The notes below the pieces were generated by a model, which did not search any database, was not told the origin of the DNA, and saw only the letters and a list, made by a program, of their open reading frames with translations. Source: Desulfuromonadaceae bacterium (GTDB taxonomy: Bacteria; Desulfobacterota; Desulfuromonadia; Geobacterales; Pseudopelobacteraceae). From it: a stretch of DNA of 42,667 nt. This document shows, one piece after another, positions 1-42,667 of this stretch. The position numbers and the translations under genes were made by a program. The stretch covers positions 1 through 42,667 of the forward strand of contig JAQUCU010000003.1 of NCBI GenBank assembly GCA_028686055.1, in the 5' to 3' direction. How positions within the stretch are numbered: position 1 is the first letter of the stretch; the number at the start of each line of letters is the position of its first letter.

Positions 1-1
1 G

Positions 2-505
2 GCGGCGCTTTTAGCAGCGCATATTCCGCCAGGTTTGCAGCGCCAGTTCGGGTTTCAGCATTGGCAGGATTTTGATAGCGGGCTCTGGAATCAGATCTGC
101 ACTGAAGCCGAGAAGGATATCCGCAGACTACCGATTGGTTTGATAACCGGATATGATCTCGACAACAGGGCTCTTCTCCTGGCGGGGAGGAATGCGGCCA
201 AAGCGGGCCTGGAAGGACAGATTCACTTTTTTCATGCCGCGCTTCAGGAGTTCCGGCCTGAAGGGGACAAAGGCGTGGTAATCCTCAACCCTCCTTACGG
301 CAAGCGGTTGGGTGAGGAAGATGATCTGCGGGAACTGTACTGTCAGATCGGCGATGTCATGAAGAAACGGTGCCGCGGCTGGACCGGATATGTTCTGACC
401 GGCAACCTTGAACTGGCAAAATATATAGGCCTTAAGGCCTCACGCCGCTACATCTTGTTTAACGGGGCGATTGAATGCCGGCTGCTGAAGTATGATCTGT
501 ACTAA
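2..505 (+). CDS. Class I SAM-dependent RNA methyltransferase (RlmL/TrmN-like), C-terminal part, truncated by window start
   Basis: Frame is open from base 2 (AALLAAHIPPGLQRQFGFQHW...); NPPYGKRLGEE matches the N-P-P-Y methyltransferase motif. Confidence 0.8.
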   Translation, partial: AALLAAHIPPGLQRQFGFQHWQDFDSGLWNQICTEAEKDIRRLPIGLITGYDLDNRALLLAGRNAAKAGLEGQIHFFHAALQEFRPEGDKGVVILNPPYGKRLGEEDDLRELYCQIGDVMKKRCRGWTGYVLTGNLELAKYIGLKASRRYILFNGAIECRLLKYDLY

Positions 506-532
506 AACGCATCTCCAAGAGGAATAACATAC

Positions 533-1402
533 ATGACGATTCGATGGTATCCGGGACATATGGGGAAGGCGCAGGAAAAAATGGCCGAAGCGATCCGCAA
601 GATCGATGTGATCATCGAGGTGCTTGATGCCCGTCTTCCGTCATCCAGCTCCAATCACCAGCTTGACGAGATGCGCCGCAACAAGCCCTGCATCAAGGTA
701 TTGAACAAAAACGACCTGGCCGACCCGGCTGTCACCAAGGCATGGGTGCGCCATTTTGAACAGGAGTCCGGCGTCTGCGCCCTGCCGCTCTCTGCCAGGC
801 TGCACGCCGATGCTAAACAGCTGCTCAAGCTCTGCCAGAAAACGGTGCCGCATCGCGGGCGTCCGGGATGGCCGTTGCGGGTCATGGTGTTCGGCATTCC
901 CAACACCGGCAAATCAACCCTGATCAACACCCTGGCTGGGAAATGCATGGCCAAGGTCGGCGATAAGCCCGCGATCACCACCTGCGGTCAGCAGATCGAT
1001 CTCAGGAACGGCATTGTCCTGTCAGACACACCCGGCATCCTCTGGCCTGACATGAACGACCAGGCTGTGGCATACAGACTGGCCACCAGCGGTGCTATCG
1101 GGGCAAGCGCCCTCGACTACACCTGTGTCGGGCTTTTTGCAGCAGAGTATATGATGGGCAGGTACCCGGAGATGATGATGGCACGGTACAAACTATCCGA
1201 GTTGCCTGAGGCTCCGACCGACATGCTTGAAACCATCGGGCGTCGCCTCGGCTGTCTTATGGCTGGTGGAGAAATAGATGTACACAGGGCGGCTGAGGCG
1301 TTTTTGAGGGAGTTGCGCGCGGGGAAACTCGGGCGGATCAGCTTTGAAGAGCCGGTGCAGGCTGCCGATATGACTGTTTCTAATGAAGAAATCTCCGATT
1401 GA
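533..1402 (+). CDS. rbgA: Ribosome biogenesis GTPase YlqF/RbgA
   Basis: WYPGHMGKAQ N-terminus, circularly permuted GTPase motifs NKND, GIPNTGKST, DTPG. Confidence 0.92.
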   Translation: MTIRWYPGHMGKAQEKMAEAIRKIDVIIEVLDARLPSSSSNHQLDEMRRNKPCIKVLNKNDLADPAVTKAWVRHFEQESGVCALPLSARLHADAKQLLKLCQKTVPHRGRPGWPLRVMVFGIPNTGKSTLINTLAGKCMAKVGDKPAITTCGQQIDLRNGIVLSDTPGILWPDMNDQAVAYRLATSGAIGASALDYTCVGLFAAEYMMGRYPEMMMARYKLSELPEAPTDMLETIGRRLGCLMAGGEIDVHRAAEAFLRELRAGKLGRISFEEPVQAADMTVSNEEISD

Positions 1403-1414
1403 TTTTAAATTCAG

Positions 1415-1726
1415 TTATCTCTTCAGCTTATGGCAGAACAGGCAGCGGTTCTTGGAGGGGTGATTCGCTGGAAATTGCACCCCTTTTTCCTTGTGACACG
1501 GCTCACAATAAGCCTCAGCACCTTTTTTATCCGGCTTGTAAAAGGCTCTTTTAAAGATTGGAGCATCAGGAGCCGGAGCATTTCTGAATGCGGTTTCATA
1601 GACTATCCTGTGCATCTGGTCGTTGGGCACAGGTGTCGTCTTTTCTTTTCCGGAAATACCGATAAAGACCACTAATACAATAACTACCACTGCTATGAAT
1701 ATCCAGTCACGTCTTTCTATTCTCAT
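1415..1726 (-). CDS. Small membrane-anchored diheme c-type cytochrome
   Basis: N-terminal TM segment (WIFIAVVVIVLVVFIGI) and two CxxCH motifs (CEPCH, CLFCH) in 103 aa. Confidence 0.75.
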   Translation of the reverse strand: MRIERRDWIFIAVVVIVLVVFIGISGKEKTTPVPNDQMHRIVYETAFRNAPAPDAPIFKRAFYKPDKKGAEAYCEPCHKEKGVQFPANHPSKNRCLFCHKLKR

Positions 1727-1819
1727 GTAACAATCCCTTTAGTAAGTTAAAAGTGCCTTTCCGGCAAAAGACACGTTTGTTAACGCGTAACCATATCCCG
1801 GCCGGCAGCGTTATGCGTA

Positions 1820-2158
1820 TCAGTCCGATTTTATCAGTGAAAAATAAATAATCACACCGCCTACCAGCAGGCCGCCACCGATAAACGGCAATAGCGATGA
1901 CATTGAAAGGTCATCGCCAGGCTCCGGCATCGCATAGCGAATGATAACAGCGATACAGATCAGCGAGAAGAGGCTGAGCAGGACGGTCTTGGAGCGTCTG
2001 ACAACCCCGAAAAAGAATATTACGATAATAAAAAAAAGTACTGCGGGGTGGGAAAAAACCTGATTAACACTCAGATGCTTCGCAGTTTCTATCAGATTTG
2101 ATGTTTCAAAGGGGCGAAGAGTTTCGGTAGTTTTTTCGACCAACTGCTGTTTGTCCAT
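1820..2158 (-). CDS. Small membrane protein of unknown function
   Basis: Start chosen at MDKQQL with upstream AGGGG; hydrophobic stretches consistent with about 3 TM helices. Confidence 0.6.
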   Translation of the reverse strand: MDKQQLVEKTTETLRPFETSNLIETAKHLSVNQVFSHPAVLFFIIVIFFFGVVRRSKTVLLSLFSLICIAVIIRYAMPEPGDDLSMSSLLPFIGGGLLVGGVIIYFSLIKSD

Positions 2159-2233
2159 GGAATGCCCCTGAAAGCCACCTGAATTGGTCAAGGATACTAT
2201 GATAGATTACCTGCCTAGGCAAGAAATAAATGA

Positions 2234-2250
2234 GCCCGCGGGAAGCGGGC
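2234..2250 (-). terminator. Probable hairpin terminator after dnaJ
   Basis: GCCCGC-ggaa-GCGGGC stem just downstream of the dnaJ stop; only a moderate T-rich tail. Confidence 0.5.
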
Positions 2251-2260
2251 CCAGTATCTG

Positions 2261-3391
2261 CTAACTGATAAAATCCATTACCTTATCGAGAAATCCTTTT
2301 TTCATTGGGTGTACGTCCTCCCCGCTGATCTTGGCAAATTCCTCCAATAGCTCTTTCTGCTTTTTGTTCAGGTTGGTAGGCGTTTCGATCCGGATAACGA
2401 CCAGTTGGTCGCCACGGCCATACCCCTGCAGTGAAGGAATACCCTTCCCCTTCAGGCGATAGATCTTCCCCGACTGGGTCCCATCCGGTATCTTCATGGC
2501 AACCTTGCCATCCAGAGTCGGAACATCAAGCTCACACCCGAGCGCAGCTTGAATGAAACTGATCGGTACTTCACAGATGACATTGTTTTCCTCACGCTGG
2601 AAGATCGCATGTTCCCTGACGCTGATAGCGACGTATAAATCGCCGTTGGGGCCGCCTTTGCCCTGCCCCCCTTCACCGGTCACCTTAAGCCGCGTACCGG
2701 TCTCAACTCCGGCAGGAACCTTGATAGAGAGCGTCTTGGTATCTTTTATGCTCCCCTTGCCGCGACAGTCTGGACAGGGATTGTCAATTACCTTGCCTTC
2801 GCCGTTACACTGACCGCACGTTTTGCTGACGCTGAAAAATCCCTGCTGGTAGCGAACCTGTCCCGCTCCGCGGCAGGTCGGGCAGGCCTTGGGTTCGGTG
2901 CCCGGCTTTGAGCCGGAACCGCTGCAGGTGCTGCAACGTTTTGCAAAAGGAACTTCAATCTTCTTCTCAACGCCGAAAGCAGCCTCTTCGAAACTGACCT
3001 CCATGTTATAGAGAAGATCGTCCCCCCGCCTCCCCTGTGTGCGCCCACGACCGGCGCCACCACCGAAGATGTCGCCGAAGATATCGCCAAAAATATCACC
3101 AAACGGAGTCCCAGCGCCGAAGCCGCCAAAACCGCCACCGGAAAAACCACCCGCTCCGGAAACACCGGCATGACCGTATTGATCATACTGGGCGCGTTTC
3201 TGGGGGTCTGAAAGGATTTCATACGCCTCAGAGGCCTCCTTGAAGCTCTCTTCAGAAACCTTGTCTCCCGGATTTTTGTCTGGATGGAACTGGACCGCCA
3301 CCTTCCGGAAGGCTTTTTTTATCTCCGTTTCAGAGGCGTTGCGATGAATCCCAAGCACCTCGTAATAATCACGTTTTTCGCCATTTGCCAC
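2261..3391 (-). CDS. dnaJ: Molecular chaperone DnaJ
   Basis: J domain with [10 protein letters not shown]-rich region, four CxxCxGxG zinc motifs. Confidence 0.97.
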
Positions 3392-3420
3392 AATAGGTTC
3401 CTTTATATCTTGAAATACAG

Positions 3421-3449
3421 GTAGGGGCGGGTTTGAAACCCGCCCCTAC
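3421..3449. repeat. Perfect 29-bp palindrome between dnaK and dnaJ
   Basis: GTAGGGGCGGGTTT-G-AAACCCGCCCCTAC; 14-bp arms around a single base. Confidence 0.9.
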
Positions 3450-3480
3450 TGTGCTGAACCGGCGAAGCCCTTCAGGACCC

Positions 3481-5397
3481 CTATTTCTTCTCGTCCTTAA
3501 CCTCTTCAAAATCGGCATCAACAACTTTATCGTCTTTCGGCTTGGCTTCGCCGGCCTGCTCTGCCCCGGCAGCAGCCTCGCCTTCTCCCCCTTCTTTTTT
3601 GGCATACATGGCTTCGGCCAGTTTATGGGAAGCCTGGGCCAACTCGTCGGTGGCTTTCTTGATAGCTTCGGCGTCTTCGCCTTCCATCAGTTTTTTAAGC
3701 TCCGTCAACTTGTTCTCGATGTTCCCTTTTTCTACCGCATCGATTTTATCGCCAAACTCTTTCAGCGATTTCTCGGTGCTGTACACCAGACTGTCAGCAT
3801 GGTTGCGGGCCTCGATAGCTTCACGCTTCTTCTTGTCCTCGTCGGCATGAGCCTCGGCATCACGCACCATCTTGTCGATCTCCTCCTTGGAGAGCCCGGA
3901 AGATGCGGTGATGCTGATGGACTGCTCCTTGCCGGTGCCGAGATCCTTTGCAGAAACGTGCACGATACCGTTGGCATCTATATCAAAAGTGACTTCAATC
4001 TGCGGCAGGCCTCGCGGCGCCGCAGGGATTCCCGAAAGCTCGAAATTACCAAGGGTCTTGTTGTCGCGGGCCATTTCACGCTCGCCCTGCAGTACGTGGA
4101 TTGAAACTGCCGGCTGGTTGTCGGCCGCAGTTGAAAACACCTGACTTTTGCGGCACGGGATTGTGGTGTTTTTCTCTATCAGCTTGGTCATGACGCTGCC
4201 CAGAGTCTCGATACCAAGAGAAAGCGGTGTAACGTCCAGCAGCAGCACGTCCTTGACGTCGCCTCTGAGAACGCCCCCCTGAATGCCAGCGCCGATGGCG
4301 ACAACTTCATCCGGGTTAACGCCCTTGTTCGGCACTTTGCCGAAAATATCTTCAACACACTTCTGGACAGCAGGCATACGGCTCATACCACCAACCAGAA
4401 TAACCTCATCAATCTGGCTTGCGGTCAGACCGGCGTCTTTCAGTGCGGTACGGCATGGGCCCTCAAGCTTTGCCAGCAACGGGGCGCAGATTGATTCAAG
4501 CTTGGCCCGCGTAAGCTTCAGCGTCAGGTGTTTCGGACCGGTCGCATCAGCAGTGATGAACGGAAGGTTGATATCGGTCTCAACAGAAGTTGAAAGTTCA
4601 CATTTGGCCTTTTCAGCAGCTTCTTTAAGTCGCTGGAGAGCCATCTTGTCGCCACGCAGATCAATACCCTGGTCTTTCTTGAATTCGTCGGCGATCCAGT
4701 CGATAACCAGCTGGTCGAAGTCTTCTCCACCCAGAAATGTATCACCGTTGGTCGACTTGACTTCGAACACGCCATCGCCCAGCTCCAGTATGGAGACATC
4801 GAACGTGCCACCGCCCAGGTCGAATACGGCGATTTTCTCATCCTTCTTCTTGTCCAGGCCGTAAGCCAGTGCCGCGGCGGTCGGCTCATTGATGATGCGC
4901 AGAACGTTCAGACCGGCGATCTTACCGGCATCCTTGGTTGCCTGACGCTGAGAATCATCGAAATAGGCCGGCACCGTAATGACAGCATCAGTAACGGTAG
5001 TGCCAAGATAGTCCTCTGCGGTCTTTTTCATCTTCTGCAGAATCATAGCCGAAATTTCCGGCGGTGAATAACGCTTGTCGCGCACTTCAACCCAGGCATC
5101 GCCGTTGTCAGCCTTAACAATTTTAAACGGCGAAATAGCGATATCTTTTCTAACCGCCTCCGAATCAAACTTGCGGCCGACCAGACGCTTGATGGCATAA
5201 AGAGTGTTCTCAGGGTTTGTGACCGCCTGCCGTTTGGCCTGCTGTCCAACCAACCGCTCACCGCTGTCGGAAATGGCGACCATTGAAGGTGTCGTGCGCC
5301 CCCCTTCGGAGTTGGCTATAACGACAGGTTCACCACCCTCCATAATTGAAACACAAGAGTTGGTTGTTCCCAGGTCGATTCCGATTACTTTACTCAT
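3481..5397 (-). CDS. dnaK: Molecular chaperone DnaK
   Basis: [37 protein letters not shown]; full-length Hsp70. Confidence 0.98.
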
Positions 5398-5474
5398 GAT
5401 GTGTAGTCCTCCTTTTTGGATACTCTGAAATTAAGATATTCATCGCGTTTATAAAAAACAAGGGTTCGTAAAAA

Positions 5475-6029
5475 TTATTTTAACGGCGTTGCTACCGTTA
5501 CCATAGCCGGACGGAGCAGCCGATCTTTAAGCATGTACCCCCTCTGGTACTCTTCAACGACCGTATTCGGCTCGTGCTGATCAGTCGGAACCTGCGCCAT
5601 GGCCTGATGGTAGGCCGAATCGAAGGGTGTGCCGACGGACTCGATCGGTGTGACATTGAATTTTTTGAGTGCCGTCAGCAGCATGCCATGAGTCATCCGG
5701 ATACCCTCGACAACGGCACCCTGGCTATCCTCGGAGGCGTGGGCAAGGGCACGTTCCAGATTGTCGATGATCGGCAGTATCTCTTCAAGCAGTGACTTGT
5801 TACCGTAGTTCAGCAACTCTTCCTTTTCACGCCCCACCCGCTTGCGGTAGTTTTCCAGATCGGCCCGCTCCCGCAGAAAGCGGTCCCAGTTTTCACGTGC
5901 CTCCTTTTCCTTGGCAGCCAACTGTTCCTCGAGCGATACCTCTGGTTCTGGAGACTGAGTGTCAGAAGTTTTCTCCTCCCCGACAACCGTTTCAGTTTTT
6001 TCGAGCTCTGCAATATCATTTGGTTCCAT
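5475..6029 (-). CDS. grpE: Nucleotide exchange factor GrpE
   Basis: [19 protein letters not shown] and C-terminal [24 protein letters not shown]; start placed at MEPNDIAE, but in-frame ATGs at 6056 and 6083 also carry SD sites. Confidence 0.92.
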
Positions 6030-6036
6030 GCTATTG

Positions 6037-6101
6037 TGTCCTCTTGCTGCTTTCATATGGTGATGTCCTTTTGCTGAGTTCATAGCGTGTGTCCTTTTGC
6101 T
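6037..6101 (-). repeat. Three tandem modules of SD-like core AGCAARAGGACA, each followed by an in-frame ATG
   Basis: Cores (as plus-strand tgtcctyttgct) at 6037-6048, 6064-6075 and 6090-6101; ATGs at 6029, 6056 and 6083, exactly 27 nt apart. Confidence 0.9.
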
Positions 6102-6117
6102 GCGTTTATAATCGGAA

Positions 6118-7149
6118 TCAGACTTCACTTAACAATTTGCTGACCATCCGGGCTGTGTAATCGACAATCGGGATTACACTTGAATACCCCATACGGGTCG
6201 GCCCCACCACCCCAAGCATACCGATCGTGTTGCTGCTGGTAACAAAACGGGAGGTAATCAGGCTGATTCCGGCAGACTGGCTGAGCGATGTTTCCGAACC
6301 GATATAGATCTGCACACCGTCCGCCTTCATGCAGCGAGAAAGGAGCTGGACAAGCATCCCCTTCTGTTCGAACGCCTGATAAATCTCCTTCATCCTGCCG
6401 GCATCGCTGAATTCAGGCTGATCAAGAATGCGGGCCTGCCCCTCCACAAAAATCTCGTCACCTTCCATTCTCATCGCTTGTTCACTGATCTTCAGAGCCC
6501 TTGACATGAGCTGGTCATACTGCACCTTCTCGGATTCCATCTCTATTAGAATCTGTTCGCGAACCTGGGTGATCGTCAAGCCCTGCATCCTGTCGTTCAG
6601 GTAATTGCCCATCCTGACAAGTTCTTCGGAGGCGTACTCTTCCTCCGTTTCAATCAGACGGTTTTGAAGTGCTCCCTTGTTGGAAACCAGGATGGCCAGA
6701 ATCTTGCGCTGACCAAGGCGTATGAATTCGATGTGGCGGAATACGTCCGCGGTAAAGCTGGGAGCGACGACTATGCCCATATAGTTGGAGAGCTGCGACA
6801 GCGTCCGGCTTGTCTCTTTCAGAATACCGGAAAGACCGCTGCCAGCCTGACGGCAGTGGCTTATAATCTGGCGCTTTTCATCACGGCTGACCTGGCGCAG
6901 GACAACCAGGGAGTCAACATAAATACGGTAGGCTTTTTCAGTCGGGATCCGTCCCGCAGATGTATGTGGCGATGTCAGGAGGCCCATATCTTCCAGGTTG
7001 GCCATGACATTGCGCACAGTTGCCGATGAGAGTGTCAGGGCATGACGGCGTGCCACAGCGCTGCTGCCGACCGGCTCGGCAGTAGCAATATAATCCTCAA
7101 CAATCGCTTCCAGTATCTGTTTGCTTCGTGCAGAAAGGTCTACAACCAT
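6118..7149 (-). CDS. hrcA: Heat-inducible transcription repressor HrcA
   Basis: [25 protein letters not shown]...[18 protein letters not shown]; start set at MVVDLS downstream of CIRCE. Confidence 0.95.
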
Positions 7150-7167
7150 GTCATAACTCCGCAAAAA

Positions 7168-7194
7168 ATAGCACTCAATACAGGTGAGTGCTAA
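7168..7194. promoter_or_regulatory. CIRCE operator upstream of hrcA
   Basis: aTAGCACTC-N9-GAGTGCTAA; one mismatch to TTAGCACTC-N9-GAGTGCTAA. Confidence 0.95.
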
Positions 7195-7201
7195 CACTTT
7201 C

Positions 7202-7230
7202 AAGGTAATAAGCGACCCTGTTTTTGTCAA
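7202..7230 (-). promoter_or_regulatory. Sigma70-type promoter for the hrcA operon
   Basis: TTGACA (7225-7230), 17-bp spacer, TACCTT (7202-7207), immediately upstream of CIRCE. Confidence 0.75.
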
Positions 7231-7814
7231 GGATATTTCAGGAGATTATTAGCTTTCAGCGGAGTATGATCCATGCAGGATTCTTTTTTAACATCCTTCT
7301 TACGGTAATAGAGTAAGACGCGCTCGATGAAGTCGTTTCGGATACGCGGATTGTGCAATCGTTCAGCTTCCTCCATCGGCATTAACGGAAAACAACGTAC
7401 GACCTCATGTGCAAACAGTCCAATGGCAAATAATTCAGAAACGCCGTTCCCGGAGAGTGGAATCTTTGTAAGACCGCAACTGGGCGAACGCTCCTTGAAG
7501 ATAAATCCGCAGATGTCCTCGCTCATCAGTCCCCCGACCTTTGCGGCGCAGTAGACCAGCATCCGTTCGGTCCGATCAACCCGTGACTGGATTGTCATCA
7601 GGCGCGGGGCAGCCGGATTCCCTTCAAGCCGCATCGCCTCACGGGGGATCGGCAGTCCGCACCCGACTTCCGGGCATACCGGGACGAAGGTAAAATATGC
7701 CCCAAGGATATCGGTTATGTGCCGGTCATGTTTATGGCCAGCGTCATAGCGGACATGTTCCCCCAACAGACAGGCACTGACACCGATTATGATTGGCTGC
7801 GTCATATCCGGCAC
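7227..7814 (-). CDS. DUF523 family protein
   Basis: GVSACLLGEHVRYDAGHKHD...VPVCPEVGCGLPIPREAMRL...KERSPSCG. Confidence 0.88.
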   Translation of the reverse strand: MPDMTQPIIIGVSACLLGEHVRYDAGHKHDRHITDILGAYFTFVPVCPEVGCGLPIPREAMRLEGNPAAPRLMTIQSRVDRTERMLVYCAAKVGGLMSEDICGFIFKERSPSCGLTKIPLSGNGVSELFAIGLFAHEVVRCFPLMPMEEAERLHNPRIRNDFIERVLLYYRKKDVKKESCMDHTPLKANNLLKYP

Positions 7815-8524
7815 TCTCCATGGGCTGCAAACACAAAATCGGCAATGGTACCGGCAATGGCACCCGGGGTAACACGATCGTTGTTGAACAGCAAATCATA
7901 GAGGGCCGGATTTTGGGGATCCTGATCGAGAAACTCCCTTGTGAAATGGTCGCGCAGTTTCTGTTTTTTGTGCATCAGCTTTTCGGCGGCATCATCTTCT
8001 ATTCCCAAACGGCAGGCAAGTGTAGCGGTTTTAAAAGCATCCGAACCGTATATTCTGAAGTGGCACGAATGTTCGATATGCCTCGCAATAATGGCGCCTC
8101 CCAACTCAATGATAATAACGTTACCCTGCTCTGCCAGAGCGACGATGTGGCGGGAAAGGAGAGTAAAACAATCCTGGTCGCTCTTCCAGCGTGGCGAGAA
8201 GGTCGCCAGAATTTCATTAAGAATCCGGTTGTTTTCTCCCAGGGTCTGCAGGATCTCTTTCGAGATATTGTGGTGCCGGGCTACCTCATCCAGAACATCC
8301 TTATCGATTATTACCCATTCATCACCGGTCTTCTGCATCATAAGCTCACGCAGCCGCTCTGCAACGGGATATCCCGCGCATCCGAATTCACGCGAGAGGG
8401 TAATGCACGGGCGCGGTTTCGGCTTTCTGTGATGCAAAGTCTCCTTTTCCCTCTGCCTGCGGTTGTACTCTTCCAGAGAGCCTATTCTAAGGTCAACAGA
8501 TGGCATCAAAAGGTTTTCCGGCAT
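7802..8524 (-). CDS. Cytidylate kinase-like family protein
   Basis: ITLSREFGCAGYPVAERLRELM...WVIIDKDVLDEVARHH. Confidence 0.8.
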   Translation of the reverse strand: MPENLLMPSVDLRIGSLEEYNRRQREKETLHHRKPKPRPCITLSREFGCAGYPVAERLRELMMQKTGDEWVIIDKDVLDEVARHHNISKEILQTLGENNRILNEILATFSPRWKSDQDCFTLLSRHIVALAEQGNVIIIELGGAIIARHIEHSCHFRIYGSDAFKTATLACRLGIEDDAAEKLMHKKQKLRDHFTREFLDQDPQNPALYDLLFNNDRVTPGAIAGTIADFVFAAHGECRI

Positions 8525-8617
8525 GGCACCTCCTTCAAAACAGAAATACTATACATCTTTGTGTGATTGAAACAGTTATCAACCTGACTAAACCGGGGAA
8601 ACAACTCGGATAATTTC

Positions 8618-8645
8618 ATGACAGAGTCCCCATGGTTGTTATAAT
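8618..8645 (+). promoter_or_regulatory. Candidate promoter for the NmrA-like gene
   Basis: ATGACA, 16 bp, perfect TATAAT (8640-8645) in the divergent intergenic region. Confidence 0.5.
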
Positions 8646-8751
8646 ATGCATGGCAGCCCTGTGGCAAGCATCATGGTTTTATTTTAGTGTTAGCGAAGGT
8701 CGTAACCGTAAGTAAATAATTTCAGTTAATCCCGTACCCCAGAGGAAAACA

Positions 8752-9663
8752 ATGAACCTTAAAAAAGTGTTGGTGACCGGAGCGGGCGGATTTATCGGCC
8801 GGCGGCTTACGAAAGCGCTTCTCGCCGAAAACCTGCAGGTGCGCTGCATGGTACGTAAATCAGCAGGCCCCTCCGACAACACCATCGAAACCGTGCGGGG
8901 TGACCTGCTGGAACCTGCCACGCTGTCAGCGGTAATGGATGGTATCGACACGGTCTACTATCTGGTACACGCCATGGCAGGGGGACGGGCCGGTTTTGAA
9001 CGTCGTGACCGTGAAGCCGCCGAAAATTTTGTCCGTGCCGCCGAAAAAGCGGGCATCCGGCGGGTTATCTACCTTGGTGGACTGGGGGAGACCGGCGATG
9101 ACCTCTCCGAACATCTGAAAAGCCGGCTGGAGGTTGCCGATATCCTCCGAGCGGGGAAATTTGCAACCACCTTTCTGCGAGCGGCGATCATCATCGGTGC
9201 CGGTGGAGCCTCGTTCGAGATGGTTAAGGCACTGGTCGAACGATTGCCGGTCATGATCACCCCGCTCTGGGTTACAACGCGCTGCCAGCCGATTGCAGTA
9301 GAAGACGTTATCAGCTATCTGGTCGGCTGTCTGAACGATGAACGGACGACCGGCGGGACATTCGACATCGGCGGACCGGACGTGCTGACCTATAAGGAGA
9401 TGATGGAGCGGTTCGGGCGCATCTGCGGTCGCTCACTCTACATCCTGCCGGTGCCGGTACTGACTCCCCGGCTGTCGTCATATTGGGTAGGACTGATCTC
9501 TCCGGTGGCCCCATCTGTTTCGATGCCGCTGATTGAAGGGCTCAAAAACGAGGTGGTCTGTCGGGAACACGCCATCCGTTCCCTGATACCGCTGCAGTTG
9601 ACGTCGTATGACGAAGCTGTCCGGCAGGCGCTTGCCGAGGAAAACCTAACCCTGGGTTACTGA
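8752..9663 (+). CDS. NAD(P)-binding SDR / NmrA-like (complex I NDUFA9-like) protein
   Basis: KVLVTGAGGFIGRRLTKALL Rossmann motif; VYYLVHAMAGG; VIYLGGLGE. Confidence 0.85.
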   Translation: MNLKKVLVTGAGGFIGRRLTKALLAENLQVRCMVRKSAGPSDNTIETVRGDLLEPATLSAVMDGIDTVYYLVHAMAGGRAGFERRDREAAENFVRAAEKAGIRRVIYLGGLGETGDDLSEHLKSRLEVADILRAGKFATTFLRAAIIIGAGGASFEMVKALVERLPVMITPLWVTTRCQPIAVEDVISYLVGCLNDERTTGGTFDIGGPDVLTYKEMMERFGRICGRSLYILPVPVLTPRLSSYWVGLISPVAPSVSMPLIEGLKNEVVCREHAIRSLIPLQLTSYDEAVRQALAEENLTLGY

Positions 9664-9724
9664 GCAGGCCAGGGATTCAAGTCCATCAGCACTCCCTTAT
9701 CACACGGAAAGACGACAATTCAGT

Positions 9725-9745
9725 ACAGGACTGGTTTGGTCCTGT
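9725..9745 (+). terminator. Rho-independent terminator after the NmrA-like gene
   Basis: ACAGGAC-tggtttg-GTCCTGT followed by ttatttta. Confidence 0.7.
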
Positions 9746-9833
9746 TTATTTTACCTATTCCTATGGTACACTTTGATTCACAAAACAGAGGCTTTATTAT
9801 CTGTCATATTCATTATTCAAAAAGGAGCAAGTC

Positions 9834-10448
9834 ATGTGCAAGGTAGCGATCATTCAGTACAGCATGTATGGCCACATTCTCAAGATGGCGGAGGCGGTAG
9901 CGGAGGGCGTGCGGGAAGTAGCCGGCTGTGAGGCGATCATCAAGCGAGTGCCGGAAACCCTTTCGGATGAGGTGCTCGGAATGATGGGGGCACTGGAGGC
10001 TCAGAAGGGGATGGCGCACATTCCGGTGGCAACGGTGAATGACCTGGCTGAAGCCGATGCGGTTATTTTCGGCACCCCTACCCGTTTCGGCAATATGTGC
10101 GGTCAGATGCGGCAGTTCCTCGATGCATCGGGCGGACTCTGGGTAAAAGGGACCCTGATCGGTAAACCCGCAAGTGTCTTCTGCAGCTCAGCCACCCAGC
10201 ATGGCGGCCAGGAATCAACGATCCTCAGTTTTCACACAACGCTGCTGCACCAGGGGATGATTGTCATCGGCCTCCCCTACTCCTTTGCCGGACAGATGGG
10301 GTTTTCAGAAGTCACCGGCTGCAGCCCCTACGGCGCATCTACCATTGCCGGCGGGCAGGGGGAGCGGATGCCGAGCGAGAACGAGCTGGCCGGGGCCCGT
10401 TTCCAGGGCGCCCACGTGGCGCGCATTGCCCTTAAACTAAAGGGGTAG
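9834..10448 (+). CDS. wrbA: NAD(P)H:quinone oxidoreductase / flavodoxin-like WrbA
   Basis: [64 protein letters not shown]. Confidence 0.93.
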
Positions 10449-10489
10449 ACATCGCACATTCCAATGAGCACCCGGGTGGGAACTCACAC

Positions 10490-10518
10490 AAAAAAAGGGG
10501 ACACCTTCCGGTATCCCC
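10490..10518 (-). terminator. Rho-independent terminator (ncRNA 3' end)
   Basis: Minus-strand hairpin GGGGATACC-GGAA-GGTGTCCCC followed by TTTTTTT. Confidence 0.85.
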
Positions 10519-10713
10519 TCTCTCATATTCTCTCCACCCTGTCGTCAGCATTAAGGGCCTCCGGCGAGTTCCTTAATTATGGGAGTCAGTATACTGTTTC
10601 AGGCAGACCTGCGTACTGAAGGCAGCACACCACAGCAGGGAGCAACCCCCGTCTTGTTCAGCATTCCGCCCGGGCGCATCAGCCAACGGGCAGGGTAGAG
10701 AGAACTAAACTTC
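10490..10713 (-). ncRNA. Candidate structured ncRNA with 6S-like architecture
   Basis: Own promoter TTGAAA-N17-TAATAA; 14-bp closing stem (10691-10704 with 10528-10541, one G-U pair) enclosing 177 nt; internal hairpins; terminator with U7. No good ORF on this strand. 6S assignment is tentative. Confidence 0.6.
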
Positions 10714-10719
10714 GATTAA

Positions 10720-10748
10720 TTATTACTCCGATGGGATAGACATTTCAA
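10720..10748 (-). promoter_or_regulatory. Sigma70-type promoter for the candidate ncRNA
   Basis: TTGAAA (10743-10748), 17-bp spacer, TAATAA (10720-10725). Confidence 0.7.
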
Positions 10749-10765
10749 GTGTTTTGTATACACAT

Positions 10766-11779
10766 TCACCGGCTCTGCAGAAATGCAGTTAACTGACTTA
10801 TTTTGTTCATCATCTGTTCGAAGCCGGGAAAGGTCAGCGACTGGGGACCATCGGACAGCGCCTTTTCCGGTTCGGGATGAACCTCTACCAGCACACCATC
10901 AGCTCCGGCCACCAGTGCCGCCATAGCCATCGGCGAAACCAGCGAGCGTTTGCCGGTCGCGTGTGACGGATCAACCATGATCGGCAGGTGTGACAGTTCC
11001 TTGACCAGAGGCACGATCGAGAGATCCAGGGTGTTACGGGTAGCAGTCTCAAAGGTGCGGATGCCCCGTTCACAGAGAATAACCTGGTCGTTCCCTTCCG
11101 CCAGAACATACTCTGCCGCTGCGAGAAACTCTTCAACAGTGGCACTCATGCCCCGTTTCAGAAGTACCGGCTTGCGGATTCTTCCCAGTTCGCGCAGCAG
11201 ATCAAAATTCTGCATGTTGCGGGCGCCGACCTGCAGCAGATCGGCATATTCAGATACCAGTCCGACATTGTCAGGGCTCATGACCTCGGTCACAACAGGT
11301 AGTCCACTCTCTTTTCCGGCAATGGCCAGCAGTCTGAGACCCTCTTCACGCAACCCTTGAAACGTATGAGGCCCGGTACGCGGTTTGAAGGCCCCGCCGC
11401 GCAGCATATCCGCACCGCATTTTTTCACGAAGAGAGCCGTCTTGATGATCTGTTCCTCGCTCTCAACCGCACAGGGACCACCGACAACAACCGGACGGCA
11501 TCCCTGTCCGACCTTGACTCCGGCTACATCGACGATTGTATCTTCAGGGTGGAAATCACGCGAAACCAGCTTGTAGGGCTTTGAAACGTGGATAACCCGC
11601 TGCACTCCCGGCAGCTCCAGTATTTTGCTGTCATCCACATAACCATGATTGCCCAGCACACCGATAGCGGTCCGCTCACTCCCCGGGATAGGCTCGGCCC
11701 TGAAACCCATCTCTTTGACAATTCTGGAAATAGCATCCACATCTGTCTGGGTAGCATTATGATTCATTACTATCAGCAT
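10766..11779 (-). CDS. aroF: 3-deoxy-7-phosphoheptulonate synthase (AroF type with N-terminal regulatory domain)
   Basis: GGPCAVESEEQI; LRGGAFKPRTGPHTFQGL; VDPSHATGKRSLV. Confidence 0.94.
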   Translation of the reverse strand: MLIVMNHNATQTDVDAISRIVKEMGFRAEPIPGSERTAIGVLGNHGYVDDSKILELPGVQRVIHVSKPYKLVSRDFHPEDTIVDVAGVKVGQGCRPVVVGGPCAVESEEQIIKTALFVKKCGADMLRGGAFKPRTGPHTFQGLREEGLRLLAIAGKESGLPVVTEVMSPDNVGLVSEYADLLQVGARNMQNFDLLRELGRIRKPVLLKRGMSATVEEFLAAAEYVLAEGNDQVILCERGIRTFETATRNTLDLSIVPLVKELSHLPIMVDPSHATGKRSLVSPMAMAALVAGADGVLVEVHPEPEKALSDGPQSLTFPGFEQMMNKISQLTAFLQSR

Positions 11780-11794
11780 TGCAGTCCCCCTACT

Positions 11795-12484
11795 TTAGTC
11801 GTGACGTTCAGACAGCTTCTGCAGTTTTTCCATCTGGTGCACTACAATCCTGTTCCCCTGCACTTCGATAACACCTTCATCCTTCAATTTCCGGAAGGTG
11901 CGTGAGATGGTCTCGCTGGCCGTTCCCAGTCGTGAGGCAAGCTCTCCCTTTTTGATCCCCAGATCAATATAGGTTATACCGTCATAGCTGGTCGAGTTCT
12001 CCGCAGCACGTCGCACGAGAAATGAGGCCAGTCGTGATGTAACATCGGCAAAGGAGATCTCTTCGATCTGGCGGGCAAACTGCCGCAGCATGAGTGAGAG
12101 CGATACGACAAGATTAAGGGCAAAACCGGGATTATGGCCCATAAGCTCCATAAAGCCCTGACGCGGCAGGTACAGGGCCTCACCCGCTTCGAGTACACGG
12201 GCCTCAGCCGGGTATTTGCCATCGCCAAAGAAAGCGGCTTCGGCAAAAGTCTCACGCGGCTTGACAAAATGCAGCACTTTCTCGCGCCCATCCGGCGACA
12301 TCCGGCAGAGTTTGATGCTTCCGGACAGGAGCAGATAGAAACCGGTAGCCTCCTCACCTTCACCGAACAGGGTTTCCCCCTTCCTGAAGGTGCGGCGGAC
12401 CGTAATGCCGGCCAGCTCGGCAAGATCGGCATCATTCAGACCGGAAAAAAGGAGCGGTTTTTTCAGCTGTTCAATCAGTTCCAT
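11795..12484 (-). CDS. Crp/Fnr family transcriptional regulator
   Basis: cNMP-binding fold (GFYLLLSGSIKLCRMSPDGREKVLHF) and HTH KKGELASRLGTASETISRTFRKL. Confidence 0.9.
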   Translation of the reverse strand: MELIEQLKKPLLFSGLNDADLAELAGITVRRTFRKGETLFGEGEEATGFYLLLSGSIKLCRMSPDGREKVLHFVKPRETFAEAAFFGDGKYPAEARVLEAGEALYLPRQGFMELMGHNPGFALNLVVSLSLMLRQFARQIEEISFADVTSRLASFLVRRAAENSTSYDGITYIDLGIKKGELASRLGTASETISRTFRKLKDEGVIEVQGNRIVVHQMEKLQKLSERHD

Positions 12485-12492
12485 AAGAAACC

Positions 12493-14502
12493 TTATGCCT
12501 GTTTCTTCATAAAAGAGACAATTTTATCCGCCACCTGCGGCGTGGTGAAGCCGAACTTCTCTGCAAGAATCCTGTCCGGTGCCGAAGCGCCGAAACGTTC
12601 GATACCGATAAAGAGACCATCACAGCCGATCAGACGTCCCCATGGCATTCCCTTTCCGGCCTCAAGGGCCACACGAGGTATGTCTGCAGGAAGTATCTGG
12701 CTGCGGTACTCTGCCGGTTGGGCCATAAAGGTTTCCAGACAGGGGACCGATACGACACGCACCTTCATACCCTGCGGGGCGAGTTCTGCAGCCGCTTCTG
12801 CCGCAATATGCACTTCGGAACCGCTGGCCATAACGACAACATCAGGTGTACCATCGGGGGAATATACGATGTACCCCCCCTTGAGTGCATCTGCCGGGGT
12901 GAACGATGCTGATCTGGCAATCACCGGCAGCTTCTGACGGGTCAGAATCAGCGCAGTCGGACCGTTGTACTGCAGGGCAGCCTGCCAGGCCATGGCGGTT
13001 TCAATTCCGTCGGCCGGGCGGATTACCTGCAGGCCGGGGATCAGGCGGAGTGAAGCGACATGCTCAATCGGTTGGTGCGTCGGGCCGTCTTCGCCGACAA
13101 AGAATGAATCATGGGTGAAAAGGTAGATTGCCTGCTGACTCATCAACGCCGAAAGCCGTACAGCAGGACGGCAGTAGTCGGCAAAAACCAGGAACGTTGC
13201 CCCGTAGGGGATAAAACAGCCGTACAGTGCCATGCCGTTTATGACCGCTCCCATGGCATGTTCGCGGATGCCGAAGTGCAGGTTGCGGCCGGAGAAAGTG
13301 CCGGCCTGTACCGAAGGAGAGCCCTTGATGTCGCTGTTGTTAGATGGGGACAGGTCGGCCGAACCGCCGACCAGTGAGGGAATCAGCTCGGCCACCTTCT
13401 GCAGCACAGTTCCTGAGAGTGCACGGGTAGCGCCGTCCTTGCCGGCAACAGCCGCCAACAGTTCCTCTGTCAGGGTAGCCGGCAGACTTTTGTTCCACAT
13501 CCGGTCCCAGAGTTCGGCTTTATCCGGATTGGCGGTACGCCAGGACGCGAAGCCGCGCTGCCAGGCGGCATGGTCCTGCTTCAGTTTTTCGACCCTCTGC
13601 CGGCAGGTATCGCGCACGTCCTGCGGCACCTCAAACGGCGGAGTGTCCCACCCCAGGTTGGCACGGGTGGCGGCGATTTCATCCCTGCCGAGCGGTGAGC
13701 CGTGCGCAGCGGAAGACCCCTGCTTGGCCGGACTGCCGAATGCGATGTGGGTAGTGGCGATAATGATCGAAGGCTTGCCGGTTTCGTCCCTGGCGGCGGC
13801 AAGAGCGGCAACGATCTGGTCATTGTTGTGACCGTCAACCTTCTGCACGTGCCATCCGCAGGCGGTGAAGCGCCCCTCGACATCTTCAGACCAGGCCAGA
13901 TCTGTTTTCCCCTCGATAGTGATGCTGTTGCTGTCATAGATGTAGATCAGGTTGCCCAGTTTGAGGTGGCCGGCCAGCGCAGCCGCCTCGTAGCTTATTC
14001 CTTCCTGAAGGCAGCCGTCACCCATCAGAGCGTAGATGTAATGGTTGATCGGTTTGAAGTCGGATGTATTAAAACGCTCGGCGGCCATGCGAGAGGCGAT
14101 CCCCATACCGACGCCATTGGCAAAGCCCTGTCCCAGGGGGCCGGTAGTAACTTCAACGCCGACCGTGTGACCGAATTCCGGGTGCCCCGGTGTCTTGCTC
14201 CCCCACTGGCGGAAGTTTTTGATCTCTTCCATCGGGAGGTCAAAACCGAACAGATGCAGCAGCGAATAAAGCAGCATCGAGCCATGACCGGCGGAAAGGA
14301 CAAAACGGTCACGGTTGGGCCAACGTGGATCGTCGGGATTAAATTCAAGGAAATTACCCCACAGGGCGACTGCACAGTCTGCCGCTCCCATCGGGAGGCC
14401 GGGGTGACCGGAGTTGGCCCTGTCTACCGCGTCGGCGGAGAGGATTCGGACGGCGTCGGCGCAACGCCGTGCCTTGTCAGCGGGAATCATGATGCTATGC
14501 AT
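12493..14502 (-). CDS. tkt: Transketolase
   Basis: [38 protein letters not shown]; start at MHSIM preceded by AAAGGA. Confidence 0.95.
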
Positions 14503-14535
14503 GGAAGTTCCTTTCAACTGGGTATTTTTATATTT

Positions 14536-15621
14536 TTATTTAAAATGGTTGAAACCCTCTTTTTGAGCGACGTACCGACTGCCGTCCGGATTTACAGCCG
14601 TTACCCCGGAAAATCTTGTTACTATACCAACACGTGTTACCGCAATGCCACATTTTTTCAAGCAGTCGACAACTTTTTCCCGGTTGGAGCTGTCAGCAGT
14701 AAAACAGAGTTCGTAGTCTTCTCCTCCGGAAAGCGCCAGGTGGAATGGAAATATCGGGAGAGATTCGGTCTGCCTGCAAAAGCTTTCGGAAAGTGGGAGA
14801 CAATCAAGGCGGATGCAGCCGCCGACACCCGATTGCTCGGCTATATGGCCGTAATCAGCCAGAATGCCGTCACTGACGTCGATCATCGCGGTAGCCAGAC
14901 CGGCTTCAGCCAGTGCCAGAGCAGCAGAAACCCGAGGGACCGGATCGAGCAGGCGGGAGAAAAGGTAATCCCTCCCTCCGACTCCGCTCAGGGAACTGCG
15001 TGATGGTAGAGAACTATTTATTGCCCCGGTATTACCAGACGAATGAATTGAGTCCAGCGGCTGAGCGGAGCCGAAGCCACTCTCCAGCAGCTTCAACCCA
15101 AGCGCAGCATCACCGAGCGTGCCGGTCACCCATATATCATCGTCCGGCATCGCACCGGAACGCCGCACAATCCGGTCAGGGTGCTGTTCACCCATTATGG
15201 TTACCGAAACAGTCAGCCCCGTGCGTGATGAGCAGGTATCGCCACCGATCAGGGCAACCCGTTTTTCTGCTGCCATTTCCAGAAAACCACGCATAAAATC
15301 ATCTATAAAGTCCAGCGGGAGCATAGATGGAATAGCCAGGGACAGAAGCGCCCAGCAGGGGATTCCTCCCATGGCCGCAATATCGGAGATACTGACGGCC
15401 AGAGATTTGCGCCCCAGCCGGTAGGGGTCATGCCAGGCACGGCGGAAATGGACATCCTCCAGCAGCATGTCGGTGGACGTCAGCAGCTGCATCCCGGGTG
15501 AAATTGCAGTGACTGCGGCATCGTCACCGATGCCGGTGATAACACTTTCAGGCGCAGAAACTCGGTCAGCAATGCGTGATATCAGGCCGAATTCGCCAAG
15601 ATTAGCTAATGAATGGGTCAC
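14536..15621 (-). CDS. thiL: Thiamine-monophosphate kinase
   Basis: LGEFGLISRIADR; GIGDDAAV; LTSTDMLLEDVHF; ALSGGEDYELCFT; start (GTG at 15621) uncertain because the track ORF is N-terminally over-extended. Confidence 0.88.
   Translation of the reverse strand: MTHSLANLGEFGLISRIADRVSAPESVITGIGDDAAVTAISPGMQLLTSTDMLLEDVHFRRAWHDPYRLGRKSLAVSISDIAAMGGIPCWALLSLAIPSMLPLDFIDDFMRGFLEMAAEKRVALIGGDTCSSRTGLTVSVTIMGEQHPDRIVRRSGAMPDDDIWVTGTLGDAALGLKLLESGFGSAQPLDSIHSSGNTGAINSSLPSRSSLSGVGGRDYLFSRLLDPVPRVSAALALAEAGLATAMIDVSDGILADYGHIAEQSGVGGCIRLDCLPLSESFCRQTESLPIFPFHLALSGGEDYELCFTADSSNREKVVDCLKKCGIAVTRVGIVTRFSGVTAVNPDGSRYVAQKEGFNHFK
14974..15078. repeat. In-frame 105-bp element with inverted terminal arms inside thiL
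   Basis: Left arm CCCTCCGACTCCGCTCAGGG (14974-14993), right arm approx. GGCTGAGCGGAGCCGAAGCC; encodes SAQPLDSIHSSGNTGAINSSLPSRSSLSGVGG between conserved ThiL segments. Confidence 0.7.
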
Positions 15622-15823
15622 AGTCGGGTCGATTCTGTAGACAATTGAAGTAAAGCGGACACTGTTTAGTGCGCTTGGTAAAGAGGCTTTGCATTGTAGC
15701 GCACCAGGCTTTAATGGCAAGTAAAAACCATTAAATATGTGTGGTGAAATAATGTTGCAACAGCCGGAGTGATATGCTAGCTTTTGCCAGTTTTCATATA
15801 TTTGAGCACACATCAAAAGGAGC

Positions 15824-16762
15824 ATGATCGTGAAAATATTTACCACTACAAAACTGTTTACAGCTGCCCTCTGCGTGGCTGCACTTGTCGGCTGCCAGGG
15901 CGGGGGCACTTCCGGTGGTTCACAGTCACAGGGAAAAAAAGAAGGCAAGGTACTTGCCGAGGTCAATAACGGCACCATCACCACCGGGGATTTTGACCGT
16001 GAGCTTAAAAATCTGCCCGAATATCTGAAGGCTATGGCCGATACCCCTCAGGGGCGTAAAGAGATGCTGGACACCATGGTCATCCGCGAACTGATCCTGC
16101 AGCAGGCCGCCAAAGACGGCCTCGACAAGGGCCCCGATATCGAGGAAAAACTGCAGGATCTCAAAAAACGCCTGATTGTGGAATCGTTTCTCAAGAAGAA
16201 GGTTGAAGCCGAATCCAAGGTTTCCGATGAAGACATGAAAAAGTTCTATGAGCAGAACAAGGACAAATTCAAGACAGGCGAACAGATCAGAGCCAGCCAT
16301 ATCCTGGTAAAAACCGAAAAAGAAGCCAAAGACATCCTCGCCAAACTTAAATCCGGCGGTAATTTTGAGGAACTGGCCAAGAAATACTCTGTCGACTCAT
16401 CCGCTGCCAAAGGCGGCGACCTTGGGTGGTTCGGCAAAGGGAGCATGGTACCGGTCTTTGAAAAGGCAGCTCTTGCACTCAAGGAAGGGCAGATCTCCGG
16501 CATTGTCAAGTCCGATTTCGGCTTCCACATCATCAAGCTGACCGGCAAGCGTCCGGCTGGTATCCGTCCTTTTGAAGAGGTGAAGGAGCAGATCAAGGGC
16601 GCGATCATGCCGACCAAACAGCAGGAAGTTTTCCAGAAGATCAAGGATGAGCTCAAAAAAACCGCTAAAATTACGGTCAAGGAAGATGTTTTGAACAGCA
16701 TCGGCGGGAAGCAGGAAAATCCGACTGCAGCTCCCACACCGGCTGCTCCCGAAAAGAAATAG
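15824..16762 (+). CDS. PpiC-type (parvulin) peptidylprolyl isomerase lipoprotein
   Basis: Lipobox-like LVGCQ; RASHILVKTEKEAKDIL...GGDLGWFGKGSMVPVFEKAA...GFHIIKL. Confidence 0.9.
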   Translation: MIVKIFTTTKLFTAALCVAALVGCQGGGTSGGSQSQGKKEGKVLAEVNNGTITTGDFDRELKNLPEYLKAMADTPQGRKEMLDTMVIRELILQQAAKDGLDKGPDIEEKLQDLKKRLIVESFLKKKVEAESKVSDEDMKKFYEQNKDKFKTGEQIRASHILVKTEKEAKDILAKLKSGGNFEELAKKYSVDSSAAKGGDLGWFGKGSMVPVFEKAALALKEGQISGIVKSDFGFHIIKLTGKRPAGIRPFEEVKEQIKGAIMPTKQQEVFQKIKDELKKTAKITVKEDVLNSIGGKQENPTAAPTPAAPEKK

Positions 16763-16800
16763 CGACCTCTGTTTCTGCCCGAGGCACGTACAGAACACAT

Positions 16801-16839
16801 AAAACCGGAAGTGCGGGAACATATCCCCCTTCCGGTTTT
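16801..16839 (+). terminator. Hairpin between the two PpiC genes
   Basis: AAAACCGGAAG...CTTCCGGTTTT 11-bp stem with inner GGGA/TCCC. Confidence 0.75.
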
Positions 16840-16867
16840 AACATCTACTGAAGAAAAGAGTTCAACT

Positions 16868-17965
16868 ATGATGCAACGTACTTTGGCAACAGTTGCAGCC
16901 TCACTGGCCCTGCTCACAGCGGCCGGATGTGCCGGCAGCAATGTTTCTGTCCCCACCCCACCCTTAACGGCAACAGCAAAGGCTACGACTACGGATGCGC
17001 TCAAGACGGCGAAGCCAAAGCCATCCCCTGAACTGCCCAAGAAACCTGAAAAAGTAACCAATGCCATTGTAGCTATCGTAAACGACGAGATCATTACCCT
17101 GCATGAACTTAATACTGAGGCGCTGACTGCCGTCGCTGAAGCCGAGAAGAAGGGGCCACTGAATGACGCAGACCGGCGCAAAATCCTCCGTTCCGCCCTT
17201 GATCGTCTGATTGAAAAGAAGCTGACTGAGCAGAAGATCAAGGAGTTGAATATCCGTGTGTCCGAAGAAGAAATTCGCCAGGCAATTGATGACGTGCGCA
17301 AACAGAATAATATGCCTTCGCAGGAAGCCTTGATAAAGGCTCTGGCAGCCCAGGGACTTTCACTTGACCAGTATCGATCCCAGCTTAAGGACCAGCTCGA
17401 AAAATTAAAACTGGTGAGCATGGAAGTTCGCGCCAAGGTCCAGGTAGGCGAGACCGAGATGCGTGAATATTACGCAGCCAACCAGTCTAAATACAGTGAA
17501 GAGGAGACCTTTCAAGCCCGGCACATCTTCTTTAAAACCGGTGAAAAGGCAACGCCTGACGATATAAAACGCACCAGAACCACAGCCCTCGCTGTTCTGG
17601 CTGATGCCAAGAGCGGCAAAGACTTTGCCGAACTGGCAAAAAAATTCTCTGAAGACCCGGCAGCCCGCAAGGATGGCGGCGACCTGGGAAGCTTCAAAAA
17701 AGGGGACATGCAGCCGGAACTGGAGAAAGCAATCCTTGCCTTGAAACCGGGTGAGGTCAGCGGCTTGGTGACTACACCGATCGGATTTCACATCATCAAG
17801 CTTGAAGCCAGGATTCCTGGCACAATCAAGCCCTTTGAAAGTGTCAAAACAGAAATTGAAGAGATTCTCTATCGTAAAAAATCAGAAGAGCGCTTCAGCC
17901 AGTGGGCCGCCGAACTCCGCAGCAAGGCCAGTATTGAAATCAAAAATCTGGACGGCTTGTTATAG
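16868..17965 (+). CDS. Second PpiC-type/SurA-like peptidylprolyl isomerase lipoprotein
   Basis: LTAAGCAGS lipobox; SurA-like N-domain; QARHIFFKTGEKATPDDI...GGDLGSFKKGDMQPELEKAI; start MMQRTL chosen downstream of the hairpin. Confidence 0.9.
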   Translation: MMQRTLATVAASLALLTAAGCAGSNVSVPTPPLTATAKATTTDALKTAKPKPSPELPKKPEKVTNAIVAIVNDEIITLHELNTEALTAVAEAEKKGPLNDADRRKILRSALDRLIEKKLTEQKIKELNIRVSEEEIRQAIDDVRKQNNMPSQEALIKALAAQGLSLDQYRSQLKDQLEKLKLVSMEVRAKVQVGETEMREYYAANQSKYSEEETFQARHIFFKTGEKATPDDIKRTRTTALAVLADAKSGKDFAELAKKFSEDPAARKDGGDLGSFKKGDMQPELEKAILALKPGEVSGLVTTPIGFHIIKLEARIPGTIKPFESVKTEIEEILYRKKSEERFSQWAAELRSKASIEIKNLDGLL

Positions 17966-17986
17966 CCATGCACAGGTCATAAAAAG

Positions 17987-18025
17987 ACAGCCGCTCACCC
18001 GATGCCGGGAGGCGGCTGTTTTTTT
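17987..18025. terminator. Rho-independent terminator between convergent genes
   Basis: ACAGCCGC...GCGGCTGT with inner CCCG/CGGG, followed by T7. Confidence 0.85.
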
Positions 18026-18044
18026 ATATTTATGCCTCTATCTG

Positions 18045-18803
18045 TTACTCTCTGCGGCGTATATGCCCGAGAAACTCATCGCAGGAAAGCTGTTTTTTTC
18101 TGACCAGATGGGCAATTTCCCTGCTCATGGCAAGTTTCTCGCCCTCCTTCATTTCGTCTTTTAACAGAACGAACAGGGGAATGTTGCTGCTGTACGGGTA
18201 TAATCGGAATCGCTCCTGCAATTCGAACGCTGACATGTCCGGCAGCATCTGGTTGCAGAATACCACATAAACCGGATGAATTGACGAGATGGCCAGAGCC
18301 TCCTTGCCGGTATACCCCTTTACTACTTCAAATCCCAACGACTCAATCGCCTTCGAAAGTTTATCTTCACCGTTCCGTGACACCACCATTGACTGCAGGT
18401 CCCAGGTTTCGGCTTCTTCAGTCAGCCCGTAAACTGCCAGACGATTCTGGAGGTATTGCTCGTCGACCGGAAGTGTAAAAAAACCGGCAACCGGAAACAC
18501 GCCGCCCACCTTCCCTTTTTCACTCAGAAACACCGGCAGTACCGGGATGTCGCGTATTTCAGGAGAGTTCTTGATCTGCAGCAGAACTCCCCAGCCATCT
18601 TCGGAAAATGGTGAGATATCCAGAACAGCACCCAGTGGTCGGCCGGTTTTAAGGTTTTCGAATTGTTCAACCCGGCAGGTATACCCACCCGCTTTCAGAT
18701 ACGAAATAATGACCTCTTCGCGCCCACTCCCAGGCTTTATACCCAGTACCCAGAGTTCCCTGCATGGTTTGGTGTACTCTGCCATAGCCGCTCCTGTCTG
18801 CAA
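18045..18803 (-). CDS. Response-regulator-like protein, probably two degenerate receiver domains
   Basis: Second half: SKAIESLGFEVVKGYTGKEALAISSIHPVYVVFCNQMLPDMSAFEL (REC-like); first half VLDISPFSEDGWGVLLQIK...RDIPVLPV also REC-like. Confidence 0.6.
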   Translation of the reverse strand: MQTGAAMAEYTKPCRELWVLGIKPGSGREEVIISYLKAGGYTCRVEQFENLKTGRPLGAVLDISPFSEDGWGVLLQIKNSPEIRDIPVLPVFLSEKGKVGGVFPVAGFFTLPVDEQYLQNRLAVYGLTEEAETWDLQSMVVSRNGEDKLSKAIESLGFEVVKGYTGKEALAISSIHPVYVVFCNQMLPDMSAFELQERFRLYPYSSNIPLFVLLKDEMKEGEKLAMSREIAHLVRKKQLSCDEFLGHIRRRE

Positions 18804-18868
18804 TGCATTGAATCAAATAATTATCTCATACCAGAAAACCACACCAAAAACCAGACTAATAAGCCGGA

Positions 18869-20341
18869 TTATTCCACCGAATAGAGTTCAAGGACACGCT
18901 CAATAATATTGGTAGTCGACTTGCCATCCACGAAGGTAATCAACTCCACTCTTCCACCGTATGATTCGACAAACTCACGGCCGACCACGCCATCCAACGA
19001 ATAATCACCCCCCTTGGCCAGAATATCAGGTTTGAGAGCGGTTATCAGCTCCATGGGGGTATCCTCGTCAAAAATAACAACATAATCGATGCAGTTAAGA
19101 GCCGCCAGCAGATGAGCACGTTCGTCCTGATCGATCAGCGGTCGCTTTGACCCTTTCAAGCGGCGTACGGAAGCATCGCTGTTAAGACCCAGCACCAGCA
19201 TGTCGCCGAGGCTGCGCGCTTTTTGCAGATATTTCACATGTCCGAAATGTAGCAGGTCAAAACAACCGTTGGTGAAAACAATCCGTTTTCCCCTGTTTTT
19301 TTCAGCAGCGATCAGCGCAGACAACACCTCAAGACTCTTGATTTTTGCATGGCTGTCCATGTGAGCCAGCGATACGGCATCAATGATCTCCTGCGGGGTA
19401 ACGATAGAAGTCCCCAGTTTTCCAACGGCAATACCTGCCGCAACGTTAGCCAGCCGGGCCGATTCCGCCATACTGAAACCGGAAGCAACACCGACCGCCA
19501 GTGCTGCAAGCACCGTATCCCCGGCGCCGGAAACATCAAAAACTTCACGGGCGACGGTAGGAATATGCACAGCCTCGTTTCCCTGTGAAAAAAGCGACAT
19601 CCCCTCTTCACTGCGGGTGATGAGCAGGTGCTGCAGGCCCGCCGCTCCCATGATAACAGCAGCAGCCTCTGCCAGAGATGCGGCATCGGTTATGGCAACT
19701 CCGGAAGCGGCCTCTGCCTCTTTGCGATTCGGCGTCAGCAGTGTTGCACCGCCATAGCGGGTAAAGTCCGTCCCCTTCGGGTCAACCAGAACCGGTATGC
19801 CTGCCGCAGCTGCCGCAGAAACCACTGCGGCTATGACAGCCGGAGTCAATACACCCTTATTGTAATCAGAAAGCACAATGACCCTGTATTCGCAGGCATG
19901 GTCGTTTATCCAGAGGCAGAGCTGCTGCTCTACTGATGGCTGCAGCGCTTCCCGCGATTCCCGATCGATACGCACAATCTGCTGATGCGCGGCAACAACC
20001 CTTGTCTTGCGGCTGGTCCGGCGATCAGGATCAAGAAAAATTGCCCGTGTATCTATGTGATGCTGGCAGAACTGACCCAGCAACTCGCGGCCGTTCTGAT
20101 CATCGCCGACTACCGAGCAGACAGAAACCTGAACCCCGAGTGCCGCCAGATTATGCACCACATTGCCGGCACCGCCCAGGCGCAGCTCTTCACGGACGAC
20201 ATCAACCACCTGCACCGGCGCTTCAGGCGAAATACGTTCCGCCCTGCCCCACAGGTATTCGTCCAGCATAAGGTCGCCAACTACCAGGCAGCTTATTGCA
20301 GCACTATGGGCAAAAAGAGTTTCAATAACCGTGCGATCCAC
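18869..20341 (-). CDS. hldE: Bifunctional heptose-7-phosphate kinase / heptose-1-phosphate adenylyltransferase
   Basis: PfkB motifs (DVSGAGDTVLAALAVG) plus C-terminal FTNGCFDLLHFGHVKYLQKAR. Confidence 0.95.
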   Translation of the reverse strand: MDRTVIETLFAHSAAISCLVVGDLMLDEYLWGRAERISPEAPVQVVDVVREELRLGGAGNVVHNLAALGVQVSVCSVVGDDQNGRELLGQFCQHHIDTRAIFLDPDRRTSRKTRVVAAHQQIVRIDRESREALQPSVEQQLCLWINDHACEYRVIVLSDYNKGVLTPAVIAAVVSAAAAAGIPVLVDPKGTDFTRYGGATLLTPNRKEAEAASGVAITDAASLAEAAAVIMGAAGLQHLLITRSEEGMSLFSQGNEAVHIPTVAREVFDVSGAGDTVLAALAVGVASGFSMAESARLANVAAGIAVGKLGTSIVTPQEIIDAVSLAHMDSHAKIKSLEVLSALIAAEKNRGKRIVFTNGCFDLLHFGHVKYLQKARSLGDMLVLGLNSDASVRRLKGSKRPLIDQDERAHLLAALNCIDYVVIFDEDTPMELITALKPDILAKGGDYSLDGVVGREFVESYGGRVELITFVDGKSTTNIIERVLELYSVE

Positions 20342-20352
20342 AGGGCCTCCGT

Positions 20353-20925
20353 TTATAAGGGGAAAAGCGTTTTTTCCAGCAGATCACAGACGATATGAAT
20401 AATCGTTATATGCCCTTCCTGAACACGCGGCGTATCATTGGTAGGCACAATCAGCGCCAGATCACAGACATTCTTGATGCTGCCGCCATCCTTGCCGAGC
20501 AGGCCAACCGTCCGGCACCCCTTTTCACGCGCCAGCTCCAGCGCCCGCAGTACATTGGGGGAATTGCCGCTTGTCGAAATCCCTACAACCAGGTCACCCA
20601 AGGTAGCCAGCGCCTCTACCTGACGACTGAAGACTCTGTCGAAACCATAGTCATTGCCGATTGCGGTCAGAATAGAGGTATCGGTTGAGAGTGCAATCGC
20701 CGGCAACCCTCTCCGTTCCATCTTGAAACGCCCGACGATTTCGGCGACAAAATGCTGTGCATCCGCCGCCGAGCCACCGTTACCCATCACCAGCAGCTTT
20801 CCGCCGTTCTTGAAGGTTTCCGCCAGCAGCATCACCATTTCGGCGATAAGAGGTGACAGTTCCTGCTCAACCCTGGCGATGACTTCTCTGTGAACGGCCA
20901 GCTGCATTGTAATTTCTGATATCAT
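20353..20925 (-). CDS. gmhA: Sedoheptulose-7-phosphate (D-phosphoheptose) isomerase
   Basis: [31 protein letters not shown] motif. Confidence 0.94.
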
Positions 20926-21989
20926 GGTGCTATCTCCTCAAGGTGTCCGGCAACAGACGTTGTGTGGGCAAGTATGCTGCGGTGCAGTTCTTCCTGCGAG
21001 ATTGCAGCATCGATACCCGGAAAAATAATCCCGCTGCTTCCCCGTACCGCGACCAGATCCGGTGAAGCGCTCTGCAGCGCTGCAATTTTCCGCTGCAGAT
21101 CCCGCGAAGAAAAAGGAATCGATATCCGCTGCAGATCTATCCCGGTATGCATGCCATTCCACCCCATTTCCCGGAAAACAGAATACTGGCGCCGATGCAG
21201 CAGCAACGTAAAACGATGCCCCTGGCGGGCACCGTCCAGAATTGCGGTTACGGTATCGCCAAAAGATCCGGCGTCAGCCTCCTTGCCGAAATAAACGCAA
21301 TAATGACGGGCAGTCCCCCACCGGGATATGTACGCCGAACGGCTCTGCTGCACCATCTCATTCCTGCGCTGTACCGATCCGAACTGTTGCCCGGTAGCGC
21401 AGGACAAGCAGAGGTTCCCGGTGATGCAGGTGCGATAGCCCTGCCCGGCGACGCGCCGAACATACTCTTTCAGGCACCACTCGTTACCGTCGAGATGCTC
21501 ATCAAAAGTACCTGCAACCATGCGCATCTCGGTGCGCAGCAGAAGCGTATCGAAAGCTACCGTACTGCTCTCCATGATCGTGCATCCCCGAGCCATCTGC
21601 GGCAGGCGCGGCGCTTCCGCTCCTCTGAATAATGGCGAAACAATCCCGGCACCGGCAGTTTCAGCCGCACCCCTCAAGGCTTCCAGCCATCCGGCCTGTA
21701 CGGTTACGTGCGGCCGTACGATGACGGTATAATCGTTATCAGAGCGGGCCAAGCCGAAATTTATCGCCGCAACCAGGCCGATATTCTTCTCTGACTTGAT
21801 AAACAACCCCTGGTCACCCAATGGCTCGGAGAACTCCTCAAGCATCAGTTCCGTCTCGCGACTGCTGCCGTTGTCGACAACAATAAGACGCGCGCCGGGT
21901 GAGTGCATCAGAATCGCCGCAAGACAGGCACGGGTTTCAAACGGGTTGTTCCAGACGGGGACAAGTATGTCAATGGTGGGGGAGGTCAT
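20922..21989 (-). CDS. Family 2 glycosyltransferase
   Basis: [21 protein letters not shown]...[19 protein letters not shown]. Confidence 0.85.
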
Positions 21990-22018
21990 TGTAGATATGA
22001 AATGGCTCTATAATTAAA

Positions 22019-22054
22019 ACAGAGTCACAGAGATTTGGCACTCTGTGACTCTGT
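22019..22054 (-). terminator. Hairpin after mreB
   Basis: Perfect 14-bp inverted repeat ACAGAGTCACAGAG-atttggca-CTCTGTGACTCTGT, with TTTTAATTA downstream on the minus strand. Confidence 0.75.
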
Positions 22055-22062
22055 ATGAGAAA

Positions 22063-23106
22063 TCACGAAGAAATAGCAACCCGGCGCAGCAGATCGAGCT
22101 CATCCAGAATAAGCCCGGAGCCGAGGCAGACGCAGTCAAGAGGGTTTTCTGCAATAAGCACCGGCACCTTGGTTACTTCCCGCAGCAGCAGGTCCAGGTT
22201 GCGCAGCATGGCGCCGCCACCGGCCAGGAAAATACCCTGATCGACAATATCGGCGGCCAGTTCCGGTGGCGTCTTTTCCAGACAGATCCTCACGGTATCA
22301 ACAATCGAGTTGACCGCTTCCTTGAGCGCTTCGCGGATTTCGTCAGAATTGACCTTGATGGTTTTAGGAATACCTGAGACCAGGTCGCGTCCCTTGACCT
22401 CCATCTCCAGAGTTTCCGGCCCCGGATAGGCTTCACCGATCTCCATCTTGATCTTTTCAGCCCAGCGCTCACCGATCTGCAGATTGTATTTTTTGCGGAT
22501 ATACTGGACGATCGCCTCATCCATCTTGTCGCCGCCCATGCGGGTTGACTGGGCATAGACAATTCCGGCCAGCGAGATAACCGCGACTTCAGTCGTGCCG
22601 CCACCGATATCAACGATCATATTACCCGATGCCTCGGTGATCGGGAGGCCGGCACCGATAGCGGCCGCCATCGGTTCTTCAATCAGATAGACCTCACGGG
22701 CCCCGGCTGATTCAGCCGATTCCTTGACCGCACGCTTCTCCACCTGGGTTATGCCGGACGGCACGCAGATGACAATGCGAGGACGAACGAGGGTTTTGCG
22801 GTTATGAACCTTATGAATGAAATAGCGCAGCATCTCCTCGGTGATGTCAAAATCGGCGATGACACCATCCTTCATCGGACGGATGGCGGTAATGGAGCCG
22901 GGAGTCCGGCCGAGCATCTGTTTCGCCTCCATGCCGACCTTGAGCACCTTCTGCTGGCCGTTGGGCATTTTCTGCACCGCGACAACCGACGGTTCACGGA
23001 CAACGATCCCCTTCCCCTTCAGATACACGAGGGTGTTGGCTGTGCCGAGGTCAATGGCCAGGTCATTGGAAAACATCCCGAACAGATAATCAAACATTTT
23101 AAGCAT
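22063..23106 (-). CDS. mreB: Rod shape-determining protein MreB
   Basis: [40 protein letters not shown]. Confidence 0.97.
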
Positions 23107-23274
23107 TATTTGTGATCCTTTCAGTGATCATATCAAGTCTGTAAAACGACGAAAAAGAATAGCAGAGTCGCTGCAGATAATGCAAGAAAGAATATAAATA
23201 CAGCTTGATATCCGGACACCGCAATCACACGGTTCCGCCATTGAACACTTCCCCGGCCCGGACGAGCCCGATCC

Positions 23275-23303
23275 TTGACATTACTGCTTTATATCTGTAA
23301 TTT
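23275..23303 (+). promoter_or_regulatory. Sigma70-type promoter for ileS
   Basis: TTGACA (23275-23280), 17 bp, TAATTT (23298-23303). Confidence 0.65.
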
Positions 23304-23342
23304 AGTCCAGTTTTAACGAATCTGGAACGGAGACAGCATCCC

Positions 23343-26117
23343 ATGGAATATAAAGATACCCTCAACCTGCCGCAAACCGATTTTCCGATGAAGGCAAACC
23401 TCAATCAGCGCGAACCGGAAATGCTCGCTAAATGGGAGCAGAACGGGCTCTATAAAAAGTTGGAAATTTCCGGCAAAGAGAAGCCGCTTTACGTACTGCA
23501 CGACGGCCCCCCCTACGCCAACGGGCACATCCATATCGGCCATGCACTCAACAAAACGCTCAAGGACATTCTGCTTAAAGTCAAACGCATGGAGGGTTTT
23601 CATGCCCCCTACGTTCCCGGGTGGGACTGCCACGGCCTGCCGATCGAACTGCAGGTGGAAAAAAACCTCGGTTCAAGAAAAAACCAGATCAGCAAGCTGG
23701 AGATGCGCCGCGAATGCCGGAGCTATGCCGCCAAATTCGTCGACATCCAGAAAGAGGAGTTCAAGCGTCTCGGCATCCTTGGCGACTGGGAAAAGCCCTA
23801 TCTGACGATGAACTATGAATACGAAGGGCTGACCGCAGGCGAACTGGCCCGCTTTGCCCACAATGGCGGACTCTACCGCGGCCGCAAGCCGGTGCACTGG
23901 TGCTCCTCATGCGTTACGGCTCTGGCCGAGGCCGAGGTCGAGTACGCCGATCACGTTTCACCATCCATCTACGTCCGTTTTGCCCTGCAGGATGACCTGT
24001 CATCCGACATCCCGGCCCTGGCCGGCAAACAGGTGTTCATCGTCATCTGGACGACCACACCCTGGACGATCCCGGCCAACCTGGCCGTGGCGCTCCATCC
24101 GGAGTTTGATTACGTGGCGCTGGAGACCGAAAAGGGTATTCTGATCGTCGCAGAGGGGCTCAAAGAGTCATTCCTGGCGGCCGTCGGCCTGACCGGGCCC
24201 GTCATTGCAACATTCAAGGCGGGTCTGCTGGAACGCAAACGGTGCAAACACCCCTTTTACGATCGTGATTCAATCGTGCTGCTGGGAGAACACGTAACAC
24301 TGGAAGCCGGCACCGGCTGCGTCCACACCGCCCCGGGGCATGGCCAGGAAGACTATGAACTGGCGCTGAAAGAGGGACTGGAGATCTACAATCCGGTCGA
24401 CAACCACGGGAAATATCTGGCCAATGTCGAATTCTTCGGCGGGCAGCAGGTTTTTCCCGCCAATCAGAGCGTAATCGACAAACTGATCGAGGTTGAAGCA
24501 CTGCTGAAGACCGAAAAAATCACGCACTCCTACCCGCACTGCTGGCGCTGCAAAAAACCGATCATCTTCCGCGCCACCGAGCAATGGTTCATCAGCATGA
24601 AGGCTAATGACCTGCGCGACAAGGCACTGAAAGCGGTTGACCAGGTCCAGTGGATTCCGAAATGGGGGCGGGAGAGGATCTACGGCATGATCGAAAACCG
24701 TCCCGACTGGTGCGTTTCCCGCCAGCGTTCGTGGGGCGTGCCGATCACCGCATTTTCCTGCACGTCCTGCGGCGAATACATCGCCGACGGCACGATCATG
24801 GACCACGTGGCGGAAATTTTCAAAAAGGAAAGTTCCGATGTATGGTTCGACTGGAGCGCCGAAAAGCTGCTTCCCGCCGGAACGGTCTGTCCTAAATGCG
24901 GTTCGGCGGCCCTTGAGAAGGAAAATGACATTCTGGACGTCTGGTTCGATTCGGGTGTTTCGCACGCAGCGGTGCTGGAACCGAACCCCAACCTCCGTTC
25001 GCCGGCCGACATGTATCTTGAGGGAAGCGACCAGCATCGTGGCTGGTTCCATTCATCCCTGCTGGAGAGCGTCGGTACACGCGGGCGCGCACCGTACAAA
25101 AGCGTACTGACCCATGGCTTCGTGCTGGACGGTCAGGGACGCAAGATGAGCAAGTCCGTCGGCAATGTCGTGGCCCCGGAAGATGTCATCAAGAAGTTCG
25201 GCGCCGACGTCCTGCGCCTCTGGGTAGCCGCAATGGACTACCAGGATGATACCCGCATATCGCAGGAGATTCTGACCAGGGTAGCGGAAGCGTATCGCCG
25301 CATCCGGAACACCTGCCGCTACATTCTCGGCAATATCAGCGGCTTCAATCCGGAATCACAAGCGGTACCGTTCGCGGAGATGCCGGAAATAGACCGCTGG
25401 GCCCTGCACCAGCTTGAGTTACTGAAAGAGCGGGTACTGACCGCCTATCAGGACATGGAATTCCATGTTATCTATCAGGAAGTCAACGGTTTCTGCACGA
25501 CAGAGATGAGTTCATTCTACCTCGACATCCTCAAGGACCGCATGTACACCAGCAGGGGCGATTCACTCGAGCGCCTCAGCGCCCAGACGGTCATGTACCG
25601 GATTCTTGACACCCTGGTGAGGGTTCTCGCCCCGATACTCTCGTTCACCTCTGATGAGGTCTGGCAGTTCATGCCGGGCGAGCGTGAGGAAAGTGTCCAC
25701 CTGGCAGCGTTCCCTGCTCTGAACCCGGGGTGGAAGAATGAAACCCTGGCTGCCCGCTGGGAGCGCATCATAAAAGTACGCTCGGATGTTTCAAAAGCAC
25801 TGGAACTGGCCCGTGTCGCCAAGACTATCGGACATTCTCTGGACGCCGCCGTAACGATCGCCGCGCCACCTGAACTGCTCGCGTTCCTCCAGAGCTATGC
25901 AGCAGAACTGAACAGCATTTTTATCGTCTCCAAAGCGACCCTGGCAGCTGACCTTGATGGTGAATTCTGGACGTCTGAAAATATTGAGGGGCTGAAGATC
26001 CAGGTTACAGCGGCGCCTGGCGAGAAATGCGAGCGGTGCTGGTATTACAGCGAAGAGCTGGGTACGGATGCCAGTCACCCGACCATCTGCCCCAAATGTA
26101 CGGCTGCCGTCGCATAG
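23343..26117 (+). CDS. ileS: Isoleucyl-tRNA synthetase
   Basis: HDGPPYANGHIHIGHALNKTLKD; GRKMSKSVGN; C-terminal CxxC zinc motifs. Confidence 0.98.
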   Translation: MEYKDTLNLPQTDFPMKANLNQREPEMLAKWEQNGLYKKLEISGKEKPLYVLHDGPPYANGHIHIGHALNKTLKDILLKVKRMEGFHAPYVPGWDCHGLPIELQVEKNLGSRKNQISKLEMRRECRSYAAKFVDIQKEEFKRLGILGDWEKPYLTMNYEYEGLTAGELARFAHNGGLYRGRKPVHWCSSCVTALAEAEVEYADHVSPSIYVRFALQDDLSSDIPALAGKQVFIVIWTTTPWTIPANLAVALHPEFDYVALETEKGILIVAEGLKESFLAAVGLTGPVIATFKAGLLERKRCKHPFYDRDSIVLLGEHVTLEAGTGCVHTAPGHGQEDYELALKEGLEIYNPVDNHGKYLANVEFFGGQQVFPANQSVIDKLIEVEALLKTEKITHSYPHCWRCKKPIIFRATEQWFISMKANDLRDKALKAVDQVQWIPKWGRERIYGMIENRPDWCVSRQRSWGVPITAFSCTSCGEYIADGTIMDHVAEIFKKESSDVWFDWSAEKLLPAGTVCPKCGSAALEKENDILDVWFDSGVSHAAVLEPNPNLRSPADMYLEGSDQHRGWFHSSLLESVGTRGRAPYKSVLTHGFVLDGQGRKMSKSVGNVVAPEDVIKKFGADVLRLWVAAMDYQDDTRISQEILTRVAEAYRRIRNTCRYILGNISGFNPESQAVPFAEMPEIDRWALHQLELLKERVLTAYQDMEFHVIYQEVNGFCTTEMSSFYLDILKDRMYTSRGDSLERLSAQTVMYRILDTLVRVLAPILSFTSDEVWQFMPGEREESVHLAAFPALNPGWKNETLAARWERIIKVRSDVSKALELARVAKTIGHSLDAAVTIAAPPELLAFLQSYAAELNSIFIVSKATLAADLDGEFWTSENIEGLKIQVTAAPGEKCERCWYYSEELGTDASHPTICPKCTAAVA

Positions 26118-26213
26118 CAACCAGCGGCAGCAATTTAACCAACATAACCACCATCAAACACATCCCGTTAATGCCGTCTGAGGATGCATTCACGGGATGC
26201 ACGGACATACGCC

Positions 26214-26699
26214 ATGAAATCTCGCTATACCCTGTTCGCAGCACTATCCCTCGTCGGCATAATCATCGACCAGATCACCAAGATCGCCATTGATCGCAGC
26301 ATGCCGCTGTTTGACTCTATCCCGGTTATTGAAAACTTCTTCAATATCACCTACGTCAGGAACAAGGGGGCCGCCTTCAGCTTCCTCTCCAACGCATCGT
26401 GGCGGCTGCCGTTTTTCATCACCATATCAATTGTGGCAGCGATCGTTATTCTGATCGCCTTCCGCAGGCTGCGTGACAACCAGAAACTGGCGCACATTTC
26501 GCTGGCAATGATTTTTTCCGGTGCGGTCGGCAACCTTATCGACCGGATACGTCTGGGGGAAGTGATCGATTTTCTTGACGTCCACTGGTACCGGCTCCAC
26601 TGGCCGGCCTTCAACGTCGCCGACTCACTGATCTGCGTCGGAGTTTTTCTGCTGGCTGTCGATATGATTCTGGAGGAGAAACGATTGAAGAGAGGCTAA
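26214..26699 (+). CDS. lspA: Lipoprotein signal peptidase
   Basis: NITYVRNKGAAFSFL; AVGNLIDRIRLGEVIDFLDV; FNVADSLICVGV; start at MKSRYTLF. Confidence 0.95.
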   Translation: MKSRYTLFAALSLVGIIIDQITKIAIDRSMPLFDSIPVIENFFNITYVRNKGAAFSFLSNASWRLPFFITISIVAAIVILIAFRRLRDNQKLAHISLAMIFSGAVGNLIDRIRLGEVIDFLDVHWYRLHWPAFNVADSLICVGVFLLAVDMILEEKRLKRG

Positions 26700-26708
26700 A
26701 CCTGAAGG

Positions 26709-26750
26709 AAACCCTGTCACAGAGTCTGCTGTAAATCTGCGGCAGGGTTT
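26709..26750. terminator. Hairpin between convergent lspA and the amidohydrolase gene
   Basis: AAACCCTG...CAGGGTTT. Confidence 0.5.
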
Positions 26751-26767
26751 ACATATTTCTGAACAAA

Positions 26768-28030
26768 CTACTTACTGCCGGCGTACTGCACCCCGCCGGC
26801 ATAAACTTCCTGAAGTTCTCCCTCCCGCATAACCCTTTCCAGCAACCTGTCTTCACCGCCGTCGAGGCAATTGCCGACCACCTGAAAATCCGCCCGTTTG
26901 CCGACCTCCAGCGAGCCGCAGGTTGCCGAGATCCCAAGAGCTGCGGCACCGCCGGTCGTAACCATACGGAGGACATCCGGTTCCGAAAGGTCGTTCGGGA
27001 AAATCTCGAGAGCAAAGCGCAGTTCGTCCCACAAAGAGAGGGAATTATTGCTCGCCAGCGAATCGGTGGCAAGGGCCAGAGGAATGCCGAACTTTTTAAA
27101 TAGGGCGACCGGGGCACGTCCGACATCCAGAACTTCATTACTGCGGGGGCAGAGCGCAACATGAACTCCGCGCGACTTGATGATGCGGGCATCGGCAACG
27201 GAGAGATGGACGCAGTGAACCGCCAGGGTCGTCGGCGTCAGCAGCCCGTGGCGGTCAAGGAGCTCGGTAGAACTGCAGCGGGCCGGATGTCCGAGAAAAC
27301 GCTCCCACCCGACAAAGGGATAGAAGGATGAGGCCAGCTCTCCGGTCCCGTCAAAGAGAAACTCCGACTCGGCACGGGACTCCGAAAGATGGATTGCCAG
27401 CGGCAGTGAATGTGATGCGGAAGCGTCTCGTATTGCGGCCAGATGATCCTGCGCAATCGTATAGGGGGAATGTGGAGACAGGCCGGACAAAAGTGTCTGT
27501 TCTTCACCCTGACGTGCTGCAGCGACGGCAGCGGCAAGCTTGTTTTTGAAAAAGCCGGGCTCCTGCCCGAGCAGCTCGAAGTAGAGTCGTCCGGCAAGCG
27601 GAGATTCATAGTAATACTCGGCCAGTGCCGGATTGGTGACGATCTCGCCAATAGCGGTTGTACCCGATCCCAGGCACATCCGCACCCCCTCCTGAACCGA
27701 GGGGGGATAGTCTGCAGCTGTCAGGCCACGGGCAATCTTGATCAACTGGATAATCCAGTCGGTAAAGCGGCGCGGATTGTAATCAACTGCCGACCGGAGC
27801 CGCCAGGAGGGGAAGTGCGTTAATTCAAGGTGGGTGTGGGCGTTTACAAATCCGGGCAGCAGGACAGAGCCGGGGAAATCAGCCACCGGCGCGGAATATT
27901 CTTCACGGAGCTTGTGGAGAGGCCCTGTGGCGGCTATCATACCGTCCCGAACGAGCAAAGCCCCGCCGGCAACAGGCGGGGCGTCTGCATTGATAAGCCA
28001 GGATGCGGCGTAGATGATCTGTTCAGCCAT
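26768..28030 (-). CDS. Amidohydrolase (MtaD/SsnA-like; possibly aminodeoxyfutalosine deaminase)
   Basis: LLPGFVNAHTHLELTHF; SPHSPYTI; LAIHLSES; CPRSNEVLDVG; ATDSLASNNSLSLWDE. Confidence 0.8.
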   Translation of the reverse strand: MAEQIIYAASWLINADAPPVAGGALLVRDGMIAATGPLHKLREEYSAPVADFPGSVLLPGFVNAHTHLELTHFPSWRLRSAVDYNPRRFTDWIIQLIKIARGLTAADYPPSVQEGVRMCLGSGTTAIGEIVTNPALAEYYYESPLAGRLYFELLGQEPGFFKNKLAAAVAAARQGEEQTLLSGLSPHSPYTIAQDHLAAIRDASASHSLPLAIHLSESRAESEFLFDGTGELASSFYPFVGWERFLGHPARCSSTELLDRHGLLTPTTLAVHCVHLSVADARIIKSRGVHVALCPRSNEVLDVGRAPVALFKKFGIPLALATDSLASNNSLSLWDELRFALEIFPNDLSEPDVLRMVTTGGAAALGISATCGSLEVGKRADFQVVGNCLDGGEDRLLERVMREGELQEVYAGGVQYAGSK

Positions 28031-28055
28031 GAATCACCCCCGAACGAGCAGATGC

Positions 28056-30521
28056 CTACCCTCGTGCCGCAGCTGCTTTCCCCTTTGGACGCGCCTGCGG
28101 CTTGGGGGGAACTGCTGCCGAAACAGCTTTTTCAGGTTTCTTACCGGCCCTGTTGGCGGATGGCGGATACTTCTCCAGGGCGAGCCTGAGAGCTTCGTCA
28201 ACCTCTGACACCGCAACAATTTTCACCTTTTTCAGGATTTCCGGTGGAATATCCTCCAGATCCTTTTTGTTCTGCTCGGGAATGATCACCATCCGCATCC
28301 GGGATCTGACGGCAGCCAGTATTTTTTCCTTAAGGCCGCCAATCGGAAGCACCTTGCCGCGCAGCGTAACCTCTCCGGTCATGGCCACATCCTTTCTCAC
28401 CGGGATGTGACACAGGATCGACGCCAGCGCCACCGTCATCGCGACACCGGCCGAAGGACCGTCCTTGGGTATGGCGCCGGCCGGAACGTGTACATGGATC
28501 TCATTATCCTGGAATAGTTCCGGTTTAAGGTGCAGCATCTCTGCATGAGCACGGACATAGGAATGGGCCGCCTGCACCGACTCCTTCATCACGTCGCCCA
28601 ACTGGCCGGTCAGCGTCAGAGCGGTTTTGCCGGCCATCAGGCTGGCTTCGATATGGAGTATTTCACCTCCGACCGGCGTCCAGGCCAGACCATTGACGAC
28701 CCCTATCTCGTTTTTATCCAGCTCTTCTTCACGTATATATTTCGGAGCTCCCAGGTAGGTATGCAGACTCTTCGCGCTTACCTTGACCATGCGGGGGTTC
28801 CCTTCCGCCACTTTCCGGGCCACCTTGCGGCAGATCTTGCCGATTTCCCGTTCCAGATTGCGCAGGCCGGCTTCACGGGTGTATTTGGAAATGATCTCTG
28901 CAATTGCTTCATCTTCGAAACTGATGTGCTTCGGTTTAAGTCCGTTTTCCTTGATCTGGCGCGGGACAAGATAGCGTTTGGCAATCTCAAGCTTTTCTTC
29001 CTCGGTGTAACCGGCCAGGTTTATGACCTCCATACGGTCGCGCAGGGCTGACGGAATCGGGTCCATCTGGTTGGCGGTCGCCACGAACATCACATTCGAG
29101 AGGTCGAAGGGCTGGTTGATGTAATGATCGGAGAAGGAGTGGTTCTGCTCCGGATCGAGTACCTCAAGAAGTGCCGACGAAGGATCCCCCTTGTAGTCAT
29201 AGCCGAGCTTGTCCAGCTCGTCCAGCATGAAAACAGGGTTGTTGGCGCCGGCCTGTTTCAATCCCTGCAGAATGCGTCCCGGCAGAGCACCTATATAGGT
29301 GCGGCGATGCCCGCGGATTTCAGCCTCATCACGTACGCCACCCAGTGAAATCCGGACAAATTTGCGGTTCATGGCGCGGGCGATCGACTTGCCCAGCGAG
29401 GTCTTGCCGACCCCTGGAGGGCCGACGAAGCAGAGGATCGGTCCCTTCATTTTTTTCTTCAGCTTGCGCACCGCCAGAAATTCCAGGATGCGTTCCTTGA
29501 TCTTCTCCAGATAAAAATGGTCATCATCGAGAATCTTCCTGGCCCGCACAATATCCAGGCTGTCGCGGGTGGACTTGCCCCAGGGGAGCTCAACCATCCA
29601 GTCCAGATAGGTCCTGACAATGCTGGCTTCGCCGCCATCCGGATGCATATTCTCCAGACGCCCCAACTGTTTGAGCGCCTCCTTCTTCACCGGCTCAGGC
29701 ATCCTGGCTGCCTCGATCGCCTTTCTGATTTCGGCCAAATCCTCCTTGCCTTCGTTTTCCCCAAGTTCGCTCTGGATCGCTTTCATCTGCTCGCGCAGGT
29801 AATATTCCTTATGGTTTTTACCCATCTCCTCACGTGCAGCATTCTGGATCTTGGCCTGCACACTCAGGAGTTCAACCTCCCGGTTCAGCAGTTCATTAAC
29901 CTTTGTCAGACGAACGACCGGATCGTTTATCTCCAGCAGGGCCTGGGCATCCGAAACTTTCAGTCCGAGATTGCTGGAGACCAGATCTGCCATGCTTCCC
30001 GGCTCCTGGATATTCTCCAGAATGACCATCACCTCGGGAGAAATCTGCTTGCCAAGTTCAACAACCTTGGTCAGCTGTTCGCGCACGGTCCGTATCAGCG
30101 CCTCAACCTCCAGCGATATATCGACAACCGCGGAATCGTGCTGCCGCTCAATCCGGACAGTGTAGAACGGCTTGTCAGAGACATACTCGGTAATGCGCGC
30201 CTTGGCGAGACCCTGTACGAGGATTTTGACGCGGCCGTCCGGCAGCTTGAGCATCCGCATGATCATGGCGACCGTACCGACCTCGTAGATTTTGTCGGCC
30301 GGCGGATCCTCGTCACCAACATCGTGCTGGGTGGCAAGGAGAATCATCCGGTCACCCGCCAGAGCACTGTCCACGGCTTTTACCGACATTTCTCTCCCGA
30401 CAAACAGCGGTATGATCATAAACGGGTAGACTACCACATCCCGAATCGGCAGCAGCGGCATAACATCCGGTATTTTCAGCTCTTCCGAACTCTGTTCGGT
30501 ATCGTTCTCTATCTCTATCAA
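28056..30521 (-). CDS. lon: ATP-dependent protease La (Lon)
   Basis: VGPPGVGKTSLGKSIARAMNRKFVRISLGGVRDEAEIRGHRRTYIGALPG; PKDGPSAGVAM. Confidence 0.98.
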   Translation of the reverse strand: MIEIENDTEQSSEELKIPDVMPLLPIRDVVVYPFMIIPLFVGREMSVKAVDSALAGDRMILLATQHDVGDEDPPADKIYEVGTVAMIMRMLKLPDGRVKILVQGLAKARITEYVSDKPFYTVRIERQHDSAVVDISLEVEALIRTVREQLTKVVELGKQISPEVMVILENIQEPGSMADLVSSNLGLKVSDAQALLEINDPVVRLTKVNELLNREVELLSVQAKIQNAAREEMGKNHKEYYLREQMKAIQSELGENEGKEDLAEIRKAIEAARMPEPVKKEALKQLGRLENMHPDGGEASIVRTYLDWMVELPWGKSTRDSLDIVRARKILDDDHFYLEKIKERILEFLAVRKLKKKMKGPILCFVGPPGVGKTSLGKSIARAMNRKFVRISLGGVRDEAEIRGHRRTYIGALPGRILQGLKQAGANNPVFMLDELDKLGYDYKGDPSSALLEVLDPEQNHSFSDHYINQPFDLSNVMFVATANQMDPIPSALRDRMEVINLAGYTEEEKLEIAKRYLVPRQIKENGLKPKHISFEDEAIAEIISKYTREAGLRNLEREIGKICRKVARKVAEGNPRMVKVSAKSLHTYLGAPKYIREEELDKNEIGVVNGLAWTPVGGEILHIEASLMAGKTALTLTGQLGDVMKESVQAAHSYVRAHAEMLHLKPELFQDNEIHVHVPAGAIPKDGPSAGVAMTVALASILCHIPVRKDVAMTGEVTLRGKVLPIGGLKEKILAAVRSRMRMVIIPEQNKKDLEDIPPEILKKVKIVAVSEVDEALRLALEKYPPSANRAGKKPEKAVSAAVPPKPQARPKGKAAAARG

Positions 30522-30522
30522 T

Positions 30523-30951
30523 CTAGATCTCCTTTATTTGCACAAGCCGCTCACCGCTTTTAGGACAGATCACACGCAGTACCCCGCGGCGGTATTCCGC
30601 CCTGATCGCACCCGGATCAACGTTTCCCGAAATGTGTACGGCGTGATGAAAGCGGCCATAGCTTCGTTCCACACATATAAATTTTCCTTCGTTTTGTTCC
30701 TTCGGCTTGCAGGCATCGAGAATCAGCGTCAGACCGCTGACTTTCAGCGAGATCGAATCCATCGTGAACCCCGGCAGGTCAAACTCGATGATTATATCGT
30801 CGCATGTTTCATACATATCCATCTTCGGACGGGTTTCACTGTCTTCGAACAGGTCCCGAAGCTCAAGGGCGTTCAACAGACTGCGCATTTCGCCGACGTG
30901 TCGATCAAATATTTCCTGTGTAAACGGCTTCCTGCCTGAAAATCGTGGCAT
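30523..30951 (-). CDS. Hsp20/alpha-crystallin family small heat shock protein
   Basis: IIEFDLPGFTMDSISLKVSGLTLILDA...ERSYGRFHHAVHISGNVDPGAIRAEYRRGVLRVICPK. Confidence 0.9.
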   Translation of the reverse strand: MPRFSGRKPFTQEIFDRHVGEMRSLLNALELRDLFEDSETRPKMDMYETCDDIIIEFDLPGFTMDSISLKVSGLTLILDACKPKEQNEGKFICVERSYGRFHHAVHISGNVDPGAIRAEYRRGVLRVICPKSGERLVQIKEI

Positions 30952-31001
30952 AAGGGCACCTGTTAGTAAAGGTAACGTACCGGAGTGTCTGAATTAGTGC
31001 G

Positions 31002-31030
31002 AAGGTAATCATTCGCTCCGGCAAAGTCAA
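31002..31030 (-). promoter_or_regulatory. Candidate promoter for hsp20-lon
   Basis: TTGACT (31025-31030), 17 bp, TACCTT (31002-31007). Confidence 0.55.
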
Positions 31031-31099
31031 GGCAGTCATTACGCAGAAACCCTTTTCACGGTTGCTGGCTGAAGTCAGCGCCCTGAGACAAATTAGAAT

Positions 31100-31128
31100 T
31101 TGACTTTAACCATACTATGCAATAAATA
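31100..31128 (+). promoter_or_regulatory. Candidate promoter for speA
   Basis: TTGACT (31100-31105), 17 bp, TAAATA (31123-31128). Confidence 0.55.
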
Positions 31129-31174
31129 AGGTAGTTTATTTGTTTGCGACTAACCGGAACAGAGGGAGCAGGTC

Positions 31175-33082
31175 ATGGAAAAATGGTCCATCGGTGAATC
31201 CGCCAAGATTTACAACATCGACAACTGGGGCGCCGATCTCTTTTCGATCAATAAAAAAGGGAATATCTGCGTTCATCCCTCGTCAAACTCTAAACAGTCC
31301 ATAGACTTACGAGAACTTGTAAACGACCTGATCAAACGAAAAATCAAGCCTCCCATCCTGCTTCGCTTCATGGATGTGCTGCAGGGACGCATCGCCTCGA
31401 TAAACCGGGTCTTCAAAAATGCCATTCAGGAAAATGACTATCCCGCCACATACCAGACCTTCTATCCGATCAAGGTCAACCAGCAGCGCCAGGTGGTTGA
31501 AGCGATCGCCAGCTACGGAAAACGCTATAACATCGGCATCGAGGTCGGCTCAAAACCGGAACTGGTGGCTGGTATTTCGATCTCCAGCGGCAACAACCTG
31601 CCGATAATATGCAATGGCTACAAGGACGCCGAATACATTGAAACGGTACTGTATGCCACCAAAATCGGTTTTGACATCACGCTGGTCGTCGAGAAGCTAT
31701 TCGAACTCGAAAAAATAATAGAAATATCCAAAAAGACCGGCATAATGCCGAAGTTGGGCATCCGGGTCAAGCTATCCTCCAAGGGAACCGGCAAATGGGC
31801 AACCTCCGGTGGTGAAGATGCCAAATTCGGCCTGCGCATGTCGGAAATAATCGCCGCAATCCGGATGCTGGAAGAACAGGGGATGCTTGATTGTGTTAAA
31901 CTGCTCCACTCACACATCGGCAGCCAGATAACAAAGATAGACAAGATTAAAACAGCACTGATCGAAGTTGCCCGCGTTTACTCCGAGATGAAAAAGCTGG
32001 GGGTCGGCATAGAGTATCTCGATATCGGCGGAGGCCTGGGTGTCGATTACGACGGCTCCAAATCGAGTTACTTTTCCAGCGTCAACTACACTATTGAAGA
32101 ATATGCCAACGATGTCATCTACCAGATCAAGAACATCTGTGACGAAGCGGGAGTCGACTGCCCCAACATCATCTCGGAATCAGGACGGGCAACGGTCGCT
32201 CACTACTCGGTACTGGTAACCAACGTCCTCAACACCAACACCCAGCACCTGATGCCCGATTTCGATGAGGTCCTGACCCAGGCGGAAAAAGTAGCCCCTA
32301 CCGTCAAAAAGCTGACTGACATCTACAAAAGCATTGATCGCTATTCCCTGAGAGAGGACTACCACGACACGCTGCAGTTGATAAACGAGGCGGTCAGCCT
32401 CTTCAACCTGGGGTACCTGACGCTCAACGACCGGGCTATCGCCGAATGGCTCTACGCCAAGATCATCAGGAAGATCAACGGCATCGTCGAAAAACTGAAG
32501 CCGATTCCTGAAGAGCTCCAGAACTTCCAGCTCCACCTGCGCCAGACCTATTTCGCCAATTTCTCGCTGTTCCAGTCGATCCCCGACTCCTGGGCCATTG
32601 ACCAGCTCTTCCCGATCATGCCGCTGCAGCGGCTCAACCACAAGCCGGATGTCATGGCCTCGATCGCCGACATCACCTGTGACTCGGACGGAGAGATCAC
32701 CAGCTTTGTCGGCGAAAACGGTCGTTCCAAATACCTGCCGCTCCATAAAATCCGCAAGGACGAGGATTATTATATCGGCTTCTTCCTTATCGGCGCGTAT
32801 CAGGAAATTCTTGGGGATCTGCACAACCTGTTCGGCGACACAAACGCAGTCCATATAACCTTCAACAAGAAGACCGGCTATATGATCGACACCGTCATCA
32901 ACGGCGACACCACGTGGGAAACGCTGAAATACGTACAGTACAAGGGGCCGGAGATCCTGAAGCGCGTCAGGGACAACCTGGAGAAAAGCGTGGCTTCAAA
33001 GAAAATTTCCATTGAGGAGAGCGGTCACTTTGTCGAACTGCTCGACAGAACACTGCTGGGATATACCTATCTGGGGGAATAA
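31175..33082 (+). CDS. speA: Biosynthetic arginine decarboxylase
   Basis: YPIKVNQQRQVVEAI; GIEVGSKPEL; LLHSHIGSQI; YLDIGGGLGVDYDGS. Confidence 0.96.
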   Translation: MEKWSIGESAKIYNIDNWGADLFSINKKGNICVHPSSNSKQSIDLRELVNDLIKRKIKPPILLRFMDVLQGRIASINRVFKNAIQENDYPATYQTFYPIKVNQQRQVVEAIASYGKRYNIGIEVGSKPELVAGISISSGNNLPIICNGYKDAEYIETVLYATKIGFDITLVVEKLFELEKIIEISKKTGIMPKLGIRVKLSSKGTGKWATSGGEDAKFGLRMSEIIAAIRMLEEQGMLDCVKLLHSHIGSQITKIDKIKTALIEVARVYSEMKKLGVGIEYLDIGGGLGVDYDGSKSSYFSSVNYTIEEYANDVIYQIKNICDEAGVDCPNIISESGRATVAHYSVLVTNVLNTNTQHLMPDFDEVLTQAEKVAPTVKKLTDIYKSIDRYSLREDYHDTLQLINEAVSLFNLGYLTLNDRAIAEWLYAKIIRKINGIVEKLKPIPEELQNFQLHLRQTYFANFSLFQSIPDSWAIDQLFPIMPLQRLNHKPDVMASIADITCDSDGEITSFVGENGRSKYLPLHKIRKDEDYYIGFFLIGAYQEILGDLHNLFGDTNAVHITFNKKTGYMIDTVINGDTTWETLKYVQYKGPEILKRVRDNLEKSVASKKISIEESGHFVELLDRTLLGYTYLGE

Positions 33083-33085
33083 ACT

Positions 33086-34282
33086 ATGAGCAAAGTCCTT
33101 ATAATCGGTGCCGGCGGAGTCGGCGGAGTCGTTACGCACAAATGCGCGCAGCGCCGCGACATCTTCAGCGAGATCACCCTCGCCTCCCGGACAAAATCAA
33201 AATGCGATGGTATCGCCGCCCAGCTGGGCGGCAGCATCAAGACCGCACAGGTCGATGCGGACAACGTCCCCGAACTGGTGGCCCTGATCAAACAGGAGCA
33301 GCCGCAGCTGGTTATCAACGTGGCGCTCCCCTACCAGGATCTGCACATCATGGATGCCTGCCTGGAGAGCGGCGTCGATTACCTCGACACCGCCAACTAT
33401 GAGCCGCTCGACACCGCCAGGTTCGAATATTCGTGGCAGTGGGCCTACCAGGAGCGTTTCAGGGAGAAGGGGCTGATGGCACTGCTCGGCTCCGGCTTCG
33501 ACCCGGGGGTTACCAACGTCTATACCGCCCTGGCCGCAAAGAAATATCTCGATGAAGTTCAGGAACTCGACATCATCGACGCCAACGCCGGCTCTCACGG
33601 CCAGCCTTTTGCGACCAACTTCAACCCGGAGATCAACATCCGCGAGGTGACCGCCACCTGCCGTCACTGGGAAAACGGGCAGTGGGTCGAGAGCCCTCCA
33701 TTGACGACGAAACATTCCTTCGATTTCCCGGAGGGGATCGGGCCGATGAACATCTACCGCCTCTACCACGAGGAGATGGAGTCGCTCGTCAAGCATATCC
33801 CGACGATCCAAAAGGCCCAGTTCTGGATGACCTTCTCCGACAACTACCTGAAGCACCTTGAGGTGCTGCAGAATGTCGGCATGACCCGCATCGACGAGGT
33901 GGAGTTTAACGGCCAGAAGATCGTGCCGATCCAGTTTTTAAAGGCGCTGCTCCCGGACCCGGGGTCACTGGGGCCGCTGACAAAGGGTAAGACCTGCATC
34001 GGCGTCATTGCCCGCGGTATCAAGGACGGCAAGCGGAAACAGGTCTACATCTACAACATCTGCGACCACGAGGCGTGCTACCGCGAGGTACAATCCCAGG
34101 CGATCAGCTATACCACCGGCGTTCCGGCCGTGGTCGGCGCAATCATGATGCTGACCGGCACATGGCACGAGGCCGGGGTCTTCAACATGGAACAGTTTGA
34201 TCCGGAGCCGTTTCTTGATGTACTGGGACCGATGGGGCTGCCGACGGTCGTCATCGATGGCGGCGAATGGCCGGAACTGTAA
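33086..34282 (+). CDS. Saccharopine dehydrogenase family protein, likely carboxynorspermidine/carboxyspermidine synthase
   Basis: VLIIGAGGVGGVVTHKCAQ; GFDPGVTNVYTALAAKKYLDEV; linkage to speA and nspC. Confidence 0.88.
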   Translation: MSKVLIIGAGGVGGVVTHKCAQRRDIFSEITLASRTKSKCDGIAAQLGGSIKTAQVDADNVPELVALIKQEQPQLVINVALPYQDLHIMDACLESGVDYLDTANYEPLDTARFEYSWQWAYQERFREKGLMALLGSGFDPGVTNVYTALAAKKYLDEVQELDIIDANAGSHGQPFATNFNPEINIREVTATCRHWENGQWVESPPLTTKHSFDFPEGIGPMNIYRLYHEEMESLVKHIPTIQKAQFWMTFSDNYLKHLEVLQNVGMTRIDEVEFNGQKIVPIQFLKALLPDPGSLGPLTKGKTCIGVIARGIKDGKRKQVYIYNICDHEACYREVQSQAISYTTGVPAVVGAIMMLTGTWHEAGVFNMEQFDPEPFLDVLGPMGLPTVVIDGGEWPEL

Positions 34283-34325
34283 CGATCAGTGTATGTGCAA
34301 CATACAAAAAAATAGAGGGGGTATT

Positions 34326-34778
34326 ATGAAAAGATTACTTGTTTTCAGCCTGGTCCTTTCCCTGTTGTCACCACTGGCGGCATTTGCCGGCGGCCTGGAA
34401 GATTTTCTTTCAAATGTGAATGTTCAGGCACGGGTCGACCTGCCGGGATTTTCGGCAAGAATAAGCAACCAGTTCGGGGTGCCGGTTACTCAGGTCCAGG
34501 CAGTTATCCGTTCGGTACGCGAACCGGCCGATGCCTTCATGGTCTTTCAGCTTGGACAGTTTTCCGGAAGGCAGCCTGAAAGCGTTATGGATGTGTATAG
34601 AAGGGATAAAGGCAGGGGATGGGGAGTCATTGCCAAAAATCTGGGCATAAAACCTGGTTCGGCCGAGTTCCATGCGCTGAAGAGCGGCAACCTTTCGTTT
34701 AGCGGCAAACCTTCCGAAAACGACGCCGCTCCCGGCAAAGGGAGAGGCAAAGGGCACGGCAAAGGGCATAACAAGTAG
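34326..34778 (+). CDS. Secreted protein of unknown function with a basic Gly/Lys/His-rich C-terminus
   Basis: Signal peptide MKRLLVFSLVLSLLSPLAAFAG; C-terminus GKGRGKGHGKGHNK; SD gaggggg. Confidence 0.75.
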   Translation: MKRLLVFSLVLSLLSPLAAFAGGLEDFLSNVNVQARVDLPGFSARISNQFGVPVTQVQAVIRSVREPADAFMVFQLGQFSGRQPESVMDVYRRDKGRGWGVIAKNLGIKPGSAEFHALKSGNLSFSGKPSENDAAPGKGRGKGHGKGHNK

Positions 34779-34792
34779 GGGACCATTATAAC

Positions 34793-35947
34793 GTGACCGG
34801 CATCGACATCAGCAGAATCCTCCGCATATCACCCTCGCCAGCCTATGTGGTGGACCTGGGGAGAGTGCGTCATAACCTGGCGGTTCTGGACGACGTGCAG
34901 CGGCGCAGTGGCGCCAGGATTCTGATGGCGCTGAAGGCCTTCTCCATGTGGAGTATTTTCCCGCTCATCAGCCATACGCTGCAGGGTGTCTGCGCCAGTT
35001 CCCCCTGGGAAGCACGCCTGGGGCGGGAAGAGTTCGGCGGCGAGGTGCACAGCTTCGCCGCCGCCTTCAAGGAGAGCGATGTAGTTGAACTGCTCCGGAT
35101 CTCCAACCATCTTGTTTTCAACTCCTTTGGCCAACTGGAACGTTTCCGCCCATTGTGGGAGAAGGAACAGGGACGGGTTTCGGTCGGCCTGCGGGTCAAC
35201 CCGGAACACTCAGAAGGGCATACGGAGATCTACGACCCCTGCGCTCCCAACTCACGCCTCGGCATTCCCCGCCGGGAGTTCGAAGGAAGATCCCTGAGCG
35301 GAGTCGAAGGGCTGCATTTCCACACCCTCTGCGAGCAGCTCTTTGAGCCACTGGAACGGACGGCAAGGGTTTTTGAAGAGCGCTTCGGCGAGTTTCTGCC
35401 GGGGATGAAATGGATCAACTTCGGCGGCGGGCACCACATCACCCGCGAAGGGTACGACATCGACGGGCTGGTGGATCTGGTCAAGTACTTTCGAGAGAAA
35501 TACAGGCTTACGGTCTACCTTGAACCGGGCGAGGCGGTCGCAATAGGTACCGGCATCCTGGTGGGAGAGGTCCTTGATGTGGTCAACAACGGCGTGGATA
35601 ACGCCATCCTGGACGTATCCGCCACCTGCCATATGCCTGACATCATCGAGATGCCCTACCGCCCCGTCATCGATGGCGGCTTCGACCCCGGTGAAAAACC
35701 GCACACCTACCGACTGGGAGGAGCCTCCTGTCTTGCTGGTGACATAATCGGCGACTGGTCATTCGAGAAGCCGCTCCGTCCGGGCGACAGGCTCGCTTTT
35801 GAGGACATGGCACACTATACGATGGTGAAGACCACCACCTTCAACGGCATTCAGCACCCGCACATCTGCACCTTTGAACCGGAAAGCGGGGAGTTGAAGG
35901 TGGTACGCAGCTTTGGCTACGAAGATTTCAAACAGAGACTTTCATAA
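34793..35947 (+). CDS. nspC: Carboxynorspermidine decarboxylase
   Basis: PLP decarboxylase fold: ILMALKAFSMWS; GLHFHTLCEQ; WINFGGGHHITREGYD; LEPGEAV; GTG start. Confidence 0.93.
   Translation: MTGIDISRILRISPSPAYVVDLGRVRHNLAVLDDVQRRSGARILMALKAFSMWSIFPLISHTLQGVCASSPWEARLGREEFGGEVHSFAAAFKESDVVELLRISNHLVFNSFGQLERFRPLWEKEQGRVSVGLRVNPEHSEGHTEIYDPCAPNSRLGIPRREFEGRSLSGVEGLHFHTLCEQLFEPLERTARVFEERFGEFLPGMKWINFGGGHHITREGYDIDGLVDLVKYFREKYRLTVYLEPGEAVAIGTGILVGEVLDVVNNGVDNAILDVSATCHMPDIIEMPYRPVIDGGFDPGEKPHTYRLGGASCLAGDIIGDWSFEKPLRPGDRLAFEDMAHYTMVKTTTFNGIQHPHICTFEPESGELKVVRSFGYEDFKQRLS
35292..35311. repeat. 20-bp half-site of the thiL-type palindromic repeat, inside nspC
   Basis: CCCTGAGCGGAGTCGAAGGG; reverse complement matches thiL arm 14974-14993 at 19/20. 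Confidence 0.75.
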
Positions 35948-35957
35948 GGAAACTACC

Positions 35958-36167
35958 ATGTCAATCAACACAAGAATTTGGATGACCGGCTCACTGGAAT
36001 GGTTCGGCTATATCGGAGAAGAGGAGATGTTTCTCGGACAGCGCTCTTTCCCCAACCCTCCTGAAGAAGGAGACGCCTGGACAACCGAAGTTGGCGATAT
36101 GTTCAAAATTATCGACGGCGAAATAACGTTATTAGGCAAGACAGAACCACCGAAGAAATACTGGTGA
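35958..36167 (+). CDS. Small conserved-looking protein of unknown function (69 aa)
   Basis: Start MSINTRIWMTGSLEWFG preceded by aaggaa; stop overlaps the extended priA ORF. Confidence 0.6.
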   Translation: MSINTRIWMTGSLEWFGYIGEEEMFLGQRSFPNPPEEGDAWTTEVGDMFKIIDGEITLLGKTEPPKKYW

Positions 36168-36208
36168 CACGACCGGATGCCCCCCACGATACAACAGCCA
36201 CCCACCAC

Positions 36209-38446
36209 ATGACATACCCACTCCATATCATTGAAGTCGCCATCCCGCTGTACCTGGACAGGACCTTCCACTACCTGGTGCCCGAACATCTGCAGCCGGA
36301 GGCACTATCCGGACGCCGGGCCCTGGTGCCGTTCGGGCGGCGCCAGCTGACCGGCTATATCCTCGGCAGCGTTACAGACACCGCAATTGAAAACCTTAAA
36401 GAGATCACCGGTATCCTGGACAGGGAAAATCTCTGGACTCCGGGAGAACTGGAATTTTTTCGCTGGACAGCAGCGTATTACCAGCATCCGCTGGGCGAAG
36501 TCGTGCGTACGGCCCTTCCGGCCGGAATAAATATCCAGACCCGCAAGGGTTCCACCAATGGACAGGAAACACTGACCGGTGGGAAAAATGCACGGCATGA
36601 AAAGTTCTATCTGCCGGGTACGATCGTAGATCCTCCCCGCCAACCGGGCGTCAAAGCTCTCGAAGTACTGGCGGTCATTCGGGAGGCCGGCGATATTTCA
36701 GGCGCGGAGCTGCGCAAACGCTTCGGCGTCTGTGCCCCACAGCTTAAACGGCTTGTCGAGCTCGGGATGATTACGGTAGAAGAGCGCGAAGTATACCGGG
36801 ACCCTTTTAAAAACTGCACCGTTGAACGTGACGAACCGCGCCGCCTGCACACCCATCAGAAGGCGGCTCTGGATGTAATTGCGGACAGCCTGGACAGTCA
36901 GCGGTTTACCCCGTTTCTGCTCTATGGTGTAACCGGCAGCGGCAAGACCGAGGTATATCTTCAGGCCATAGCGCACGCCCTCGAACTCGGCAGAAATGCG
37001 CTGGTGCTGGTCCCTGAAATCGCTCTCACCCCCCAGCTGACCGGCCGCTTCCAGGCCCGCTTCGGCGGCGGCATCGCGATCCTGCACAGCGCCCTTTCCG
37101 ACGGCGAACGCTATGACGAATGGCGCCGCATCCGGAGGGGACTGGCAAGGATCGTCATCGGCGCCCGTTCGGCGATTTTCGCACCGCTGGACAGGATCGG
37201 CATAATCATCGTAGACGAAGAGCATGAGGCATCGTTCAAGCAGTCCGACGGACTACGCTACAATGCCCGCGACCTGGCGCTGGTACGGGGCAGGATGGAA
37301 CAGGCAGCGGTCGTGCTCGGCTCGGCGACGCCGTCGGTGACCACTATCCATGCTGCGGACGAGGGGCGCCTGACACTGCTTGAACTGCCGGAGCGGGTCG
37401 AAGGGCGTCCCATGCCGCAGGTTGATCTGGTGGCGATGAAAGGCTCTAAAGAAACCATCTCAAAAGAGCTGTCGGCATGCCTGACCGGAACGTACGCGCA
37501 GGGACACCAGGCGATTGTTTTCCTGAACCGGCGCGGATTCGCCACCTTTCTTGTCTGCGCCGACTGCGGCAAACCGCTGACCTGCCCCAACTGCTCCGTC
37601 ACGCTCACCTATCACCGCCAGCGCGGTCAGAGTCTCTGCCATTACTGCGACTATGCCGTTCCGGCACCAGGCACATGCCCCTCGTGCGGCGGAACGACAC
37701 TGAGTGAACTGGGGGCCGGGACCGAAAAACTCGAACAGGAGTTGAAAGGGCTGCTGCCGGCCGCACGGATTCTCAGGATGGACAGTGACACCACCTCGGG
37801 CAAGGGGAGCCACGAGCGCCTGTTGTCGCGGATGAACGATGGCAGCGCCGATATCCTGGTCGGCACCCAGATGATTGCCAAGGGGCATGATTTCCCCGAA
37901 GTGACGCTGGTCGGGGTGGTGAACGCCGAGACGAGCCTGGGAATGCCCGATTTCCGCGCCGCCGAACGCACCTTCCAGCTGCTGTCGCAGGTCATCGGCC
38001 GGGCAGGGCGTGGTGAAAACCCGGGGCGGGTGATCGTGCAGGCACTTGACACGGAGCATTATGCAATCAAGGCTGCTGCAGAGCATGATGCTGCAGGATT
38101 CTACCGGCAGGAGCTGGAGTTTCGCCGGGAAGCCGGGTATCCCCCCTTTGCACATCTGGCGGCATTTGCCGTATCCGGCCTGTCAGAGCAGGCGGTCTCC
38201 GCCCAGGCCGACACCACCGCCCGTTTACTGATGCAGCTGAAATCAGAGATGAAACTACGCGTCGAGATCCTGGGCCCGGCCCCCTCCCCGATCTACCGCC
38301 TGAGAAACCGTTTTCGCCGTCAGATCCTGCTCAAGGGAGCAAACCGCAGCGAACTGCATCGCCTGCTCAAAGCCTGGCGGCAGCGGACTGCAACCGTCTC
38401 AACGGTCCGCATTTCCGTCGATATAGATCCGGTCGACATGATGTAG
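36209..38446 (+). CDS. priA: Primosomal protein N' (replication restart helicase PriA)
   Basis: GVTGSGKTEVYLQAI; DEEHEASFKQ; zinc motifs CADCGKPLTCPNCSVTLTYHR...CHYCDY...CPSCGG; upstream GTG at 36164 is an alternative start. Confidence 0.95.
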   Translation: MTYPLHIIEVAIPLYLDRTFHYLVPEHLQPEALSGRRALVPFGRRQLTGYILGSVTDTAIENLKEITGILDRENLWTPGELEFFRWTAAYYQHPLGEVVRTALPAGINIQTRKGSTNGQETLTGGKNARHEKFYLPGTIVDPPRQPGVKALEVLAVIREAGDISGAELRKRFGVCAPQLKRLVELGMITVEEREVYRDPFKNCTVERDEPRRLHTHQKAALDVIADSLDSQRFTPFLLYGVTGSGKTEVYLQAIAHALELGRNALVLVPEIALTPQLTGRFQARFGGGIAILHSALSDGERYDEWRRIRRGLARIVIGARSAIFAPLDRIGIIIVDEEHEASFKQSDGLRYNARDLALVRGRMEQAAVVLGSATPSVTTIHAADEGRLTLLELPERVEGRPMPQVDLVAMKGSKETISKELSACLTGTYAQGHQAIVFLNRRGFATFLVCADCGKPLTCPNCSVTLTYHRQRGQSLCHYCDYAVPAPGTCPSCGGTTLSELGAGTEKLEQELKGLLPAARILRMDSDTTSGKGSHERLLSRMNDGSADILVGTQMIAKGHDFPEVTLVGVVNAETSLGMPDFRAAERTFQLLSQVIGRAGRGENPGRVIVQALDTEHYAIKAAAEHDAAGFYRQELEFRREAGYPPFAHLAAFAVSGLSEQAVSAQADTTARLLMQLKSEMKLRVEILGPAPSPIYRLRNRFRRQILLKGANRSELHRLLKAWRQRTATVSTVRISVDIDPVDMM

Positions 38447-38541
38447 TGTCGCCACGTTCCCCTTTGTTATTTCACTCCGACAGATAAATCTGATAAAGTG
38501 CCGATCAACAGCATACTTCATTTGACAGCGGACCATGTTCT

Positions 38542-40338
38542 ATGCATCACGGCGGAATTTACGAGGAAGAAATAGCGGGCAAGGCGTACGACACCGCCCT
38601 GTTACGGCGCTTTGCACGCTACGTGGCCCCCTATCGGCTGTCCATCACGATCGTGGTGCTGATACTGCCGCTGGTCGCAGCGTGCCGGCTGGCGCAGCCC
38701 TGGATCATAAAGCTGGCCATCGACAACCATATCATCACCGGAAAACTGGCCGGGCTCGAAAACATCGCCCTCGGTTTCCTCGCTGTCCTGCTGGCTGAGT
38801 CGCTGTTCTCCTTTCTGGAGGTGTATCTGCTGCAGTCAGTCGGGCAGCAGGTCATGTCGGACATGCGCTCAGAGCTGTACCGGCACGTCATGCATCTTCC
38901 GGTTTCGTGGTTCGACCGCGTGCCGACCGGAAGTGCGGTAACCCGACTGACGAGCGACATCGAGGTGCTGGGCGAAATGTTCGCCTCCGGCATTATCACG
39001 ATCATCGGTGACATCCTGCTGCTGATCGGGATCATCTCCGTCATGCTCTGGATGGACTTGAAACTGTCGCTGGTGACCTTTTCGGTCCTGCCGGTGCTGC
39101 TGTATGTCGCCTATACATTCCGGCGACGCATGAGAAAATCGTTCCGGGAGGTCCGTGCCCGTCTGGGGAGACTGAACGCCTTCCTCAATGAATGCATCTC
39201 GGGGATCAGCATCATCCAGATCTTTAACCGGGAACGGGATGAGGAGCGGCGTTTCAGCCTTCTGAATGGATCGTATCGCGACGCCAATACGCCGGTCATC
39301 TTCTGGGACGCATCCCTGTATGCCCTGGTTGAGGCGCTGTCATCAATTGCCGTGGCTCTGATACTATGGTACGGCGGCGGTGAGATCGTAAAAGGAGCCC
39401 TGACCTTCGGCGTGCTGGTTGCCTTCATCCAGTATATTGAAAAGTTTTTTTCCCCCATACGCGACCTCTCGGCCAAATATTCAGTCATGCAGGGAGCGAT
39501 GGCATCGCTGGAAAGGATCTTTGCGCTGCTTGATACTCCGGCGACAGAGCAGAAATCCCCCCTCCCAACCTTTGATAAAAGTGGATACTCGGCAGGGGGG
39601 GATGAATCGATTCCTCTTATCGAATTCCGCGATGTATCATTCTCCTACCAGGACGGCAATGACATCCTGAGCGGCTTCAGTCTGGCGGTTCAGCGCGGAG
39701 AGCGGATCGCAATCGTCGGGGAGAGCGGCGGCGGCAAAACGACCATCACCCGTCTGCTTACCCGCCTCTATGAAATCGAGCGGGGCAGCATCCTGCTGCA
39801 GGGGAAAGACATTCGCGAGCTCGACCTGGCACAGGTGCGCCGGCGGGTTGGTGTCGTTCTTCAGGACCCCTGCCTGTTTGCCGGAAGCATCGAGTTCAAT
39901 ATCTGCCTGGGCGACCTTCAGGCCAGACAGCGCGTGCGCCAGGCAGCGGCGGCGGTAGGAGCGGACCGTTTTATCGACCGGCTGCCGAACGGCTATGATG
40001 AAGAGGTACGGGAGAAGGGGAGCAATTTTTCCGTCGGCGAGAAACAGCTGATCTCATTCGCCCGGGCCGTCGCCTTCGATCCGGAGATTCTCGTTCTGGA
40101 CGAGGCCACCGCCAGTATTGACAGCGCCTCGGAGCAGATGATTCAGGAGGGGATCAAGGGGATGATGCAGGGTCGTACCTCGCTGGTCATCGCCCATCGC
40201 CTTTCCACGGTCCGGGATGCAGACCGCATCATCACGATCCGGCACGGCATCAAGACCGAAGAGGGAACGCACGAGGAACTGATGCGCGCAGAGGGAATAT
40301 ACTCCAGGCTGTATCGGCTGCAGTTCGGTGAAATGTAA
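38542..40338 (+). CDS. ABC exporter, fused permease and ATP-binding protein (MsbA-like)
   Basis: ABC transmembrane domain; Walker A GESGGGKTT; signature FSVGEKQ; Walker B ILVLDEATA. Confidence 0.93.
   Translation: MHHGGIYEEEIAGKAYDTALLRRFARYVAPYRLSITIVVLILPLVAACRLAQPWIIKLAIDNHIITGKLAGLENIALGFLAVLLAESLFSFLEVYLLQSVGQQVMSDMRSELYRHVMHLPVSWFDRVPTGSAVTRLTSDIEVLGEMFASGIITIIGDILLLIGIISVMLWMDLKLSLVTFSVLPVLLYVAYTFRRRMRKSFREVRARLGRLNAFLNECISGISIIQIFNRERDEERRFSLLNGSYRDANTPVIFWDASLYALVEALSSIAVALILWYGGGEIVKGALTFGVLVAFIQYIEKFFSPIRDLSAKYSVMQGAMASLERIFALLDTPATEQKSPLPTFDKSGYSAGGDESIPLIEFRDVSFSYQDGNDILSGFSLAVQRGERIAIVGESGGGKTTITRLLTRLYEIERGSILLQGKDIRELDLAQVRRRVGVVLQDPCLFAGSIEFNICLGDLQARQRVRQAAAAVGADRFIDRLPNGYDEEVREKGSNFSVGEKQLISFARAVAFDPEILVLDEATASIDSASEQMIQEGIKGMMQGRTSLVIAHRLSTVRDADRIITIRHGIKTEEGTHEELMRAEGIYSRLYRLQFGEM
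39555..39603. repeat. Imperfect palindrome in the ABC exporter inter-domain linker
   Basis: ATCCCCCCTcccaacctttgataaaagtgg...ggcAGGGGGGgAT; encodes SPLPTFDKSGYSAGGD between TMD and NBD. Confidence 0.5.
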
Positions 40339-40361
40339 ACAGGATCCAGGTTCAACTGATA

Positions 40362-40390
40362 TTGCATCCGCGATTATAAACTGATACCTT
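40362..40390 (+). promoter_or_regulatory. Candidate promoter for hypB
   Basis: TTGCAT (40362-40367), 17 bp, TACCTT (40385-40390). Confidence 0.4.
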
Positions 40391-40418
40391 ATTCTGAACA
40401 ACGTAATAGGAGCCCACC

Positions 40419-41207
40419 ATGTGCACAACCTGCGGATGTACGACAGCGGACCATAATCACGACCATGACCATGGGCACACACACCGTCACGACCACTCTG
40501 ACGGGCACTCCCACGGAGGAAAACATTCTCACGAGCACGGCGCTGAATCCGGAACGCGGACAAAGGTCACCATTGAAGAAGATATCCTGGGTAAGAACAA
40601 CCGTCTTGCAGGCTTTAACCGCGCCCTGTTCAGGGAAAAGGGGATTTTTGTCCTGAATCTGGTCAGTTCGCCCGGTTCAGGCAAGACAACCCTTCTTGAA
40701 CGTACCCTGCGGGACCTGTCGCACAAACTCCGCTTCGCCGTCATCGAGGGGGACCAGCAGACAGATAACGATGCCCGGCGCATCGCCGCGACCGGAGTGC
40801 CGGCACGTCAGATTAATACCGGTTCAGGGTGCCATCTGGATGCCCACATGATCATGCACGGCACCGACAGTTTCGACCTCGACCACCTGGATCTGCTGAT
40901 GATCGAAAATGTCGGCAACCTGGTCTGCCCGGCCGCCTTCGACCTGGGAGAAAACCACAAAGTGGTCGTCCTCTCCGTCACCGAAGGTGAGGACAAACCG
41001 CTTAAATACCCGCAGATGTTCCATAACTCGACCGTCATGCTGCTCAACAAGACCGACCTGCTGCCGCACACCGATTTCGATGTTGAAAAGTGCAGGGAAT
41101 ATGCACGCCGCGTAAGCCCCGGTATCATCATCTTTGAAGTATCAGCCCGGAACGGCGACGGCATGGAGGCGTGGTACCAGTGGCTCTGCACCGAGGCACA
41201 ACACTGA
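40419..41207 (+). CDS. hypB: Hydrogenase nickel incorporation GTPase HypB
   Basis: N-terminal CTTCGC; His-rich HNHDHDHGHTHRHDH metal-binding stretch; SSPGSGKTTLLERTL. Confidence 0.97.
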   Translation: MCTTCGCTTADHNHDHDHGHTHRHDHSDGHSHGGKHSHEHGAESGTRTKVTIEEDILGKNNRLAGFNRALFREKGIFVLNLVSSPGSGKTTLLERTLRDLSHKLRFAVIEGDQQTDNDARRIAATGVPARQINTGSGCHLDAHMIMHGTDSFDLDHLDLLMIENVGNLVCPAAFDLGENHKVVVLSVTEGEDKPLKYPQMFHNSTVMLLNKTDLLPHTDFDVEKCREYARRVSPGIIIFEVSARNGDGMEAWYQWLCTEAQH

Positions 41208-42667
41208 CACGCCGCTGCCGGCACACGATTGGGGGGATTGTCCAGGGGGTCGGTTTCCGCCCGTTCGTGTACCGGCTGGCGCATGAGCTGAATCTTACCG
41301 GCTGGGTGCGCAACACTCCGGCCGGTGTCGAGATCGAAATCCAGGGGGACGATGACCGGCTGAACGCCTTTGAGCAGGATCTGCAGGACAAACTTCCCCC
41401 TCTGGCTCAGGTAACCTCCCACGTAAGGGTGGATATCCCTGCCTGTGACGACAATTATTTCACGATACTCCCGAGCGGTGACGGCAGAGTTGATATCCGG
41501 ATCGCCCCAGATTTTGCGATCTGCGCCGACTGCCTGCGGGAACTTTTCGACCCGGCCGACCGGCGCTACCGCTATCCGTTCATAACCTGTACCAACTGCG
41601 GACCCCGTTATTCCATTATCACCGGCACCCCCTACGACCGTCCCAACACAACCATGGCAGGTTTCCCGCTCTGCCCCGACTGCCTGCAGGAATACCGGGA
41701 GCCGCTTGACCGGCGCTTCCATGCCCAGCCGATAGCGTGCCACAGCTGCGGGCCTCAGGTTACCCTGCTGACATCCAAAGGTGAAAAAATTGCCTTTCGC
41801 GACGAGGCTGTTGTGCAGGCGGCAGAGCTGCTCAAAAGCGGCGCAATCATTGCAATCAAAGGCATCGGCGGCTACCACCTGGCGGTTGATGCCTGCAATC
41901 ACGGTGCGGTACAGCAGCTGCGGGAGCGGAAGAAGCGCGATGAAAAACCGTTCGCCGTCATGGCGGCAAACCTTGAAACAGCGCGCAAACTGGTGTTTAT
42001 GAGTAACATGGAAGAGCGGCTGCTGAGCTCTGCGGAAGCGCCAATCGTCATCGCCGCAAAACGCCATGACACGCCGCTTTCTCCACTGATCGCCCCCGGC
42101 AACGGCTGGCTCGGCCTGATGCTGCCGTATGCGCCGCTGCATCATCTGCTGATGCGTAACAGTTTCCAGGCGCTCGTCATGACCAGCGGCAACATATCAG
42201 ACGAGCCGGTGGCCTTTGAAGATCGTGAGGCCCTGCAGCGCCTGGCCGGCATAGCAGACTATTTTCTGATTCATGACCGCCCGATTCATATCCGCAGCGA
42301 TGATTCGGTGATGCGCGTTTTTCAGGGGAGGCCGCTCTTTTACCGCCGCGCCAGGGGTTATGCCCCCAGTGCCCTCACACTCCCGTTCACTGTGCCGCCT
42401 CTGCTTGCAACAGGGGCCGAACTGAAGAGCGCAGTCTGCCTCGCAGACGGCAACCGTGCGTTTCTCAGCCAGCATATCGGCGACCTGAAGAACCAGAGTA
42501 CACTGGACTCTTTTGCGCATACTGTTACACATCTCTCCGCCATCCTGGCAGTCAAGCCGGGGCTGGTCGCCTGCGACCTGCACCCGGACTACCTTTCATC
42601 ACGTTTTGCCGAGGATTCCGGCGTGCCGCTGATCCGGGTACAACACCATCACGCCCATCTGGCCTCC
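41180..42667 (+). CDS. hypF: Carbamoyltransferase HypF, 3'-truncated by window end
   Basis: Open frame to the window end, missing from the ORF track: acylphosphatase domain GGIVQGVGFRPFVYRLAHEL; zinc motifs CADCLRELFDPADRRYRYPFITCTNCGPRYSI; GTG start 41180 overlaps the hypB 3' end. Confidence 0.93.
   Translation, partial: MALHRGTTLTRRCRHTIGGIVQGVGFRPFVYRLAHELNLTGWVRNTPAGVEIEIQGDDDRLNAFEQDLQDKLPPLAQVTSHVRVDIPACDDNYFTILPSGDGRVDIRIAPDFAICADCLRELFDPADRRYRYPFITCTNCGPRYSIITGTPYDRPNTTMAGFPLCPDCLQEYREPLDRRFHAQPIACHSCGPQVTLLTSKGEKIAFRDEAVVQAAELLKSGAIIAIKGIGGYHLAVDACNHGAVQQLRERKKRDEKPFAVMAANLETARKLVFMSNMEERLLSSAEAPIVIAAKRHDTPLSPLIAPGNGWLGLMLPYAPLHHLLMRNSFQALVMTSGNISDEPVAFEDREALQRLAGIADYFLIHDRPIHIRSDDSVMRVFQGRPLFYRRARGYAPSALTLPFTVPPLLATGAELKSAVCLADGNRAFLSQHIGDLKNQSTLDSFAHTVTHLSAILAVKPGLVACDLHPDYLSSRFAEDSGVPLIRVQHHHAHLAS

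Follow-up and report, generated by a model that had tools for sequence, protein, structure and literature searches.

A 6S RNA (ssrS) gene between wrbA and aroF in a Desulfuromonadaceae bacterium

The RNA encoded on the minus strand at positions 10527-10704 of the window (the whole 42,667-nucleotide stretch of Desulfuromonadaceae bacterium DNA that we analysed) is almost certainly a 6S RNA (ssrS) with its own sigma-70-type promoter, an intrinsic terminator and a polymerase-regulating role implied by its family; we document the gene, its conservation, its structure and its homology. This 178-nt core, which runs from closing stem to closing stem and is matched by RF00013 and by our model R1, belongs to a type that we call A. 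It lies in the 317-bp gap between the end of wrbA (9834-10448, plus strand) and the end of aroF (10766-11779, minus strand), both identities being confirmed with NCBIfam. A preliminary description of this locus had placed a complete minus-strand RNA gene in the gap, and its coordinates, promoter, closing stem and U7 tract were all found again in the sequence. The unannotated gap can now be assigned to a global regulator gene.

The promoter consists of a -35 element TTGAAA (10743-10748, minus strand) and a -10 element TAATAA(T) (10720-10725, minus strand), separated by a 17-bp spacer. All 26 same-genus loci tabulated had TAATAAT at the -10 position and TTGAAA, TTGATA or TTGAAT at the -35 position with the same 17-bp spacing. 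At the other end, an intrinsic terminator hairpin with U7 (10490-10524, minus strand; -24.1 kcal/mol) comprises 15 pairs (10491-10524), the outer A-U pairs of which draw on the U run (U7 at 10490-10496). An automated signal scan detected the promoter and missed the terminator, which was revealed by folding, apparently because the stem reaches into the U run. At the sequence level, promoter and terminator are both conserved, and the predicted independent transcription unit would be ~180-200 nt long. Within 10726-10761 we also noted GTATACAAAA just upstream of the -35 element and CATCGGAG in the spacer; both are kept in most of the genus, and their conservation was absent from the promoter region in the other families compared. 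They are possible candidates for a regulator or upstream-element site.

A scan against RF00013, proposed in the preliminary description as a check, gave a full-length match (40.0 bits, E 3.6e-7, 1-187 of 187) when the 184-base gene was scanned alone. This is 6.4 bits under the gathering cut-off of 46.4 bits, and ordinary scans therefore miss the 6S gene: no 6S match appeared in ordinary Rfam scans of the window or of stretches of 341-451 bases. Since the match surfaced solely with the gene scanned alone, its earlier absence was a filter effect. Weak Rfam matches to ftsZ-DE, FopS and others were dismissed as chance. Same-locus copies from other genera, and from some members of the genus itself, matched RF00013 over its whole length at 41-82 bits, with many exceeding 46.4 (for instance 81.6 bits at L013, 78.6 at L116 and 62.7 at L112), and a copy 93% identical to that of the window reached 51.8 bits, above the cut-off. 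The RF00013 cut-off and filters overlook true 6S RNAs in this genus, though each near-complete member has one.

Independent covariance models connected the RNA with an experimentally established 6S RNA. Model R1, built from an alignment (A1) of 19 relatives of other genera with the window left out, matched the window over its full length with 135.3 bits (E 7.4e-37) and matched E. coli K-12 ssrS with 38.4 bits (E 1.9e-11) at 284-467, the annotated gene being 284-466. Model R2, built from other 6S paralogues only (alignment A3), matched the window with 33.9 bits (E 1.5e-7). Together, these matches establish homology from end to end between the window RNA and E. coli ssrS. The 6S identity, previously raised as a possibility, is thus borne out by the full-length RF00013 match, by the same-locus orthologues above the cut-off and by the homology to E. 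coli ssrS obtained through R1. Set against it are the score of the window copy below the gathering cut-off, its lowest-energy fold, which departs from a simple rod, and the presence of a higher-scoring 6S copy in the genome (both described below).

Consistently with this alignment, the window RNA and E. coli ssrS (b2911) are alike in length, closing stem, central bubble and the GGUGNGC...GCCU.AA motif of the apical stem. They differ in the bubble template (GGGCGGAAU here, GAGCCGAUA in E. coli), in the hairpin on the 3' side of the bubble, which is conserved in the ground-state consensus here, and in their neighbours, the window gene adjoining aroF whereas the E. coli gene lies between zapA and fau. 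The preliminary description had compared the E. coli segment GCCUUAAAACUGCGACGACA (GCCTTAAAACTGCGACGACA) with GCCCUUAAUGCUGACGACA of the window; the segment does exist in E. coli, but it lies on the 3' side of the apical stem, where its counterpart in the alignment is GCCUGAAACAG and not GCCCUUAAUGCUGACGACA. The 6S conclusion was correct, although one of the arguments behind it was mistaken.

The structure was supported by both folding and covariation. The 220-nt transcript folded with z = -7.6, none of 200 shuffles being equally stable, and the 178-nt core with z = -4.6 against shuffles. The closing stem (helix 1) pairs UUCUCUCUACCCUG (10691-10704, minus strand) with CAGGGUGGAGAGAA (10528-10541, minus strand) in 14 pairs, one of them G-U, and spans 177 nt. 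It encloses an apical stem-loop (10581-10650, minus strand; helices 2-5), which includes the 6S-like GUGGUGUGCUGCC...GCCUGAAAC motif recognized by aligning orthologues to RF00013, and the hairpin AUUAAGG/CCUUAAU (10550-10577, minus strand; helix 6) on the 3' side of the central bubble. In an alignment of 36 sequences including the window (A2), the rod and the 3' bubble hairpin were paired in 97.8% of cells, and 14 of the 36 pairs showed changes on both sides. Cells with such changes numbered 111; shuffles gave 40, and sliding the partners gave no more than 22. When the rod was tested on 35 distinct sequences, helices 1-3 covaried and helices 4-5 were conserved; closing stem, apical stem and 3' bubble hairpin all covaried. 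Covariation of the closing stem in related genomes, which had been suggested as a check, was therefore present in A2, and the hairpin described previously at 10550-10577 was found in the minimum-free-energy fold and carries compensatory changes. Another proposed hairpin, CAGG-ucug-CCUG, found no support, as the conserved structure pairs GCAGG with CUGCC (columns 86-89/101-104). The window's own minimum-free-energy fold is branched and differs from the rod in the apical half, the constrained rod costing 7.0 kcal/mol, and for this reason no simple rod had been seen in the single sequence. The most conserved stretch of A2 was the 5' side of the bubble (10663-10676, minus strand), whose near-invariant (G)CCC.GGCGGAAU, defined by invariant columns and by alignment to E. 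coli ssrS, is the proposed pRNA template.

When the DNA of 58 near relatives was searched, the RNA appeared in all near-complete genomes of the same genus, and further families of the order had it at ~70% identity; it was present in 50 of the 51 good near relatives. Among cultured species, G. argillaceus has a 188-bit copy at its aroF locus. At the level of the class, the A model matched 182 of 187 good genomes and 78 of 79 genera; matches outside the order were weaker, up to ~107 bits, with A and B types pooled there. Plasmid and phage records held no match to the RNA. The gene aroF lay directly 5' of the RNA in at least three families, namely in f1 and in members of f3 and f4, though not in all.

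The same genome carries a further, higher-scoring RF00013 match of 61.5 bits on another contig (L001, G000:C37:1255-1436). It lies between two reading frames, one for a predicted FAD/NAD oxidoreductase and the other thioesterase-like, functions that we judged by eye. The preliminary description had held that the 6S identity would be refuted if the only ssrS of the genome proved to be a strong Rfam hit at another place; the strong hit exists, but it is a second paralogue and not the sole 6S gene. That the C37 copy might be the real ssrS and the window RNA something else was ruled out by the R1, R2 and E. coli ssrS matches. A 6S tree (FastTree, ~180 columns, midpoint rooted), trustworthy for its main split only, divided the sequences into an aroF-linked lineage A and a lineage B to which the C37 copy belongs. 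B-type RNAs have an E. coli-like bubble, with the CUGUCGAUA and GUGUGCAAGCC motif, from which the A-type bubble CCCGGGCGGAAU differs, and the B-type model R2 fitted E. coli ssrS better than R1 did (57.6 versus 38.4 bits). B turned up in roughly half of the near relatives that we searched and is patchy in the genus, so the C37 copy is no replacement for the window copy; some genomes, such as G029 and G038, have three 6S genes.

These two lineages bear on the function of the window RNA. It might be a derived 6S paralogue outside the classic role, binding for example another form of the polymerase, in the way that Ms1 binds core RNA polymerase, while the C37 type does the standard 6S work. The depth of the split between A and B, the E. 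coli-like bubble and better ssrS fit of the B type and the differing A-type bubble all favour such a derivation. Against it, A is near-universal in the class and B was recovered from roughly one half of the searched near relatives, so that the basic role falls more plausibly to A, and A-type orthologues reach up to 86.6 bits with RF00013; overall, we consider this reading improbable. A different proposal is that Geobacterales retain two ancient 6S lineages with differing bubbles and pRNAs, A near-universal and B patchy, that divide the work between them, for instance by growth transition or by holoenzyme; we put it forward tentatively, as a conjecture with a fairly small chance of being right.

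Two further readings concern whether the gene encodes a 6S RNA, or an independent RNA, at all. The RNA shares its strand with aroF, begins just past that gene's stop codon and shows a conserved linkage to it, as would be expected of an aroF 3' UTR or processing element; however, it has a conserved promoter and terminator of its own and occurs without an adjacent aroF in several relatives (L117, L119, L121 and L122), so that this origin is very improbable. The empty ordinary Rfam scans and the branched single-sequence fold would also suit a base-pairing sRNA that is specific to this lineage and has no relation to 6S. That identity, to which we give practically no weight, is refuted by the R1 match to the window, the full-length RF00013 match and the R1 match to E. 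coli ssrS, and class-wide conservation also argues against it.

In cells that are not growing, 6S RNA sequesters the housekeeping holoenzyme, which is then released through pRNA synthesis. For the window RNA, we infer expression, polymerase binding and a pRNA along the same lines. Minus-strand transcription of type A RNA would start at the gene's own sigma-70-type promoter, directly 3' of aroF, and stop at the intrinsic terminator; the product, as its family membership suggests, would fold to a rod whose central bubble imitates an open promoter. RNA polymerase holoenzyme with the housekeeping sigma factor would presumably bind it and be held back once growth stops; when nutrients return, the polymerase may copy the near-invariant 5' side of the bubble into a short pRNA. 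Its predicted 5' end is about 5'-AUUCCGCC, starting near the U at 10663 (+/- ~2 nt) by alignment with E. coli, where the 6S pRNA starts at U44 (PMC8876501); for type B the predicted start is about AUCGAC. Synthesis of the pRNA would open the helix and free the enzyme, the 3' bubble hairpin aiding refolding. The rod, central bubble, pRNA and 3' bubble hairpin have all been described for 6S RNA, and in B. subtilis 6S-1 the hairpin is found in the free RNA (PMC8876501).

6S RNAs occur widely, and the window gene is an unremarkable example; of mild interest are the two old paralogue lineages with their different central bubbles. In a Geobacter, G. sulfurreducens, GSUR0059 is already annotated as 6S RNA (PMC10599522), and a limited literature search found the literature on 6S in Geobacter and Desulfuromonadales nearly empty. 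Pairs of 6S copies have been described from Firmicutes (PMC8414754), and B. subtilis, with 6S-1 and 6S-2, has two paralogues per genome, as here; the A/B pair of Geobacterales is a separate case, A and B differing mainly in bubble and stem sequence. The coexistence of two lineages offers a place to test paralogue specialisation outside Firmicutes.

Several individual loci departed from the usual arrangement. In Geobacter sp. palsa_1151 (L008:4076-4257; 56.7 bits) the RNA is intact in its first part and is followed by Ns and unrelated sequence, likely a scaffolding gap. Metagenome-bin contigs of two genomes, G014 (L003/L125) and G004 (L006/L124), break within the 6S gene and overlap a second contig by ~134 bases, probably an effect of the assembly graph. 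Finally, genome G031 has, besides a full copy (L128:3391-3568, minus strand), a second copy of the 6S 3' end and terminator only (L128:1065-1135, minus strand), ~2.3 kb beyond the full one; the insert between them has a 709-aa reading frame, and an insertion seems to have duplicated the 3' end of the RNA gene, in the manner of integration sites.
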